DNA from: Rhizobium bangladeshense
GTDB taxonomy: Bacteria; Pseudomonadota; Alphaproteobacteria; Rhizobiales; Rhizobiaceae
DNA length: 64,000 nt
Assembly: GCF_017357245.1 (NCBI RefSeq)
Contig: NZ_CP071617.1
Span: forward strand, 124,001-188,000
Direction of reading: 5' to 3'
The position numbers were made by a program, and so were the translations under genes. Of the stretch, positions 1 through 64,000 are shown piece by piece. Each line of letters starts with the position of its first letter. Positions within the stretch are counted from its first letter, which is position 1. The notes below the pieces were generated by a model. It searched no databases and had not been told where the DNA came from. It was given only the letters and a program-made list of their open reading frames with translations.

Positions 1-364
1 CGAACGCGAACATGCCAAGATTGACTGCGATTGCCGAGAGCACATTGCCGACGATGAAAAGGCAGAGCAACGCCAGGAGCAGAGTTTTCCGGTTGAAGCG
101 GGCAGCCGCCAGGGTGACGAGCGGAGCCCCGATTACGACGCCAAAAGCATAGGCGGTGATCGCGTTCGTCGCCACCGGTATGCTGATATCGAGGCTTTCG
201 GCAAAGAGTTGCAGAACCCCCATGCTGGCGAATTCGGACGTTCCAATACAAAAGCTTCCAAGGGCCAGCGCAAACAAGGTCAGACCCCGGCGCCGATGCT
301 GCGCCTTGTCCGTGCAATAGGAGCTGACCGTCCTACATTGAGGTTCAAACGCTTTTTGGAGCAT
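1..364 (-). CDS. MFS efflux permease, DHA1/AraJ-like (partial)
   Basis: Amino-terminal 121 residues of a major facilitator superfamily efflux permease; the rest lies outside the window. After a basic cytoplasmic leader (residues 1-27) there are three hydrophobic segments at about 28-50, 66-86 and 94-118. The motif GTSEFASMGVLQLF (41-54) and the loop ARFNRKT (88-94) are typical of the DHA1 group of arabinose/drug exporters such as AraJ and SotB, inner-membrane proton antiporters. The substrate cannot be told. The ATG at 362-364 is the first Met before the membrane region; no strong ribosome binding site precedes it, so the start is tentative. Confidence 0.8.
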   Translation of the reverse strand, partial: MLQKAFEPQCRTVSSYCTDKAQHRRRGLTLFALALGSFCIGTSEFASMGVLQLFAESLDISIPVATNAITAYAFGVVIGAPLVTLAAARFNRKTLLLALLCLFIVGNVLSAIAVNLGMFAF

Positions 365-479
365 GTTCAGACTCCTCTGCACCGCTCGAGGGTGGGTTGA
401 TGATTGCCAGGCCTGGATCCGCGTCGCCAATTCAGAGGTTCCAGCGCGGCTGCGATGCCGTCATGCGGCCTCAACGGCA

Positions 480-1535
480 TCAGAACTTCACGACCGCCCG
501 CCCGACGACCTTGTTGTCTCGCTGGAGATCGAGATATTCGTTGATCTCATCGAAACCGATAGTCTTGATAGTGTGTTGGATTTTGCCTGCGGCGGCGAGC
601 GCCATCACCTCGGCGAGGTCGGCGTTATTGCCCCAGAAAGACCCATGAAATGTCTGCTCGCCGGAGACTCGTGGGAACAACGGAATGTCGATGCGATCGG
701 CGATGAAGCCGACATCGGCATAGTGGCCACTGATCGCCAACAAGGCGAAACCCAGTTGCATCATCTCCCGGGCGCCGGCGCAATCGATGATCGCATCGAG
801 CTTGTCCTGCCCGGTGGCCTTCTTGAGCTCCTCGCCGATATCGCCAGTGGACCTGCCCTTGATATCGATGATGTGGTCGGCACCATAGCTCTTTGCGATG
901 GCCAGCTTGTCCGGATTGCGGGCGAATGCAACCACAGTCGCACCGGCGCCAAGCAGCTTGGCATATTGGACCGCATAGGCACCGAGGCCGCCGATGCCGA
1001 ACACGCCGATCACCCGATCAGGTCCCAGGCCACCGGCATCGCGGATCTTCTTGATGCCGCGATAGGGCGTCAATCCGGCATCCGTGAGTGGAGCAAGCTC
1101 TTCAAATTTCAAATGCTCCGCGACCTTGATCACGTAGCGGGCCGGAACGGGAATATATTCCGCAAAGCCACCATAGGAGCCGAAGCCGGGCCAACGCACG
1201 TTAGCGCAGATATGCGTGTTGCCGACCTGGCAGTGGCGACATACGCCATCGCCCCATCCGGGAGCGACCACGACATGATCACCTTCTTCGAGCCCCGCAG
1301 ATTTTGAAACGACGCCGCCTATCTTCTCTATCGTACCGGTGATCTCATGGCCCGGAATGACCGGCGGGGGAATATCGCCGTAGTTCTGGAAAAATCCGTC
1401 GACCAGAAGAACGTCGGAGCGGCACATCCCGCATGCCGCAACCTTGACCAGAACTTCGTTCGGCTCGATATCGGGAACCGCTATGTCTTCCAGGACGAGC
1501 GGCTTGTGATATTGGAGTATGCGCGCGGCTCTCAT
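480..1535 (-). CDS. Zinc-dependent alcohol dehydrogenase (MDR family)
   Basis: A 351-residue medium-chain dehydrogenase/reductase that should oxidise an alcohol or reduce an aldehyde with NAD(P). Catalytic zinc ligands are visible as Cys38 (GMCRSD) and His63-Glu64 (PGHE). The structural zinc loop has Cys99, Cys102 and Cys110, but the usual first cysteine is replaced by Asp96. A Rossmann motif GIGGLGAYAVQYAK follows near residue 190. The ATG at 1533-1535 is chosen over an upstream frame-open start because AAGGAG lies seven bases before it. Its neighbours are other small redox enzymes on the same strand but separated by gaps, so it is probably monocistronic. The substrate is unknown. Confidence 0.88.
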   Translation of the reverse strand: MRAARILQYHKPLVLEDIAVPDIEPNEVLVKVAACGMCRSDVLLVDGFFQNYGDIPPPVIPGHEITGTIEKIGGVVSKSAGLEEGDHVVVAPGWGDGVCRHCQVGNTHICANVRWPGFGSYGGFAEYIPVPARYVIKVAEHLKFEELAPLTDAGLTPYRGIKKIRDAGGLGPDRVIGVFGIGGLGAYAVQYAKLLGAGATVVAFARNPDKLAIAKSYGADHIIDIKGRSTGDIGEELKKATGQDKLDAIIDCAGAREMMQLGFALLAISGHYADVGFIADRIDIPLFPRVSGEQTFHGSFWGNNADLAEVMALAAAGKIQHTIKTIGFDEINEYLDLQRDNKVVGRAVVKF

Positions 1536-1649
1536 GCGTTTCTCCTTTCCTCGATAACCTGGCTTCATCGACGGCTACCTCTGCAACCGCGATATTCTGC
1601 TCAATCCTTCTGGCACCCAGGGCCGTTAAGACGGCATGCGCGCATTGTC

Positions 1650-2408
1650 TTAGTTTGCCGGCGCAGCCGCGCTGGCGATAAAGTCTGCGACGTCCTGCGG
1701 ATGCGAGAGCATCACGGCGTGGCTGGAGTCGATTTCAATGACCTTGGCGCCGGCACGCGCTGCCATGGAACGCTGCTGGCTGGGCGGAATCATGTGGTCG
1801 TTCTTCGTCACCATGAAGTAGGTGGGCTTGTCCTTCCACGCCGGCGCCGTGACTTTGGCCTCTACGGCGCCCAGCCCCCAGGGAACCTGAGACTCGGCCA
1901 TGAACCTGGTCTTGGCGGAGTCGACGTCCGCTGCGAAGGACGTCGGGAACTTGGCCGAGTCCACCAAGAGGAAACCGTCGCTAGGCGGAAGCAGCGGCGC
2001 CTTGTCCTCGCCGGGCGTCGGCACCGTGGCGATGTCGTGGACCGACTCACCTGCTTCAGGCGCAAATGCCGCCAAGTAAACCAGGCTCTTGACCTTGGGC
2101 AGGCTGCCGGCCTCGGAAATTACTGCTCCACCATAAGAATGCCCAACCAGAACGACCGGTTTGCTGGCCCTGCCAATGACGTGCCTGGTGGCATCTACGT
2201 CACCCTGCAGGGTAACGGTTGGATTCTGGACGGCCAGAACCTCGTAGCCGTCGGCGGAGAGGATGCGGTGGACGGCCTGCCAGCCCGAAGCATCGACGAA
2301 AGCGCCGTGCACCAGCACGATGGACACGGGCTTGTCGGCCGCGTGGCCGACGACGGCGGAAGCGGTTGTGATCATGACAGCGAGCAATCCTGTTATCGCG
2401 CTTTTCAT
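1650..2408 (-). CDS. Exported alpha/beta-fold hydrolase
   Basis: A 252-residue alpha/beta hydrolase with a Sec signal peptide (residues 1 to about 23, ending GHAA). The catalytic triad is readable as Ser91 in GHSYGG, Asp204 in KNDHMIPP and His230 in DSSHAVM, and LVHGAF gives the oxyanion region. The family includes small esterases and EstC-like proteins; the substrate is not evident. GGAGAGAACTCCG precedes the ATG. It is a paralogue of the hydrolase at 23788-24582, with the same layout and the same short length. The monooxygenase-like gene upstream ends 17 bases before this start, so the two may be co-transcribed. Confidence 0.87.
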   Translation of the reverse strand: MKSAITGLLAVMITTASAVVGHAADKPVSIVLVHGAFVDASGWQAVHRILSADGYEVLAVQNPTVTLQGDVDATRHVIGRASKPVVLVGHSYGGAVISEAGSLPKVKSLVYLAAFAPEAGESVHDIATVPTPGEDKAPLLPPSDGFLLVDSAKFPTSFAADVDSAKTRFMAESQVPWGLGAVEAKVTAPAWKDKPTYFMVTKNDHMIPPSQQRSMAARAGAKVIEIDSSHAVMLSHPQDVADFIASAAAPAN

Positions 2409-2425
2409 CGGAGTTCTCTCCAGGG

Positions 2426-2722
2426 TTAATCGACCTCGACCGGGTCGAGAGTGATCGGTGTCCGATCGGCGAGATCGCCGATCCTGGCGGCATAGTCCTT
2501 GAAGTGCGGAGTGTCGCGATGGGCGGCGACAGCCGCGTCATCGGCATAAAGCTCGTCGAGCACGAAGCGGTCATGATTGGCCTTGTCTCGCCATATATCC
2601 CACCGCAGATTTCCAGGCTCGGCCCGGCTGCGCACCCGCATTGCGGACAGGAGCGTTCGGAGTTCGGATGCCTTGCCGGGGTGCCCGGTCAGGATACCCA
2701 CAATCTTCACGTGAGCGGACAT
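2426..2722 (-). CDS. Putative quinol monooxygenase (ABM domain, YgiN-like)
   Basis: A 98-residue single-domain protein of the antibiotic biosynthesis monooxygenase family, a dimeric ferredoxin-like alpha/beta barrel. Supporting segments are KIVGILTGHPGKASELRTLL at the amino end, the central EPGNLRWDIWRD and the RFVLDELYADDAAVAAHRDTPHF block, where the HxxTPHF sequence is characteristic. Such cofactor-free enzymes oxidise quinols or aromatic substrates, or act in stress responses. It lies 17 bases upstream of the exported hydrolase on the same strand. Whether this copy is catalytic is unknown. Confidence 0.83.
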   Translation of the reverse strand: MSAHVKIVGILTGHPGKASELRTLLSAMRVRSRAEPGNLRWDIWRDKANHDRFVLDELYADDAAVAAHRDTPHFKDYAARIGDLADRTPITLDPVEVD

Positions 2723-2829
2723 GGTTCATTCCAATCTTGGACTTGGCCCATCTTGGACGTGAGTTGGGCAAGTGTCGGCTGCGGGCTGCAACCGGCGAAC
2801 CGCGACGACGTGCCGGCCGGTTCACAAAC

Positions 2830-3501
2830 TCATGCCTGCTCTCTCAGAGCAGTGAGCAACTCTTTTGCCAGCGGTCCCGCCGAGGCAGGATTCTGGCCGG
2901 TGATGAGGCGGCCATCGACGACAACATGCGGTTCCCAGTTGGACGCAGACGAGTATTCGGCGCCTTCCGCCCTCAATGCGTCCTCGAGTTCGTAAGGCAC
3001 GTCATCTCGGGCGTAGTCATATTCCTCTTTCTTCGAGAAGGAGGTGAGCTTCTTGCCGCGCACGAACGTGCCGCCACCGAGGTCCACGCCGAGCAATGAG
3101 CACGGGCCGTGACAAACGGCGCTCACGAGCTTGCCCGTGCTCCAAGCCCGCACGACGGCCCTCTGGACGTCCGCATTGCGCTGGATGTCGACCATCGGCC
3201 CGAGGCCGCCGGGGATCAGGATGGCGTCGTAATCCGCGGCGTCCACCTCGGCTAACTTGCGGCTGTGATTGAGGCGACGAAAGGCCTCGCTCCCAAGGAA
3301 TCCTTTCTGGGCAGGGTCCTTCTCGTCGTAGGCGTCGTATGGCGTCCATCCGCCGGCAGGTGATGCGAACTCCACCGCGACACCGGCCGTGTCGAGCACA
3401 TCGAAAGGATGAGCGACCTCGGCGAAAAAGAAGCCGGTCTTGCGGTTGTGCGGGCCGATCACGGCCGCGTTGGTGACGATGAACAAGACGTGTTTTGTCA
3501 T
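2830..3501 (-). CDS. DJ-1/PfpI family protein, class I glutamine amidotransferase-like
   Basis: A 223-residue DJ-1/PfpI protein of the Hsp31/glyoxalase III-like branch. The nucleophile elbow is SAVCHGPCSLL with Cys130-His131, and the conserved acidic partner is Glu28 in FFFAEVAHPFD. PGGLGPMVD near residues 97-105 forms the oxyanion side. Relatives convert methylglyoxal to lactate or act as stress chaperones, which would fit the neighbouring oxidoreductases. AGGGGAAAGCC precedes the ATG. Length is normal for the family. The exact activity cannot be read from sequence. Confidence 0.86.
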   Translation of the reverse strand: MTKHVLFIVTNAAVIGPHNRKTGFFFAEVAHPFDVLDTAGVAVEFASPAGGWTPYDAYDEKDPAQKGFLGSEAFRRLNHSRKLAEVDAADYDAILIPGGLGPMVDIQRNADVQRAVVRAWSTGKLVSAVCHGPCSLLGVDLGGGTFVRGKKLTSFSKKEEYDYARDDVPYELEDALRAEGAEYSSASNWEPHVVVDGRLITGQNPASAGPLAKELLTALREQA

Positions 3502-4369
3502 GGCTTTCCCCTTGAAAATGATTCAGTCGAGGATTCCGCTTCAGGGCGGCGTCCGCCGTCTCAATGGAGTGGTGACCTTGCACGGACGCGACAGCATCAC
3601 TGCCTGGCCGCTAACTGATTCCGTGGCCTGGCGCGCCTCCGCGCTTCGCCATCTATTGCAGCATGCTGGGCGCCGCATGCTCGGCAATCCCATGCCGGTC
3701 CGCGCCTCATGCGTCCGCAACCTCACTATCGCCGCCTGGTGCCGTTAGACCCATAGCCGCGCCCTGAGGTGCTGAATTCCTTTAATGAGCTTCTTCAAAT
3801 GCTCAGCCGCTTGGGCTGCCGCACGTTGCAAGCGGCCATCCGCGACCAAAGACGATCCATGCGTCGGGCAACTGGATCTTTACTCACGCAGCGAGTTTAC
3901 ATCGAATCCCGCGTGCCGCCCGTTAATCATGGTAAAATTTGGTAATGAGCTTCTGCGACGAGACCTTCTCGCCAGCTAATCCCGTTCCAATGGCGCCGGC
4001 GCGGCCGATATCTCGCCTGATGTTCCGGCCGAAAGCCTTGGCCCTTCGCCGCCGACTGCATCAGTTCTGCTCGAACCGGCGCAGGATTGCCTGGGGTGCT
4101 CGCAATACTGGCCGAGAACGAGTATTATAGATTGGTTATTCGCATATATTATGATTGTCCAAGTGCGCCGGGTTTCGCGTTCGATAAGATTCATCTGAGT
4201 GCCGCGCCGCGACCCGTTTAAGCGGCTCGCGGGTTTTTGCTGTTTTGTGCCGACATTCCATTAGGCGCGCAGATAGGCTCATAAGCAGCCCCGGAGTTGG
4301 ACGCTGCGCCTTTCGCTTCGGTGGCTGGTCGGCAGACTGCTATCAAGTTCAGTTCGGTAAGAAGGAATC
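3502..4369. other. Gene-poor stretch upstream of the large regulator
   Basis: No convincing protein or RNA gene is seen in these 868 bases. Several short open frames exist on both strands but lack ribosome binding sites and recognisable motifs. The stretch 4040-4200 is locally AT-rich and probably holds the promoters of the regulator gene that starts at 4370. A short GC stem (ACCCG at 4212-4216 with CGGGT at 4230-4234) followed by five T could be a weak terminator. Confidence 0.4.
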
Positions 4370-7312
4370 TTGAGGGAAAAGATTGTGACGAGCGACCTTG
4401 CCGAGCAGATTTCCCGGTCCTTCTCCTTCGGGCCCTTCGTGCTCATTCCCGAGCGCCAGTTGCTCTTGCAAGGCGATGCCCCTGTTCGCATAGGTGGCCG
4501 CGCACTGGATATCCTGACGACACTGGTCGAGCGCCCGGGGGAATTGGTCAACAAGCGCGAATTGATCACACGCGTTTGGCCGGACGTCGTTGTCGATGAC
4601 GGAAACCTCAAGGTCAACATGGCTGCCTTGCGGCGAGCCCTCGGCGATGGCGCCGGGACGACGCAATACATAGCGACGGTTACCGGGCGGGGCTATCGGT
4701 TCATTGCGCCAGTCGAGGTCGTCAGAATGTTCGGCTTCGCGCCACCCGCAGCGGCGGCGAGAAAGCGCAGCCACAATCTACCGATCGCGACGACGAGGGT
4801 CTTCGGAAGGGCCGAGGCGATTGAAACCATTCGACGCGAGTTGAATTCATCCCGTTTGGTGTCGGTTGTCGGTGCCGGCGGCATCGGAAAGACGACGGTG
4901 GCGCTGGCCGTCGCCGAGCAGACGATCGGCGTGTTCAGAGACGGTGTCTGGCTGATCGATTTGGCGCGGTTAAAGGATTCGTCGCTCGTGCCCTATGCCG
5001 TTGCGGCTGCAATCGGTCTGGCAACGCACTCCGCGAATATGCTCGCTGCCTTGGGCAGCTATCTCCGCGATTGCGAAATGCTCCTCGTGTTCGACAATTG
5101 CGAGCACATCATTGAAGCGGCCGCCTCCTTTGCGGATCGGATTCTGGCCGAAGCGCCAGGCATCAGGATTCTCGCCACCAGCCGAGAGCCGCTCGGTGTG
5201 AGAGGCGAACGCGTCCGCAGGCTATCGGGATTGGCCGCGCCACCTGCGTCGTCCGACCTGAAAGCTGCCGAAGCGCTCGGCTATCCCGCCATTCAACTCT
5301 TTGTAGATCGCGCGACCGACAGGCTGGAGTCCTTCGAACTGAGCGACGCCAACGCGCTGACGATTACGGAAATTTGCCGGCGGCTCGACGGCCTTGCGTT
5401 GGCGATCGAACTTGCGGCGACACGCGTCGATTCCTTCGGCACGGACGGGTTGCTCGCGCATCTGGACGGTCGATTTCGCTCCCTGAGTGGGCATCGCGCC
5501 GGCCCCAAGCGCCATCGCACGCTGACGGCGATGATCGACTGGAGCTACGATACTCTCACGGAGAGCGAATGTGCGGTCATGCGCCGGCTGTCGGTCTTTG
5601 CCGGTTCGTTCGATCTCGATTCGGCCTGCGCCGTCGCCGGCGACGATTTCGACCGGGTGGTGCAGGTGATCGACGACGTCGCCAACCTGGTCGCAAAATC
5701 CCTGCTTTCGGTTGACGTCGCCGCCGACAAGCTTGTCTACCGGCTCCTGGAGACGACGCGCGGATATTGTGGCGAGCGGCTGCAACTGAGCGGCGAGGAG
5801 GAGGTCGTCCGCCGTCGGCATGCGGAGCATATTTGCACGGTTCTGGAGCGCGCAGCGAGCGAGTGGGCGCAAAGACCGGCCCCGGATTGGGCTGGTGCCT
5901 ACGGAGGCGTCCTCGACGATCTGCGCTCGGCGCTGGACTGGGCCGGAGGGGTCGCCGCGGACAAATCGCTGTACGCCCGGCTCGCGCTCGCGGGAAGCCT
6001 GCTCTGGAACCACTTCTCTTTTACCGAAGAATGCCGCGTTCGCGTCTCGCGGGCGCTCGAGGAACTCGATGCAGCGGGGCTTGTCGGGACGGCGGCAGAG
6101 ATGCAGCTTCAGGTGTCGTTCGCAGGCACGACGATGTTCACGCGCGGCGCCATACCCGTGGCCATGGATGCGATGCGACGGGCATTGGAAATTGCCGTTC
6201 GGATCGGCGACATCGACCATCAGCTCCGTTGCCTGCGGATGATCGGTACATACCAGCTCTTCAGCGGCGAGCACAATGCCGGGATCGGGACGCTTGAGAC
6301 CTTCATTTCAATCGCCACCGCGGCGGACCCTTCCGCGTTGCCGGCGGGAGAAACGCATTTGGCCGTAGCCGATCTACTCATCGGCCGGCTGGAAGGCGCC
6401 CGGGAACGTATTGAACGTTTTTATGGGAACTACTTGAAAGACTCCAACGACCCGCGGTTCGCGCGTTTCCTGTACGATGGAAATGTCGATGTGGGGATTA
6501 TCCTGTCGCACATACAGTGGCTGACGGGTTTGCCCGACACGGCCGCGCGCACCACAGAGGTCACAATCGCGCTCGCGCGAAAGACCGGGCATGAGCTTTC
6601 GCTCAGTAATGCGCTCGCCTGGGCCAGCCTAACCTTTCTGATGAGCAGGCGTTATCAAGAATGTGACCGCTTTGCCGCGATGCTTGACGATCAAATCGTA
6701 CGGCATGGTATCGTCATCTGGCGGCCTGTTGCCACTTTCTGTCGCGGAGCAGTGGCGTGTGCTCAAGGGGACATGGCGGGCGAAGTTTTGGGCGTGCTCG
6801 AACAAGCTGTTGAAGAGTTCCGCGCTATCAGGCATCTAGCGCGGTTCCCTTTCTATCTCGGAGGCTTTGCGGACGCACTAGCCAAGTACGGTCGGCTAAT
6901 CGACGCCGCCACTGCCATCCAGGAAGCGATCGATTGCGCGCAAGAGCACAACGAGCAGTGGTGCGTTCCTGAGCTGCTGCGCATCCAGGCGTCCATTCTG
7001 TCGGCCGAGGCCCGCCGCGATGAGGCGGAAGCACTCCTCATCGAGTCGATGGCGTTGGCCGAGAAAATCGGTGCGTTGTCGTGGCGATTGCGATCAGCCT
7101 GCGATCTCGCAAGCCTCTGGCAAATACGATTGCGGGCGCATGATGCGCGCAAAATGCTGCAACCGGTTTATAATGAATTCACTGAAGGATTGGAAACGCA
7201 CGACCTTGCCCTCGCAGCCGACCTGCTCGCCTCCCTTGCGCACCTTGGAGAGGACAAAGAGGTTAAAACCAATCTCGCCGACTTCGTCCCTCAAACTGGA
7301 TGCGAACTCTAA
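4370..7312 (+). CDS. Winged-helix regulator with NTPase and TPR-like repeats
   Basis: A 980-residue multidomain protein. Residues 18-113 form an OmpR/PhoB-type winged helix (EFLTL-like core replaced by ALDILTTLVERPGELVNKREL, and the wing TVTGRGYRF). Residues 145-420 form a P-loop NTPase of the STAND/AfsR type: Walker A GAGGIGKTT at 168-176, Walker B LLVFDNCEH at 238-246, and sensor LATSREPL. The rest is helical, with TPR-like repeats. Such proteins are cytoplasmic one-component regulators whose repeats bind a ligand and gate DNA binding. The start is TTG at 4370, supported by GAAGGAA five bases upstream; GTG at 4385 is an alternative. The target genes are unknown; nothing lies in the same direction downstream. 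Confidence 0.85.
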   Translation: MREKIVTSDLAEQISRSFSFGPFVLIPERQLLLQGDAPVRIGGRALDILTTLVERPGELVNKRELITRVWPDVVVDDGNLKVNMAALRRALGDGAGTTQYIATVTGRGYRFIAPVEVVRMFGFAPPAAAARKRSHNLPIATTRVFGRAEAIETIRRELNSSRLVSVVGAGGIGKTTVALAVAEQTIGVFRDGVWLIDLARLKDSSLVPYAVAAAIGLATHSANMLAALGSYLRDCEMLLVFDNCEHIIEAAASFADRILAEAPGIRILATSREPLGVRGERVRRLSGLAAPPASSDLKAAEALGYPAIQLFVDRATDRLESFELSDANALTITEICRRLDGLALAIELAATRVDSFGTDGLLAHLDGRFRSLSGHRAGPKRHRTLTAMIDWSYDTLTESECAVMRRLSVFAGSFDLDSACAVAGDDFDRVVQVIDDVANLVAKSLLSVDVAADKLVYRLLETTRGYCGERLQLSGEEEVVRRRHAEHICTVLERAASEWAQRPAPDWAGAYGGVLDDLRSALDWAGGVAADKSLYARLALAGSLLWNHFSFTEECRVRVSRALEELDAAGLVGTAAEMQLQVSFAGTTMFTRGAIPVAMDAMRRALEIAVRIGDIDHQLRCLRMIGTYQLFSGEHNAGIGTLETFISIATAADPSALPAGETHLAVADLLIGRLEGARERIERFYGNYLKDSNDPRFARFLYDGNVDVGIILSHIQWLTGLPDTAARTTEVTIALARKTGHELSLSNALAWASLTFLMSRRYQECDRFAAMLDDQIVRHGIVIWRPVATFCRGAVACAQGDMAGEVLGVLEQAVEEFRAIRHLARFPFYLGGFADALAKYGRLIDAATAIQEAIDCAQEHNEQWCVPELLRIQASILSAEARRDEAEALLIESMALAEKIGALSWRLRSACDLASLWQIRLRAHDARKMLQPVYNEFTEGLETHDLALAADLLASLAHLGEDKEVKTNLADFVPQTGCEL

Positions 7313-7524
7313 GGGTGAGATGAAGTGGTAAGGAAGAAGATGACGGGTCAGCTACTATGACCAACCGTATGGCAGCGTTCGAGCACGATGATTTGCAGCG
7401 AGCGCTGGCCCTATGACGAGAACATTCCTCCAACAGCAAGGTTAGGACGCGGTCCTCGTTCCAAAGCCCTGAGGGTTCCCATCCCGGCTCATCAGAAACT
7501 AACGGCTGGCTTTTTCCTGCCATG

Positions 7525-7544
7525 CGGCCGTGGGTGGCCGTTTT
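7525..7544 (+). terminator. Possible Rho-independent terminator
   Basis: CGGCC (7525-7529) pairs with GGCCG (7536-7540) around a six-base loop, followed by TTTT. It lies about 210 bases beyond the stop of the large regulator. The stem is short, so this is a modest candidate. The rest of 7313-7626 shows no gene. Confidence 0.35.
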
Positions 7545-7626
7545 CGCTTGGTTCGGAAGCGCGGTATTCAAGATCCTCCCGCAGCGAAGAAACCCCGGCG
7601 GGTCTTGGGAACGGCGAATTCGGTCA

Positions 7627-7983
7627 TCAATCCCTGTCACCCTCCCTTGGCGGATAAACTTCGATGTTCGCTGACCAGTAGTGTCTGGCAATGTTCTGGC
7701 TGTTGCGGATGACGTGATATGCAATATCGGGATCACCTCCTTCGAAAGTGTCGGGATCCGCACCGCACATCAGGCAGTACATGCGCTGATGAACGACAGC
7801 AGCGAAGTACTCAAGCGTCGGCGCCATGCCATGCTGGCCGATTGCCGTCATGACTTCGCAAGCGTGATTTCTTGCCTCCGTCAGAACTGCAAGGATTGCG
7901 TTCGACAACATCTTGTCAGTGCGGTGGATAACCTCGGCGATCTGCATCTCGGCAGGATCTTTGCCGGCATTGCCTTGTCGCAT
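7627..7983 (-). CDS. Conserved hypothetical protein, 118 residues
   Basis: I do not recognise a named family. The frame has a good ribosome binding site (AAGGAAAAGCCC before ATG) and a soluble, mixed composition without signal peptide or membrane segments. The amino half (AEVIHRTDKMLSNAILAVLTEARNHACEVMTAIG) is strongly helical. The carboxy half contains QRMYCLMCGADPDTFEGG, with two nearby cysteines that could bind metal, and several His residues. It ends just before the terminator-like hairpin of the convergent regulator. It lies about 100 bases downstream of the pirin gene on the same strand and could be read with it. Confidence 0.6.
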   Translation of the reverse strand: MRQGNAGKDPAEMQIAEVIHRTDKMLSNAILAVLTEARNHACEVMTAIGQHGMAPTLEYFAAVVHQRMYCLMCGADPDTFEGGDPDIAYHVIRNSQNIARHYWSANIEVYPPREGDRD

Positions 7984-8080
7984 GGGCTTTTCCTTCGATC
8001 CTCGTGCCGGAATTCAGCCGCCGTCGGGTACCATCGTGCTGTACGACAGGTAGTTTTTCGCGCTGTCGGTGAACTCGCGG

Positions 8081-9016
8081 TCAGTCCGGAAGAGGAATGA
8101 ACTCACCACGATCGCCGATCGGAAGGTCGAAGCGTCCCTCCCCCCACTTTCCGGCTCGCCACTCCGCCTTCGCTTCTTCGATACGTTCCTTCGACGAGGC
8201 AACGAAATTCCACCAGATATATCTGGGTCCTGAGAAGGTGGCGCCGCCGAGGATCATGATCCTCGCGCCCTTTTCACCCGCCGCCACCGTGATCCTGTCT
8301 CCGGGACGAAACACCATCATTTGCATCGCTGCGAACTCTTGCCCGGCGACGGAGATCGAACCGTCGACAATGTAGATCGCACGGTCTTCATGCTCGTCCG
8401 GCATCGGCAGACGCGCGGCCGGAGCCAGTTCGACGTCCGCATAGAAGGTTTGCGAAAGCATCCTGGCGGGCGCCTGCTCGCCGTAAGCGCTACCGAGGAT
8501 AAGTCGCGCCGAGATACCGTTATCCTCGATCATGGGCAGCGCGTTCTTGGCGTGATGTTCGAATGACGGGGTCACATCCTCATGGCTTTCGGGCAGAGCC
8601 AGCCATGTCTGGATTCCGAACAAGCTGTTCGGGCCGGTCCGCGCTGCGGCACTCGTGCGTTCCGAGTGAGATACGCCCCTGCCTGCGACCATCCAGTTCA
8701 ACTCTCCCGGTCTTATGATCTGGTCGGCGCCGGTGCTGTCCCGATGGTGAAAGTCGCCGCGATAGAGGTAGGTGACGGTGCCGAGGCCGATGTGAGGGTG
8801 GGGACGAACGTCGATGCCCTGCCCGGTCAGGAGTTCGGCGGGGCCGGCCTGATCGAAGAAAATGAACGGCCCGACCATCTGCCGTTTCGGCGCGGGCAGA
8901 GCGCGACGGACTTCGAAGCCGCCTAGGTCGCGGGCTCGGGGAATGATCAGCGTTTCAATCGCGTCCACGCCCACTTGATCAGGGCATCCGGGTTCGATGC
9001 CGGGGTTCCAGCTCAT
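8081..9016 (-). CDS. Pirin family protein
   Basis: A 311-residue bicupin of the pirin family. The amino-terminal cupin carries the metal ligands in RPHPHIGLGTVTYL (His73, His75) and GRGVSHSER (His117, Glu119), so an iron-binding site is intact. The carboxy cupin contains EDRAIYIVDGSI and the usual FRPGD turn. Bacterial pirins act as quercetin dioxygenases or as redox-responsive modulators of central metabolism. GAAGGACG precedes the ATG. The length is slightly above the usual 230-290 residues owing to a carboxy-terminal tail of about 35 residues (SKERIEEAKAEW). Confidence 0.9.
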   Translation of the reverse strand: MSWNPGIEPGCPDQVGVDAIETLIIPRARDLGGFEVRRALPAPKRQMVGPFIFFDQAGPAELLTGQGIDVRPHPHIGLGTVTYLYRGDFHHRDSTGADQIIRPGELNWMVAGRGVSHSERTSAAARTGPNSLFGIQTWLALPESHEDVTPSFEHHAKNALPMIEDNGISARLILGSAYGEQAPARMLSQTFYADVELAPAARLPMPDEHEDRAIYIVDGSISVAGQEFAAMQMMVFRPGDRITVAAGEKGARIMILGGATFSGPRYIWWNFVASSKERIEEAKAEWRAGKWGEGRFDLPIGDRGEFIPLPD

Positions 9017-9248
9017 TCAATACGTCCTTCTAGTGGCGGTTTCATCCGACGCGTTTGCCCTGCGGTCCGGAGGAGACGAAAACTCACAGGCTGTAATCTA
9101 CGCCCGCGCCATACTATGTCTACATCATCGGTTGCGCCAAGGCAGTGAAAACCCAGGGCCGGTCGGCTGTTGATCGCCGGCCCGAGCGAGGACGTGGATG
9201 GCGAGCGAAGGCCGCTGCGCGGTTTTCGCTCGCCAACTCGTAGCCCGA

Positions 9249-9908
9249 TTACATTCCTGTGCCGGTTTTGGGCGCTGGGGTGTTAAGCAATTGCTGCTCC
9301 CACAGATATGCAATCCCGCTACCGCCAACATGCTGCACGATAACGTCTGTGATCCTTGCCGCCTGTTCTGCACGAGCCCAGTCGCGCTGCCATTCGGCCG
9401 CGAGCGCCAACCAGGTCATCATGTTGACGCCGGCTGCGATCATGCGTTGAATTGCGACCTGGTGCGCCTCGACCGAGACTGCGCCCGAGGCGTCGGTAAT
9501 CACCGTGACGTCCCAGCCTTCGCCCGCAGCCTGAATTGCCGGCATGGCGACACATACCTCCGTCCAGAGACCCGCTATAACGAGTTGCTTGCGGCCGGTC
9601 GCCTTCACGAGGTCGACGACCTTCTGATCCTGCCAGGTGTTGATGAGCGTCCGGTCGATTATCTCCTGGCCGGGAAACACGTCCGCGATCTGGGGGAACA
9701 GATTGCCGCCGCGCTCTGCGATCACTGTGGTCAGGATCGTCGGAACGCAGAAGGCCTTGGCCGCCTTCGCAAGACCGACGGTGTTGTTGACCACCATTGT
9801 AGGCTCGTGGCTGTTTACGTTCGCGAGCTGATAGGGCTGGTGGTCTATGAGAACGAGCACCGAATCTTCGGGACGCAGGAGTGAGTTGAGGCCGTTACGA
9901 AAGGTCAT
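9249..9908 (-). CDS. Isochorismatase-family hydrolase, YcaC-like
   Basis: A 219-residue cysteine hydrolase of the isochorismatase superfamily, closest by motif to YcaC. Asp22 (VLIDHQPYQ) and the nucleophile Cys119 (AGLWTEVCVAMPA) are present; the usual catalytic Lys is not obvious in the INTWQDQK region and may be Lys96. The block VTDASGAVSVEAH is typical of the YcaC group. Substrates of this group are undefined. The gene is transcribed away from the LysR regulator at 10048, which is therefore its likely regulator. Confidence 0.87.
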   Translation of the reverse strand: MTFRNGLNSLLRPEDSVLVLIDHQPYQLANVNSHEPTMVVNNTVGLAKAAKAFCVPTILTTVIAERGGNLFPQIADVFPGQEIIDRTLINTWQDQKVVDLVKATGRKQLVIAGLWTEVCVAMPAIQAAGEGWDVTVITDASGAVSVEAHQVAIQRMIAAGVNMMTWLALAAEWQRDWARAEQAARITDVIVQHVGGSGIAYLWEQQLLNTPAPKTGTGM

Positions 9909-10047
9909 GGATTGTCCTGGGTTGGCGGTTCGTCGAGGTACATGTGAACGCTTCTTGAAAAGCGATCCGCGAGAACCCTGTCATTCTCACATGCGATACG
10001 GTAGTCCTCGGATAGGGTGAGCAGTGTTGCAGAATGAGGAACGCCGG

Positions 10048-10920
10048 GTGGAAATCGAGGATCTCAGGACATTCGTGGAAGTTGCCGATGCGGGCGGAGT
10101 GACACCGGCGGCGCAACGGCTCGGCATCTCCAAGTCAATGGTCAGCAGGCGCATCGCCCGGCTCGAGGCAGATCTTGGCGCGCAGCTTGTGGCACGGACG
10201 ACGCGTGGCATCGCCCTTACCGAAGAAGGTGCCACCTTCCGAGACTACGCCGCGAGAATCTCGGCCGAGATCGATGCGGCGCGCGAAACGATCCTGCCGG
10301 CCGGGGAGCTCTGCGGCCGGCTGCGAGTTGCAGCACCTCTTTCGTTCGGCCCGACGCACTTCGCGCCCGTCCTGTCTCAAATGGCGCGTCGGCACCCGCA
10401 ACTACACGTCTACTCGTGCTACACCGACCGCTTCGTCGATCTCATCACCGAAGGCTTCGACTGCGCCATTCGGGTCGGCTACCTGTCGGATTCCAATCTC
10501 GTCGCCAGACGTGTCGGACCACTGTATGGAAAATTCGTCGCCAGCCCGGACTACATCGCGGCGAACGGTTCACCTGAGACGCCGGACGAGCTTCTCAACC
10601 ATCAGGCTCTAATGCAAGGAACCGAAATCTGGCAGGTCACCGATGGAGACCAAGTTCTCAACATTCGGCCACAAGGACGCTTCAAGGCCGACAATGGCGT
10701 AGCGCTCCTTGCGGCCGCGTTGGAAGGGCTCGGGATAGCAAGACTCCCGAACGGCCTTACGGATGAACATATCTCCTCGGGTGCGCTCGTCGAGGTGATG
10801 CCACGCCACGCGCCGCCTCCAGCCGGCATCTTCGTCGTCAGGCCTCCCGGACAGCATCCGGCCAAGAAGGTTCGCGTGCTGACAGAGATGCTGATTGAAT
10901 GCTTCGATTCCGGCTCGTAG
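10048..10920 (+). CDS. LysR-type transcriptional regulator
   Basis: A LysR-type regulator of 290 residues with the start at GTG 10048, preceded by GAGGAA; the frame is open back to 10024. The winged helix-turn-helix is VTPAAQRLGISKSMVSRRIARLEADLGAQLVARTTRGIALTEEG. The effector domain contains GRLRVAAPLSFG and FVDLITEGFDCAIRVG, the inducer-binding hinge found in CrgA/AaeR-like members. It is divergent from the YcaC-like hydrolase, the classical arrangement for control of the neighbour and itself. The effector is unknown. Confidence 0.88.
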   Translation: MEIEDLRTFVEVADAGGVTPAAQRLGISKSMVSRRIARLEADLGAQLVARTTRGIALTEEGATFRDYAARISAEIDAARETILPAGELCGRLRVAAPLSFGPTHFAPVLSQMARRHPQLHVYSCYTDRFVDLITEGFDCAIRVGYLSDSNLVARRVGPLYGKFVASPDYIAANGSPETPDELLNHQALMQGTEIWQVTDGDQVLNIRPQGRFKADNGVALLAAALEGLGIARLPNGLTDEHISSGALVEVMPRHAPPPAGIFVVRPPGQHPAKKVRVLTEMLIECFDSGS

Positions 10921-11385
10921 AAAGCGCCTCGAATCTGTGGCGCAAGATGTTCTGAGTAAAACTCGCCCAGCCGCATTGCCGCCTGGCCCACATATTCAGG
11001 CAGCCGCGACAGGGAGATCGTCAACGGTGCTGTGAACTGCTCGCCTTTCGAAGAGCGAGCCCATAGGCTGCCATAGATCGACGTCGAGCTTGCTGCCTCC
11101 AGCCTTTCCAAGGAAGACAAACGGCCTTCGGCAGCGAGCGCGGAGAGTGAAGCCCGTAGCCGCGCTGAGGAGCGTAGAGCTGTGGCCCTGCAGGACTAGC
11201 GAACGCACCGACGAGAGCCGAAACAGCGGATACCTGGCCAGTTCCTCTTCGCGCAACACTCTGTCGCGATCGTCGTCACTACGGGAATCCCTGCGGAAGC
11301 ACAAAATAAGCCGAACTGGTCGTCGAGGGCTTCTGCGCCTCCCGACCCTGCTGAAACTTGACTGTCAGTAACTGAAAGGACCAAC
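10921..11385. other. Gene-free stretch before the SDR gene
   Basis: This 465-base stretch contains no frame I can assign. Minus-strand frames are open for part of it but have no start signal or recognisable motif and run into the LysR gene antisense. It may contain remnants of a lost gene. The last 60 bases hold the SDR promoter region and its ribosome binding site (GAAAGGA). Confidence 0.35.
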
Positions 11386-12126
11386 ATGATCGATCTAAGC
11401 GGAAAGCGCGCCTTGATCACCGGCGGCTCGCGCGGCATCGGTGCAGCAATTGCCGAGGCGCTTGCCGATAACGGAGCCGACGTGGCGTTCACCTATCAGC
11501 ATTCGGTTGAGAAGGCTGAGGCGGTGGCAAAAAATATTGAAAGCCGCGGCCAGCGCGCGTTTGCCATCCAGGCCGACAGCGCCGATCCGAACGCAATAGC
11601 TCGAGCGGTAGAAAAAGCCGTGTCTGCGCTCGGCGGGCTCGACATCCTTGTCAACAGCGCAGCTATCGGCCATTCCGGAACCATTGCGGACCTGGATGTG
11701 GAAGAATATCAGGCCCTGATGGACGTCAACGTGCGAGCGCCAGTGCTGTTCGCGAAAGCTGTTATCCCGCATTTGCAGGAAGGTGGCCGTATCATCACTA
11801 TCGGTTCCGCCCTTGGCGAGCGGGTGCCATTTCCCGGAATTACGCCTTACGCCATGTCCAAGGCGGCGCTCACCTCATTCACCCGCGGCCTCTCGCGTGA
11901 ACTGGGACCAAAGGGCATAACTGTGAATCTCGTGCAACCAGGCGCGACCGACACGGATGCCAACCCCGCCGACGGCGCGGCCGCCGATTTCCAGCGGAGC
12001 CTGACGTCGCTGGGACGCTACGGCGAGCCACGCGAGATCGCGAACGCCGTGGTCTTTCTTGCGAGCCCTGCCGCCAGCGTGATCACCGGCGCAACCCTGA
12101 CTGCAGACGGAGGGGCAATCGCCTAG
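11386..12126 (+). CDS. SDR family oxidoreductase (FabG-like)
   Basis: A 246-residue short-chain dehydrogenase/reductase. The NAD(P)-binding motif is TGGSRGIG at residues 12-19, the structural motif NSAA replaces NNAG (90-93), and the catalytic residues are Ser141, Tyr155 and Lys159 (YAMSK). The carboxy block LGRYGEPREIANAVVFLASP is typical of classical FabG-like SDRs. It reduces or oxidises a carbonyl/hydroxyl substrate that cannot be named. GAAAGGACCAAC precedes the ATG. A decayed close paralogue lies at 49878-50430. Confidence 0.9.
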   Translation: MIDLSGKRALITGGSRGIGAAIAEALADNGADVAFTYQHSVEKAEAVAKNIESRGQRAFAIQADSADPNAIARAVEKAVSALGGLDILVNSAAIGHSGTIADLDVEEYQALMDVNVRAPVLFAKAVIPHLQEGGRIITIGSALGERVPFPGITPYAMSKAALTSFTRGLSRELGPKGITVNLVQPGATDTDANPADGAAADFQRSLTSLGRYGEPREIANAVVFLASPAASVITGATLTADGGAIA

Positions 12127-12277
12127 CCGGAGATCACCGAGCACCTCTCAGTGGCAGTGGCTCCGGCTGTGAAGGCCGTCAGGCTGAGAGGTGATAAGTC
12201 AACCGCCGGCAATACAACGGAGCATTGTCAAAAGGCGCGCTCTGCACGGCTGCAGAAATAGTGGACCGTCAGATCGA

Positions 12278-13051
12278 TCAGATTCGGGCGCCGCCCGTCG
12301 CGTCAATCATCTGACCCGTCGTCCAACGCGCATCGTTCGATGCGAGGAAGGTGATGACGTCGGCCACGTCCTCCGCCCGTCCGACACGTGAGAAGACCGA
12401 GAGTGCTTCGGCGCCGGCGCGCGCATCCGGCGATGCCAGCCACTCGGCATTCATGTCCGTCTCCGTCACACCCGGCAGCACGGCATTGACTGTTATCCCG
12501 CGAGCCGCCAATTCAGGTGCCAGCGCAAGTGTCAATGTCTCGAGCGCGCCCTTGGAGGCAGCATACGCGGGATGCGTCGGCGCCGCGATCCGTGTAAACC
12601 CGGTCGAGACATTGATGATCCGGCCGTTCTCGCGAATGTGGTCAGCGACGGCCTGGATCAGGAAGAACGGCGCCTTGTAGTTAATCGTCATCACCTCGTC
12701 GAACGCGGCTTCGCTCGTCTGCTTCAACGGCAGTGCAGGCGCGATGCCGGCATTGTTCACCAGAATGTCGAGACCAGCCGAGCCCGTCTCGGTACGCGCG
12801 GCTTCGCTGAACTGCGCCCAGAGGCTGTCGGCCGCGTCCTTGCCCTGTCTGAAATCGGCCTTCACGGCGACGGCCTTGAGGCCTAGCGCTTCGATGTCGC
12901 GTACCGTGGCATTGGCCGCATCCGAATTGGCGGTGTAGTGCACGCCGATCAGCGCGGCACCCTCCTTGGCGAATGCAAGGGCTGCCGCCCGGCCGATACC
13001 ACGAGAACTTCCGGTTACAAGGGCTATCTTGTTTGCTAGTCTTCGGGACAT
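12278..13051 (-). CDS. SDR family oxidoreductase divergent from a TetR regulator
   Basis: A 257-residue classical short-chain dehydrogenase. The cofactor motif TGSSRGIG lies at 13-20, NNAG at 99-102, and the catalytic triad is Ser149, Tyr163 and Lys167 (YAASK). The carboxy-terminal pattern GRAEDVADVITFLASNDARWTTGQ is standard for the family. The gene is transcribed divergently from the TetR-type regulator at 13140 with only 88 bases between starts, and two palindromes in that gap make repression by the TetR protein very likely. The substrate is unknown. Confidence 0.92.
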   Translation of the reverse strand: MSRRLANKIALVTGSSRGIGRAAALAFAKEGAALIGVHYTANSDAANATVRDIEALGLKAVAVKADFRQGKDAADSLWAQFSEAARTETGSAGLDILVNNAGIAPALPLKQTSEAAFDEVMTINYKAPFFLIQAVADHIRENGRIINVSTGFTRIAAPTHPAYAASKGALETLTLALAPELAARGITVNAVLPGVTETDMNAEWLASPDARAGAEALSVFSRVGRAEDVADVITFLASNDARWTTGQMIDATGGARI

Positions 13052-13074
13052 GGGCCACTCCGTTGCTAAATTAA

Positions 13075-13088
13075 ATAGTGAACCCTAT
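13075..13088. promoter_or_regulatory. TetR operator candidate, site 1
   Basis: The 14-bp sequence ATAGTGAACCCTAT is an imperfect palindrome of pattern ATAGNGNNCNCTAT. It lies 24 bases upstream of the divergent SDR start, where it would overlap that promoter. The same pattern recurs at 13122-13135. Confidence 0.72.
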
Positions 13089-13121
13089 AATAAGAGGCGA
13101 TAGACGTATGTCAACAATTTA

Positions 13122-13135
13122 ATAGGGATCGCTAT
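13122..13135. promoter_or_regulatory. TetR operator candidate, site 2
   Basis: The 14-bp sequence ATAGGGATCGCTAT matches the ATAGNGNNCNCTAT pattern of site 1, with centres 47 bp apart. It ends four bases before the regulator's ATG and includes its only plausible Shine-Dalgarno sequence (AGGGA), suggesting tight autorepression. Confidence 0.72.
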
Positions 13136-13139
13136 TTTA

Positions 13140-13775
13140 ATGGCTGAGGCTGTCCGCAAACGAGGCAGACCGCGTGTTCTCGACCGCGACATCGGGCTCG
13201 ACATCGCGGTACGGCTTTTCTGGGAACGGGGCTACGAGGGAACATCGACCGCCGACCTTACTAAGGCGATGGGAATCAATCCGCCCACGCTTTATTCCAT
13301 GTTCGGCTCTAAGGAAGAGTTGTACCGTCAGGCGCTCGACTTCAGCATTGCCCGTGAAAACAGCCGACGGTTGAAAATCCTGCAATCGAGTCTTCCGGTT
13401 TATGAAGCCCTGAGCCTCTACCTTTATGATATCGCTGACGGAGACACCCAGCCGGACAAGCCGCCAGGTTGCATGGTCTCAACGGCCGTCCTGCAGCATG
13501 CGGAAGAAAATGCATCCGTCGCGCGGATGACGGCAACATTGCGCGAGACGTCGATGCAGACCCTCAAAGCCCGCTTCGACCGTGCCGTCGAGGAAGGCGA
13601 ACTGCCTCCACATACTGATACCGACACGCTCGCGCGCTTCTATGGTGCGATTATCCAAGGCATGTCCGCCCAGGCCTGCGACGGCGCCTGCAATGCGCTT
13701 TTGAAACGGCTGATCGACATCGCACTCACAGCTTGGCCTGGAAAGCGGCAGACTTCCGCGGAAAACTCAGATTAA
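13140..13775 (+). CDS. TetR/AcrR family regulator
   Basis: A 211-residue TetR-type repressor. The amino-terminal helix-turn-helix is readable as GYEGTSTADLTKAMGINPPTLYSMFGSKEELYRQALD (residues 32-68), preceded by the basic arm RKRGRPR. The remaining helical domain, with PPGCMVSTAVLQ near residue 110, resembles the C-terminal domain of the YxaF/LmrA-like or AefR-like group. It is divergent from an SDR gene and two matching palindromes sit between them. The ligand is unknown. Confidence 0.92.
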   Translation: MAEAVRKRGRPRVLDRDIGLDIAVRLFWERGYEGTSTADLTKAMGINPPTLYSMFGSKEELYRQALDFSIARENSRRLKILQSSLPVYEALSLYLYDIADGDTQPDKPPGCMVSTAVLQHAEENASVARMTATLRETSMQTLKARFDRAVEEGELPPHTDTDTLARFYGAIIQGMSAQACDGACNALLKRLIDIALTAWPGKRQTSAENSD

Positions 13776-14070
13776 AGGCGCTTAACCACTCATATGACCG
13801 CAAGGAAGGCAGTGCTCGATATTGGAAATGTTATTGCCTCTGGCCGCCAAAGGAAGAGGGAAAACTTTCGCGCGTCTTGTCGAACCGGCGCGGCATGTGG
13901 CGCTATTTTACCTCCGGCGTGGACAATCGGCATCCGGTGCAGTTGAAATGATTTGAACCAGCGATCCTCAGGAAAACAAGTCGCCGCTCCCACAAAATCA
14001 ATGAGTTGAGGCATAAAGTGGAGCCGCAACCAGCATGCAATTACTAATCGCTCAGCCGCAGGCTTGCCGG

Positions 14071-14472
14071 TCATGACATCCCGCTTCCAGCCGACATTAA
14101 ACTCGAAAAATGATGTAGCGCTATGAGCCATTCATCTTCCGTCTCCACCACGACGAAAGATGAGCGGACCCTGTTGCGCAAGATCGTGCCGTCCAGATGG
14201 CGATTCACGATGTTGCCGAAACCCTGCGCCATGAACACACCCTTGCCCAAAGAACGGATGGTCTGATCGACGAGGGAAAGCGTGACGCCGCGGAGGGTAT
14301 CTTCGTAGCTGCTGAATTACTCCTCCACCTGCGGGCGGCCGACATAGAGCCTTGGGAGCAAGCCAAAAAAAACAGCGTCGCTCGTATAGATCCGAGCCAG
14401 CGCCTTACTATCCCAGGTCGCAGCCGCAGCGTTCCATCGCTGCTGTATCTCATTGAGAATTATATCATGCAT
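14071..14472 (-). pseudogene. SnoaL-like (NTF2 fold) protein with internal stop
   Basis: Reading from ATG at 14470-14472 gives a 133-codon frame that is continuous except for one TAA at codon 52 (14317-14319). Before it the translation contains WNAAAATWDSKALARIYTSD and VFFGLLPRLYVGRPQVEE; after it come GVFMAQGFGNIVNRHLDGT and DEWLIALHHFSSL. Together these form a complete SnoaL/SgcJ-type NTF2-like domain, where Tyr or Phe is expected at the stop. No frameshift is needed, so a single substitution probably inactivated it recently; readthrough is not excluded. No clear ribosome binding site precedes the ATG. It is flanked at 13776-14070 by about 300 bases in which I see nothing. Confidence 0.75.
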
Positions 14473-14582
14473 TTGAAAACAGGTACTCTCAGCCGGAAGC
14501 CCTGCGGCGGCCGTTGGTTATGTTTGGGGTTGAATATGGTTGGTAGGGCGTGACCCCACCCCTTGCGTCGTGGCGACGCCTG

Positions 14583-14606
14583 CCGTCGGCGGTTGTCCGC
14601 CGACGG
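14583..14606 (-). terminator. Strong hairpin downstream of the lactonase gene
   Basis: CCGTCGGCGG (14583-14592) and CCGCCGACGG (14597-14606) form a perfect 10-bp stem with a TTGT loop, 18 bases after the lactonase stop on the minus strand. It lacks a T-run, so it may protect the 3' end or act as a Rho-assisted terminator. Confidence 0.6.
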
Positions 14607-14623
14607 AATCGCGCTTTCGAAAG

Positions 14624-15412
14624 TCAGTCGTAGTATTCTACGGGCGCTTTCTTGAAGCCCTGCCAGGTTTCCATGTCGTGGCCGGGTACGACGATCGCGT
14701 TTTCCTTCTCGACGACACGGCGCAACCTGCGCACGGATGCGGCAGCCTCGCGCGCCGAGGTCAGAGCGCCGGGCAGGCACTTCTCGTTCCAATGATCCAT
14801 CGTATAGGCGGCATCGATCGCTAGCAGGATCGGGCCTGTGTTCGGCAACCGCACCATGATCGACTGATGACCGGGCGTATGCCCGGGCGACATGAACGTC
14901 TGCACACTGCCGTCGCCGAACACGTCGTACTGGTCTTCGTCTTCCATCACGTCCCAGGTGATGCCATCCTTGGTCAGGTCCTTCTTGATATAGCCGCCTT
15001 GCATGAACCAGTCGGCGGAGAAGGCCCAATCGATCTCGCGCCGCTGCACCAGATGGCGCGCCTTGGGAAAATTGCCGCAGGCGCCGGAATGATCGAGATG
15101 CAGATGCGAGTGGAGCACGAACTTGATGTCGTCAGGCTTCATGCCGATCTTGGCGAGCTGGTTCACGCAGCCTTCCGCCGGATCCATGATCGGGTAGTAT
15201 TTTTTGGTCGTCTCGCCCCACCAAGCTTCCGGATCATGGGCCGCCTCGACGGCCGTACCGCCATCGATGACGATGTTGCCCTTGGGGTGAACGATCAGAT
15301 ACCACGGTATCGGCGTGAAGAAAGGCTCCTGGCTGTAGCCGAGCTTGATGTCGACTTCTTTCTGCCGGATCTGGCCGGTCTGGAACATGTAGAGCCTGAT
15401 ATTTGTGCTCAT
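14624..15412 (-). CDS. MBL-fold lactonase, BlcC/AttM-like
   Basis: A 262-residue metallo-beta-lactamase-fold hydrolase. The dinuclear metal site is complete: His103, His105, Asp107 and His108 in HSHLHLDH, His178 in SPGHTPGH, Asp200 in AIDAAYT and His245 in PGHD. Sequence order and neighbouring residues (IRLYMFQTG, YDVFGDG, KKAPVEYYD) closely follow the Agrobacterium gamma-butyrolactone/N-acylhomoserine lactone lactonase BlcC (AttM). It opens a lactone ring in the cytoplasm. It is the last gene of an operon with an Rbs-type importer, 32 bases after the ATPase gene, which suggests an imported lactone or lactone-forming sugar. AGGAGGAGACCCC precedes the ATG. Confidence 0.88.
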   Translation of the reverse strand: MSTNIRLYMFQTGQIRQKEVDIKLGYSQEPFFTPIPWYLIVHPKGNIVIDGGTAVEAAHDPEAWWGETTKKYYPIMDPAEGCVNQLAKIGMKPDDIKFVLHSHLHLDHSGACGNFPKARHLVQRREIDWAFSADWFMQGGYIKKDLTKDGITWDVMEDEDQYDVFGDGSVQTFMSPGHTPGHQSIMVRLPNTGPILLAIDAAYTMDHWNEKCLPGALTSAREAAASVRRLRRVVEKENAIVVPGHDMETWQGFKKAPVEYYD

Positions 15413-15444
15413 GGGGTCTCCTCCTGTCGTGAATATGCTGCGGC

Positions 15445-16947
15445 TTACGCCGCGGTTTTCGATTTTCCGCTCAACGTGACGGCCAGAAGCTCATCGTAGG
15501 TCCAGTCTGTCTTCAAAGCTTCCGCGACGCGGTTGCCGTCGTGAATGACCATGACGCGATCGGCCAGCGCGAGTGTTTCGCGCAATGACGACGACACAAG
15601 CAACACCGCCGCGCCATCCTGCGCAAGCTGCAGGATGATGTCGTAGATTTCCTTGATCGCACCGACATCCACGCCATTCGTCGGTTCGACGATGATGTAG
15701 AGAAGTGCACCGGCGCTCATCCATTTGCCGATGACCAGTTTCTGCTGGTTACCGCCCGAGAAGAAACGGACCTGGATGGTGGCATCGCGCGGGCGTACGG
15801 CGAGCTGATCCATCACCTCGTCCGCATATTTCTTCATCGCGCCGGGACGGATGGTCAAAAACCTCTCCAGCGTGTTCAGCACCGGAAGGCAGATGTTCTC
15901 GGCAACGGTCAGCGACGAAAAGAGCGCCTGCTTGCGGCGGTCCTCGGGAATGAGGGCCACGCCTGAACGGCGCGCGGCAATCGGTGTGCCGACGTCAATG
16001 ACCTCGCCGCGCAGGCTGGCGTTGCCCGCGTGGCGCACGATACCGCCGAGTGCGCGTGCAACATCCTCCATGCCGCCGCCGACCGGCCCCGTGATGCCCA
16101 GAACCTCGCCCGCACGGACTGTGAAGGAGAGTGGTGACAGATTGGCCGTCGCCAGTCCCTTTACCTCCAGAAGAACCTCCGGGCGGACCCGGCTGCCGTC
16201 ATTGTAGGCCGACAGCTCTGCGCGATTGCGATCGACCATCAACTCGGTCACTCGATCCTCAGTAACTTCGCCGCGGTTGAGCGTGCCGGAGACCAGCCCG
16301 CCGCGCAGGATCGTTGCACGATCGCAGATTTCCTGCACCTCCTTGAGGCGATGGGAAATGTAAACGATAGCGATCCCCTGCGTTTTGAAGCGCTCGATGA
16401 TGCGGAAGAGCATCTCCGATTCTGCGGCGGAAAGGCGCGCCGTCGGCTCATCCAGCACGATCAGCTTGTAGCGACGATGGAAAAGCGTCGCCAGCGTAAC
16501 CAGCTGCATCTCGGCTGCCGACAGCGTGCCGGCAACGCGGCGCGCGTCGAGATCGATGCCCATTTCGGTCAGGATCGCGGTTGCCTCGTCGTGGATTGCC
16601 CGGTCGCTGACCCCAAAACGCCCCGGTTCGTTGCCGAGCAGGATATTCTGCCCGACGGTGAAGCTGGAAACGAGTTCGGCGTCCTGATAGACGGCGCCGA
16701 GGCCCAGGCGGTGCGCTTCAGGCGGGCTAGAGACGCGCACGGGCGCGCCTTCGAGGAGAATCTCGCCGGCGCTGGGTGAATAGACGCCGGTGAGGATCTT
16801 GATCAAGGTAGACTTGCCGGCGCCGTTTTCGCCGAGCAGGCCGTGGACCTCGCCGGCAAGGAAGCTGAGGCTCACGCCTTTCAGTGCCTTGGTGCCGGCA
16901 AATTCCTTCTCGAGATTCTTAAGTTCGACGAGTGCTGTTCCGGTCAT
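15445..16947 (-). CDS. Sugar ABC importer ATPase, RbsA/MglA-like double domain
   Basis: A 500-residue fusion of two nucleotide-binding domains, as in RbsA, XylG and MglA. The first domain is canonical: Walker A GENGAGKST (39-47), signature LSAAEMQ (142-148), Walker B LIVLDEPTA. The second is degenerate: the P-loop reads GPVGGGM (287-293) without Lys or Ser/Thr, and Walker B reads YIIVEPT (417-423), with Val where Asp is expected, although FSGGNQQK is kept. One degenerate site is normal in this family. The ATG at 16947 is preferred to GTG at 16956 because GAGGTG is better placed. It powers the permease encoded 10 bases upstream. Confidence 0.92.
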   Translation of the reverse strand: MTGTALVELKNLEKEFAGTKALKGVSLSFLAGEVHGLLGENGAGKSTLIKILTGVYSPSAGEILLEGAPVRVSSPPEAHRLGLGAVYQDAELVSSFTVGQNILLGNEPGRFGVSDRAIHDEATAILTEMGIDLDARRVAGTLSAAEMQLVTLATLFHRRYKLIVLDEPTARLSAAESEMLFRIIERFKTQGIAIVYISHRLKEVQEICDRATILRGGLVSGTLNRGEVTEDRVTELMVDRNRAELSAYNDGSRVRPEVLLEVKGLATANLSPLSFTVRAGEVLGITGPVGGGMEDVARALGGIVRHAGNASLRGEVIDVGTPIAARRSGVALIPEDRRKQALFSSLTVAENICLPVLNTLERFLTIRPGAMKKYADEVMDQLAVRPRDATIQVRFFSGGNQQKLVIGKWMSAGALLYIIVEPTNGVDVGAIKEIYDIILQLAQDGAAVLLVSSSLRETLALADRVMVIHDGNRVAEALKTDWTYDELLAVTLSGKSKTAA

Positions 16948-16957
16948 GGCCCTCACC

Positions 16958-17998
16958 TCAGATGAACTTGAGGTGGACTTCTTCGCGGTTCAGAAGCGCG
17001 TTTGCGCCGACCGCAATGATGAGAACCAGCCCCTGGAAGATGTGGCGGGCTGCAAATGGGAAGCCGACCATGTTCATGCCGGAATCCACCATATAGAGGA
17101 AGAAGACGCCGACGAGCGTGCCAAGCAGATGCGGCCTGCCTTTGCCGAGCACGGTCGCGCCAAGGAACACGGCAGCGAATGCCTCCAGCAGATATCCTTC
17201 ACCACCGACGGGCTGTGCCGATGAAGAGATGGAGGTCACGATCACCCCGGCAATGCCCGACATGAGCGCCGACAACACGAAGGCGAGGATGACCCAGCGA
17301 TAGACGTTGATGCCGGAATAGAAGGCTGCCATCGGATTGTCGCCGACGGCGGCGATGTAGTGGCCGATGCGGGTACGGGTGGCGGCGACCAAGGCGACGA
17401 GGAAGACGGCAAGCAGGATGAGGACCGGGACGCCGACAATGCCGAATTTGCCCTGGCCTAGATAAAGGAAGGCCGTTTCGTCATAGCCGACCGGCACCTG
17501 ATAGCCGCCGGTGATGAAGATGTTGATGCCCGAAAGAACGAACATCACTCCCAGTGTCACCACGATGCCGGACAGGCGACCATAAGTGACGAGAATGCCG
17601 TTGACCGCACCGATCAGGCACGCGGCAATGAGCGCGACAGCTATTGCGGCCCATGGTCCGAGGATCGGAATGAGGAAGGCGACGAGGATCGAGGACGTGG
17701 TAACCGTCAGGCCAATCGACAAATCGAAGCTGCCGGAAATGACGACCCATGTCAGGCCGAGTGATACGAGCGCGCTGACGATCATAGAGAACAGGATGTT
17801 GTTGAGGTTCGACAAGCTCGCGAAATAGGGCGAGGCGATGGAAAAGCCGACCGCCGCCAGCACCAGCACGATAATGGTTCCCCACCGCCGCAGAAAGCGC
17901 ATGGCGGAGGATTCATTTCGTCCCGCTGTCTGTGTCTTTGCCACGAGTTTTTTCGTCGTCTTCGCCTTCGCGAGGCTTTCCTGCTCAGCTTGCGTCAC
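16958..17998 (-). CDS. Sugar ABC importer permease, RbsC-like
   Basis: An inner-membrane permease of the branched/Rbs type with eight to ten hydrophobic segments. The start is uncertain: the frame is open to 18076, but those first 26 codons read as noncoding, so the GTG at 17998 (347 residues, VTQAEQE) is used. Family marks include LNNILFSMIVSALVSLGLTWVVISGSFDLSIG, the EAA-like region IGHYIAAVGDNPMAAFYSGINV and AVFLGATVLGKGRPHLLGTLVG. It forms the channel with the ATPase downstream and the Tat-exported binding protein upstream. A large stem-loop separates it from the binding protein gene. Confidence 0.88.
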   Translation of the reverse strand: MTQAEQESLAKAKTTKKLVAKTQTAGRNESSAMRFLRRWGTIIVLVLAAVGFSIASPYFASLSNLNNILFSMIVSALVSLGLTWVVISGSFDLSIGLTVTTSSILVAFLIPILGPWAAIAVALIAACLIGAVNGILVTYGRLSGIVVTLGVMFVLSGINIFITGGYQVPVGYDETAFLYLGQGKFGIVGVPVLILLAVFLVALVAATRTRIGHYIAAVGDNPMAAFYSGINVYRWVILAFVLSALMSGIAGVIVTSISSSAQPVGGEGYLLEAFAAVFLGATVLGKGRPHLLGTLVGVFFLYMVDSGMNMVGFPFAARHIFQGLVLIIAVGANALLNREEVHLKFI

Positions 17999-18083
17999 TG
18001 TACTGTTCCAGTCGTTCTTGATCGATAGAAGGCAAGCGTTAGCCTGCGCCGAACCGCTTACCGTGTGGCATGTCATGGGAGAC

Positions 18084-18120
18084 GCATGCGGCGGGCGGGA
18101 AGATCAAGCCCGCCGCATGC
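18084..18120 (-). promoter_or_regulatory. Intercistronic stem-loop in the ABC operon
   Basis: GCATGCGGCGGGC (18084-18096) and GCCCGCCGCATGC (18108-18120) form a perfect 13-bp stem with an 11-base loop, directly after the binding-protein stop and before the permease. Stems in this position usually protect the upstream message or attenuate downstream transcription, giving excess binding protein. Confidence 0.72.
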
Positions 18121-18131
18121 CAGGCTGGCTC

Positions 18132-19235
18132 TTAGCCGCCGAACTGCTTCAGCAGTGCGATCGCTTGCTCATCCATGCTCTTGAGTTCGGCAAGGGCCTC
18201 TGCCGCCTGATCGGGCGTCTTGGTGATGACTGGAATGCGGTAGACGATGTTCGGGACATCCTCGCCTCGGGCGAGCTTGACGGCGAGTTCGCCGGTCTTG
18301 CGGCCGATTTCGGGAAACGGCGAGTCGCAGCTGAAAACCACCGGAACCTGCTTGGCGGCCCAGGCTTCGAGGAATTGGGTGGAGAGATAGTGGTTGAACA
18401 GCGGGACGTCGTCGCGGTTCATCTGCTTGAGCGCTTGCGCTGCTCCGAGTGTGAAGGGCCACCACCACGAGATAAAGCCGGCAAGCGAACCGGGCTCGGG
18501 ATTGGCCTGCAGAAGGGACAGCATATTCTTGCGGCCCACGGAGATTTCGTCCGTCGTGCCCTGTCCACCGTCGATGAACGGAAGAACCTTCATGCGCGGC
18601 TCGTAGCGGCACATCAGCTCGAACATATCGACTTCCATGTCGAACGGCGTGAAGTAGCCACGCTGCTCGGCGGTCTGGGCGAAGGTGCCCTGACGCTTGC
18701 AGTAGTTCTGCACGAAATATCCGAGCGTGGTGGCGGTGCCCCACACGTCGTCCATAACGGCGGGCGAATCCTTCACAGGGATCGTAAAGCCGACCGTCTT
18801 GATGCCGCGCTTATGAGCCTCGTCGGCGATGTAGGCCGTCTCGGATTCCTGGGAGTAAATACCAATGACGAGAGCGTCGATGCCGCGATCTAGCAATGCA
18901 CGGGAAGCGGCCTGCTCGCTTGCCTTGGTCGGCTCGCCGCGAACGGTGACGACTTCACCACCGGCATCGAGCACCGCCTTGACGATCTGCCAGCAGCCGC
19001 GCCGCCAAGGCTGGTTGAACGGGCCGTAGGTCAGCGGCACGCCGATGCGCACCTTCTTGCCTGGCGCCGGTGGCGTGATTTCTTCCGCACTCGCAACCGT
19101 CGCAGACCCGGCAAGGACAGCGCCGCCGATAATGCCAGCTGCGCTCTTTAGAATGGTGCGCCGACTGAACTTCGCATATTCGCTGGCCTCCTGGGCAAGT
19201 CTTCGCAGTCGTGCGGTGTCATCAAAGAAGCTCAT
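18132..19235 (-). CDS. Sugar-type ABC periplasmic binding protein with Tat signal
   Basis: A 367-residue substrate-binding protein of the periplasmic-binding-protein-1/Rbs family. An unusually long leader places the twin-arginine motif SRRTILK at 24-30, followed by a hydrophobic run and cleavage near VASA-EE, so export by the Tat route is predicted. The mature domain shows IGVPLTYGPFNQPWRRGCWQ and a DRGIDALVIG hinge. The Trp-rich stretch ISWWWPFTLG may line the pocket. GGGAGGAAAAC precedes the ATG at 19235. It is the first gene of the importer/lactonase operon and divergent from a FadR-type regulator. The ligand is unknown; a TorT-like specificity is possible. Confidence 0.87.
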   Translation of the reverse strand: MSFFDDTARLRRLAQEASEYAKFSRRTILKSAAGIIGGAVLAGSATVASAEEITPPAPGKKVRIGVPLTYGPFNQPWRRGCWQIVKAVLDAGGEVVTVRGEPTKASEQAASRALLDRGIDALVIGIYSQESETAYIADEAHKRGIKTVGFTIPVKDSPAVMDDVWGTATTLGYFVQNYCKRQGTFAQTAEQRGYFTPFDMEVDMFELMCRYEPRMKVLPFIDGGQGTTDEISVGRKNMLSLLQANPEPGSLAGFISWWWPFTLGAAQALKQMNRDDVPLFNHYLSTQFLEAWAAKQVPVVFSCDSPFPEIGRKTGELAVKLARGEDVPNIVYRIPVITKTPDQAAEALAELKSMDEQAIALLKQFGG

Positions 19236-19403
19236 GTTTTCCTCCCTGTTGCTTCGGATTTCGGCCCGAGGAGCCCGGCGCTTGTAGACCGACGACGGCT
19301 GCGCACGCGTCGCCGGCGGCGCTGGACCGATGCCCCACGCCCTGCCCGCTTCGTGAACCTGAAACCCGCCGAGGCGACCGTCGCGCCCCTCCTCTGGACA
19401 AGG

Positions 19404-19420
19404 AACCATATTACATGGTT
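19404..19420. promoter_or_regulatory. FadR-type operator candidate
   Basis: AACCAT and ATGGTT form a perfect inverted repeat around ATTAC in the 302-base gap between the binding-protein gene and the GntR regulator. The size and spacing suit a GntR dimer. The rest of this gap shows no gene. Confidence 0.5.
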
Positions 19421-19537
19421 GCCTGACAAGTGGATTCTGCTATTCTTGCGGAAAAAGTTGCAACAGGGCAGTGGGAGGCGGCAAAGCCTGTTAAAACCTC
19501 GCGTGGTAGGGACAGGCAAAAACGCTCGGAGGTGCGC

Positions 19538-20254
19538 ATGGTGCTAGATCACAAGGTAACTCGCGGCCCGTCGCTTGCGGATTCGGTCGCTGGCCGAATT
19601 CGCGCCGACATAACGTCCGGAACCTACGCGAAGGGCGACAGACTTCCGACGGAGCGTGTTCTTGCAGAGAAATACGGCGTGAGCCGGCCCATCGTGCGTG
19701 AAGCGATCGGCACGCTCAAGCGGGACGGTCTGGTTTCAACGCGCCAGGGGCTTGGCGCCTTCGTCATTGAGACGAAGGAGGTCGCCTTCCGGTTGGCAGG
19801 CGTCGATCTGACCGATGCTCTGGATGTCCAGAATGTTATCGAGCTGCTGATGGCAGTTGAATCCGCTGCAACGGCGCTGGCAGCAGAGCGGCGTTCCGCA
19901 AAGCAGCTCGTCGAGATCGAGCGTCGGCTCAACGCCATCCAGACGGCATTCGATAATGGTTCGGCCGGCATCGAGGAGGACCTGGCGTTTCACCGGGAGA
20001 TCGTCGATGCATGCGGCAATCCGTATTTTCGGGAGATGTCAGATTTCCTTGAAGCCCATGTCCGAAACTTCATCCGCAAAGCCCGGGCCAGCACACTGCG
20101 CAACGCCTTGCTCGAGCAGGTGCAAGCCGAGCACGTCGCCATCTACAATGCAATCGCCAATGGTGATGCGCAGGAGGCGCGGCTTGCAGCAGAGGATCAC
20201 CTTCGCGGGGCCGCCAATCGACTCACCTTGCTTCTCCACGAAAACTCCTCATGA
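19538..20254 (+). CDS. GntR-family regulator, FadR/FCD subgroup
   Basis: A 238-residue regulator with start at ATG 19538, supported by GGAGGTGCGC; the frame is open to 19430. The winged helix is ADITSGTYAKGDRLPTERVLAEKYGVSRPIVREAIGTLKRDGLVSTRQGLGAFV. The FCD effector domain shows metal-site residues in DLAFHREIVDACGNPYF and the final HL of EDHLRGAANRL. It is divergent from the importer/lactonase operon and is its likely repressor, with a carboxylate or sugar-acid type ligand expected for FCD proteins. Confidence 0.9.
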   Translation: MVLDHKVTRGPSLADSVAGRIRADITSGTYAKGDRLPTERVLAEKYGVSRPIVREAIGTLKRDGLVSTRQGLGAFVIETKEVAFRLAGVDLTDALDVQNVIELLMAVESAATALAAERRSAKQLVEIERRLNAIQTAFDNGSAGIEEDLAFHREIVDACGNPYFREMSDFLEAHVRNFIRKARASTLRNALLEQVQAEHVAIYNAIANGDAQEARLAAEDHLRGAANRLTLLLHENSS

Positions 20255-20493
20255 ACGGAAGTTAGTTCCCGAGCAGCCATCTCAAGCGGGCTTATCAAAA
20301 GCTGAACCATGCGTCGGGCGTAGATGCAGCATCGGGTGTGGAATAATAAGGTTCTAATTGGAATACGAACCATCGACCCCACTTTTCCGCAACTGTGCAG
20401 TTGAACGGAATCGAACCTGAGGCCCATTTGTTTCGAAACCGTCGAAGTTTCAAGAATGCTCGAGTCTGGAAACTGAAGCCAAATCCTCACGCG

Positions 20494-21717
20494 CTAACGC
20501 CACAATGCCGATATTGGAACAGCGGACAAACGTTCCCCGAAAGGGATCACCTTATGATGGTCATACAAGACCATGCCCGAAACAAACCGTTCTCCGGATG
20601 CTTCGGCCAAAATTCGCAATCCCGAAAAATCGGAATTCGAGACAGATGCTGCCGCTTTTATCTCGATGCCGACGATCCGGCCTCTTCTATCTTCAATGAC
20701 GATATCGACTTCGTTCTGCTGCTTGTCACGAAAATGCGAAAACTCGTATCGGCTATGCCCGCCGCTGGCGAGCTTTAGGATCTCCCCAAACACGAAAGTC
20801 TCCAGCAAAGCCCCGAACTGACCCCTGTTGTCGCGCAGGCGGTCGAGAGAGAGGTCACGAAGAGAAGAGAGCAGACCAGAGTCGAGGAAATGGATTTTCG
20901 GTGTTTTGGTCAGGCGTTTCAGTTTGTTCGAAAACCATGGTTGCAAGGTTCGGGCGAGGAACAGGCTCTCGAAGATGCCGACATATTTTTGCGTTGTGAT
21001 GTGATTCATCCCGATGGCGGCGCCAATTCCGGAATAGTTCACGAGTTGTCCCGAATGCTCTGCCAGAATGCCTAGCAAGCGCGGCATTTGAGCGATCTGC
21101 TCGATCTGTGCGACATCGCGAACGTCGCGTTGAACGATCGCATTGATGTAATCCGCATACCAGTCCTGCCTGCGGCTCAAGGTTTTGCGGCCCAATGCCT
21201 CGGGATATCCACCTGCCAGAACTACAGCTATCAGGTCGTCACCGACGATTGGTTCTCCGGCCGTGGCTTCATTTTGAAAGGCGTCACGCAGGAAGGTGCT
21301 GCCGGCCCTTCTGATCTCGCTTTGCGCAAGTGGTAGCAATCGAACGACTTCCATGCGCCCTGCGAGTGAGTCTGCCACGCGTGGCAGCGTCATGAGATTT
21401 GCTGAACCAGTCAGGAGGAAACGCCCTGGGCGCTGGTCCGTATCCACGCTTTCCTTGATCGCCAACAACAGCTCGGGAGCGCGCTGAATTTCGTCGATGA
21501 TGGCGCGATCCATACGTCTTACAAAGCCAACTGGATCCTGCCGCGCTGCGTCCAAGGTCGTCGCATTATCGAGCGTGTAATACTCCATCCCCTCCTTGGC
21601 CATTTTCTTAGCCAACGTCGTTTTTCCTGATTGTCGGGGACCTACGATCAGTACGACTCGCGTGTCTGACATGGCGTCGGCAACGCGCCGCTCAACGAGC
21701 CTTGGGTACAGCGCCAC
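20494..21717 (-). CDS. AAA ATPase with DUF4143 and nuclease-like tail
   Basis: A 407-residue ATP-binding protein of the AAA_14/DUF4143 type. Walker A is GPRQSGKTT (26-34), Walker B RAIIDEIQRAPELL (71-84), and the sensor is LLTGSANLM. The DUF4143 segment covers roughly 200-330. The carboxy terminus has the PD-(D/E)xK-like pattern EVDIVIEDRRGRIVGIEIKAAAS. Function is unknown in this very common family; a role in mobile-element or defence biology is often suspected. The start is GTG with AAGGGA upstream. It stands alone between unrelated genes, with unusual tandem repeats just upstream. The 239 bases after the FadR regulator (20255-20493) hold nothing I can identify. Confidence 0.85.
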   Translation of the reverse strand: MALYPRLVERRVADAMSDTRVVLIVGPRQSGKTTLAKKMAKEGMEYYTLDNATTLDAARQDPVGFVRRMDRAIIDEIQRAPELLLAIKESVDTDQRPGRFLLTGSANLMTLPRVADSLAGRMEVVRLLPLAQSEIRRAGSTFLRDAFQNEATAGEPIVGDDLIAVVLAGGYPEALGRKTLSRRQDWYADYINAIVQRDVRDVAQIEQIAQMPRLLGILAEHSGQLVNYSGIGAAIGMNHITTQKYVGIFESLFLARTLQPWFSNKLKRLTKTPKIHFLDSGLLSSLRDLSLDRLRDNRGQFGALLETFVFGEILKLASGGHSRYEFSHFRDKQQNEVDIVIEDRRGRIVGIEIKAAASVSNSDFSGLRILAEASGERFVSGMVLYDHHKVIPFGERLSAVPISALWR

Positions 21718-21733
21718 AGCTTCATTCCCTTGA

Positions 21734-21790
21734 TGACTGTTTGAAACTACGGCGATGACTGATTGAAAGTCAATGTGTGACCGTTTGAAA
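21734..21790. repeat. Three 13-bp direct repeats with 22-bp period
   Basis: TGACTGTTTGAAA (21734-21746), TGACTGATTGAAA (21756-21768) and TGACCGTTTGAAA (21778-21790) recur at exactly 22-bp intervals, starting 17 bases upstream of the DUF4143 gene. A related TAATTTAAAGTTGG run follows. Exact helical phasing suits an operator array, while the style also resembles the multiple terminal repeats of IS21-family ends. Confidence 0.7.
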
Positions 21791-22004
21791 TTAACGTGGC
21801 GGGTAATTTAAAGTTGGCGACATGCCAGATTGCGGCATGAGGTAGGCGAGAGGCCATGCAGGCGCTGCTGAACCTTCGCTGATTGGTCACCGAGTAACCT
21901 TGTAAGCGTGGTAGGACAAGCCAACTGAGCACTAACAAACACATACCCACGTCGAAAAACTTTGCGCCACGGATAGCGGAGCGCAAAGTCCCTCGTCGTT
22001 GAAG

Positions 22005-23636
22005 TCACACGGACTGAGCGAAAGGTTCACGCAAAGCGGACAGACCATGTGACTTGCGCAACAGATCGGCCGCCCTCTCTCCGATGACAACACATGGTGC
22101 CATCGTGTTGCCGGTGGTGATCCGCGGCATGATCGAGGAATCCGCGATACGAAGGCTATCGATGCCATATACCTTGAGCTCCCTATCGACGACCGACATA
22201 TTGTCACGTCCCATTTTGGCGGTGCAGGATTGATGCCAATAGGTGACGGCCGAGCGTCTAATGAAATCGATCATGCCTGACCTGCTGCGCGGGCCTGGAG
22301 CGGTTTCACCCGTTACCAGAGGTCTGAAGCCATCGCTGTTTCCCAGTTCGCGACACAACTCGACTGCGGCCAACGCGGCTGCCATGTCTTCGGGCTCACT
22401 GAGGGAGTTCGGCTCGATCAGGACGGGATCGTTTATGTCGGGGCCAGAGAGCCTCAATCGTCCGCGGCTTTTCGGCTGTGCAAGACCGTTGAACATCGTC
22501 CAACCGTATTCTGGCGTTTGGAGACCCGTTTCGGATGGTGAAGGCACCGCGAACTCCAACTGACACTGGAGGATGTCGGGCTGGTTTAGACGCGTGTCAC
22601 TCTTCCAGTAGATGTTCGCCTCGCAGCCGCTACCGCCAACAGCTTCCGGTTTTCGGTAGGCCCAGGTGCAGCCGAAAGCGAGATGATCCTGATGATTGCG
22701 ACCGACACCCGGCAGGTCTTGCACGACTGTAATACCATGCGACTGCAGATCTTTTTTTGGGCCGATCCCGGACTGCATAAGGACCTTCGGCGTATTGATC
22801 GCCCCCAGTGACAGCACCGTCTCGCAATGCGCCATGAACTGGCGTTGCCGACCATCGACCAGAGCCTCCACTCCTTTCACCCGCTTACCATCGAAGATGA
22901 GACGCGTAACCAACGCATCGGTCAGCACCGTCAGGTTGCGGCGCGACAGCAGTGGACGAACATAAGAGTGGAATACCGATTCCCGCTTGCCATCCCGGAT
23001 CCGTAGCTCAGCGATCGATGCGCCTCCGGGGACTTCCATCATCTCGCCGTTCGTTGAACCGAAGACCGGAACGCCCAGAGCTGACGCGGCGCTCAACAGG
23101 GCCTCTGCGACTGGCTGGGGTGACAGAGGCTGTGCGACATGCACTGGCCCCCCCGTTCCGCGACGGGATGGGTCCACGTCGCCCTGCCAATCTTCGATCC
23201 GGCGATAATAACCGAGGATCGACTCATATCCCCAGGCATCATCACCCGCCTCTGCTGCGAAGTAATCCCAATCCGCCTTGTGTCCCCTGGCCCATACCAT
23301 GACGTTGATACTCGAACCGCCGCCTAGCCCCTTACCCATACTGAGAGGGAGTCGTCGCCCGTCCAAACCAGGAGCCGGTTGTCCAACAAAGCTCCAGTCC
23401 CGGCTCGATCCGAGATTAAGCGGCCACTGCGCGGGGTTCGATACGGTTTCGGATTTATCATCGCCACCTGCTTCAAGCAGCAGGACGCTGGCGTTTCCAT
23501 CCTCTGCCAATCGCGCTGCGACAACCGAGCCGCTGGACCCTGCGCCGCAGACGATGAAGTCAAAGACATCGCCGACCGCGTTCTGCGGAAAGGACGTATT
23601 TGCGGGCACATTATCGTCATAGTTGTATAGTTTCAC
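22005..23636 (-). CDS. GMC-family FAD oxidoreductase (choline dehydrogenase-like)
   Basis: A 543-residue glucose-methanol-choline oxidoreductase. The FAD-binding motif GAGSSGSVVAARL begins at residue 31, followed by LLLEAGG, and the GMC signature GKGLGGGSSINVMVWARG is near 101-118. The active-site His lies in YWHQSCTAKMG and the second in the TTGNTMAP segment, where Asn replaces the usual residue as in choline dehydrogenases. It oxidises a primary alcohol and passes electrons to an acceptor. The start is GTG with GGAGGAACTTAC before it. No partner cytochrome or transporter gene adjoins, so the substrate remains open. Confidence 0.9.
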   Translation of the reverse strand: MKLYNYDDNVPANTSFPQNAVGDVFDFIVCGAGSSGSVVAARLAEDGNASVLLLEAGGDDKSETVSNPAQWPLNLGSSRDWSFVGQPAPGLDGRRLPLSMGKGLGGGSSINVMVWARGHKADWDYFAAEAGDDAWGYESILGYYRRIEDWQGDVDPSRRGTGGPVHVAQPLSPQPVAEALLSAASALGVPVFGSTNGEMMEVPGGASIAELRIRDGKRESVFHSYVRPLLSRRNLTVLTDALVTRLIFDGKRVKGVEALVDGRQRQFMAHCETVLSLGAINTPKVLMQSGIGPKKDLQSHGITVVQDLPGVGRNHQDHLAFGCTWAYRKPEAVGGSGCEANIYWKSDTRLNQPDILQCQLEFAVPSPSETGLQTPEYGWTMFNGLAQPKSRGRLRLSGPDINDPVLIEPNSLSEPEDMAAALAAVELCRELGNSDGFRPLVTGETAPGPRSRSGMIDFIRRSAVTYWHQSCTAKMGRDNMSVVDRELKVYGIDSLRIADSSIMPRITTGNTMAPCVVIGERAADLLRKSHGLSALREPFAQSV

Positions 23637-23787
23637 GTAAGTTCCTCCGTGAATTATATCGGGTAAATTGATGAAGTCTGTGTCGCGGGACGCGAGGAAA
23701 TGCCCATGGATTTCGGTCGGGGATCCGGTGCACCACCGGTATCTCGCTTCCGCAGTGCTGATCAGTTAAGGGATAGCGCGAAATCGT

Positions 23788-24582
23788 TCACTGCTTTTTT
23801 GCCGATGCGGCCTTGGCGGCCTTGTCGATTGTATCGGCGATGACCGCCGGCTGCGTCATGAACAGGGCATGGCTCGCCGACACCTTGGTGACCTTAGCAT
23901 TGATGCGCTCCGCCATATGGATCAACATGGCCTGGTCGAAGGCCTTGTCTTCGGTGGCAATAACGGCCCAGCTGGGCTTGGTGCGCCATGCGGCGTTCTC
24001 GAGCTTGGTGCCGAACGCCGACATTTTGATCGGAACCTGCGCATCTCTCATGAACGCGACATCGGCGTCGCTGACGTCGTGTGCAAACCCTGACTTGAAC
24101 TTGGCCGGGCTGACGTAGCCGAAACCGTCCTTCGTGGTCTCGATAACGAACTCGGACGCGGGCGCAAATCCCTCGTATTGCTGAGCCGTCGTCTCGCCGG
24201 CATCTGGGGAGAGAGCAGAGACATAAACGAGGCCCTTAACCATTTCATCGACCCCAGCTTCCGTGATGACAGTACCGCCCCAGGAGTGTCCAACGAGAAT
24301 GACCGGACCATCTTGCCGCTCAAGTGCACGCTTGGTGGCGGCAACATCATCTGCAAGAGACGTTAGCGGGTTCTGCACAATCGTGACGCGATAGCCACGT
24401 TTTGTAAGATTGTCGTACACGCCCCTCCAGCCGGAACCGTCCGCAAATGCGCCGTGAACCAGGACCACGTTTCGCACGGATTGGTCTTGCGGGAGCGATT
24501 CAGCGGCCTGCGCCGGCAAGGTGGCCGAAAGGGAGGCTGCAGATGCGATTGCGGCAATCGTGGTGATGGTCTTGCGTGTCAT
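23788..24582 (-). CDS. Exported alpha/beta-fold hydrolase controlled by MarR-type protein
   Basis: A 264-residue alpha/beta hydrolase starting at ATG 24582 (GAGGAGAAAGCC before it). It has a Sec signal peptide ending near LPAQA-AE. The triad is visible as Ser in GHSWGG, Asp in ATEDKAFDQ and His in SASHALFM. It is a paralogue of 1650-2408. It faces away from an OhrR-like regulator, with palindromic sites between, so expression is probably induced by an oxidant or small ligand. The substrate is unknown. Confidence 0.88.
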   Translation of the reverse strand: MTRKTITTIAAIASAASLSATLPAQAAESLPQDQSVRNVVLVHGAFADGSGWRGVYDNLTKRGYRVTIVQNPLTSLADDVAATKRALERQDGPVILVGHSWGGTVITEAGVDEMVKGLVYVSALSPDAGETTAQQYEGFAPASEFVIETTKDGFGYVSPAKFKSGFAHDVSDADVAFMRDAQVPIKMSAFGTKLENAAWRTKPSWAVIATEDKAFDQAMLIHMAERINAKVTKVSASHALFMTQPAVIADTIDKAAKAASAKKQ

Positions 24583-24601
24583 GGCTTTCTCCTCTTGGGA
24601 A

Positions 24602-24625
24602 ATCACGATAACAGTTATCGCGATA
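24602..24625. promoter_or_regulatory. MarR/OhrR operator candidate, site 1
   Basis: ATCACGATAA (24602-24611) and TTATCGCGAT (24615-24624) are inverted arms with one mismatch; they contain the perfect palindrome TATCGCGATA. The site is 20 bases upstream of the hydrolase start. Confidence 0.68.
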
Positions 24626-24666
24626 TCTATAAGCTGACAGATGTTGAGTTATGCGTCAACAAGATT

Positions 24667-24695
24667 ATTATCGCGATATTTGTTTTCGTGATAAT
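24667..24695. promoter_or_regulatory. MarR/OhrR operator candidate, site 2
   Basis: ATTATCGCGA (24667-24676) and TCGTGATAAT (24686-24695) are inverted arms with one mismatch. TATCGCGATA occurs again here at 24669-24678, 53 bp from its first copy, and 33 bases separate the outer arm from the regulator ATG. Confidence 0.68.
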
Positions 24696-24727
24696 ATCGG
24701 TTATATGTATGAGGACAGGAGTTCAAA

Positions 24728-25195
24728 ATGACCCAACGCCACAACGATCCCCCGCCCCTGCGTGACCAACTGTGCTATGCGATCTACACCGCCGGCATCG
24801 CAATTCAGCGTGCCTACAAGCCGCTACTCGACGAGCTTGGGTTGACATACCCGCAATATCTTGTCTTGAACGTTCTTTGGGCGCACGACGAACAGACCGT
24901 GGTTTCCATCGCTGATCAGCTTGCTCTGGAATCCAGCACCTTGACACCTCTTTTGAAACGCCTGGAAGCCGCCGGGCACGTGCGCCGGACACGCAATCTC
25001 GGAAACGAACGGCAGGTTTTGGTGGCGCTGACTGACCAGGGACGCGCATTGCAGCACAGAGCAGGCTGCCTCGGCGATACATTGCTTGCAGCCTCAACCC
25101 AGACACCACCGAAACTCGCTGCTTTGAACCGCGACGTGCGACATTTGCGCGATGCGATCTACTCCCAGATCGGCGGGTGGGATGCACCCGCCTGA
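24728..25195 (+). CDS. MarR-family regulator, OhrR-like
   Basis: A 155-residue MarR protein of the organic-peroxide sensor (OhrR) branch. The reactive Cys16 sits in LRDQLCYAIYTAG, matching the OhrR N-terminal LCFALY motif, followed by RAYKPLLDELGLTYPQYLVLNVLW. The winged helix is VSIADQLALESSTLTPLLKRLEAAGHVRRTRN and a second cysteine occurs near residue 113. It lies divergently from an exported hydrolase rather than from ohr, with two operator-like palindromes in the gap. Redox control by peroxides or hypochlorite is inferred from Cys16. Confidence 0.9.
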   Translation: MTQRHNDPPPLRDQLCYAIYTAGIAIQRAYKPLLDELGLTYPQYLVLNVLWAHDEQTVVSIADQLALESSTLTPLLKRLEAAGHVRRTRNLGNERQVLVALTDQGRALQHRAGCLGDTLLAASTQTPPKLAALNRDVRHLRDAIYSQIGGWDAPA

Positions 25196-25223
25196 CCTGT
25201 AATGGCGCCAGATGACCTAAAGC

Positions 25224-26003
25224 TCACGCGGTCGGAACAGTCCCACCGTCGATCACATGCTCGGTCCCGGTAATGGATGTTGCCCGATCCGAGGCGAGGA
25301 ACGCGATCAGGTCTGCGACCTCCTCCGGCGCGGCCGGTCGTCCCAGCGGTATGCCGCCGAGCGACTTCATGATCACGTCGACCGCGGCGTCGTAGTCGAT
25401 GCCAGCTTGCTCGGCTATGCGCAGAGCCAGACCATTGGAATTCGGACTGGCGATCCAGCCAGGGGACACTCGTACCACCCGCACGCCCTTCGGAGAAACC
25501 TCCTTGGAGATGCTCTTGCTGTAGGTGTTGAGGGCCGCCTTGGCCGAAGCATAGCCGGTCGTCGCCTCCGGTAGCGGAAGGCGGTTCTGGATCGAGGTGA
25601 CGTGAATGACGACTCCGCTTCCCTGAGCGATCAACCCGGGGATTAGCGCACGATCCAGCCTGACTGCCGGAAAGAAGTTGAGGTTGAACTCCTTGTCCCA
25701 CTCCTCGTCGGTGAGCGCAGCGAAGCCACCTGAAGGAGCCGAAGAACCGCCCAGCATATTCACAAGAATATCGAGCCCGCCGAGCTCCCGATGCACCGCG
25801 TCGACGACCGCTTGAACGCCCGCCCCGGTGGTCAGGTCAGCTTCAACGAATGCCGCACCAGAGAAGTCCGCCGGCTTGGAGCGAGCGGTGGTCAGCACAC
25901 GGGCGCCAAGCTCCCGGAAGAGAGCTACGGTTGCTGCGCCGGCACCCATCGTTCCCGCGGTGATCAGGGCCCGACGCCCCTGCAATGTGAAAAACGGTGT
26001 CAT
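25224..26003 (-). CDS. SDR family oxidoreductase
   Basis: A 259-residue short-chain dehydrogenase. The cofactor loop reads [11 protein letters not shown] (15-25), a variant of TGxxxGxG; NMLGG replaces NNAG; the catalytic residues are Ser in VTSIQNR, with Tyr and Lys in GYASAKAAL. The carboxy end [23 protein letters not shown] is typical. Its ATG overlaps the stop of the NTF2-like gene upstream by four bases, so the two are translationally coupled and probably work on the same compound. Confidence 0.9.
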
Positions 26004-26329
26004 ACGGTGATCTCCAGTTCGGCGACCTTGTCGCCCGCGAGGACGAAGAGGAAGCGCAGGTCAATCGGGCTGCCAGGGAAAGTGCCGACGGCGTGAGCCG
26101 TCACCAGGGTCTTTCCGTGTTCAAGGGCGATGTGGAAGGGTTCCACGGTGTAGCTGTATTGCTGGCTTTCATCGGCCATCCACTTACGAATGGCATCACG
26201 TCCCGTATGGGACTTGCCTTTATCTTTCACGCTGCCGTTTTCGGTGAAGGCGGCTGCGACAGCATCGGGGCTGCCATCCCGGTCAGCATCAAAATAGGCC
26301 TCTATGGCCTCGGGGAGTTTGATAGTCAT
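26000..26329 (-). CDS. Nuclear transport factor 2-like (SnoaL-type) protein
   Basis: A 109-residue NTF2-fold protein of the SnoaL-like type: [28 protein letters not shown] at the amino end and [12 protein letters not shown] as the cone helix. The family includes isomerases, cyclases and small-molecule carriers with a conical pocket. It overlaps the downstream SDR by ATGA and lies opposite a LysR gene, suggesting one inducible two-gene operon. The catalytic residues are not conserved enough to predict a reaction. Confidence 0.82.
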
Positions 26330-26467
26330 TCTGGTCTTCCAATCCTGTTTTCAGCCTTAGCCAGCTATGAGCCGCGCCCATTTGAGGCCGACAAGCCCAA
26401 TCTAAGACTGGACGATTGGCAGGATAACTGGGACAAAGCGGGATGAAACGTTTCGAAAAGAGGGATA

Positions 26468-27364
26468 ATGACGCGCTCTTTCCTTGTTGACCTGGATGCC
26501 GTCCTCAGCATCGCCCGCCTGGGCTCGTTTCGGGCCGCCGCGCTGGAGCTCGGTATGTCCACGACAGCACTGAGCAATGCCATCGCCAAGCTTGAGCAGC
26601 GCTTAGGCATTCGGCTTTTTAACCGCACAACGCGCAGCGTCTCGCTGACCGACGCAGGGAAAACCTTCGTCGAGCGGGTTAGACCGGCAATGACCGACAT
26701 CCACGATGCCATGCTCTCGGCTCAGTCGCTTCAGGAGACTCCGACCGGTACGTTGCGCATCAATGCCTTTGTGTCGGCAGCCCGCGAGGTGATGGCGCCG
26801 CTCATCCTCTCTTTCCTGCAGCGCTTCCCCCAGGTGCACATCGATCTGGTCACGGAGGGACGGCTCGTCGACATAGTAGCGGCCGGCTTCGACCTAGGCT
26901 TGAGGCCGGCCGATTTGGTGCCGAACGACATGATTGCCGTGCCCCTCGGTCTGGAGCGCAGCAATGCCGTCGTCGCATCGCCGGATTTCCTGCGCACGCA
27001 CGGTAAGCCTGTCGTTCCGGCCGACTTGTACGGGTTTCCGTGCATCCGCGCCCGTCTTCCGAATAACGCATTGTTGCGCTGGCGCTTCGAGAAGGACGGG
27101 AACGCTGTCCAGATCGATGTGGAAGGCTCGATCACCCTCGACGAGTCAAGCCTTGTCAGGATAGCGGCGCAGAATGGAGTGGGGCTTGGATACGTCATGG
27201 AAGCGGATGCGCGCGACGACATTGCGGCGGGCCGACTGGTGCGAGTTCTCGAGGACTGGACCCCCTCTTTGGCCCCACTAGCGCTGTATTACCCTGGCAG
27301 GAAGAATCCGCCGGCAGCCTTCAGTGCGTTCATTCAGGCTGCCCGCGATTTTGCGAATCGCTGA
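26468..27364 (+). CDS. LysR-type transcriptional regulator
   Basis: A 298-residue LysR regulator. The helix-turn-helix covers [46 protein letters not shown], and the effector domain has [16 protein letters not shown] and [16 protein letters not shown]. It belongs to the same subgroup as the regulators at 53522, 56599 and 58723 in this window. It is divergent from the NTF2-like/SDR pair, its probable target. A ribosome site is weak (AAGAGGGATA). Confidence 0.92.
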
Positions 27365-27562
27365 CCTGGTGCACAGATCGAGATTTTTTGCGGCGCGGGA
27401 TGTTCATGCCAAGCGCTACAATCAAAAGGATGTTCGTCTCACTCGTGCGGGATTGCTTTAGCAAACTGCGCAACCGAAAGTTGAATTTATGACGTAGTTG
27501 ATATTATATGACAACACCCCGCTAAGGGCTTCCGCGTTGCCGATGGGATCAACCCTTTACTC

Positions 27563-28177
27563 TCATTTCCCGGACCGCCATGGGGCGGTCGCGGCCAGCC
27601 ACTGTCGCGTGCGGGCCTCCGGATCCGAGTTGCGGGTGATATCGGTGACCACGGCGGCACTGTCGGCGCCGTTTTCCAGTACCAGCGGCGCCCGTTCGGC
27701 GGTGATCCCGCCGATGGCGACGAGCGGTGTCGTGCCGACGCGCTGGCGCCAGTCGGAAAGGCGTTCGACGCCTTGCGGCGCCCATTTCATTTCTTTGAGT
27801 ATCGTGGGCCAGACCGGCCCGAGCGCAACATAATCCGGCTCGGCCGCGAGCGCCGCCTCCAGCTCCGATACATCGTGCGTGGAAAGGCCTAGCTTCAGGC
27901 CGGCGCGACGAATGGCATTCCTGTCGGCGGCCACCAGGTCTTCCTGCCCGAGATGAATGAAATCGCATCCTTCATCGATCGCCAGCTTCCAATAATCATT
28001 GACGACCAGTTGGCAATCCGCTGCCGCACAGGCAGCCTTCGCATGCCGTATCTCCTCGCGAAGTATTGCATCTGAACGATCCTTGATGCGCAGCTGGACG
28101 AGTTTGACGCCAAGCGGCACGAGGCGTTCGACCCATTCGGCGCTGTCGACGATGAGATAGAAGGGGTCGAGCTTCAT
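27563..28177 (-). CDS. thiE: Thiamine phosphate synthase ThiE
   Basis: A 204-residue TIM barrel that joins hydroxymethylpyrimidine pyrophosphate to the thiazole phosphate carboxylate, giving thiamine phosphate. Family marks are VQLRIKDR for the substrate loop, [29 protein letters not shown], and [10 protein letters not shown] followed by AIGGIT for phosphate binding. It overlaps thiG by four bases and closes the thiCOSGE operon. The preceding 27365-27562 stretch downstream of the LysR gene has no gene and no clear terminator. Confidence 0.93.
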
Positions 28178-28947
28178 GAGAAGACGGCCTTTCCGATGAC
28201 GGGAGTGGACGGCACGGCAATGTCGCGTGGTTCCAGCGGTACGGCGCCATGCGCCAGGCTGCCGGCATCGATGGCAAGCGCGAAGGCCTCGGCAATGGTG
28301 GCGGGATCGCCTGCGCCGGCAACGGCTGTGTTGAGAAGAACGGCATCATAACCGTACTCCATGACGGTAGCGGCATGAGACGGCCGGCCGATGCCGGCAT
28401 CGATGATCAGCGGCACATCCGGAAAATGCGCACGAAACGCCCGCAGCGCCATCGGGTTCAGCGGCCCCTTAGCGGAGCCGATCGGCGCACACCAGGGCAT
28501 CAGGACACGGCAACCGGCTTCCAGCAGCCTTTCGGCTACGACAAGGTCGTCGGTTGTATAGGGAAAGACCTGAAAGCCCTCGCCGGTGAGGATGCGGGCG
28601 GCCTCGACAAGGCCGAAGACGTCAGGCTGCAGCGTATCGTGATGACCGATCACTTCGAGCTTGATCCAGTCGGTGCGGAAGACCTCGCGCGCCATCTTCG
28701 CCGTCAGCACTGCCTCCTGCACGCTGTGGCATCCGGCTGTATTCGGCAGCACGCGCACGCCAAGCTCGCCGATCAGGTCGAAGAAGGCGCCGCCCGCTTT
28801 GCCGCCGACGGCTTCGCGGCGAAGCGACACGGTGACGATCTCGGTCTTCGAACGCCTCACCGCTTCTGCAAGGACAGCTGGAGACGGATAGCGGGCGGTG
28901 CCGAGCAGCAGCCGGGAACGGACTTCGATATCATAAAGTTTCAGCAT
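28174..28947 (-). CDS. thiG: Thiazole synthase ThiG
   Basis: A 257-residue thiazole synthase that condenses deoxyxylulose phosphate, dehydroglycine and ThiS thiocarboxylate. Visible motifs are [46 protein letters not shown], the Schiff-base Lys in WIKLEVIGH, and [37 protein letters not shown]. The ATG at 28945-28947, preceded by GGAGGCTGAG, gives normal family length; a longer upstream reading is the antisense-phase extension through thiS. It overlaps thiE by four bases. Confidence 0.95.
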
Positions 28948-28948
28948 C

Positions 28949-29146
28949 TCAGCCTCCTTGCATGGGTGAGAGAATTTCGATGCGGTCGCGTTCGCCGAGC
29001 CTGAAATCGGCGCGATCCTCGCGGTGCACCAGCTCGCCGTTGACAGCGGTCGCCAGCCATCCGCCTTCGTAGTCCAGAGCCAGAAGAAGATCTGCGAGGG
29101 TCGTGGCCGCGACCTCCTGTTCCTCGCCATTGATGATGAAGGTCAT
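28949..29146 (-). CDS. thiS: Sulfur carrier protein ThiS
   Basis: A 65-residue ubiquitin-like sulfur carrier ending in the required Gly-Gly (SPMQGG). The beta-grasp start [12 protein letters not shown] and the [26 protein letters not shown] segment are typical. The carboxy-terminal glycine is adenylated and converted to thiocarboxylate to deliver sulfur to ThiG. It overlaps thiO by four bases and ends one base before the thiG start. No thiF is in the window, so activation must be supplied elsewhere. Confidence 0.95.
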
Positions 29147-30129
29147 GATGCCCTCCTTTCCGGTTGGTTGCCTTCTCCAAGAAGAAGCCGCGCCACCTCG
29201 CCGGCAATGGCCGGCGCCAGCAGAAAGCCGTGGCGGTAGAGGCCATTGACATGGAGGGTGCGCCCCTCCTGCGTCACACGCGGCAAATTGTCGGGGTAAG
29301 CTGGCCGCACGCCCGCGCCGGTTTCGGTAACCCGTGCCTCGCCGAAGGCGGGATTGAGGGCATAGGCGGCATTCAGCAATTCCATCAGCGAACGCGCGGT
29401 AATCGGGCCGACATCGTCACTTTCGATCATCGTCGCCCCGATCATGAAGCGATTTCCCTGCCGCGGCACGATATAGATCGGGTGGCGCGGATGCAGCAGA
29501 CGGACGGGACGGGAGAGATTCACCTCGCTCGTTTCGACGCACAGCATCTCTCCGCGAACGCCGCGCAATTCGGGCAGGCGGCCGATCTGGGCGGCCCCGG
29601 TGCAGTCGATCACACGATCGTAATGGGCAAGGTCGGGGTCACCCGTGACCCCGAATGTGAGATGCATGCGGGCTTCCTCAAGTCCGGCGGCGAGCCCCGA
29701 GAGCGCCTGCCGCGGATCGAGATGCGCTTCCTGCCGAAAGAACAATGCCCTGCGGAAGCGGCCGGCGAGATCAGGTTCAAGGGCTGCGATCGCCTGCTCG
29801 TCCAGCCACTCCCATCCGCTTGTCCGGCGGCAAAAGCGGTCGAGTTCGCCGGCATCGCGCCCGGCCGCCACGACAAGTGTCCCCCGGCGATTGACAAGGC
29901 CGGGCAGCGCTGCCCCCCACCAATCGGCGGCAAGACGACCGAGCGCCAGTACCGGCTCCTCCGCGCTTTCCCTTTCGCACCATGGAGCAAGCATGCCGCC
30001 GGCAAAGCCGGAAGCGCCGGCGCCGACCCGGTCGGCTTGCTCAGCGACGCTGACGCGGAAGCCGTGCCGATAGAGCTGCCACGCAACGGTGAGGCCGGCA
30101 ACGCCGGCCCCCTTGACGAGGATGCGCAT
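29143..30129 (-). CDS. thiO: Glycine oxidase ThiO
   Basis: A 328-residue FAD-dependent amine oxidase of the DAO fold that makes dehydroglycine from glycine for the thiazole ring. The Rossmann motif VKGAGVAGLTVAWQL starts at residue 5, followed by GASGFAGGMLAPW; the carboxy half has ETGAGVRPAYPDNLP and HVNGLYRHGFLLAPAIA, a standard DAO signature. ATG 30129 is chosen because GGAGA lies seven bases upstream; ATG 30135, which overlaps the thiC stop, is also possible. It follows thiC directly. Confidence 0.93.
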   Translation of the reverse strand: MRILVKGAGVAGLTVAWQLYRHGFRVSVAEQADRVGAGASGFAGGMLAPWCERESAEEPVLALGRLAADWWGAALPGLVNRRGTLVVAAGRDAGELDRFCRRTSGWEWLDEQAIAALEPDLAGRFRRALFFRQEAHLDPRQALSGLAAGLEEARMHLTFGVTGDPDLAHYDRVIDCTGAAQIGRLPELRGVRGEMLCVETSEVNLSRPVRLLHPRHPIYIVPRQGNRFMIGATMIESDDVGPITARSLMELLNAAYALNPAFGEARVTETGAGVRPAYPDNLPRVTQEGRTLHVNGLYRHGFLLAPAIAGEVARLLLGEGNQPERRAS

Positions 30130-30131
30130 CG

Positions 30132-32184
<2,053 letters not shown>

Positions 32185-32476
32185 AATGCGCGGCATCAAA
32201 GACCGGAGCGGCCCCGATGTCAAGAAGGCCTCTCCTTATCCGTTCCGGTGCAATGGTTTGAATTTGACCACGATGGAAAAAGAAGGAGGCAGCCTGAAGG
32301 GAAATCCCTCTGGCGTTTCATGAGCATAGCAGTGCGGGGCCCAGCCGCGCGCTTCGCTGCGGAGGTTGATGGAGGCCCCGTGCCAGGCAGGATTGGCACC
32401 CCGAGATCTCTGGTCTAGTGTTGAGTTCTCTGCGGGCATTCAGCAGCAGCCGGTACGTTGAACAAACGGGATTCTC

Positions 32477-33391
32477 ATGACCACGCATCGCTTCATTCCG
32501 ACGATCTTCCATAATGTCATCGGTTCCCTGCCGGTGGCGCTCCGTATCGCGAGTGGCGATACCGTGGTCACGGAAACGCTCGACGCCATCGGCTATGACA
32601 AGGACGGCATCAGGCGGGCATCTGGTCCGAACCCGATGAACGGCCCAATTTTCGTGGAGGGTGCGGAGGCCGGTGATGCGCTGAAGGTAGATATCATCAG
32701 CATGACGCCAACCAGGGGCACTGGTTTTACCCGAAGCATCGTCGCGGCCAATGTTGTCGACCCTGAAACGGTTCGCGGCCTTCCGCCGCGCGATACCGCT
32801 CTCTGGACCATCGACCGCGAAGCATTGACCGTCCGGCTGTCGGAGCCGGTCGCGGGTCTCGAGAATTTCGTTCTGCCCCTCGCGCCGATGATCGGCTGTT
32901 TCGGGGTCGCGCCCGCCCTCGCCCAGGCGATATCGACCGCGACCAGTGGCGAATATGGCGGCAACATGGACTATCGCCTGTTCGGCCCCGGCACCACGGT
33001 TCGCTTCCCAATATCGGCGCCGGGCGCCCTGTTCTTTTTGGGCGACTGCCATGCCGTGCAGGGAGATGGCGAGATTGTCGGCACCGGCATCGAGACCAGT
33101 TTCGAGGTCACGGTGCGGCTGACGGTGGAAAAGAAGTCTGGGCTGGTCTGGCCGCGCGGAGAAACCGCTGAAGACATCTTCACGATCGGCAATGCCCGGC
33201 CCCTCGATCAGGCGCTTCAGCATGCGACGAGTGAAATGCTGAACTGGCTGGCGTCCGATTATGGTCTGGACAGGACGGCTGCAAGCCATCTGCTGGGCCA
33301 GGTAGTGCGTTACGATGTCGGCAACGTCTTCGATCCGGCCTATACGATGGCTTGCCGGGTCGCGAAGAAATGGCTGGCCGGCCGATCGTGA
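32477..33391 (+). CDS. Acetamidase/formamidase family protein
   Basis: A 304-residue FmdA/AmdA-type amidohydrolase that releases ammonia from short amides. Characteristic stretches are SGPNPMNGPIFVEGAEAGDALKVDI, LPLAPMIGCFGVAP, YGGNMDYRLFGPGTTVRFPISAPGALFFLGDCHAVQGDGEIVGTGIE, where GGNMD and GDCHAxQGDGE supply the active-site residues. No signal peptide is seen, so it acts in the cytoplasm. It ends 15 bases from a convergent proline iminopeptidase gene that belongs to the LuxR-solo cluster, and its amide substrate could be linked to that system (inference). Confidence 0.9.
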   Translation: MTTHRFIPTIFHNVIGSLPVALRIASGDTVVTETLDAIGYDKDGIRRASGPNPMNGPIFVEGAEAGDALKVDIISMTPTRGTGFTRSIVAANVVDPETVRGLPPRDTALWTIDREALTVRLSEPVAGLENFVLPLAPMIGCFGVAPALAQAISTATSGEYGGNMDYRLFGPGTTVRFPISAPGALFFLGDCHAVQGDGEIVGTGIETSFEVTVRLTVEKKSGLVWPRGETAEDIFTIGNARPLDQALQHATSEMLNWLASDYGLDRTAASHLLGQVVRYDVGNVFDPAYTMACRVAKKWLAGRS

Positions 33392-33406
33392 CGACCGGTC
33401 CATGCT

Positions 33407-34321
33407 TCAGTCGTGCCGCGACAGGAAGCGGGAAACGGTCGCCATGCACAGCGGCCTTTCCTCGACATGCGGCATATGGCTGGAATTTTCGAAGAGCACC
33501 CACTCGCAGCCGGGGACGCGATCGAGATAGGGCCTGACGACCAGGGGCGTCGCCTCGTCATATTTGCCCGAGATCAGCAGCGTCGGTGCTTCGATGCGAT
33601 CGAGCCGGTCTTCGATCGTCCAATCCTTCATCGTTCCGATGACGTGGAATTCCGTCGGGCCGTTCATGTTGCGATAGACGGTGTTGTCTTCGTCCATGAT
33701 GGCAAAGGTGCGCGCCACCTCGGGCGGCCATGGCGCCACGCGGCAGACATGGCGATCATAGAAGACGCGGGAGGCGGCGATATAGTCCGGATCGGTGAGG
33801 CTTCCGGCGTGTTCGTGCTTCAGCAGCGTGTCCTGCACCTCCTTCGGCAATTCCTGCCGCAGCCGGTTGGCCTCGGCAACCCAGGTGTGCATGTTGGCCG
33901 GCGAATTGGCGATAACCAGGGCTTTCAAACCCTGCGGCCGGCGCACCGCATGTTCGGCGCCGAGCATGCCGCCCCAGGACTGGCCCAGAAAGGCGTAACG
34001 ATGCTGGATGCCGAGGTGGGCCAGCAGTTCGTCCAGCTCTTCGAGGAAGAGACCGACCGTCCAGAAATCCGGGCCCTTGTCAGGAAGGCGGGTGGAATTG
34101 CCGTTGCCGAGCTGGTCGTAATGGATGACCGGCCGGCCGTCGAGGGCGGCGATGTCCTTGAAGGAATCGACGTAATCATGCGTGCAGCCGGGCCCTCCAT
34201 GCGCAACGACGAGAGGCAGCTTGTCGCTTTTCAGGGAGCCGGTCACGCGGTACCAGGTGCGATAATCGCGAAAGGGCAGATAGGCTTCACTTGTCGCGAC
34301 TTCGGCCACCGGCATCTCCAT
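33407..34321 (-). CDS. pip: Proline iminopeptidase, copy 1
   Basis: A 304-residue S33 serine peptidase removing amino-terminal proline from peptides. Using ATG 34321 (MEMPVAEV), the oxyanion motif is HGGPGC at 41-46, the nucleophile Ser115 in GQSWGG, Asp255 in GKYDEATP and His282 in SSHMPHVE. No signal peptide is visible. An upstream frame extension (to 34375) is alanine-rich and looks noncoding. It lies 57 bases downstream of the LuxR solo on the same strand, the order found in plant-responsive LuxR loci. Confidence 0.9.
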
Positions 34322-34378
34322 TTCTCGGAAGTTTGGAGACCATAACGCGGCGGCGGCGGCGAAGGCAGCTATCACAAG

Positions 34379-35167
34379 TTATAGGTTGGGCAATGACCGT
34401 TCACGCTCTTCGAGAAGGCGGTAATGGGTCGCGCGCACGACGGCCTGCGTACGATTGCGGGCGCCGAGCTTCTTGGCCGCCGCGTTGAGATGCATGACCA
34501 CGGTGGGAACGGAGCGGCCGATGATGCGCGAGATTTCCTTGGCGGAATAGCCTTCCGCAGAATGGCGCAGGCATTCGCGCTCCCGCTCGGTCAGGCGGAT
34601 GGTGCCGACGGTCCTCGCCCGTGTGTCGAAAAGCGAATAAGCGGTCTCATGAAAGATATGGGCAAGCAGATTGAAGTCGGCGATAGCGCTCAACGCATGC
34701 CGTTCGAAATCGCGGCCCCCGCGGAAACGGATGCCGGTGACCGTGGCATAATCGCCCCCCGGCATATGCACCGGCACGGTCACGCCGGTCGACATGTCGC
34801 GTTCGCGGAGATAGCGGGTCACCGGCGCGGTGTCGTCGCTCATAAAGCGATTGATCAGCGTGTCGGCATCAGTGTCGTAATTCCAGAAGAAGGGCGCGCT
34901 GCTGCGTAGCGCCACCTGCTGGACCGGGTCGATGCGGAAATAACCGCGATCGAACCAGTAGTCGTGCATGTCGTCGGCGATGTTCCTGAGCTTCAGCAGC
35001 GACGGAATCATGATCGCGCCGTCAATATCATAGGGCACCGGCGTATAATCATAGATGAGGGCCTCGAAGCCGAGCTGCTTCATTGCCTCGAAGGCCTCGT
35101 CGATCCGGCCGTCCAGCGTTTCATGCGCCGTAAATTGCTGTCTGATCGTTCCAATATCATCAAGCAT
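34379..35167 (-). CDS. LuxR solo of the plant-associated (PAB/PipR) class
   Basis: A 262-residue regulator with an amino-terminal autoinducer-binding domain and a LuxR helix-turn-helix (LTERERECLRHSAEGYSAKEISRIIGRSVPTVVMHLNAAAKKLGARNRTQA, about 192-242). Aligning MHDYWFDRGYFRIDP (67-81) to TraR puts Met67 at W57 and Trp71 at Y61, while Asp80, Pro81, Trp95 and Gly128 keep the D70, P71, W85 and G113 positions. W57M plus Y61W is the known mark of OryR, XccR, PsoR, NesR and PipR, which answer plant compounds rather than acyl-homoserine lactones. No luxI is present. ATG 35167 follows GGGGAACTGCCC. It is flanked by two pip genes. Confidence 0.92.
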   Translation of the reverse strand: MLDDIGTIRQQFTAHETLDGRIDEAFEAMKQLGFEALIYDYTPVPYDIDGAIMIPSLLKLRNIADDMHDYWFDRGYFRIDPVQQVALRSSAPFFWNYDTDADTLINRFMSDDTAPVTRYLRERDMSTGVTVPVHMPGGDYATVTGIRFRGGRDFERHALSAIADFNLLAHIFHETAYSLFDTRARTVGTIRLTERERECLRHSAEGYSAKEISRIIGRSVPTVVMHLNAAAKKLGARNRTQAVVRATHYRLLEERERSLPNL

Positions 35168-35201
35168 GGGCAGTTCCCCGGTTGGCATGCACCGCGCTAC
35201 C

Positions 35202-35217
35202 CTATCACTTCTTATAG
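35202..35217. promoter_or_regulatory. Lux-box-like dyad candidate
   Basis: CTATCACTTCTTATAG is an imperfect palindrome (CTATNA and TNATAG arms) in the 130-base gap between the LuxR solo and the divergent second pip gene. Its centre is about 88 bases upstream of the pip ATG. Sequence match to known sites was not tested. Confidence 0.33.
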
Positions 35218-35297
35218 CTGGCATGGAGCGCGTTTTCCGGTAAAAAATTAGCCATGCCCAAATATTGAGCAAGGGAAATTTTCTGCTGGAGTAATCA

Positions 35298-36188
35298 ATG
35301 TGGCGTGAAATGCAGCCGGACGCGCGATTCGAGGTCGATGTGGATGGCTATCGCGTCGTCGCCTATAGCTTCGGGATCGGCGACGAGACGGTGTTCTGCC
35401 TGAACGGCGGTCCCGGCCTGCCATGTGATTACTTGCGCGAGGCCCATTCCTGCCTGATCGACAAAGGCTACCGCGTCGTCGCCTTCGACCAGCTCGGCAC
35501 CGGCGCTTCCGACCGGCCGGACGATCTCTCGCTCTGGACGATCAGCCGCTATGTCGAAGAGACGGAAACCGTGCGCAAGACGCTCGGGCTCGGCAAGGTC
35601 CACATGCTCGGCCATTCCTGGGGCGGGTGGCTCGCGATAGACTATGCTCTGACCTATCCCGAAAATCTGAAGACGCTGATCCTCGAAGATACCGTCGCCG
35701 ACATGCCGCATCTGATCTCGGAACTGGAACGGCTGCGGGCAGCGCTTGGTCCGGAAACAGTCTCGATGATGCAGAAGCATGAGGCGCAGGGGACTTATGA
35801 TCATCCGGAATATCTCGCCGCCGTCACCATCCTCAACTACCGCCATGTCTGCCGCCTGGCCGAATGGCCGGCGCCGGTGCGCCGCTCGCTCGACGACTGG
35901 AACATGGCGCCTTACGCGACGATGCAGGGCCCGAACGAATTTCTCTACATAGGCAATCTCAGGGACTGGAACCGTATCCCCGATCTGCCGCGGCTGACCT
36001 TGCCCGTGCTCATCACCACGGGAGAGCATGACGAGCTGACGCCTGCCTGCGCGCTGAGGATGAAGCTCGCGCTGCCGAATGCCGAGCTCAAGGTATTTGC
36101 CAATGCCAGCCACATGCCATTTTATGAGAACCCGCAGGACTATTATCCGGCGCTTCTAGGCTTTCTTGACCGGCACAAGGCATCCTGA
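35298..36188 (+). CDS. pip: Proline iminopeptidase, copy 2
   Basis: A 296-residue S33 family peptidase. NGGPG at 36-40 forms the oxyanion hole, Ser107 is in GHSWGG, Asp246 in GEHDELTP and His272 in ASHMPFYE, so the triad is complete. It is clearly related to copy 1 but divergent. GGAG before ATG is well spaced. It is transcribed away from the LuxR solo and leads into a five-gene peptide importer block, the first permease starting 51 bases later. It probably processes imported or plant-derived amino-acid conjugates. Confidence 0.92.
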   Translation: MWREMQPDARFEVDVDGYRVVAYSFGIGDETVFCLNGGPGLPCDYLREAHSCLIDKGYRVVAFDQLGTGASDRPDDLSLWTISRYVEETETVRKTLGLGKVHMLGHSWGGWLAIDYALTYPENLKTLILEDTVADMPHLISELERLRAALGPETVSMMQKHEAQGTYDHPEYLAAVTILNYRHVCRLAEWPAPVRRSLDDWNMAPYATMQGPNEFLYIGNLRDWNRIPDLPRLTLPVLITTGEHDELTPACALRMKLALPNAELKVFANASHMPFYENPQDYYPALLGFLDRHKAS

Positions 36189-36239
36189 TGCAAGTGAAAG
36201 CGGCTCAAATCCCACGAAGACAGAGGGGCGATCGCCGTC

Positions 36240-37178
36240 ATGCACCGCTATAAGTTCGTTCTGACGCGACCGCTGCAGTTTCTGCCCGTACTTTTCGGCA
36301 TCAGTATCATCACCTTCATCTTGGTCCGCCTGATCCCCGGCGATCCCGCACGCAATATCCTCGGCACGCGTGCAACGCCGCAAGCACTTGCGAGCATCCG
36401 TGCCCAGTACGGTCTCGATCAGCCGATGTGGCTGCAATATGTCTATTTTCTTAAGAACCTCGCCGATGGCGAAATGGGCAAGTCTATCCTCTACAAGATC
36501 GACGTGCTGAAGCTGATCGCGACCCGCATCGAACCGACGCTCGCGCTCGTGGCCGCCAGCCTCGTGCTCTCGGTCCTGATCGCGGTGCCGATGGCGGCGA
36601 TCGCCGCACGCAATGCAGGCCGAGCGCCGGACCATGCGGTGCGCATCGTCTCGACTCTCGGCATCGGTTTTCCGCCCTTCTGGCTGGGGCTGATGCTGAT
36701 CATCCTCTTCAGCGTCGAGCTCGGCCTGCTGCCGGTTTCGGGCTACGGCGCGACCATCGGCGACAAGCTTTCACATCTCGTGCTGCCAAGCCTGACGGTG
36801 GCGTTGTCGCTCTCGACTGTTTTGACGCGAAGCCTGCGGGCGGCAATGATCGAGGCGCTGAAATCGGATGTCGCCACGGCGGCGCGCGCCCGCGGCATGC
36901 CCGAGGGCATCGTCTTCTGGCGGCATGTGCTGCCGAATTCGCTGGTGCCGACGATCAACCTGCTTGCCGTCAACATCGGCTGGCTGATCGGCGGCACGGT
37001 TGTGGTCGAGAGCGTCTTTGCGCTGCCCGGCATGGGGCAGCTCCTCGTCAGGGCGATCTTCTCGCGCGACTATATGGTGGTGCAGGGCGTGGCCATGGTC
37101 TTTGCCTGCGCCACCGTGCTGATCAATTTCATCGCCGACATCGTCACCGTGGCCGTCGATCCGAGGGTGAAGCTATGA
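36240..37178 (+). CDS. Peptide ABC importer permease, DppB/OppB-like
   Basis: A 312-residue inner-membrane permease with about six transmembrane segments. The amino block VLFGISIITFILVRLIPGDPARNILG is diagnostic of DppB/GsiC proteins, and the EAA loop reads VATAARARGMPEGIVFWRHVLPNSLVPTI for contact with the ATPase. It overlaps the second permease by four bases. The context beside pip and a plant-type LuxR solo suggests uptake of proline-containing peptides or ethanolamine-type plant signals. Confidence 0.93.
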   Translation: MHRYKFVLTRPLQFLPVLFGISIITFILVRLIPGDPARNILGTRATPQALASIRAQYGLDQPMWLQYVYFLKNLADGEMGKSILYKIDVLKLIATRIEPTLALVAASLVLSVLIAVPMAAIAARNAGRAPDHAVRIVSTLGIGFPPFWLGLMLIILFSVELGLLPVSGYGATIGDKLSHLVLPSLTVALSLSTVLTRSLRAAMIEALKSDVATAARARGMPEGIVFWRHVLPNSLVPTINLLAVNIGWLIGGTVVVESVFALPGMGQLLVRAIFSRDYMVVQGVAMVFACATVLINFIADIVTVAVDPRVKL

Positions 37179-38026
37179 GCATCGAGGCGACCGCACCCGC
37201 CTCCCCTCGCCGGCGCCGCTTCCTCGGCCAGCGGCCGATGCTTGCCGTCGGCGCCGGCGTGCTGCTGTTCTTCATCATGCTGGCGGTCGCCGCACCTCTT
37301 ATCGCGCCCTATGACCCCATCATGCAGAATGCCGAGGTGCGCCTGCAGGCGCCATCGCTGATGCATCCTTTCGGCACCGACAATTTCGGCCGTGACATCC
37401 TCTCCCGCGTCATCTGGGGTGCGCGCATCGATCTGCAGATGGCGCTGATCGGTGTCGTCTTCCCCTTCCTCATCGGCACGACGGTCGGCACCATTGCCGG
37501 CTTCTTCGGCGGGATCGTCGACGCGCTGTTCATGCGCCTCGTCGATATCATCCTCGCCTTCCCGTTCCTCGTGCTGATGCTTTCGATAATCGCCATCCTC
37601 GGCCCCGGCCTCGGCAGTTTCTATATCGCCATGGCGCTGGTCGGCTGGGTTTCCTATGCGCGGCTGATCCGGGCGCAGATGCTGGTGCTGAAGGGCAGCG
37701 ATTACGCTGTCGCCGCCGTCAGCCTCGGCTTCAGCCGTTCGCGCATCATGTTCCGTCACCTGCTCCCGAACGCCATCGCCGGCTCGATCGTCTTTTCCAT
37801 GTCCGATGCGACGCTGGTGCTGCTCAGCGGCGCTGCCGTCAGCTATCTCGGCCTCGGCGTTCAGCCGCCGATCGCCGAATGGGGCGTCATGGTCGCGGAA
37901 GGACAGAGCTTCATCACTACGGCCTGGTGGATCACGCTGTTTCCCGGCCTCTCCATCGTCTGCCTGGCCTTCGGCTTCAGCATGCTGGGCGATGCGCTCG
38001 GCGAATTGCTGGGGGTGCATGAATGA
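37175..38026 (+). CDS. Peptide ABC importer permease, DppC/OppC-like
   Basis: A 283-residue permease with the DppC features APYDPIMQN and HPFGTDNFGRDILSRVIWGARIDL, where the FGTDNxGRD motif is invariant in the family. The EAA region is YAVAAVSLGFSRSRIMFRHLLPNAIAGSIV. About six hydrophobic segments are present. It overlaps the upstream permease and the downstream ATPase each by ATGA, so all three are translationally coupled. Confidence 0.93.
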   Translation: MSIEATAPASPRRRRFLGQRPMLAVGAGVLLFFIMLAVAAPLIAPYDPIMQNAEVRLQAPSLMHPFGTDNFGRDILSRVIWGARIDLQMALIGVVFPFLIGTTVGTIAGFFGGIVDALFMRLVDIILAFPFLVLMLSIIAILGPGLGSFYIAMALVGWVSYARLIRAQMLVLKGSDYAVAAVSLGFSRSRIMFRHLLPNAIAGSIVFSMSDATLVLLSGAAVSYLGLGVQPPIAEWGVMVAEGQSFITTAWWITLFPGLSIVCLAFGFSMLGDALGELLGVHE

Positions 38027-39723
38027 GCGGCTCGGTGCTCTCCGTTCGCGATCTTACCGTCAGGGCGCATCTCGATTCCGGTCCGCGCACGCTGCTCGAT
38101 GCTGTTTCGCTCGACCTCGGCCGCGGTGAAATTCTTGGCCTCGTCGGCGAGAGCGGCTCGGGAAAGAGCCTGTTCTGTCGCTCGCTGGTGCGTCTGCTGC
38201 CCTCCTCGCTGCTGAAGATCGAAAGCGGTTCCGTGTTGCTCGAGGGGCGCGACCTGACGCGGATCGACGACGCCGAGATGCTGAAGGTGCGCGGCGGCGA
38301 GATCGGCATGATCTTCCAGAACCCGACCAGCCATCTCGATCCGGTCATGCGCGTCGGCGACCAGATCGCCGAGGGCATCCGCTACCATCAGGGCCTTGGC
38401 GCCCGCGAGGCCCGTGCCGCGGCAGTGGAGATTCTCGCGCAGGTCGGCTTTCCCGACCCCGGCCGCCAGTACGACAGCTATCCGCATGAGTTTTCCGGCG
38501 GCATGCGCCAGCGGGCAATGATCGGTGTCGCCCTGTCCTGCAACCCGAAGATCCTGATCGCCGACGAGCCGACAACGGCGCTTGACGTCACGATCCAGGC
38601 GCAGATCCTGCGGCTGCTGATCGATATTCGCGACCGGCGCGACCTATCGATCATTCTCATCACCCACGATCTCGGCATCGTCGCCCAGACCTGCGACCGC
38701 ATTGCTGTGATGCGCGGCGGCAAGCTTGTCGAAGAAGGGCCGAAGCGGACGATTCTGACGCGGCCGCAGCATCCCTATACGACCAACCTCATCGACAGCC
38801 ATCCCTCGATATCAGGCGAGATGCCGGCACCGTCGCTCGAGATCGCCGGGGCAAGCCGGCCAGCCGCAGCTTTGCTCGAGGTCGACGATCTGCACGTACG
38901 CTTCAGAGGCGGCGGCAGCCTGTTCAAAGGGAGTGCCAGGACGATCAGCGCCGTTGCCGGTGTCAGCTTGAAGATCATGCCGGGCGAGACAGTTGGCATT
39001 GTCGGCGAATCCGGCAGTGGCAAGAGTACGCTTGCCCGCGCCGTGCTGGGATTGACGCCGCTTTCCTCGGGGCACGTGACTTTCGACGGCATCGACCTGG
39101 CGCAACAGAGGAGCGCGGGCCTCGCAAAGCTCAGGCGCGAAACGGCGATGGTGTTCCAGGACCCCTACAACGCACTGAACCCGCGGCTGACGATCGGACA
39201 AATGCTCGGCGAGGTGCTGAAGGTGCAAGGCAAGGTCGCCGCCGCCGATATTCCAGCGCGGATCGGCGAGCTGCTCGACCTCGTCGGCCTCGAGCGTGAA
39301 TTCGCCGGGCGCAAGCCGCGCAGCATGAGCGGCGGTCAGTGCCAGCGCGCCGGCATCGCCCGCGCGCTCGCCGTTGAGCCGAAGCTGATTATCGCCGACG
39401 AATGCGTGGCGGCGCTCGACGTCACCATCCAGGCGCAGATCATCGAGCTTTTTCGTCAACTCACCGCGAAGATGAACCTGACGCTGATCTTCATCGCCCA
39501 TGATTTGGCGATCGTGCGCAATCTCTGCCAACGCGTCGTCGTGATGTATCGCGGCGAGATCGTCGAGGAGGGCCGCTCCGACCAGGTCTTCGCGCGGCCG
39601 AAGCATGCCTATACCGCGGCGCTGATCGCTGCCATTCCCGACATCGATCCCGACAAGCCGCTGCTACAAGGCCCCGACCGCAGGGGCGAGCCGCAATCCA
39701 TGTCCGTCAAACGCATGCCATAA
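38023..39723 (+). CDS. Peptide ABC importer ATPase, fused DppD-DppF
   Basis: A 566-residue protein joining two complete nucleotide-binding domains. Domain 1 has Walker A GESGSGKS (42-49), signature FSGGMRQR and Walker [12 protein letters not shown]. Domain 2 has GESGSGKST near 328, signature MSGGQCQR and [11 protein letters not shown], where Cys-Val replace the usual Pro-Thr after the Glu; ATP-site residues themselves are intact. Each domain ends with an oligopeptide-type carboxy extension (RPQHPYT, RPKHAYT). Fusion of DppD and DppF is common in Rhizobiales. It overlaps the second permease by four bases. Confidence 0.94.
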
Positions 39724-39742
39724 CAAAGAAGGGAACGAACTG

Positions 39743-41257
39743 ATGACAAAAAGGTGGAAATCAATCGGGCTCGCCGCCATGCTCGCTGGCCTGACGCTGA
39801 GCGCAAGCTATGCCGAGGCCGCCGGCGTGCTCACCATCGGCCGCCGCGAGGATTCGACGACATTCGATCCGATCAAGACGGCGCAGAACATCGACAACTG
39901 GGTGTTCTCCAACGTCTACGACGTGCTGATTCGCGTCGACAAGACAGGCACCAAGCTGGAGCCGGGGCTTGCCGAAAGCTGGACGATCTCGGATGACGGG
40001 CTGACCTACACCTTGACGATCCGCGACACGAAATTTTCCGACGGTTCGCCGCTGACGGCGGAAGACGCGGCCTACAGCCTGCTGCGCATCCGCGACGATC
40101 CTGCCTCGCTCTGGAGCGATTCCTACAAGGTGATCGAGACGGTGGTCGCAACCGATGCGCATACGCTGACGATCAAGCTCAGGAACCCGTCCGCGCCTTT
40201 CCTCTCGACCCTTGCGCTGCCCAATGCCTCCGTCATCTCCAAGAAGGGCATGGAATCGCTAGGGCCTGACGCTTATGGCGAGAAGCCGATCGCATCCGGC
40301 GCCTTCGTGGTCGACGAATGGCGGCGCGGCGACCGCGTCATCCTCAAGAAGAACCCGAATTTCTGGGAAGCCGACCGCGTCAAGCTCGATGGTGTCGAGT
40401 GGATCTCGGTGCCTGACGACAACACCCGCATGCTGAACGTTCAGGCCGGCGAACTCGATGCCGCGATTTTCGTGCCCTTCTCCCGCGTCGAGGAGCTGAA
40501 GAAGGATCCCAACCTCAACGTCGACATCGATGCCTCAACACGCGAGGATCATCTGCTGATCAACCATGCGCATGGCGCGCTCGGCAAGAAGGAAGTCCGC
40601 CAGGCGCTGGATCTTGCGATCGACAAAAAGGCGATCGTTGATACCGTCACCTTCGGCCAGGGCACGGTCGCCAATTCATATGTTCCCAAGGGCGCTCTCT
40701 ATTATTACGCCGATAACCTGCAGCGGCCCTATGATCCAGCAAAGGCCAAGCAGATGCTGGCGGCGGCCGGCGCCTCCGACCTGACGCTGAATTACGTTGT
40801 GCGTGCCGGCGACGAAGTCGACGAGCAGACGGCCGTCTTGGTCCAGCAGCAGCTACAGAAGGCCGGCATCACCGCCAATCTGCAAAAGGTCGATCCCAGC
40901 CAGGAATGGGATATGCTCGTTGCCGGCGACTATGACATCTCGGTCAACTACTGGACCAACGACATTCTCGACCCAGACCAGAAGACCACCTTCGTCCTCG
41001 GTCACGATTCCAACAACAACTACTTGACCAACTATAAGAACGAGGCGGTGAAGGAACTGGTTGCCAAGGCGCGTCTCGAGCTCAACCCAAAGAAGCGTGA
41101 AGAGATGTATGTCGACCTGCAGAAGATGGCCAAGGACGACGTCAACTGGATCGATCTTTATTACAGCCCATATATCAACGTCTCGCGCAAGAATATCGAG
41201 AACTTCCACCAGAACCCGCTCGGCCGTTTCTTCCTGGAAGACACGGTCAAGAACTGA
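39743..41257 (+). CDS. Peptide ABC binding protein, family 5 (DppA-like)
   Basis: A 504-residue solute-binding protein of family 5 with a Sec signal peptide (cleavage near YAEA-AG, residue 27). The mature start LTIGRREDSTTFDPIKTAQNIDNWVFSNVYDVL and the LEPGLAESWTISDDGLTYTLTIRD block are typical. It would capture the ligand in the periplasm and deliver it to the permeases encoded upstream. GAAGGGAACGAACTG precedes the ATG. It closes the pip2-importer unit; 84 bases later the convergent GST gene ends. Confidence 0.94.
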   Translation: MTKRWKSIGLAAMLAGLTLSASYAEAAGVLTIGRREDSTTFDPIKTAQNIDNWVFSNVYDVLIRVDKTGTKLEPGLAESWTISDDGLTYTLTIRDTKFSDGSPLTAEDAAYSLLRIRDDPASLWSDSYKVIETVVATDAHTLTIKLRNPSAPFLSTLALPNASVISKKGMESLGPDAYGEKPIASGAFVVDEWRRGDRVILKKNPNFWEADRVKLDGVEWISVPDDNTRMLNVQAGELDAAIFVPFSRVEELKKDPNLNVDIDASTREDHLLINHAHGALGKKEVRQALDLAIDKKAIVDTVTFGQGTVANSYVPKGALYYYADNLQRPYDPAKAKQMLAAAGASDLTLNYVVRAGDEVDEQTAVLVQQQLQKAGITANLQKVDPSQEWDMLVAGDYDISVNYWTNDILDPDQKTTFVLGHDSNNNYLTNYKNEAVKELVAKARLELNPKKREEMYVDLQKMAKDDVNWIDLYYSPYINVSRKNIENFHQNPLGRFFLEDTVKN

Positions 41258-41340
41258 GTTCGCGCAACATGCAAATGCTCCGGCGCCCTTGCGGCGACGG
41301 AGCCTCATTCATTGCTGCGACAGGTGGCTGACCGGCTTGC

Positions 41341-42216
41341 TTACTCGGCGGCCGCCAGTTTGTCCTGTGTTCTGGTCTCGAAGTCGCTGGCGTCGTGACG
41401 CTCGTGCAACTGGGTTGACGGGTCGCCGGAGAGGCGGTTGACCATCCGGCCGCGCTGCACGGCGGGCCGGCTGTAGATCGTGTCGGCCCAGCGAAGCACG
41501 TTCTTATAGTCCTCGACCTGCAGGAATTCGGCCGCCCCGTAGCTCCAGCCCTTCACCAGGCCGCCGTACCATGGCCAGATGGCAATATCGGCGATCGTAT
41601 ATTGGCTGCCTGCCACATATTCGCTTTCGGCAAGCCGGCGATCGAGCACGTCGAGCTGACGCTTCACTTCCATTGCGAACCGGTCGATCGCATATTCGAT
41701 CTTCGTCGGCGCATAGGCGTAGAAATGGCCGAAGCCGCCGCCGAGATAAGGCGCGCTTCCCATCTGCCAAAATAGCCATGACAGGCATTCGGCCCGTTCG
41801 CTCGGCTCGGTCGGCAGGAAAGCGCCGAATTTCTCGGCGAGATAGGTAAGGATGGCGCCGGATTCGAAGACGCGGATCGGCTTCGGCCCGCTGCGGTCCA
41901 TCAGTGCCGGGATCTTGGAGTTGGGATTGACGGCGACAAAGCCGCTGCCGAACTGGTCACCCTCGCCGATCTTGATCAGCCAGGCGTCATACTCAGCACC
42001 GCTATGGCCAAGGGCCAGCAGCTCCTCGAGCATGATCGTGACCTTCTGGCCGTTCGGCGTTCCAAGCGAATAAAGCTGCAGCGGGTGACGGCCGATCGGA
42101 AGCTCCTTCTCATGTGTCGGTCCTGCTATCGGGCGGTTGATATTGGCGAATTGACCGCCATTCGCCTTGTTCCAGGTCCACACCTTCGGGGGAATATAGT
42201 CGGAGGTACCGCTCAT
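41341..42216 (-). CDS. yghU: Glutathione S-transferase family protein, YghU-like
   Basis: A 291-residue Nu-class GST-like protein, a glutathione-dependent disulfide-bond reductase and peroxidase. Diagnostic features are the long amino extension PPKVWTWNKANGGQFANINRPIAG, LYSLGTPNGQKVTIMLEELLALGH, NPNSKIPAL, FESGAILTYLAEK and the carboxy stretch WADTIYSRPAVQRGRMVNR. The expected Thr/Asn residues that bind two glutathiones are present. It is monocistronic, convergent with the peptide importer and preceded by GGAGTTTGAAAG. The gap 42217-42370 holds only its promoter. Confidence 0.93.
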   Translation of the reverse strand: MSGTSDYIPPKVWTWNKANGGQFANINRPIAGPTHEKELPIGRHPLQLYSLGTPNGQKVTIMLEELLALGHSGAEYDAWLIKIGEGDQFGSGFVAVNPNSKIPALMDRSGPKPIRVFESGAILTYLAEKFGAFLPTEPSERAECLSWLFWQMGSAPYLGGGFGHFYAYAPTKIEYAIDRFAMEVKRQLDVLDRRLAESEYVAGSQYTIADIAIWPWYGGLVKGWSYGAAEFLQVEDYKNVLRWADTIYSRPAVQRGRMVNRLSGDPSTQLHERHDASDFETRTQDKLAAAE

Positions 42217-42370
42217 CTTTCAAACTCCTGGTATTGATCGGACAGAGCGCGACGCCTGTTGGGTCGCCGCATTTTTCCTGACATAGCAGAGGCGATGAGG
42301 TTTTGTCACAGCTATCGGAGTGGTTTCACACAAACGTCAGAGCTTGGCAAAGTTGCGGAAAACAACCGGT

Positions 42371-42751
42371 TCAGGCGGCACCCTCGCCTTCATGATTGAC
42401 GGCCGTCCTGGTACCGGAGGAGAACATGATCAGGGCGAAAAGCGGTTCCTTGCCGAGCGCGCGCGCCCAGTGTCGGATATTGCGGGGAATGCGGATCGCG
42501 TCGCCGGCTTCAAGCCGATAAAGGGCGTCGCCAAGCTTGTGCTCGCAACTGCCGGAGACGACATAGAGAATTTCCTCGCAATCAGGGTGCGAATGCAGCT
42601 GATTGCGCTCGCCGGGATTGATGCGGCAGGTGCCGAAAGTCATCTCGGCGCCGGGCGTGCCGTCGCCGGTGATCTTCCAGTTGAGTTCGCCCCAGCTGGT
42701 CGGCATGAATTTGCCGCCGGCTTTTCTGAAAATGACGTCGGTTTCGCTCAT
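42371..42751 (-). CDS. Cupin-domain protein
   Basis: A 126-residue single cupin. The two motifs are NQLHSHPDCEEILYVVSG, supplying His, His and Glu, and GDAIRIPRNIRHWARAL, supplying the last His, so a metal site is complete. Such small cupins often act as sugar or keto-acid isomerases. Its ATG overlaps the oxidoreductase stop by four bases and GGAGGCACAGTT precedes it. It is the last gene of the sugar ABC operon, and probably acts on the imported compound. Confidence 0.88.
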   Translation of the reverse strand: MSETDVIFRKAGGKFMPTSWGELNWKITGDGTPGAEMTFGTCRINPGERNQLHSHPDCEEILYVVSGSCEHKLGDALYRLEAGDAIRIPRNIRHWARALGKEPLFALIMFSSGTRTAVNHEGEGAA

Positions 42752-43857
42752 AACTGTGCCTCCGGTGAGAGATTGGTGGTGACGCCGGCATCCGTACGTC
42801 GGTAGAATTCGAAGAGCTTCATGATCTCGCCGGCAATTTCGAGCGTGCCTCTCGTGATCGGCGTGCCGGCGAGGATCGCATCCGTGAGATGCAGGATTTC
42901 CGGGACGTAGCCGAGATAGAAGAGGTTGTTGTTGTAGAGCTGGCCAAGTGAATGCTCCGGCTCGTAGAAGAGTGCCGCGTTCTCGTCCGGCTGGATGAAG
43001 CTCGCGGCGCGGCCGTAGGACGGAAGGTCCGCCTTGCGGAAATAGGTCAGCCGGCTGCCGTTTTCGACAATGGCATTGGCGCCTTCGCCAATGATTTCGA
43101 CGCGCTCGAAGATGCTGCCGCCCGATTGGCCGGCGGCAAGGTGCAGTGTACCGATCGCGCCGGAGCGGAAGCGCAGGCTGGTGACGCTCGCCCCCGTCAC
43201 GGGCTCCCACTCGTAGCTAGCGCGTTCTATCTCGCCGCCCAGGAAGTTGAGGATCGCACCCGGGTGGTAGATGTGGTCGAGAAAGCTCTGCATCTTGACG
43301 AGATCGGCCCGGTCTTCCCGGCGCGGCAGGCTTTGGGGATAACGGACATTGATCGAGGTCAGCCTGCCGAAACCCGGCGAGCCAATCAGGTCCTTGAGCT
43401 TCTCGATTGTGGGGAAAAAGGTCTTCTTGAGTCCGGTCATCACCATGCGGCCGGCCGCCGCACTTGCCGCCTGCAGCCTCTCGATGTCCTCGATGCTTGC
43501 TGCCGTCGGTTTCTCCATCCAGACGTGGGCGCCTGCTGCAAGCGCGTCGAGCGCCAGATCGGTCGCCTGCACCCGGCCATCGGGATGATAGGCAGTGACG
43601 AGGAAGACCAGGTCCGGCTCTTCCCGCATGAGCATCTCGCGGTGGTCGGCATAGGCTTTGCCGGCGCCGAAGAGCCTGGCGAATTTCTCTGCACGGCCGA
43701 GATCGAGATCGCATAGGCCGGCGAGGTCGATCGGTGCATAGCGCAACGCTGGATAGACATTGCGGTAGGCATGGCCGCCGGCGCCGATGAAGCAGGCTTT
43801 TATGCGGTGTTCGAATTCGAAATTGTAGCGGATTTCCCGCTGGACGTGATGCGACAT
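42748..43857 (-). CDS. Gfo/Idh/MocA family oxidoreductase
   Basis: A 369-residue NAD(P)-dependent sugar dehydrogenase. The Rossmann motif is FIGAGGHA (23-30), the catalytic EKP motif occurs in WMEKPTA, and FLDHIYHPGAI provides the conserved DxxxH pattern of the substrate domain. It would oxidise a sugar, inositol or amino-sugar derivative brought in by the adjacent importer. It starts two bases after the permease stop and overlaps the cupin gene, so it is in one transcript with both. Confidence 0.9.
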   Translation of the reverse strand: MSHHVQREIRYNFEFEHRIKACFIGAGGHAYRNVYPALRYAPIDLAGLCDLDLGRAEKFARLFGAGKAYADHREMLMREEPDLVFLVTAYHPDGRVQATDLALDALAAGAHVWMEKPTAASIEDIERLQAASAAAGRMVMTGLKKTFFPTIEKLKDLIGSPGFGRLTSINVRYPQSLPRREDRADLVKMQSFLDHIYHPGAILNFLGGEIERASYEWEPVTGASVTSLRFRSGAIGTLHLAAGQSGGSIFERVEIIGEGANAIVENGSRLTYFRKADLPSYGRAASFIQPDENAALFYEPEHSLGQLYNNNLFYLGYVPEILHLTDAILAGTPITRGTLEIAGEIMKLFEFYRRTDAGVTTNLSPEAQL

Positions 43858-43859
43858 GG

Positions 43860-44687
43860 TCAGCCCTTGATTGCCCCCTGCGTCAGCCCCTCGGTGAAAC
43901 GGCGCTGCATCAGGATGTAGAGAAGGATGATCGGCAGGAATGAAATGACAGTGCCTGAGAAGACCAGGCGGTAGTCGGAAGCATAGGTGCTTGCGAAACG
44001 GACGAGCCCGAGCGGCAGCGTCTGCACCTCTGGGCTGATCAGCACGATCAGCGGCAGGAAGAAGTCGTTCCAGGTGGAGAGCGCGCTGATGATTACGAGC
44101 GCCTGTACTGCCGGAGCCGAGATCGGCAGAAACACCTTGGTGAGGATCTGGAAATGCGAGGCGCCGTCGATCTTGGCGGCCTCGACCAGATCATCCGGCA
44201 CACTGATGAAGAAGCTTCGCATCAGGAAGATGCCGAAGGGAATGCCGTTGCTGACCTGCACCAACACGATACCAGCAAGCGTGTTGACGAGGTTCAAGCC
44301 GAAGAGCACCTGGTAGAGCGGGATCACGATCGCCTGTACCGGCACGGTGAGGCCGAGAATGAAGGCATAGAACAGCCACTCGCGGCCGGGAAAACGGATC
44401 TTGGCGAGGGCATAGCCGGCCGGCGCGCAGGTGACGAGCGACAGGAGGACGACGCCGACGAGATTGATGAGGCTGTTGCCGACGAGGTCGCCGAACCCGC
44501 CTATCTGCCAGGCATCGAGATAGTTGCGCCATATCAGGTTGGCGGGCCAGGCGAAGGGATCCGCCCGGCCGATCTCGGCCTCGGTCTTGAAGCTCGAGAT
44601 CACCAGCCAGACGAAGGGGGCAAGGATCAGGATCAAGACCGGCGTCAGCGCCAGCACCACCGGCCATTCGCGGTTGCGTGCACTCAT
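43860..44687 (-). CDS. Sugar ABC importer permease, MalG-like
   Basis: A 275-residue inner-membrane permease with six predicted segments. The EAA motif is LVEAAKIDGASHFQILTKVFLPISAPAVQALVI, contacting the ATPase. WLVISSFKTEAEI and FAWPANLIWRNYLDAW are typical of the MalG/CUT1 group. It overlaps the partner permease by four bases. No ATP-binding protein is encoded in this operon. Confidence 0.92.
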   Translation of the reverse strand: MSARNREWPVVLALTPVLILILAPFVWLVISSFKTEAEIGRADPFAWPANLIWRNYLDAWQIGGFGDLVGNSLINLVGVVLLSLVTCAPAGYALAKIRFPGREWLFYAFILGLTVPVQAIVIPLYQVLFGLNLVNTLAGIVLVQVSNGIPFGIFLMRSFFISVPDDLVEAAKIDGASHFQILTKVFLPISAPAVQALVIISALSTWNDFFLPLIVLISPEVQTLPLGLVRFASTYASDYRLVFSGTVISFLPIILLYILMQRRFTEGLTQGAIKG

Positions 44688-45658
44688 TGGGACAGCCTCG
44701 CGCGCCAGCGGTTGAAGACGATGGTGATGACGATCGCAAGCAGGCTGAGCAGGATGCAGAGCACGGCCGCAAGCCCGTGATCCTGGGATTGGAAGGCAAG
44801 CCGATAGATATAGGTCGTGATCAGTTCACTCTGATAGAAGGGCCCGCCATTGGTCATGACGAAGACCGTGGCAAAGCCCTTGAGGCCGTTGATCATCGCC
44901 AGCGAGATGACGAAGGTCATGACCTCACGAAGTCCCGGCAGGGTCACATAAATCAGCTTCTGGAAAGCGTTGGCGCCGTCCACTTCGGCTGCGTCATAGA
45001 GCGAGTGATCGATATTCTGCAGGCCGGCGATGAAGAGCAGCATATAAAGGCCGAAGCCCTGCCAAGAGCTTGCGACGTTGACGGAGAACAGCACCAGTGC
45101 GGGATCCGAAAGCCAGCCTTGCGTGAAGGCGCCGAGCCCGATCTGCGTCAGGGCCGTGTTCAGCAGGCCGAAAAACGGATCGTAGATGTTGGCCCAGATG
45201 ACGCCGACCACGGCGAGCGAGACCAGATGCGGCAGGAAGAAAGCGGTGCGGAAGAAGACCTGCGTGATCCTCAGCCTGCTGACCGCAAGCGCCAGCAGAA
45301 GACCGAGCCCGCCTGCCATCACCACATGATAGGCCAGCCAGGCGAAGGTATGAACGAGGCTCTTCCAGACGATTGGATCCTGCGCCGCCTTGGCGTAATT
45401 GCCGACGCCGACGAAGCTCGCCGAGGTGTTGAAACCAGCGGAACTGTTGAAGCTCAGCCAGAAGGTTGCGGCAATCGGCAGCAGCGTGAAGACGGCGTAG
45501 AGCGCGAGCGCCGGCGCCACCAGCCAGAATGCGGTGCGGGCATCGTCATTGGGCGATCCCTCAGGTAGGGCAGCGCCGGCCGTCCGGCCTTTGGACATGC
45601 GGGCAGACAGGCCGCCCGTATGTCCCGCCACGGCAGACGCATCCCCGAGAGGAGCCAC
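44684..45658 (-). CDS. Sugar ABC importer permease, MalF-like
   Basis: A CUT1 permease of about 324 residues with six hydrophobic segments, the first at FWLVAPALALYAVFTLLPIAATFWLSF. The EAA loop is YDAAEVDGANAFQKLIYVTLPGLREV. GTG 45658 is chosen because AGGGAAG lies upstream; an internal ATG at 45562 has no ribosome site, and further upstream the frame runs antisense-phase into the binding protein gene. It overlaps the MalG-like gene by ATGA. Confidence 0.87.
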   Translation of the reverse strand: MAPLGDASAVAGHTGGLSARMSKGRTAGAALPEGSPNDDARTAFWLVAPALALYAVFTLLPIAATFWLSFNSSAGFNTSASFVGVGNYAKAAQDPIVWKSLVHTFAWLAYHVVMAGGLGLLLALAVSRLRITQVFFRTAFFLPHLVSLAVVGVIWANIYDPFFGLLNTALTQIGLGAFTQGWLSDPALVLFSVNVASSWQGFGLYMLLFIAGLQNIDHSLYDAAEVDGANAFQKLIYVTLPGLREVMTFVISLAMINGLKGFATVFVMTNGGPFYQSELITTYIYRLAFQSQDHGLAAVLCILLSLLAIVITIVFNRWRARLSQ

Positions 45659-45690
45659 GATCTTGCTTCCCTGCGTTTCTGGAACAACCA

Positions 45691-46944
45691 CTATTTGGCC
45701 TCGGCCATCTTCGCCTGGAGCTGCTTCATGCCGTCCTCGCCGCCGATCTGGCCGGAGATCAGGCCCTGGATGACCTGGAAATAGGTGTCGAGAACGGTGC
45801 CCGGCAGATAGACGCTCGGATTGTAGCCGACGCCGCCAGCGGCCGCGGCGAAGATATCTTTGAGAACGGGGGTCGGCGGTTCGACGCCGGGGATTTCGCG
45901 CGGGTAGATCATCGTGCTTGCCGGGTCCTGCGCGCGTTTCTTCATCGCCGCATCCGACAGCATGAAGTCGATCCACTTCATCGCAAGCTCCGGCTGCTTG
46001 GAATTGACCGGCACGAGCCAGCTCCAGCCGACGCCGCCGGTCGGGATCGCTGCACCCTTGATGTCGGAAGGCATCGGCGCATAACCGGCGTTGGCGAGGT
46101 CGTAGCCGGCCTTGCGGGCATTGGCGGTGAACCAGGGACCGGCAACGAACATCGCCGCACGCTTGTTGAACCAGAGGCGGGAGGCGCCATCGAGATCGAG
46201 GCCGGCCATTTCCTTCTTGATGTAGCCCGCCTCGACCAGCTTCTGCAGCCGGACGGCGCCGGCAGCGATCGATGGATCGTCGAAGGCGACCTCGCGGCGC
46301 ATCGCCTTGCCGATCACCTCCTTGCCGCTCGCCGATTGCAACAGGTTGCCGAAGAGATGGCCGGCGCTGCCCGGCGTGCGCGGACCGATGGCGATCGGCT
46401 GCAGGCCGGTTTCCTCGATCGCCTTCATCAGCGTTTCGAACTCGGCCCAGGTCGCCGGGATCTTCCAGCCCGCCTGCGCGAAAATGTCTTTGTGATACCA
46501 GATGCCGAGAGCATCGAGCCCATCGGGAACTTCGTAGATTTCGCCCCCGAACTGGCCCTTGAGCTCGGTGTAGAGCCAGGGATAGATCTGATCCTTCCAG
46601 CCGCGCTTCTCATATTGCTCAGTGAGCGGCATCACCTGCTTGGCGTTCTTGACGACGCTGATGCGGCCGATGCCTGAATTGGTGAGGATCACGTCGGGGC
46701 CGGCATCCGACTGGATCGCCGCCTGCACGGCGCCGTTGCTGATCGTCCCGGTCGGCGGCATGAATTCGACGGTCACACCGGGATTGGCCTTTTCGAAATC
46801 GGCCTTGATACCGTTCCAGAGCTGCGCGACCAGCGGTTCGGTGATCTGTTCCGGACCCCACATTTTCAGGGTCTCGGCATGTGCCAGCGAGCTTGTGGCG
46901 ATCATCGCCGCCAGTGCCGTGCCGCGGGCAAGAAATTTCAGCAT
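45691..46944 (-). CDS. Sugar ABC binding protein, family 1
   Basis: A 417-residue extracellular solute-binding protein of family 1 (MalE/UgpB type). The signal peptide MLKFLARGTALAAMIATSSLAHA is cut near residue 23, followed by ETLKMWGPEQ. The carboxy domain contains GGVGWSWLVPVNSKQPELAMKWIDFMLS and YPREIPGVEPP. GGAGGGAGCA precedes the ATG. It lies 78 bases downstream of the GntR regulator on the same strand and heads the importer genes. Confidence 0.93.
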   Translation of the reverse strand: MLKFLARGTALAAMIATSSLAHAETLKMWGPEQITEPLVAQLWNGIKADFEKANPGVTVEFMPPTGTISNGAVQAAIQSDAGPDVILTNSGIGRISVVKNAKQVMPLTEQYEKRGWKDQIYPWLYTELKGQFGGEIYEVPDGLDALGIWYHKDIFAQAGWKIPATWAEFETLMKAIEETGLQPIAIGPRTPGSAGHLFGNLLQSASGKEVIGKAMRREVAFDDPSIAAGAVRLQKLVEAGYIKKEMAGLDLDGASRLWFNKRAAMFVAGPWFTANARKAGYDLANAGYAPMPSDIKGAAIPTGGVGWSWLVPVNSKQPELAMKWIDFMLSDAAMKKRAQDPASTMIYPREIPGVEPPTPVLKDIFAAAAGGVGYNPSVYLPGTVLDTYFQVIQGLISGQIGGEDGMKQLQAKMAEAK

Positions 46945-47022
46945 TGCTCCCTCCTCCGGGCCGCTCCTCGGCCACGTTTTGCTTGTTGAAAAGGAGACCT
47001 CCCTCTCCTTCGTTCCGGGCGG

Positions 47023-47688
47023 CTAACGCGCCGGATCTTCTTTCTGAAACCGCGCCATGACGGCCTGCTGAACATCGCTGATATGCGCGTGCATCAGTGC
47101 CTTGGCGCGGGCGATGTCACGCGCTCTGAAAGCCTGCAGGATCTGATTGCGCTCCTCGGCCGCCCTTACGGCCAGATCGCGGCTCTCATTGGCGATCGAG
47201 CGGCAGATCTGGATCTGCAGCGCCAGCCGCGCCAGCGTTTCGACCAGCGGCGCACTTCCTGAAAGCTCGGCGATGGTCTCGTGAAACTCCTTGTCGCGGA
47301 TGCCGTAGGTCGCCATGTCGCCGCGGCGCAGCGCCGCCACCGCCTCGTCGAGGATGCGTTCGAAGCCGGCGATATGTCGGTCGCTCATCTGCGGAACAGC
47401 GAGTTCGACGGCGAAGCACTCGAGCGTCTTGCGTAATTCATAGAGGTCGTCGATCTCCTTGGGCGTGAAGCTGCGCACGAAGAAGCCGCGATAAGGCTTG
47501 ATCTCGATCAGACCTTCCTTGGCAAGCGTGCCGATCGCCTCGCGGAACGGCGTGCGGCTGACCTGCAGGCGTTCCGTCAGTTCCTTTTCGTCGATCGAGA
47601 CGCCGCTCGGCAGTTCGCCGGAAACGATCAGGCGTACGATTTCCTCGTAAATCCGCTCGCGAAGGGTCAGGTGGCGCGGTGCGTTCAT
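47023..47688 (-). CDS. GntR-family regulator, FCD subgroup
   Basis: A 221-residue regulator. The winged helix is IVRLIVSGELPSGVSIDEKELTERLQVSRTPFREAIGTLAKEGLIEIKPYRGFFV; the FCD domain has DKEFHETIAELSGSAPL and a final MHAHISDVQQAV, supplying metal-binding His residues. ATG 47688 is used; GTG at 47697 is an alternative. It leads the sugar ABC operon on the same strand and is divergent from the Tm-1-like gene, so it may control both. Confidence 0.9.
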   Translation of the reverse strand: MNAPRHLTLRERIYEEIVRLIVSGELPSGVSIDEKELTERLQVSRTPFREAIGTLAKEGLIEIKPYRGFFVRSFTPKEIDDLYELRKTLECFAVELAVPQMSDRHIAGFERILDEAVAALRRGDMATYGIRDKEFHETIAELSGSAPLVETLARLALQIQICRSIANESRDLAVRAAEERNQILQAFRARDIARAKALMHAHISDVQQAVMARFQKEDPAR

Positions 47689-47720
47689 GGTCTCCACTTC
47701 CGTCTGGCATTCGTGATTTA

Positions 47721-47735
47721 AGTATGCAATATACT
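47721..47735. promoter_or_regulatory. GntR operator candidate
   Basis: AGTAT and ATACT form a perfect inverted repeat around GCAAT in the divergent gap between the GntR regulator and the Tm-1-like gene. A weaker related run (AATATACAATAT) follows within 15 bases. Confidence 0.5.
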
Positions 47736-47823
47736 AAAGAATATACAATATGGAAAATACAAAACGGGGAATTTTGTTGAAAAAAACCAGCAGAAGCTGG
47801 ATTGAAAAAGAGGAGGAAAACCA

Positions 47824-49020
47824 ATGGGAAAGGTCTATATAGTCGGCACCTGCGACACCAAGGGCGCTGAACTGAACTACGCCAGGGAGGTGGTTCTTTC
47901 GGCCGGAACCGAGGCCATTCTGGTTGATGTCGGCACGCTTGGTGAGGGTGCGGACGCCGATATTCCAGCGTGCGACGTCGCGGCATTTCATCCGGATGGT
48001 GCTGCGGCCGTGCTCGGGCAGACCGACCGGGGAACCGCGGTTTCGGCCATGGCCAAGGCGCTGACGGGTTTCCTGAAATCACGCAACGATATCGGCGCCG
48101 TCCTCGGCCTCGGCGGAACCGGCAATACCGCACTTGTAACGGAAGCGATGCGGGCGCTTCCCATCGGCTTGCCGAAATTAGTGGTCTCGACCGTTGCCTC
48201 GGGCAATGTGGCTCCATATGTCGGGCCGAATGATCTCACCATGATGTATTCGGTCGTCGACGTCGCCGGCCTGAATGCGATCTCGCGCAAGGTGATCGGC
48301 AATGCGGCGAATGCGGCGGCCGGCATGGCCCGCAACCCCGTTCCCGCTTCCAGGGATGATCGACCGGGCATCGGCATGACCATGTTCGGCGTCACCACGT
48401 CCTGCGTCACGCAGGTTCGCGAGATGCTCGGCAAGACCCATGAAATCTATGTCTTCCATGCGACCGGCGTCGGCGGCCAGTCGATGGAGAAGCTCGCCGA
48501 TTCAGGTCTGCTGCAGGGCGTGATCGATGTGACGACGACCGAGATTCCCGATCTCCTTGTCGGCGGCGTCTTTCCCGCGACCGAGGATCGCTTCGGCGCC
48601 ATCATCCGCAGCGGCCTGCCCTATGTCGGCTCGGTCGGCGCCGTCGATATGGTGAATTTTGGCGCGCGCGACACAGTGCCGGCATCGTTCTGTGACCGAA
48701 GGCTTCACGTCCATAATGCGCAGGTGACCCTGATGCGCACCACCCCAGAGGAAAATCGCCGGATCGGCGCCTTCATTGTCGAACGGCTCAACCGGATGCA
48801 GGGGCCGGTCCGCTTTCTGCTGCCGCTTCAGGGCGTGTCGGCGATCGATGCCGCCGGCCAGCCGTTCTACGATCCCGAAGCCGACGAGGCACTGTTTTCC
48901 GTCATCCGCGCCGGCTGGAACGATGCGCCGAACAGGCGCCTCATCGAGATAGACGCCCACATCAACAGTCCGGAATTTGCCGCGGCACTCGTTGCCAGCT
49001 TCCATGACATCCACGCCTGA
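47824..49020 (+). CDS. Tm-1-like ATP-binding protein (UPF0261)
   Basis: A 398-residue protein of the UPF0261 family, related to the amino-terminal half of tomato Tm-1, which binds ATP. Family segments are [75 protein letters not shown] and [14 protein letters not shown]. The enzymatic role is unknown. AGAGGAGGAAAACCA precedes the ATG. It is followed 10 bases later by the TIM-barrel gene that corresponds to the other half of Tm-1, so the two products likely form one complex. Confidence 0.9.
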
Positions 49021-49030
49021 GGAGAGAGTT

Positions 49031-49855
49031 TTGACACACGCCAACCGCAACGACATTCTGAACAAGCTTCGCCGCAAGATCTCCGAGGGCCGGCCGATCA
49101 TCGGCGGCGGCGCCGGCACCGGCCTCTCCGCCAAGAGCGAGGAGGCCGGCGGCATCGACCTGATCGTGATCTATAATTCCGGCCGTTACCGCATGGCCGG
49201 GCGGGGCTCGCTTGCCGGTTTGCTTGCCTATGGCAATGCCAATGAGATCGTCAAGGAAATGGGCCGCGAGGTCCTGCCGGTCGTGCGCCATACGCCGGTG
49301 CTTGCCGGCGTCAACGGCACCGATCCCTTCATGCTGCCCGATCACTTCCTCGACGAATTGAAGGCGATGGGTTTTGCCGGCATCCAGAACTTTCCGACGG
49401 TCGGGCTGATCGACGGCACGTTCCGCGCCAATCTCGAAGAGACCGGGATGGGCTTTGATCTGGAAATCGACATCATCGCGCGTGCGCACGCCAAGGATAT
49501 GCTGACCACCCCTTACGTCTTCAGCAGCGAGGACGCGATTGCCATGAGCAAGGCAGGTGCCGATATCGTGGTCTGTCATCTCGGCCTGACCACGGGAGGC
49601 GCGATCGGCGCAGAAACGGCGCTGACGCTCGAGGGATGCGTGGAGAAGATCAACGCATGGTCGGATGCTGCGCGGTCGGTGCGCGAGGACGTCATCGTGC
49701 TCTGTCATGGAGGCCCGATCGCGATGCCCGCGGATGCCGCCTACGTGCTCGCCCGCTGCAAGGGTTGCAACGGTTTCTACGGCGCAAGTTCGATGGAGCG
49801 GCTGCCGACTGAGGTCGCGATCCGCGCGCAGGTCGAAGGATTTGCGAAGATCTAG
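49031..49855 (+). CDS. TIM-barrel protein, phosphoenolpyruvate hydrolase family
   Basis: A 274-residue TIM-barrel of the phosphoenolpyruvate hydrolase-like family, matching the carboxy half of plant Tm-1. Diagnostic stretches are [73 protein letters not shown] and [12 protein letters not shown]. The start is TTG at 49031 with GGAGAGAGTT before it; a longer ATG reading overlaps the upstream gene. Only 23 bases after its stop the sequence changes to a decayed SDR gene. Confidence 0.88.
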
Positions 49856-49877
49856 GAGCGGTTTGGACCGGCCCCGG

Positions 49878-50430
49878 CGCGGGCTTGCCATTCAAGCCGA
49901 CAGTGCCGACCCGGGCGCCATTCGTCGCGCCGTCAGCCAGACGCTCGACACACTTGGCGGGCTTGACATTCTGGTCAACAGCGCAGGCATCGGAACCGCA
50001 GGCATGACCGCGGATCTGGCTCTCGCCGACCTGCAGGCCATGCTTGATGTGAACGTTCGCGCGCCCGTCCTGTTCGCACAGGCGGCGATCCCGCAGCTCT
50101 CATCGGGCGGCCGGATCATCTCTATCGCCTCTGCTTTGGCGGAGCGCGTGCCTTTCCCAGGTGTCACGGCTTACGCCATGTCGAAGTCGGCACTCCTGTC
50201 GCTCACGCGAGGCCAAGGCATTACCGTCAATCTTGTTCTCCCCGGTTCAACTGACACGGACATTGAACCCGGCCAATGGCGAGAATGCTGATTATCAGCG
50301 AAGCCTCACATCGCTCGGCCGATTTGGCGAACCCCGTGAAGTTGCCAGCGCGGTGGCGTTTCTGGCCGGTCCGGCTGCAAGTCTGATTACCGGTGCGGTT
50401 CTCAGTGTAGACGCCGGCTTCAACGCCTGA
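49878..50430 (+). pseudogene. Decayed SDR oxidoreductase
   Basis: A remnant of a FabG-like SDR. The sequence enters at a point equal to residue 57 of the intact paralogue at 11386-12126 (RGLAIQADSADPGAI against RAFAIQADSADPNAI), so the cofactor-binding amino end is absent. About seven residues are missing after SLTRG, before GITVNLV. A +1 frameshift near 50262 moves the rest ([27 protein letters not shown]) into another frame, ending at 50430. Three lesions make it a clear pseudogene. The following 50431-50620 contains nothing recognised. Confidence 0.85.
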
Positions 50431-50620
50431 TTTGCCCTTCGCGTTGTCCGGGCGTCGTGCTTTACGGCGTCCGGCAGGTTATTTTCAATAGCGGCCGTAA
50501 GACGCGTTGACAGCGATCTCTATCTGTCAACGAGGCTGTGCAAATCAGCGGAATGCACGTAAACGCAAGTTGAGAAACTCGTAAGCGATTAAGTCCGCCC
50601 TCTCCCGCGGCCTTCCTTCG

Positions 50621-51205
50621 TCAGATCACGAAATCAAACCGTCCGAACTTTCCGTCACTGGTTTGCTTCATGTCGAGGAGCAGTGCCTCGTCAAACAGCC
50701 GGTCTCCGGCGTTTCTGGGCTCGCGGGGAAAATAGAGTTGAGTGGTAAGGACGCGTCCCCCTGGGCGCTGGACCTTGAGATGGAAATGACGCGTGCGGCC
50801 GGGATAAAACGCGGGGACGATGGTGTTGAACCACCATCGTCCCCGGGTGTCGGTGAACTGGTGTCCGCGCAGACGGAAACCCACGCTGTCGTAGTCACCG
50901 TTTTCGTCAGCATGCCAGATCTCGACGAGGCTGCCGCCAAGCGGTCGGCAGCGGTTGTCGAGCACGAACCCGGCGACGGTTATTCGCTCGCCCCCGGGCG
51001 CATCCGGATAGAGATCCCGATTGAGCGGCGAGTTTGGCCTGAAGAATGGGCCGGCTTCTCGCTCGAGGGTTGGTTGATCTCCATCGTCACATGCAAGGGT
51101 GAGCGGCAGTTCGGGAGCGGCCTGCGCAAACGCCTTCATTCTTGCTGCGTCGATGAGAGGCAACGTCAGAAAGGCCGTCAATAGCGAGCGTCTGGTGGAG
51201 GGCAA
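50621..51205 (-). CDS. Intradiol ring-cleavage dioxygenase with Tat signal
   Basis: A 194-residue non-haem Fe(III) dioxygenase of the protocatechuate 3,4-dioxygenase type. The four iron ligands are visible: Tyr105 (WHADENGDYD), Tyr134, His140 and His142 (FYPGRTRHFHLKV). A twin-arginine leader (STRRSLLTAF) precedes an Ala-rich cleavage region, so it is probably exported folded with its metal. TTG is the start, with GGGAG upstream. Such exported members cleave catechol-type compounds outside the cytoplasm. It lies 50 bases downstream of the aldo/keto reductase gene. Confidence 0.86.
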   Translation of the reverse strand: MPSTRRSLLTAFLTLPLIDAARMKAFAQAAPELPLTLACDDGDQPTLEREAGPFFRPNSPLNRDLYPDAPGGERITVAGFVLDNRCRPLGGSLVEIWHADENGDYDSVGFRLRGHQFTDTRGRWWFNTIVPAFYPGRTRHFHLKVQRPGGRVLTTQLYFPREPRNAGDRLFDEALLLDMKQTSDGKFGRFDFVI

Positions 51206-51255
51206 GGTCGATCTCCCGGCGATTTGTTCTAAGGGGGCAGCAAAATAGTCGCGCC

Positions 51256-52338
51256 TTACCGCAGGCGCTGCACCGCATTCGCCTGCGCCTCCCGGATCAG
51301 GCCGGCATACATATTCTCTTTACCGGGATACCACGGCATCGTGCCGATGGAGCCGAAGCCGGGAATGGTCTCCATATGTGCGACCATGCGGGCACGCATG
51401 CGCTTGTCAGGAAGCGGGCCTGTCATCGTCTGGACATTATCACTCATGTGGTCAGGGTTGGAGGTGCCGCAGAGTACGCTCGTGACCGCCGGATGCGCCA
51501 TGACCCACTTCAGGAAGAACTGCGCCCAACTCGTCGCGCCGAACTCGACTGCGAAACCAGGCAGCGGATGTCCCTCAACCACCTTCATCAACCGTGCTTT
51601 TTCAAGCGGCAAATTGATCAGGACGCCGACACCCTTGTCGGCCGCGGCCGGGAGAAGACGGCGCTCGGCGTCGCGGTTGAAGATCGAGTAGTTCGTCTGG
51701 ATGAAATCGACATCGTCGCGCTGGACGATCGCCAGCAACTGATCCTGCGCCGCCGACTCGTGATGCGTCACGCCGACATGGCGTATGAGCCCTTCCTTCT
51801 TCCAGGCTTTCATCAGTGGAATGACGACCGGTGCATTGGTGATGCTGTGGCATTGCATGAGATTGATCGTGGCGCGCCATGTCCGCATGCGCGATTGCCG
51901 AAAGCTTTCAACGGCGTGGCTTTCGTCTCCAAGATACTCTCCTGTCGACCAGACCTTGTTGGCGAGAAACATCTCATCGGATCTTGCAAACTCGCCCATG
52001 AACTGCCCGACGCTGACTTCGGCCGAGCCGTAGAGCGGCGATGTGTCGACCACGCGACCGCCTGCAGCGACGTACCGCTCGAAGACCTGACGGAGAGCGT
52101 CACGGCGATCACCGGGCTTCAGGTCAAAGGTGAGGAATGTGCCGAGACCCAAGACTGTGACCTTTTCGCCAGTACGTGGTAAGCTGCGGGTCAGCACATC
52201 CGGATTTGATCCAGTGACTGGCGACGCCACATTCTTGTCCTCGGTTTGCGCCGTAGCGTTGGTGGCCAGTGCCAGCCCTGTCGCCGCCGCCCCCATAGTG
52301 CCGAGGAAGCCGCGTCTGTTGATCTTTGAGTGGTCCAT
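51256..52338 (-). CDS. Aldo/keto reductase with Tat signal
   Basis: A 360-residue aldo/keto reductase. The leader KINRRGFLGTMGAAATGLALATNATA is a twin-arginine signal. The barrel keeps Asp in VVDTSPLYGSAE (with Tyr), Lys in LANKVWST and His in LMQCHSI, so the catalytic tetrad appears complete. Export of an NADPH-dependent enzyme is unusual because the periplasm lacks free NADPH; Tat members presumably carry bound cofactor. GGAGAAATCTC precedes the ATG. It sits between two other Tat-signal genes. Confidence 0.87.
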   Translation of the reverse strand: MDHSKINRRGFLGTMGAAATGLALATNATAQTEDKNVASPVTGSNPDVLTRSLPRTGEKVTVLGLGTFLTFDLKPGDRRDALRQVFERYVAAGGRVVDTSPLYGSAEVSVGQFMGEFARSDEMFLANKVWSTGEYLGDESHAVESFRQSRMRTWRATINLMQCHSITNAPVVIPLMKAWKKEGLIRHVGVTHHESAAQDQLLAIVQRDDVDFIQTNYSIFNRDAERRLLPAAADKGVGVLINLPLEKARLMKVVEGHPLPGFAVEFGATSWAQFFLKWVMAHPAVTSVLCGTSNPDHMSDNVQTMTGPLPDKRMRARMVAHMETIPGFGSIGTMPWYPGKENMYAGLIREAQANAVQRLR

Positions 52339-52362
52339 GAGATTTCTCCGTTTCGCTAACCG

Positions 52363-53355
52363 TCAGAATTGCCAACTAGCTGGTACCCAGGCATAGCCAC
52401 CGTCGGTCTTCAGCATCCGACCAAGACCAGGGAATGGATAGTGGAAACCAAGCACGGGCATGCGCTCGGCGGCCGCCCTATCGAAAATGCGACGACGGGA
52501 AGAAAGAGCCGTCTCTTTGTCGCGGTCGGGTCCGGGCAGCCAGGGATTGCCGACGTTGACGACAGGGTGGTAGGCAAGGTCTGCCGTCAGCAGCAACTGG
52601 TCGCTCCCGGAATGGACGAGGAAGGTCGCCATGCCTGGCGTGTGACCCGATGCGACGATCGTCGTTAGACCCGGCACGATCTCGGCGCCGGCTTCATAAA
52701 GCTCGACGTCGTTCATGACCGGCGCGAGGCTGTTCTTGATGTTTGCCGCGAAGCGCAGACGGAATTCCTCCGGCACAGGCATGTAGGAGAGATCCGGATC
52801 GGTGCGGACGAAGAAGTCCCAGTCGGCCTTCGGGACGAAGACAGTGGCGCGGGGAAAGGCCTTGCCGCCGTCCGCGGTTCTTAAGTTACCGACATGGTCG
52901 GGATGGGTGTGGGAGATGACGATCGCGTCAATGTCCGTGGGATCAAGACCGATTGCCGCGAGGTTATCGAAGATGCGGCCACCGTTCGGGCCCATGGTCT
53001 TGCCGGCGCCAGCCTCGATCAGAATCCGCCGGCCACCGGTCTCGATCAGCAGCGTGTTGAGGTTGAGCGTCATGTGGTCGGTCGGCAGAAATGCCTGCCG
53101 CAGGACCTCTTGAAGCTCGGCTTCCGGCGCGTCGCTTGCATAAACGCGGGGCGGGCCACCAATCACGCCGTCGCTCAACACAGTCGCGCTGATTTCGCCG
53201 ACGCTGAAGCGGTAGTGACCAGCGTTGGCGGTCACCAAGGGCGCGGCCTGGGCGTTGGCGCTGCCGGAGCCACCCAGGCTCGGGATGAGCATGCTTGATA
53301 CGCCTGCGACAGCGGACAGCATGATCGCACGTCTGTTGAGAGTGAAGGCATTCAT
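52363..53355 (-). CDS. MBL-fold metallohydrolase with Tat signal
   Basis: A 330-residue metallo-beta-lactamase-fold hydrolase beginning at ATG 53355 (GAAGGGAAGACCG before it). LNRRAIMLSAVAG is a twin-arginine signal with cleavage near ANAQA. Metal ligands appear in VISHTHPDHVGN, VASGHTPGM and LLTADLAYHP. The family includes lactonases and quorum-quenching-like enzymes; specificity is not evident. It is divergent from a LysR gene and first of a three-gene run of exported enzymes. Confidence 0.88.
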   Translation of the reverse strand: MNAFTLNRRAIMLSAVAGVSSMLIPSLGGSGSANAQAAPLVTANAGHYRFSVGEISATVLSDGVIGGPPRVYASDAPEAELQEVLRQAFLPTDHMTLNLNTLLIETGGRRILIEAGAGKTMGPNGGRIFDNLAAIGLDPTDIDAIVISHTHPDHVGNLRTADGGKAFPRATVFVPKADWDFFVRTDPDLSYMPVPEEFRLRFAANIKNSLAPVMNDVELYEAGAEIVPGLTTIVASGHTPGMATFLVHSGSDQLLLTADLAYHPVVNVGNPWLPGPDRDKETALSSRRRIFDRAAAERMPVLGFHYPFPGLGRMLKTDGGYAWVPASWQF

Positions 53356-53521
53356 CGGTCTTCCCTTCTGCATTGGACACTCTTCATTGGCTTGGCTGGT
53401 CGAACTGCCCGCTAAAGGAAGCAGATCGAGCAGGGCGATAATCTCTGAGCTCATCATGACATGGGTCGATTGGTCTGATAACCTGCGCTAAGTTTATCAC
53501 TTTGGTTAGAAATACTTCTCA

Positions 53522-54442
53522 ATGGATCCAATTCGCTTAGACAGCTTCGATGTCTTCGTGGCCATCGTACGTTGTGGCGGTTTCCGTGCAGCAGCACTCG
53601 AGCGAGGCGTTTCTTCATCTGCCTTGAGCCAAACGATGAATGCTCTCGAAGAGGCTCTGGGTATCCGGCTCCTCAATCGAACGACGAGGAGCGTGTTTCC
53701 GACAGAGGCTGGACAGCGCCTTCTTGAACGTCTGGCACCTGCATTGAGCGACATCAGGCTCGCGATCGCAGAGGTCGATGAATTGCGCGATAGCCCATCC
53801 GGAACCCTCAGGATCAACGCACCGGCACCGGCCGTCGATCATGTCCTCTGCCCGATGGTATTCGATTTTATGGATGCCTATCGCGAGGTGAAGATCGAGA
53901 TCATCAGCGATGCTGCTGTCATCGATATCGTGGAACAGGGTTTCGATGCCGGCGTCAGGTTCGGCAAGCAGCTGGCCCAGGACATGATCGCGCTGCCGCT
54001 TGGACCCGCGCTTCGCTATGCAATCGTCGCTTCGCCTGACTATATCAAGAGATGCGGTCAACCGCTGACGCCGCACGAACTCGTTGGTCACGACTGTATA
54101 AGGCGTCGTTTCCCTGGTGGCACGCTTGTCACCTGGCGGTTCGCCGAGGGAAGCGAGGAAATCGAGGTCACTCCCACGGGCCGTTTGACCGTCAGTTCCG
54201 CGCACAATGAACTGCAAGCTGCACTGGCGGGCAGAGGAATCGCCCATGTCTTCGATGACTACGCCAAGCCGCATGTCCAAACCGGCCGGCTGGTGGAGCT
54301 TCTCTCCGACTGGAGCCCCACCTTGCCACACTGGTTTTTATACTACCCCAGCCGCCGCCTCCCGAGCGCCGCCATGCGGGCGTTTCTTGATTACATGAGG
54401 AGCTACGACTGGAAGGCGAAGAATGCCCTCGACCCGCGGTGA
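53522..54442 (+). CDS. LysR-type transcriptional regulator
   Basis: A 306-residue LysR regulator. The helix-turn-helix is GGFRAAALERGVSSSALSQTMNALEEALGIRLLNRTTRSVFPTEAG; the effector domain shows SGTLRINAPAPAV and AVIDIVEQGFDAGVRFG. It is divergent from the MBL/aldo-keto reductase/dioxygenase run and is its probable activator. No strong Shine-Dalgarno precedes the ATG. Confidence 0.92.
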   Translation: MDPIRLDSFDVFVAIVRCGGFRAAALERGVSSSALSQTMNALEEALGIRLLNRTTRSVFPTEAGQRLLERLAPALSDIRLAIAEVDELRDSPSGTLRINAPAPAVDHVLCPMVFDFMDAYREVKIEIISDAAVIDIVEQGFDAGVRFGKQLAQDMIALPLGPALRYAIVASPDYIKRCGQPLTPHELVGHDCIRRRFPGGTLVTWRFAEGSEEIEVTPTGRLTVSSAHNELQAALAGRGIAHVFDDYAKPHVQTGRLVELLSDWSPTLPHWFLYYPSRRLPSAAMRAFLDYMRSYDWKAKNALDPR

Positions 54443-54482
54443 TTTGGCCAGGTTCTTGCGTAGAAGCAGATCGGAGCTCCTT

Positions 54483-54794
54483 CTAAATCCGGCGTTGTTC
54501 GGCCGCATCGAACTCCCTACGCGAGGCTTCGATATCTTGCCATGTGTCGCGGATCCAATCGGTGAATCCCGCAAGCGGCTTCAGCATCGATTTTCCGCGA
54601 TCGGTCAGCTCATACTCAACGCGCGGTGGCAGTTCGGTGTAATAGTGCCGTGCTACGAGCCCATCCCTCTCAAGATTGCGAAGAGTAAGCGTCAGCATAC
54701 GCTGCGAGATATCGGGAATACCGCGTTGAAGGGCGCCAAACCGCATCGGTGCATCGGGGGAGAGTGAAAGCATCGAGATGACGAGGATCGACAT
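54483..54794 (-). CDS. HxlR-family regulator, amino end atypical
   Basis: The carboxy part is a clear HxlR winged helix: MRFGALQRGIPDISQRMLTLTLRNLERDGLVARHYYTELPPRVEYELTDRGKSML. The family's amino-terminal cysteine and the GGKW or DKWS segment before SILVISML are missing; the sequence there reads FISHHMSILV. The frame remains open to 55001, but the added residues resemble no HxlR, and no ribosome binding site is seen at the listed ATG. The gene may be truncated by recombination or start further upstream. Confidence 0.6.
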   Translation of the reverse strand: MSILVISMLSLSPDAPMRFGALQRGIPDISQRMLTLTLRNLERDGLVARHYYTELPPRVEYELTDRGKSMLKPLAGFTDWIRDTWQDIEASRREFDAAEQRRI

Positions 54795-54922
54795 ATGATG
54801 GCTGATAAACGGGATTTTCTCGGCAGCCAGCAAGCCAAATATCCTTTTGCGACTACTGGCAGCGGCGCCTTTGTCCAAATCCTGATGCCGCGATCTGGGC
54901 TTGCCTTTGCCCCGTGCAGTCC

Positions 54923-55001
54923 GTTGCCGGTGTCGAGGAGGATAAGATCTGTCCCTGCGTTCACCAACCAGCGCGATGACGGCGGCTCCCGCCTTGAACA
55001 T
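54923..55001 (-). pseudogene. Possible MBL-fold fragment
   Basis: Minus-strand frames give FKAGAAVIAL, then after a frame change NAGTDLILLDTGNGL, resembling the first beta-strands of MBL-fold hydrolases (N-x-G-x-x-x-LIDTG). Nothing after it fits. It occupies the 330-base gap between the HxlR and lipocalin-like genes and may be a recombination remnant. Confidence 0.33.
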
Positions 55002-55123
55002 GGAACGACGATTGAAGAGCGTGGTTTTCTTCCTCCAGATAGCTCAGCTTCGCTTTGGTCATGGCCGAAGGACGGAAGCTCGGCGAGGTCGAGACCTCAT
55101 TCAGAGGGCTGGCCTCCGGTGCC

Positions 55124-55618
55124 TTATTTGACCCGCTGCCATTCAATCCTGATTTCAGTGCCTTCCGGTCTGCGGAATTGTTCGGTCATGCGGTCGCCTT
55201 CAACGACCAGCCGCAAATCCTCACGTGTTCGTACGCTGCCGACCCAGTTCGGGAATGTAGACCCTTCGACACGGTTGCCGCTGAATTCTCCTTTCTCATC
55301 AACGGTGTAGGTTCCGAAAAATCCGATGCTGCCTGACATGGCCATGCGATTTTCATCATCCGTCCCCTCGCCGCGAGCGTTGGATGCAAACCGTGGGATG
55401 CCGGCGTCGGTCAGAACTTCTACGAAGTGCATGTCGGGGGTGAAGACGAGAAGACCGTTGGGCTTTTCTCCATAGGCAGATATATTTTTGCCGCCGGGAT
55501 CGATCGTCGCCGACATCATCCGCCAGGTGCCTACGACTTGGTTTTCTGCGGCTGTCTGCGCGAAGGCAGAAGACGAGACGCTGAGGGCGAGAGCCAATAT
55601 TATTGATCGAATGGACAT
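55124..55618 (-). CDS. Lipocalin-like domain protein, exported
   Basis: A 164-residue protein with a Sec signal peptide (SSSAFA-QT near residue 21) and a lipocalin-like beta-barrel domain of the type seen beside bacterial dehydrogenases: VVGTWRMMSATID, GLLVFTPDMHFVEVL, GSIGFFGTYTVDEKGEFSGNRVEGSTFPNW. Such proteins bind small hydrophobic compounds. AAGGAGACAAC precedes the ATG. It follows an SDR gene on the same strand by 49 bases and likely forms an operon with it. Confidence 0.84.
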   Translation of the reverse strand: MSIRSIILALALSVSSSAFAQTAAENQVVGTWRMMSATIDPGGKNISAYGEKPNGLLVFTPDMHFVEVLTDAGIPRFASNARGEGTDDENRMAMSGSIGFFGTYTVDEKGEFSGNRVEGSTFPNWVGSVRTREDLRLVVEGDRMTEQFRRPEGTEIRIEWQRVK

Positions 55619-55667
55619 GTTGTCTCCTTCCTGCATGAGGTCCGTGTTTACAGATTGCTGCTGCGGT

Positions 55668-56501
55668 TCACAGACCCTGCCTGTCGGCGGAATTCGCCAC
55701 TCCTCGCTGCGCCTCAAGGGCAGACAGGCGTGCGGAAAGCGCCTGTGAGATGGAGGAATAGGCTGTGCTACCCAGCGCCAGCCGCAATGGTGGCGTCTTG
55801 CTCTCGGCGGCTGATATGATTGCGGCCACGGTGCGCGCGGCATCCCCCTTGATCTCGAAGCTGCCGTCGGTGATCGCCCGGCGAACGGCCCCGGCAGGTG
55901 TTTCATCGTAGGCATCCATCGGTTTCGCGCGGACGAGATTGGCTCCGAAGTTGGTGCCGGTCGGTCCCGGCTCGGCAATGATGAAGTCGATGCCGAAAGG
56001 CGCCACCTCCTGTGCCACGGCTTCGACAAAGCCCTCGATGCCCCACTTGGTTGCGTGATAGAGGCTGAAGCCTGGATAGGCGATCTGCCCACCCTCGGAG
56101 GAAACCTGGACGATCCGCCCGCCGCCTTGTTTTCGAAGAAGGGGCAGTGCGGCACGGATGAGATGGATGGATCCGGCAAGGTTGGTGGTGATCTGCCGGT
56201 CGATCTCTTCAGTCGTGAGCTCTTCCGCAGCACCGAACAGGCCATAGCCCGCGTTGCTGACGATTACCTCTATCCGCTCGTGCCGTTGGAATGCGTCTCT
56301 GACGGCCGTGGCAATGCGCTCCGGCTCGACCAGATCGAGCTGAACGATATCCAGGCGTTCGCGGTATTCCTGCGCAAGTTTCGTCAGCGCCGCCGCGCGG
56401 CGAATCGCTGCGACCACGTTGTGTCCCTGGGTGAGCAGCTGTTGCGTCATCTCGAGACCGAGCCCCGAGGAAGCGCCGGTGATAAACCATGTCTTTGGCA
56501 T
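55668..56501 (-). CDS. SDR family oxidoreductase (extended classical type)
   Basis: A 277-residue SDR. The cofactor loop is TGASSGLG near residues 8-15, SNAGYG replaces NNAG, and the catalytic residues occur in QVSSEGG and LYHATKWGIEGF. The longer carboxy region with EPGPTGTNFG is typical of the retinol dehydrogenase-like SDRs in Proteobacteria. CAGGAGTTCAC precedes the ATG. It is divergent from the LysR gene at 56599. Confidence 0.9.
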   Translation of the reverse strand: MPKTWFITGASSGLGLEMTQQLLTQGHNVVAAIRRAAALTKLAQEYRERLDIVQLDLVEPERIATAVRDAFQRHERIEVIVSNAGYGLFGAAEELTTEEIDRQITTNLAGSIHLIRAALPLLRKQGGGRIVQVSSEGGQIAYPGFSLYHATKWGIEGFVEAVAQEVAPFGIDFIIAEPGPTGTNFGANLVRAKPMDAYDETPAGAVRRAITDGSFEIKGDAARTVAAIISAAESKTPPLRLALGSTAYSSISQALSARLSALEAQRGVANSADRQGL

Positions 56502-56598
56502 GTGAACTCCTGATCTGTTCATCTGCAATGTAAGACAGCAATATTGGTGATATAAGATCTTCAATTTGAGATGCCGTGGTGAGGATAATTCACGAATA

Positions 56599-57495
56599 AT
56601 GCGTCCCAGTCTGAATGATCTCGCCGCCTTTGCGGCTGTGGCCAGTCACCAGAGCTTTCGCAGAGCTGCCGACGTCATGGGCGTTTCGCGCTCGGCTCTC
56701 AGCCACGCAATCATCGGATTGGAGGCAAAACTGGACGTGCGGCTCTTTAACCGGACGACCCGCAGCGTGTCGCTGACCCAGGCCGGCGCTCGCCTGCTCG
56801 CGCGCCTCGATCCGGTTCTTCAGGATCTTGATCAGGCGCTCGATACCTTGTCGGAGGAGCGCGGCACCCCGAGCGGCACACTGCGGATCAATGCAAACAA
56901 GAGCGGCGCCCGCATTCTCCTCGAAGAGGTCGTGCCGCGCTTTATGGATCTCTATCCCGACGTCGAGCTTGATCTTGTTTCGGAAGGTCGGCTCGTCGAT
57001 ATCGTGGAACAGGGATTCGATGCTGGAATACGCCTGCTGGAAACCGTCCCGAAAGACATGGTCGCGGTGAAGTTCGGCGGCGACGTGCGTTTCATTGCCG
57101 TGGCAGCGCCGTCCTATCTCGAGAGCAGAGCAAGACCGCATACGCCCGACGACCTTTATACGCATTGCTGCATCCGCCAACGTCTGCCTAGCGGAAAGCG
57201 CTATCGCTGGGAGTTCTCAAAGCGCGGGGCCGAAGTCGCGATCGACGCGCCGGGCAATCTCACCCTCGACGACAATGATCTTCTCGTGCAGGCGGCCGCG
57301 GACGGCCGTGGCATTGCTTATGTGCCGGAATATTTCGCACGGCCGTTTCTGGCGTCCGGTCAACTCGCGACCGTGCTCGATGATTGGTGCCCGCCGACGC
57401 CTGGTCTGGCGCTCTATTACCCGCGCAGCCGGCACGTGCCCTCCCCGTTGCGGGCCTTCATCGACCTGCTGCGAGAGGTGGACAGGGCACGATGA
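56599..57495 (+). CDS. LysR-type transcriptional regulator
   Basis: A 298-residue LysR protein starting at ATG 56599; the frame is open to 56566. The DNA-binding helix region is [46 protein letters not shown], and the effector domain has SGTLRINANKSGARI and GRLVDIVEQGFDAGIRLL. It resembles the regulators at 26468 and 53522. The divergent SDR/lipocalin-like pair is the likely target. Confidence 0.92.
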   Translation: MRPSLNDLAAFAAVASHQSFRRAADVMGVSRSALSHAIIGLEAKLDVRLFNRTTRSVSLTQAGARLLARLDPVLQDLDQALDTLSEERGTPSGTLRINANKSGARILLEEVVPRFMDLYPDVELDLVSEGRLVDIVEQGFDAGIRLLETVPKDMVAVKFGGDVRFIAVAAPSYLESRARPHTPDDLYTHCCIRQRLPSGKRYRWEFSKRGAEVAIDAPGNLTLDDNDLLVQAAADGRGIAYVPEYFARPFLASGQLATVLDDWCPPTPGLALYYPRSRHVPSPLRAFIDLLREVDRAR

Positions 57496-57586
57496 CGGGG
57501 CGACGGTGCACGGCGTCCGGACCTGTCAGAGGATTTGGCGGCACCCATCGCTTTGAAGCGTTTACGCATCGCGGATGCTCGCCCTG

Positions 57587-57916
57587 TCAAGGCGTCGCTG
57601 GCTTGCGGCGCAAGATCATGCCGCCATGGTGCAGTGTGTTCGCATCGACGAAATCGCCGTCGGCGGTGAAACCCGTGTCGTCCCAGTACTCGATATGCTT
57701 CCCGTCGACTTCGTAACGGCCTTCATAGGCACGTTCGCGCTGACCGCGGGCCTCGACGTAACGTCCGCTCGGCAGAAGTTCATGGCGAACACGGTTGTCG
57801 TCGGTGACCCACATGCCAACGTAAGGATGGTTCGGCTGCAAATTGGTCTCCTGCGCTTCTGCGGGTTGAATCGAAAGGGTGGCCGCCGTGATGAGTGCTG
57901 CGAATGGCTGCCGCAT
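57587..57916 (-). CDS. Atu4866-domain protein, exported
   Basis: A 109-residue small protein with a signal peptide (IQPAEA-QE near residue 22) and a single Atu4866 domain: HPYVGMWVTDDNRVRHELLPSGRYVEARGQRERAYEGRYEVDGKHIEYWDDTGFTADGDF and a final LHHGGMIL. The fold is a lipocalin-like barrel; function is unknown, and it often lies beside LysR and oxidoreductase genes. It is downstream of the NTF2-like gene by 79 bases on the same strand. Confidence 0.85.
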   Translation of the reverse strand: MRQPFAALITAATLSIQPAEAQETNLQPNHPYVGMWVTDDNRVRHELLPSGRYVEARGQRERAYEGRYEVDGKHIEYWDDTGFTADGDFVDANTLHHGGMILRRKPATP

Positions 57917-57995
57917 AGTCGGGCTCCGTTAAGCGTTGCTATTCTCGGTTTGGAGGCGATAGCGCATAGGTGCGCGGTGCCGGTTCGGGCGTCGG

Positions 57996-58550
57996 TCATT
58001 GATCGCGCGGAGCGTTATTGTCGACAACCTGCTGATAGGCAACGAGGTCCAGGAAGGCTTCCGCATCGACGACGAGGCCGTCCTTCATCCTGAATATCCA
58101 GACAAACTGGTTGCGATAGGGCGCGCCCGACGTTGTGGTCGCGGTTCCGTCAAAACGAATGATGATCGTGTCGCCGTCGGCAAAGATGTTGTGCACCTCC
58201 GGCATGATCGCCGTCGCGAGACGGCTGGTCAGGGGACGCGATGCCCGTTCGATAAAGTCCTTCTGGTTGCGATAGGTGCCGGCGACCGGCCCGGAGCCAT
58301 GGATCGTCCAGACGACGTCGGGAGCGAGAAGTTCCGCGAAGACGTAGGTACCACCACGCCATTTTTCGAAGGCAGCTTCGACGATAGCCTTGTTCCGCTG
58401 CTCGATCGCGGAACTGTCAGGGGCCCGCGCCTGCGTTGCCGCGGTGGTGGCAATGGCTGCACTCGGCAGGGCGAGCGACAGCAATGCCAGTGTGATCAGA
58501 GCTGTTCGGCTCGCGCCGGCGACCCACTGGCGTGTCGGAAGAATGGTCAT
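57996..58550 (-). CDS. SnoaL-like (NTF2-fold) protein, exported
   Basis: A 184-residue protein with a long signal peptide ending near IATTAATQA and a SnoaL-like domain: NKAIVEAAFEKWRGGTYVFAELLAPDVVWTIHGSGPVAGTYRNQKDFIERA and FVWIFRMKDGLVVDAEAFLDLVAYQQVV. The ketosteroid isomerase-like pocket residues are partly conserved (Trp, His). AGGAAAGGAC precedes the ATG at 58550. It is divergent from the LysR gene at 58723. Confidence 0.85.
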   Translation of the reverse strand: MTILPTRQWVAGASRTALITLALLSLALPSAAIATTAATQARAPDSSAIEQRNKAIVEAAFEKWRGGTYVFAELLAPDVVWTIHGSGPVAGTYRNQKDFIERASRPLTSRLATAIMPEVHNIFADGDTIIIRFDGTATTTSGAPYRNQFVWIFRMKDGLVVDAEAFLDLVAYQQVVDNNAPRDQ

Positions 58551-58703
58551 GGTATCAGTCCTTTCCTGTTGCTGAGAGCTTGCTAAGACCATCGATCGGC
58601 AATGAAGCTGCGTGCACCGTCAACGGCCTCGCGTCGTTTGAGCGGTCAGTCGCAGCGTAGACGCATCGATAAGGTCGAACAACTTGCCCAATAATGACCG
58701 CTC

Positions 58704-58722
58704 TGGTAAATAGATCTAACCA
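58704..58722. promoter_or_regulatory. Dyad at the LysR start codon
   Basis: TGGTAAATAGATCTAACCA is an imperfect palindrome (TGGTNA and TNACCA arms) abutting the LysR ATG at 58723. It could be a LysR autoregulatory site; nearby LysR leaders share GGTTAG. Confidence 0.38.
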
Positions 58723-59613
58723 ATGGCAATCGACCTGAATGGCATTTCTGTTTTTCTGGCAGTCGCCGAAGCGCGGAGCTTTCGCGTGGCCGGGGAGAAT
58801 TTGGGCGTCACACGGCCGGCGGTCAGCCAGGCCATCCGCCGTCTGGAGGACCGGCTGGGCGTCGCGCTCGTACGCCGCACGACGCGCAGTGTCAGTCTCA
58901 CGGAGGCCGGCGAACAACTGTATCGGAGGGTGGCGCCGGCTATTTCGGAAGTCGGACTGGCGCTCGACGCGACTGCGGACCGCGACAGCGCACCGGGCGG
59001 ACTGTTGAGGCTGGCGGTGTCATCAATCGCCGAGCAGTTCATCTCCGGGCCGCTTCTGGCCCGCTTCGCGGACACCTTTCCCGCTATTCAGATCGACGTG
59101 ACCGTCACGGACGAGGAATTCGACATCGTTGCGGAAGGCTATGACGCGGGGGTACGTTTGGGCGAAGTCATTGATCAGGATATGATTGCCGTTCCGGTAT
59201 CCGGCGAGCAGCGCCAGGGCGCCTTCGCTGCGCCGTCCTACATTGAACGTTTCGGCAAGCCCGAACATCCTTCAGAGCTCTCGTCGCATCGTTGTATCGG
59301 CTGGCGTCCAGCGCCACACAGCGCACCTTATCGTTGGGAATTCGGCCAGCATGGCCGCGAGTTCGACGTGGCTGTCGACCCCCAGATCACCACCAACGAC
59401 ATGTGGCTTATGATCCGCACAGCCTGTGCCGGCGGCGGCATCACCTTCGGGATGGAGGACACCTTCAAACCCTATGTCGAATCTGGTCAGTTGGCTCCTC
59501 TCCTTCAGGAGTATTGCCCTCCCTTTGCCGGCTTCTTTCTTTATTACCCCAGCCGGCGCAATCTGCCTCCGAAGCTTCGGGCACTGGTCGACCATGTCCG
59601 GCGGTGGCGATAG
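58723..59613 (+). CDS. LysR-type transcriptional regulator
   Basis: A 296-residue LysR regulator with helix-turn-helix [46 protein letters not shown] and effector segments GGLLRLAVSSIAEQF and FDIVAEGYDAGVRLG. It is divergent from the exported SnoaL-like/Atu4866 genes. The ATG directly follows a palindrome and lacks a clear Shine-Dalgarno. Confidence 0.92.
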   Translation: MAIDLNGISVFLAVAEARSFRVAGENLGVTRPAVSQAIRRLEDRLGVALVRRTTRSVSLTEAGEQLYRRVAPAISEVGLALDATADRDSAPGGLLRLAVSSIAEQFISGPLLARFADTFPAIQIDVTVTDEEFDIVAEGYDAGVRLGEVIDQDMIAVPVSGEQRQGAFAAPSYIERFGKPEHPSELSSHRCIGWRPAPHSAPYRWEFGQHGREFDVAVDPQITTNDMWLMIRTACAGGGITFGMEDTFKPYVESGQLAPLLQEYCPPFAGFFLYYPSRRNLPPKLRALVDHVRRWR

Positions 59614-59799
59614 CATCCGTCCACGAGATCGCCGTGGTGACAGGCAGTGCCAGGCTAGGCCGGGTCGACGCGGATCCTGCGGGCCAAGGCTACCTTTAAG
59701 CCATGGCCGCATCGCGGATGGTCGCTGGATTGCCCACCCGATCGCGTTGCTTTCGTCGAAGACGCCGTTCAGGTAAACCACATTGCGGCTCAGTCCGGC

Positions 59800-59813
59800 T
59801 TGACTTTAGTCAA
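59800..59813. promoter_or_regulatory. FixK/Fnr-type box (anaerobox)
   Basis: TTGACTTTAGTCAA is a perfect TTGAC-N4-GTCAA dyad, matching the CRP/FNR-family FixK/FnrN consensus. Its centre lies about 70 bases upstream of the universal stress protein start, leaving room for a class II promoter. The rest of 59614-59875 shows no gene. Confidence 0.78.
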
Positions 59814-59875
59814 AGCAGGCGCTGTCGATAGCGCTATGATGACGAAAATGGCTCGCCTTCGAGGATATAGGCTCA

Positions 59876-60343
59876 ATGTATCGCACGATCATCTGCGGCA
59901 TCGGCATGGGCTCGCGACAGACGGCAAACCGCCTGTTGCGCCGGGCTGCGGCGCTGGTGGACGACGGCGGAACCATTATCGTCATGCACGTTGTCGAGAA
60001 CATCCCGCACCGTCACCTGACTGACATTCCCGAGGAATTCGAGACTGCTGCCATTGTCGACGTCGAGCAGAAACTTGCATCGTGTTGCAAGGAGCTGGGC
60101 ATCCCGGCGAGGATCGAGGTTCGCATCGGCGTAGCCGCCTCGCTGCTCGTGTCGGCCGCCAGGGAAACAGCGGCCGATCTCATCCTGCTGTCGTCACACG
60201 TGGCCGATATCACCGACTATGTTTTCTCGTCGATCGTAGAGAAGGTTGTGCGCCATGCCGGGTGCTCGGTTCTTATCGACCGGCGCCTCGATCATCACCG
60301 CGAGGATGCCGAGGCTCAAGCAGAAGACGTCGCTTTGCTCTGA
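59876..60343 (+). CDS. Universal stress protein (UspA family)
   Basis: A 155-residue UspA-fold protein. YRTIICGIGMGSRQTANRLLRRAAAL is the first strand-helix unit, GGTIIVMHVVENIPH the second, and ADLILLSSHVADITDYVFSSIVEKVVRHAGCSVLIDR replaces the ATP-binding G-x2-G-x9-G(S/T) pattern with a variant lacking the glycines, so it may not bind ATP. A FixK/Fnr box upstream suggests induction at low oxygen, as for many rhizobial usp genes. The chaperone genes follow after 131 bases. Confidence 0.86.
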   Translation: MYRTIICGIGMGSRQTANRLLRRAAALVDDGGTIIVMHVVENIPHRHLTDIPEEFETAAIVDVEQKLASCCKELGIPARIEVRIGVAASLLVSAARETAADLILLSSHVADITDYVFSSIVEKVVRHAGCSVLIDRRLDHHREDAEAQAEDVALL

Positions 60344-60474
60344 TCCCGGCGAGCTTCCGCCGATCATGGCACGACCGGCTTGACGCTCGCGGGCATCCCC
60401 TCCCCGGCGGCGGCCCGGCAACCTATATCAATCCCAACCAACCAGCAGTATTCACTGCCTGACCGGAGATATGC

Positions 60475-61392
60475 ATGAGCCAGGATCCCTATGAGCTTCT
60501 GGGCGTAAAGCGGGATGCAACCCAGAAGGATATTCAGAGTGCGTTCCGCAAGCTCGCCAAGAAACTTCACCCCGACCTGAACCCCGGCGACAGACACGCC
60601 GAGGAAAGGTTCAAGGAAATTTCGACCGCCTACGAAATTTTGAGCGACGAAGAGAAGCGCGGGCGCTTCGATCGCGGCGAGATCGATATGACGGGCGCCG
60701 AGCGGGTGCAGCGCAGCTATTATCGTGACTATGCCACAGCCGGCGGTCCGGATAATCCCTATCGCAACAGCGCCGGCTTTGCCGATTTCAGCGATGCCGA
60801 TGATATTTTCGCGAGCTTCTTTTCGCGCCGGACCGGCGGCGGTGGCCGGGCACGCAGCCAGGGTCAAGATCGGCGCTTCTCCATGGAGGTCGATTTTATC
60901 GAGGCCGTCAACGGCACCAGAACCGAGGTCAAGCTTCCCGACGGTCCCGCGCTCGAGGTCAAGATTCCGCCCGGAACCCGCGACGGCCAGACCTTGCGGC
61001 TGCGCGGCAAGGGCGAGCCGGGCATCGGAGGCGGGCCGGCGGGGGATGCGCTGATCGAGATCCGCGTGCGCCCGCACCGCTTTTTCACGCGCGACGGCGA
61101 TGACATCCGCCTGGAACTGCCGATTTCCCTCAGCGAGGCTGTGCTCGGCGGCAAGGTGCGCGCGCCCACACCTTCGGGAGCGGTCAGCCTGACGCTGCCG
61201 CCGCATTCCAACACCGGAAAGGTCCTGCGTCTCAAGGGCAAGGGCGTTCCAAAACGCGGCGGCGGACACGGTGACGTCTACGTCTCATTGAAGATCGTGT
61301 TGCCCGATAGCCCTGACGAACGGCTGACCTCCCTGGTGAAGGAATGGGCGACCGCACATCCATACGATCCGAGGAAGAACATGGAGGCCTGA
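60475..61392 (+). CDS. cbpA: DnaJ-family co-chaperone, CbpA-like
   Basis: A 305-residue type II DnaJ protein. The J domain contains HPD at 32-34 (KKLHPDLNPGD), there is a Gly-rich linker (RRTGGGGRARSQGQ), no zinc-finger cysteines, and two client-binding domains (EVKIPPGTRDGQTLRLRGKG and LTLPPHSNTGKVLRLKGKGVP). It stimulates DnaK and, with the CbpM-like modulator encoded next, would form the CbpA/CbpM pair. It lies downstream of a usp gene with a FixK/Fnr box, so low-oxygen or stress induction is plausible. Confidence 0.92.
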   Translation: MSQDPYELLGVKRDATQKDIQSAFRKLAKKLHPDLNPGDRHAEERFKEISTAYEILSDEEKRGRFDRGEIDMTGAERVQRSYYRDYATAGGPDNPYRNSAGFADFSDADDIFASFFSRRTGGGGRARSQGQDRRFSMEVDFIEAVNGTRTEVKLPDGPALEVKIPPGTRDGQTLRLRGKGEPGIGGGPAGDALIEIRVRPHRFFTRDGDDIRLELPISLSEAVLGGKVRAPTPSGAVSLTLPPHSNTGKVLRLKGKGVPKRGGGHGDVYVSLKIVLPDSPDERLTSLVKEWATAHPYDPRKNMEA

Positions 61393-61394
61393 TC

Positions 61395-61718
61395 ATGAAT
61401 GATCACGAATTCCGTCTTTGCTTGGAAATCGATGTGGTTCAACTCGATTTCTGGGTCGAACAGGGTTGGTTGATTCCGGAGACGTCGCGGGGGCAAAGGC
61501 AGTTTCGCGAAGCCGACGTCGCCCGCGCCCGGCTCATTCTTGATCTCATGGGCAATATGGGCGTCAACGAAGCCGGCGTCGATGTCGTCATGGATCTGGT
61601 GGACCAGCTTCATGGCATGAGGGGAACCATGGGCAAGCTGCTGACGGCGATCGGCAGGCAAGAACGGGACGTTCAGCAGCGTCTGTTCGATAGTCTTGAG
61701 GAGGTCGACCGGTTTTGA
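61395..61718 (+). CDS. cbpM: Chaperone modulator CbpM-like
   Basis: A 107-residue MerR-like helix-turn-helix protein of the CbpM type that binds the J domain of CbpA and inhibits it. LCLEIDVVQLDFWVEQGWLIP and RGQRQFREADVARARLILDLMGNMGVNEAGVDVVMDLVDQLHGMR are typical. Its ATG starts two bases after the cbpA stop, so the pair is co-transcribed. Confidence 0.9.
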   Translation: MNDHEFRLCLEIDVVQLDFWVEQGWLIPETSRGQRQFREADVARARLILDLMGNMGVNEAGVDVVMDLVDQLHGMRGTMGKLLTAIGRQERDVQQRLFDSLEEVDRF

Positions 61719-61746
61719 ACGGCCGGACGCATGATATCGGATGTCC

Positions 61747-62676
61747 TCACACCGTGAACCAGTAGCGGACGATGTGGAAGAACAGCGGCGCTGCGAAGGT
61801 GATCGAGTCCAAGCGGTCGAGCACGCCGCCATGCCCCTCGATGACATAGCCCCAGTCCTTGGCGTTGAGGTCGCGCTTGATGGCCGAGAGCACGAAGCCG
61901 CCGAAGAAGCCCGCGACCACGACGACCGTGCTGACGGCCGCCGCCTGCAGAGGCGAGAACGGCGTCAGGCGATAGAGCAACGTTCCCACAAGGATGGCCG
62001 AGGCGCCGCCGCCGAAGAGGCCTTCGAGCGTCTTCGACGGGCTGATGTTCGGCGAGAAACGACGCTTTCCGAGAAGCTTGCCCCAGACATACTGGAAGAC
62101 GTCGCTCAGCTGCACCACGATGACGAGATAGATGAGAAGAAGCGCCGGGGGCGTGCCGGTCTGCAGCATCAGCAGTGCGGGCGCATGGCTGATCGAATAG
62201 ACCGTCAGCATCAATCCCCATTGCACCCTGGCGGTTCGCGCCAGGAACTCGTTGACGTCGCCCGTCAAGGTCGCCACCGCCGGCAGGATCAGAAAGGCAT
62301 AGACCGGGATGAAGATCGCAAAGAGGCCGTACCATAATGTGCCGAGCAGCACATATTGCACCGGCAGCACCACGAAGAATGACAGGAAGAGCGCCAGGTG
62401 GTCGCCACGTCGCGACGGCGTCAGCGTCCAGAATTCGCGGAGCGCCATGAAGGAGAGGAATGCGAACAGTACGACCACCGCAGTATCCCCGAGCAGGAGC
62501 GCGCCGCCGAAGACGGCGACCATGATCCACCAAGACCGAATTCGGGCATTGAGGTTATGCACGGTGGCAACGGATCCGGGGTCCGTGGCGCGCCGCTGGA
62601 GGATGAAACCGATGGCGGAGGCGACCGCCAGCAGGCCGAGGATTGCGGCCAGCACAATGGAGAAAAAGCTGGTCAT
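61747..62676 (-). CDS. cdsA: Phosphatidate cytidylyltransferase CdsA-like
   Basis: A 309-residue integral membrane enzyme making CDP-diacylglycerol from phosphatidate and CTP. The carboxy signature SAIKRDLNAKDWGYVIEGHGGVLDRLDS matches the CdsA pattern, preceded by RRFSPNISPSKTLEG. About eight hydrophobic segments are seen. It overlaps the acyltransferase gene upstream by four bases, so phosphatidic acid formation and activation are coupled. As an extra copy away from the lipid genes, it may serve a specialised lipid. Confidence 0.93.
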   Translation of the reverse strand: MTSFFSIVLAAILGLLAVASAIGFILQRRATDPGSVATVHNLNARIRSWWIMVAVFGGALLLGDTAVVVLFAFLSFMALREFWTLTPSRRGDHLALFLSFFVVLPVQYVLLGTLWYGLFAIFIPVYAFLILPAVATLTGDVNEFLARTARVQWGLMLTVYSISHAPALLMLQTGTPPALLLIYLVIVVQLSDVFQYVWGKLLGKRRFSPNISPSKTLEGLFGGGASAILVGTLLYRLTPFSPLQAAAVSTVVVVAGFFGGFVLSAIKRDLNAKDWGYVIEGHGGVLDRLDSITFAAPLFFHIVRYWFTV

Positions 62677-63293
62677 TCGACAGGCCCCCCGCGCGCGAGC
62701 TCGATGACTGCTGCACGGGCGCGGGCCAGGAATGCGTCCTTTCCTTCGCCCGGTTCGACGCGTAGCGGCTTGCCGAAGCGCGCCGTGCAGGTGATCGGCA
62801 CGATCAGCATGCTCCCCTTGGGCAGGATGCGCTGAAGGTTGTCGAGATGGATCGGCACGAGTTCGACATCGGGGAAACGGCAGGCAAGGCGATAGATGCC
62901 GCTGCGGAAAGGAGCGATTTCATCCGTGGCGCTTCTCGTCCCCTCGGGAAAGATCAGGATCGAACGGCCCTCCTCGAGCAGGCGCTCGAGCGGCTCCAGC
63001 GGGTTGCTGTCCGGCAGCGGCTTGCGGTCTATCAGGACGGCGCGCAGGCCTTTCTCCGCGATGAAGCGGCGGAAAGTGCTGGTTCCCCAATAATCACGTG
63101 CGGCCACCGGATGGGTAAGCCGGCGTACCTGATACGGCAGGGCGGCCATGACGGCGACGGTGTCGACGTGGCTGTTGTGATTGGCGAAATAGATGCGGCG
63201 GCGTGTGTCGGGCGTGCAGCCCCGCCACTCGCTTCGAGCGCCGACCATGATACGGACGAACAGCACGAGAAGCCGACGGACGAGTGCGCTCAT
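62673..63293 (-). CDS. plsC: 1-acyl-glycerol-3-phosphate acyltransferase, PlsC-like
   Basis: A 206-residue acyltransferase with the catalytic HX4D motif NHNSHVD (His39, Asp44) and the substrate motif FPEGTRS near residue 115. It would acylate lysophosphatidic acid at the inner membrane. ATG 63293 (GGAGAAGTT before it) is chosen over an upstream frame start. The stop overlaps the cdsA start, forming a two-gene operon. Confidence 0.9.
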   Translation of the reverse strand: MSALVRRLLVLFVRIMVGARSEWRGCTPDTRRRIYFANHNSHVDTVAVMAALPYQVRRLTHPVAARDYWGTSTFRRFIAEKGLRAVLIDRKPLPDSNPLEPLERLLEEGRSILIFPEGTRSATDEIAPFRSGIYRLACRFPDVELVPIHLDNLQRILPKGSMLIVPITCTARFGKPLRVEPGEGKDAFLARARAAVIELARGGPVE

Positions 63294-63598
63294 AACTTCT
63301 CCAGGCAACGGCCGAGGTTCGTCGTGCGCGTGATAAAGGTGCGCGAAAGCCGCGTACTCACGGCGATCGCCCCCGACGACGACCGGCTCGCGATCGGCCG
63401 CCGCGAGGCGTCCTCTTCTTCAACCATTTCAATTTCCCCAACCCGATCGTCTATGCATATCCTGCCAGAGTCGCCGCGCCAAGCCCCGCAGATCCGGCTC
63501 GAGAAGCACGATGGCACCGGGCGTGCAGCCTGCCACGTCTCGTTCTTTCAGCCAGGTTACGGCGGCCGATCAGCCTGATTTTTAAGCCTATTCGCTGC
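63294..63598. other. Intergenic region before the BMP gene
   Basis: Divergent promoter space between plsC and the binding-protein gene. Frames are open on both strands but show no motif or ribosome site, so I assign no gene. Confidence 0.45.
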
Positions 63599-63626
63599 TT
63601 GACACATTTTTGGGCGCTACTATGAT
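63599..63626 (+). promoter_or_regulatory. Sigma-70-type promoter candidate
   Basis: TTGACA (63599-63604) and TATGAT (63621-63626) are spaced 16 bases apart, close to the consensus. They lie 35 bases upstream of the binding-protein ATG. Confidence 0.6.
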
Positions 63627-63660
63627 TTTTGAACCAGATGGTCAAAACGGGGAACAATCA

Positions 63661-64000
63661 ATGACCAAAGACATCCTGATTTCACGCCGCGCAGTGATCG
63701 CGTCGGGCATTGCGCTTGGCGTGAGCGGCTTCGCGCCGCTCGCTAGAGCGGCTGCGTCCTTGAAAGTCGCCGGAATTCATGCGTCGCCGGTCGAAAATGC
63801 TTGGAACTCCTGTCTGCACAAGGCACTCCAGGACGCCGCCAAGGACGGCGTCATCGAATATGTCTTCTCCGAAGGCGTCTCCGGCACCGACTATCCGCGC
63901 GCCATGCGCGAATATGCCGAACAGGGCAATAAGCTGATCATCGGCGAGGCCTATGCGGTGGAAAAGGAGGCGCGACAGGTTGCTGCCGACTACCCCGATA
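63661..64000 (+). CDS. BMP-family ABC binding protein, amino end (partial)
   Basis: The first 113 residues of a periplasmic BMP/PnrA-like binding protein; the rest is outside the window. A twin-arginine-type leader ISRRAVIASGIALGVSGFAPLARA precedes AASLKVAGIHASPVENAWNSCLHKALQDAAKDG and YPRAMREYAEQGNKLIIGEAYAVEKEARQVAADYPD, where IGEAYAVEKEA is typical of the family. BMP importers take up nucleosides or related ligands. GGGGAACAATCA precedes the ATG; the remaining importer genes should lie beyond the edge. Confidence 0.85.
   Translation, partial: MTKDILISRRAVIASGIALGVSGFAPLARAAASLKVAGIHASPVENAWNSCLHKALQDAAKDGVIEYVFSEGVSGTDYPRAMREYAEQGNKLIIGEAYAVEKEARQVAADYPD

Follow-up and report, generated by a model that had tools for sequence, protein, structure and literature searches.

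A Rhizobium Pip-type LuxR-solo locus with a conserved pair of predicted lux-type operators

In the Pip system of Pseudomonas sp. GM79, an importer mutant is unresponsive and peptidase mutants over-respond, the authors leaving other readings of the latter open; mutation of the operator abolishes activation, and six acyl-homoserine lactones (AHLs) are inactive (PMC4981722). Predicted boxes occur at both promoters, centred at -71.5 and -91.5 relative to the start codons, and the aapA-importer promoter responds weakly to PipR (PMC4981722). The same authors liken their arrangement to nesR, which is adjoined by a similarly annotated transporter (PMC4981722). According to a review, HEHEAA is the effector in GM79 and needs a transporter for its import; the review also reports that a close homologue of the binding protein in another species is unable to bind it. 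Residue 57 is Met in 13 and Trp in 5 of the 18 PAB LuxR solos (PMC3821632 Table 1); PipR of GM79 retains W57 (PMC4981722). A survey of quorum sensing in Rhizobium from 2026 defers the solos to a second paper.

The locus analysed here belongs to a 64-kb stretch of DNA (the window) and is probably located on a plasmid. Its module genes are as follows.

33407-34321, minus strand: pip1, proline iminopeptidase-family hydrolase (TIGR01250 4e-78, 262.9 bits against a cut-off of 167.65)
34379-35167 (stop included), minus strand: luxR solo of the NesR/PipR class, 262 aa (Pfam Autoind_bind 9.9e-30 and GerE 3.5e-13)
35298-36188, plus strand: pip2, proline iminopeptidase-family hydrolase (TIGR01250 2.3e-78, 263.7 bits, above the curated cut-off)
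36240-37178, plus strand: DppB-type permease (PF00528 9.9e-40)
37175-38026, plus strand: DppC-type permease (PF00528 2.9e-24), overlapping dppB by 4 bases
38023-39723, plus strand: fused DppD-DppF ATPase, 566 aa, with two ABC_tran stretches
39743-41257, plus strand: AapF-type periplasmic binding protein (SBP_bac_5; PF00496 7.9e-98)

The profile matches and coordinates agree with the original prediction, which had placed luxR and pip1 on one strand and pip2, DppB, DppC, the fused ATPase and the binding protein on the other. The bounds of pip1 rest on the chosen ATG start, the longest frame beginning at 34375. By position, pip1, downstream of luxR, is the counterpart of GM79 pipA, and pip2, the first gene of the importer operon, that of aapA; the top match of pip2 among solved structures is the proline iminopeptidase 3wmr. 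Both halves of DppD-DppF were found in 84 loci, and in all of these but L013 and L014 (82 loci) they form a single open frame.

Based on TraR numbering, the regulator carries M57, W61, D70, P71, V72, Q73, W85, V101, L105, M110, G113 and T129, with positions 72, 73, 101, 105, 110 and 129 placed by a constant offset from six profile-aligned positions rather than by structure. These residues agree with those given for PAB LuxR solos in PMC3821632 Table 1. The regulator thus has the full signature of that class (W61, M or W at 57, D70, P71, W85, G113, V72, Q73, V101 and L or M at 105), together with an autoinducer-binding domain and a helix-turn-helix, no cognate luxI, and two adjacent pip genes where at least one is expected. 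Profile alignment bears out the earlier statement that Met and Trp replace TraR W57 and Y61 while D70, P71, W85 and G113 are kept. The accompanying claim that PipR shares both exchanges was mistaken, because PipR keeps W57. Assignment of the locus to the PipR/OryR/NesR (Pip) family is well supported.

A luxI paired with the regulator had been named as a finding that would count against this assignment. None is present on the locus contig, and the three luxI genes of the genome are all on other contigs. Canonical LuxI/LuxR quorum sensing was rejected, since W57 and Y61 are not kept and luxI is not adjacent. That the regulator nevertheless responds to AHLs from any of these three LuxI enzymes seems extremely improbable. 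Its domain does belong to an AHL-binding family, and in S. meliloti the nesR promoter is reportedly bound by ExpR/AHL, which would place quorum sensing upon the gene and not the protein. Against an AHL response, W57M and Y61W, together with V73Q, F101V and A105L at listed ligand-contacting positions, fit the non-AHL class, the locus contig is without luxI, and OryR and PipR are unresponsive to AHLs.

As in the GM79-type system, an ABC importer is linked to the regulator and its binding protein is of the AapF type. Among solved structures the binding protein is nearest to AapF (7kz8, 789.5 bits, E 1.2e-236), and the runner-up scores 174.8 bits. It falls far under the DppA equivalog cut-off (NF043070, 153.9 bits against 1005), and a general Dpp dipeptide importer was rejected on these two grounds. 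It is unlikely that the locus is mainly a nutritional operon for peptide uptake and breakdown, induced by any short peptide and not by a plant cue. The gene families do carry peptide annotations, and GM79 PipR responds to peptone and to Ser-His-Ser (PMC4981722). Against nutrition as the main role, the tripeptide is effective only from about 1 mM upwards (PMC4981722), and the review names HEHEAA as the imported effector. The AapF cavity is reportedly too narrow to admit peptides bearing side chains, which counts against it further.

The original prediction called this gene set unusually complete. That description does not hold: in the published GM79 locus, pipR is itself flanked by two peptidase genes and accompanied by a five-gene importer, and the regulator, both pips and the binding protein occur together in 82 of 86 related loci. 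Two pips with an importer is the usual arrangement outside Xanthomonas. The regulator was found in 102 of the 148 Rhizobium genomes searched and the binding protein in the same 102, the two genome lists being matched by eye.

Two candidate operators and a second dyad were identified.

35201-35219, plus strand: predicted operator 1 (lux-type box) at the pip2-importer promoter, with a -10-like TAAAAA at 35241-35246
34367-34385, minus strand: predicted operator 2 at the pip1 promoter, covering the luxR stop codon (34379-34381), with a -10-like TTATGG at 34345-34340
35255-35271, no strand assigned: second conserved dyad in the divergent gap, a palindrome in many relatives and weaker in distant ones

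Each predicted operator sits 21 bases ahead of its -10-like element. The inverted repeat of the GM79-type system is represented here by two conserved, imperfectly dyadic predicted boxes. The divergent luxR-pip2 gap (35168-35297) is 130 bases long, as originally proposed, but only luxR and pip2 share it; pip1, which had been assigned to the same promoter, has its separate predicted operator. Operator 1 is present in 83 of 84 divergent gaps (this locus included; L013, L094 and L097, which are without a pip2 start as anchor, are left out), and its 19 bases are identical in 76 of the 83. Of 83 pip1 upstream regions, 82 contain operator 2, again with this locus included and with L095 left out in addition to those three. 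Loci L094 and L097 start about 30 bases ahead of luxR. The box is not recognisable in two enterobacterial loci.

Scans of the region with a sigma-70 consensus found no promoter, and a terminator scan of the region found nothing. When the operator was searched as a word in the running texts of papers, three longer strings were absent from the 20 of 22 matching papers that were listed, and a 12-base string occurred once in each of these. Fig. 2 of the GM79 paper displays an OryR site (PMC4981722). The second dyad is the sole exact match of its degenerate pattern genome-wide, and it overlaps the position where the luxR promoter would be placed.

The distribution of the box bears on whether the LuxR acts more widely on stress and methionine metabolism, a role proposed for NesR, with the pip-importer genes only some of its direct targets. 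Mutants in nesR reportedly show phenotypes in stress, salt and nodulation in both S. meliloti and Ensifer aridi, and metHK and ahcY are described as NesR targets with experimental confirmation. Published NesR-motif genome scans give 5 to 7 genes in each of three S. meliloti strains and, in another paper, regulons averaging 8.24. By the box as defined in this analysis, no site other than operators 1 and 2 lies within three mismatches of operator 1 in the 6.35 Mb genome, and operator 2 is at that limit. The E. aridi paper places SahR motifs upstream of ahcY, metH, metK and bhmT, which also weighs against this reading. The broader regulon is rather improbable on this evidence.

Across all 148 Rhizobium genomes, the box was found on both strands in each of the 102 with the regulator, and the pair in none of the 46 others. 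Exactly two sites are present in 98 of the 102, again arguing against a broader regulon; four carry one or two extra (two in G053). Box positions refer to the matches listed, for genomes up to G102. Among these, the single exact extra box (G059) falls inside a reading frame that by eye resembles a cysteine synthase, and it was set aside. In G041, G061 and G039, the stretches flanking the extra or lone sites were checked for module genes and none was found. Of 374 family-level genomes, 40 have the regulator, and in 37 of these a box lies no more than about 150 bases from the gene, persisting down to 42% regulator identity; the other 3 show none. At least one site without mismatch to the pattern is present in 30 of the 37, and both sites in only 19 of them at this stringency. 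Pattern matches in 19 other genomes are one-mismatch sites only. The conserved operator pair may restrict the regulator to its own locus.

Two further genes flank the module.

32477-33391: acetamidase/formamidase (fmdA; PF03069), a clade-limited neighbour
41341-42216: GST-like gene (yghU)

The range first proposed for the locus began at 32477 and so took in fmdA without mention; this gene does not travel with the module. We consider it very unlikely that fmdA and yghU are working parts, for example in hydrolysing an amide signal. HEHEAA is an amide, and in the R. etli/leguminosarum group the two genes do flank the module (18 of the 86 loci for FmdA, 20 for YghU). They are not beside it in the remaining loci, and no further box in the window scored above the level used. 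Counted from lists over the 148 genomes, FmdA is nearly independent of the module (both 75, module only 27, FmdA only 26, neither 20); the corresponding figures for the binding protein are 102, 0, 0 and 46. Both genes were rejected as module parts.

We favour with good confidence the Pip circuit as the explanation of the whole locus. The AapF-type binding protein with DppB-DppC-DppDF would import a small peptide-like or ethanolamine-derived, plant-linked compound, and the LuxR solo would bind this compound and not an AHL. The liganded regulator would then bind the two predicted operators, about 0.8 kb apart, operator 1 activating pip2-dppBC-dppDF-dppA and operator 2 activating pip1. More importer would bring in more signal, and degradation of the signal by the two peptidases would reset the switch. 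For Rhizobium, import dependence, activation and signal breakdown are argued by analogy with GM79. Homology to that system supports the earlier proposal of an importer that supplies the signal: the GM79 importer mutant is unresponsive, and AapF is the solved structure nearest to the binding protein of the locus. In the proposal that the peptidases process the signal, "process" is better replaced by "inactivate": the pips probably inactivate the signal, since GM79 peptidase mutants over-respond. The importer may contribute little feedback, because the GM79 aapA-importer promoter responds only weakly to PipR. Also weighing against this explanation are the negative sigma-70 scan, the two enterobacterial loci with no recognisable box, the family-level genomes with one site or none, and the reports that tie NesR to methionine-cycle genes and stress.

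Tentatively, Rhizobium Pip could be a closed two-operator circuit, in which the regulator directly controls the pip1 and pip2-importer promoters and nothing else, each box standing at a constant distance from its -10 element. What has been ascribed to NesR in methionine metabolism, stress and nodulation would then be indirect, through the imported and degraded compound. A sequence-defined operator pair that travels with the module allows a direct test of the targets of this class in nitrogen-fixing symbionts, and makes testable the question of whether NesR is a global or a local regulator.

Among known systems, the locus resembles that of GM79 (pipA, pipR, aapA-F), in which two peptidase genes also flank the regulator and a divergent peptidase-importer operon includes one AapF-type binding protein, with predicted boxes at both promoters. 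GM79 differs in having two separate ATPase genes in place of one fused gene, and in the W57 of PipR where the locus regulator has Met. For the NesR locus of Sinorhizobium meliloti and Ensifer aridi, locus L036 of E. aridi LMR001 has the same order and 85% regulator identity but lacks both fmdA and yghU beside it; from strain, family and neighbouring pip, we infer that it is nesR (PEG5735) of the E. aridi paper. Methionine-cycle control is claimed for NesR, whereas the genome studied here has no such site with the box defined above. OryR, XccR and XagR of Xanthomonas are plant-responsive W57M and Y61W solos adjoining pip, but are without a linked ABC importer and have an APC-family transporter gene instead. 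The RHE_RS22460 locus on p42b of Rhizobium etli CFN 42 has the same module order and the same fmdA and yghU flanks, and differs in a toxin-antitoxin pair and an AAA-ATPase/exonuclease pair between fmdA and thiC. The locus is a standard Rhizobium copy of a known circuit, and what is added is the conserved operator pair, a separate predicted lux-type operator for each pip gene.

The window locus is a known system that the original prediction rightly spotted, and its claim of completeness is overstated. Useful additions are a predicted operator pair and the near-restriction of that pair to the locus in Rhizobium. The features are as follows.

32477-33391, convergent with pip1: fmdA, acetamidase/formamidase family (PF03069)
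33407-34321, minus strand: pip1, proline iminopeptidase family, over the TIGR01250 cut-off
34367-34385, minus strand: predicted operator 2, CCTATAACTTGTGATAGCT, over the luxR stop codon and upstream of pip1
34379-35167, minus strand: luxR solo, autoinducer-binding LuxR (9.9e-30) and GerE HTH (3.5e-13) domains by domain profile search
35201-35219, plus strand: predicted operator 1, CCTATCACTTCTTATAGCT, in the divergent gap, its centre 87.5 bases before pip2 and 42.5 before luxR
35298-36188, plus strand: pip2, proline iminopeptidase family, over the TIGR01250 cut-off
3' of pip2 to 41257, plus strand: DppB, DppC, one 566-residue protein with two ABC stretches (DppD-DppF), and an SBP_bac_5 binding protein (DppA)
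41341-42216: yghU, YghU-type glutathione-dependent oxidoreductase, on the opposite flank from fmdA

Reading frames were found at the predicted places. The predicted range (32477..41257) holds the module genes but also fmdA, which its description omitted. Based on 4-base overlaps at dppB/dppC and dppC/dppDF and remaining gaps of 51 and 19 bases, the genes from pip2 to dppA probably form a single operon. The same stretch is found on R. bangladeshense plasmid p6, with proteins 97 to 100% identical, and we therefore call the locus probably plasmid-borne. On p6 as in the window (28174-32033), the thiamine genes thiC, thiO and thiazole synthase (by position) adjoin the locus. At the R. etli CFN 42 locus (L012, 11937-17395), a Phd/VapC toxin-antitoxin pair and an AAA-ATPase/exonuclease pair lie between fmdA and thiC.

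Of 148 Rhizobium genomes, 102 carry the regulator, and a comparison of the lists by eye shows that these are also the genomes with the binding protein. At the family level, 40 of the 374 genomes have the regulator, spread over 23 of 109 genera; at the phylum level, 12 of 398 genomes have it, including four Rhizobium. One Rhizobium genome carries a second AapF-type binding protein copy, 76% identical, on another contig (G066:C4:36571-38082). In about 19.5 kb of each of two distant genomes, one regulator stands without any module gene (L120, 9482-10240) and the other with only pip1 adjoining (L121, 9438-11127), together with a distant Dpp-type importer (29-44% identity).

For comparison of gene neighbourhoods, we used 86 related loci, the best 80 of one collection scan plus six from plasmids. 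fmdA lies beside the module in 18 of them, those of the R. etli/leguminosarum group, and yghU in 20. Across the 148 Rhizobium genomes, fmdA occurs almost independently of the module (75 have both, 27 the module only, 26 fmdA only and 20 neither). The two genes appear to be passengers in the neighbourhood typical of the R. etli/leguminosarum group.

Operator 1 is matched with at most 4 changes in 83 of 84 divergent gaps, and operator 2 is present in 82 of 83 regions upstream of pip1, the window included in both counts; 76 of the 83 operator 1 matches are identical over all 19 bases. The box is not recognisable at the two enterobacterial loci. Each box in the window is followed, after 21 bases, by a -10-like element (TAAAAA for operator 1, TTATGG for operator 2); this spacing would place the box near -42 and would suit a LuxR-type activator. 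The divergent gap also contains a second palindrome (35255-35271, type TGCYCAA-N3-TTGRGCA), found in many relatives, fading in distant ones, and with half-sites changed together in some. In S. meliloti, binding of ExpR/AHL to the nesR promoter has been reported.

The box pattern was derived from the same loci where it was first counted; more independent evidence comes from its whole-genome restriction, from the absence of box pairs in 46 module-free Rhizobium genomes and from its adjacency to the regulator at the family level. Within 3 mismatches of operator 1, the only sites in the window's 6.35 Mb genome are operators 1 and 2; a reversed control pattern gave 1 match. The degenerate pattern (at most 1 mismatch) matched 105 of 148 Rhizobium genomes. 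These comprise all 102 with the regulator, which have the box on both strands (places among the matches listed, up to G102), and three others with one site each (G039, G094, G125). Exactly two sites occur in 98 of the 102; the remaining four, G041, G053, G059 and G061, carry one or two additional sites. Of 374 family genomes, 56 had a match. Of the 40 family genomes with the regulator, 37 have the box no more than about 150 bases from the regulator gene and nowhere else (coordinates paired by eye), as two sites in 19 and one in 18; 30 of these 37 have at least one mismatch-free site. No match was found in the other three (G576, G698, G784), and the 19 family genomes with a match and without the regulator have one-mismatch sites only.

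Based on a family-profile alignment, the regulator has M, W, D, P, W and G at TraR positions 57, 61, 70, 71, 85 and 113, as predicted. Seven of nine further LuxR matches in the same genome were aligned; the pattern W, Y, D, P, W, G is seen in three, and four depart from it or align poorly, one of these having M at 57 and Y at 61. V72, Q73, V101, L105, M110 and T129 agree with the plant-associated solo column of PMC3821632 Table 1. MWDPWG was found in 120 of 120 relatives among the matches listed (335 found, first protein search), in 85 of 85 regulators cut from related loci, and in 57 of 99 aligned rows of new proteins from a second, gammaproteobacterial search (35 WWDPWG, 7 other or incomplete); these sets overlap and represent database clusters, so the counts are not independent. 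PipR was predicted to share both exchanges, but it retains tryptophan 57 according to its discoverers (PMC4981722). Given this and the WWDPWG rows, the aligned residues mark Y61W as the class mark, and W57M is not common to the whole class.

The importer stands as predicted, but 'peptide importer' is better read as 'Pip-system importer', because AapF of Pseudomonas sp. GM79 is by a wide margin the best match of the binding protein among solved structures (789.5 bits; next, 174.8). Work on GM79 (PMC4981722) showed that a strain mutated in the importer fails to react to macerate, peptone or Ser-His-Ser, that the response of peptidase mutants is two- to fourteen-fold too strong, and that altering the operator abolishes activation. 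By analogy, the window system would show an import-dependent response, damped by the peptidases, and operator-dependent activation. The GM79 ligand is not transferable, since a close homologue from another species is reported in a review to be unable to bind HEHEAA.

Published work links NesR to stress, competition for nodulation and methionine genes. Scans of three S. meliloti strains with a NesR motif gave 5 to 7 genes, and a second study using such a motif gave a mean regulon of 8.24. In Ensifer aridi LMR001, shoot weight and nodulation fell after deletion of nesR, as did growth at 0.4 M NaCl; one locus of this strain (L036) resembles the window in module order, with 85% regulator identity. 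The box defined in this analysis does not lead to methionine genes when the window's genome is searched, and the E. aridi study reports SahR motifs at such genes. We therefore favour the reading that these NesR effects would be indirect.

The arrangement had been called unusually complete, yet the same set occurs in GM79 and in 82 of the 86 loci, which combine the regulator with both pips and the binding protein. Of the other four, L013 lacks pip2, no pip1 was found in L095, and L094 and L097 are truncated at contig ends. In Rhizobium sp. T1470 (L017, 9001-10701) the luxR homologue is in two pieces with about 0.9 kb of extra DNA between them, the rest of the module being there. DppD and DppF share a single open frame in 82 of 84 loci (exceptions L013, L014); in three of the genomes compared from outside the class (L119, L122, L123), DppD and DppF match as separate stretches. 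A PMC4338825 table and PMC10134790 Table 1 give the context 'pip/tra - solo - pip/hp', where slashes may mean 'or', the former for this group in Rhizobium and other genera and the latter for NesR, OryR, PsoR, XccR and XocR. GM79 pipR has two flanking peptidase genes and a five-gene importer, an arrangement its authors liken to that of nesR (PMC4981722).
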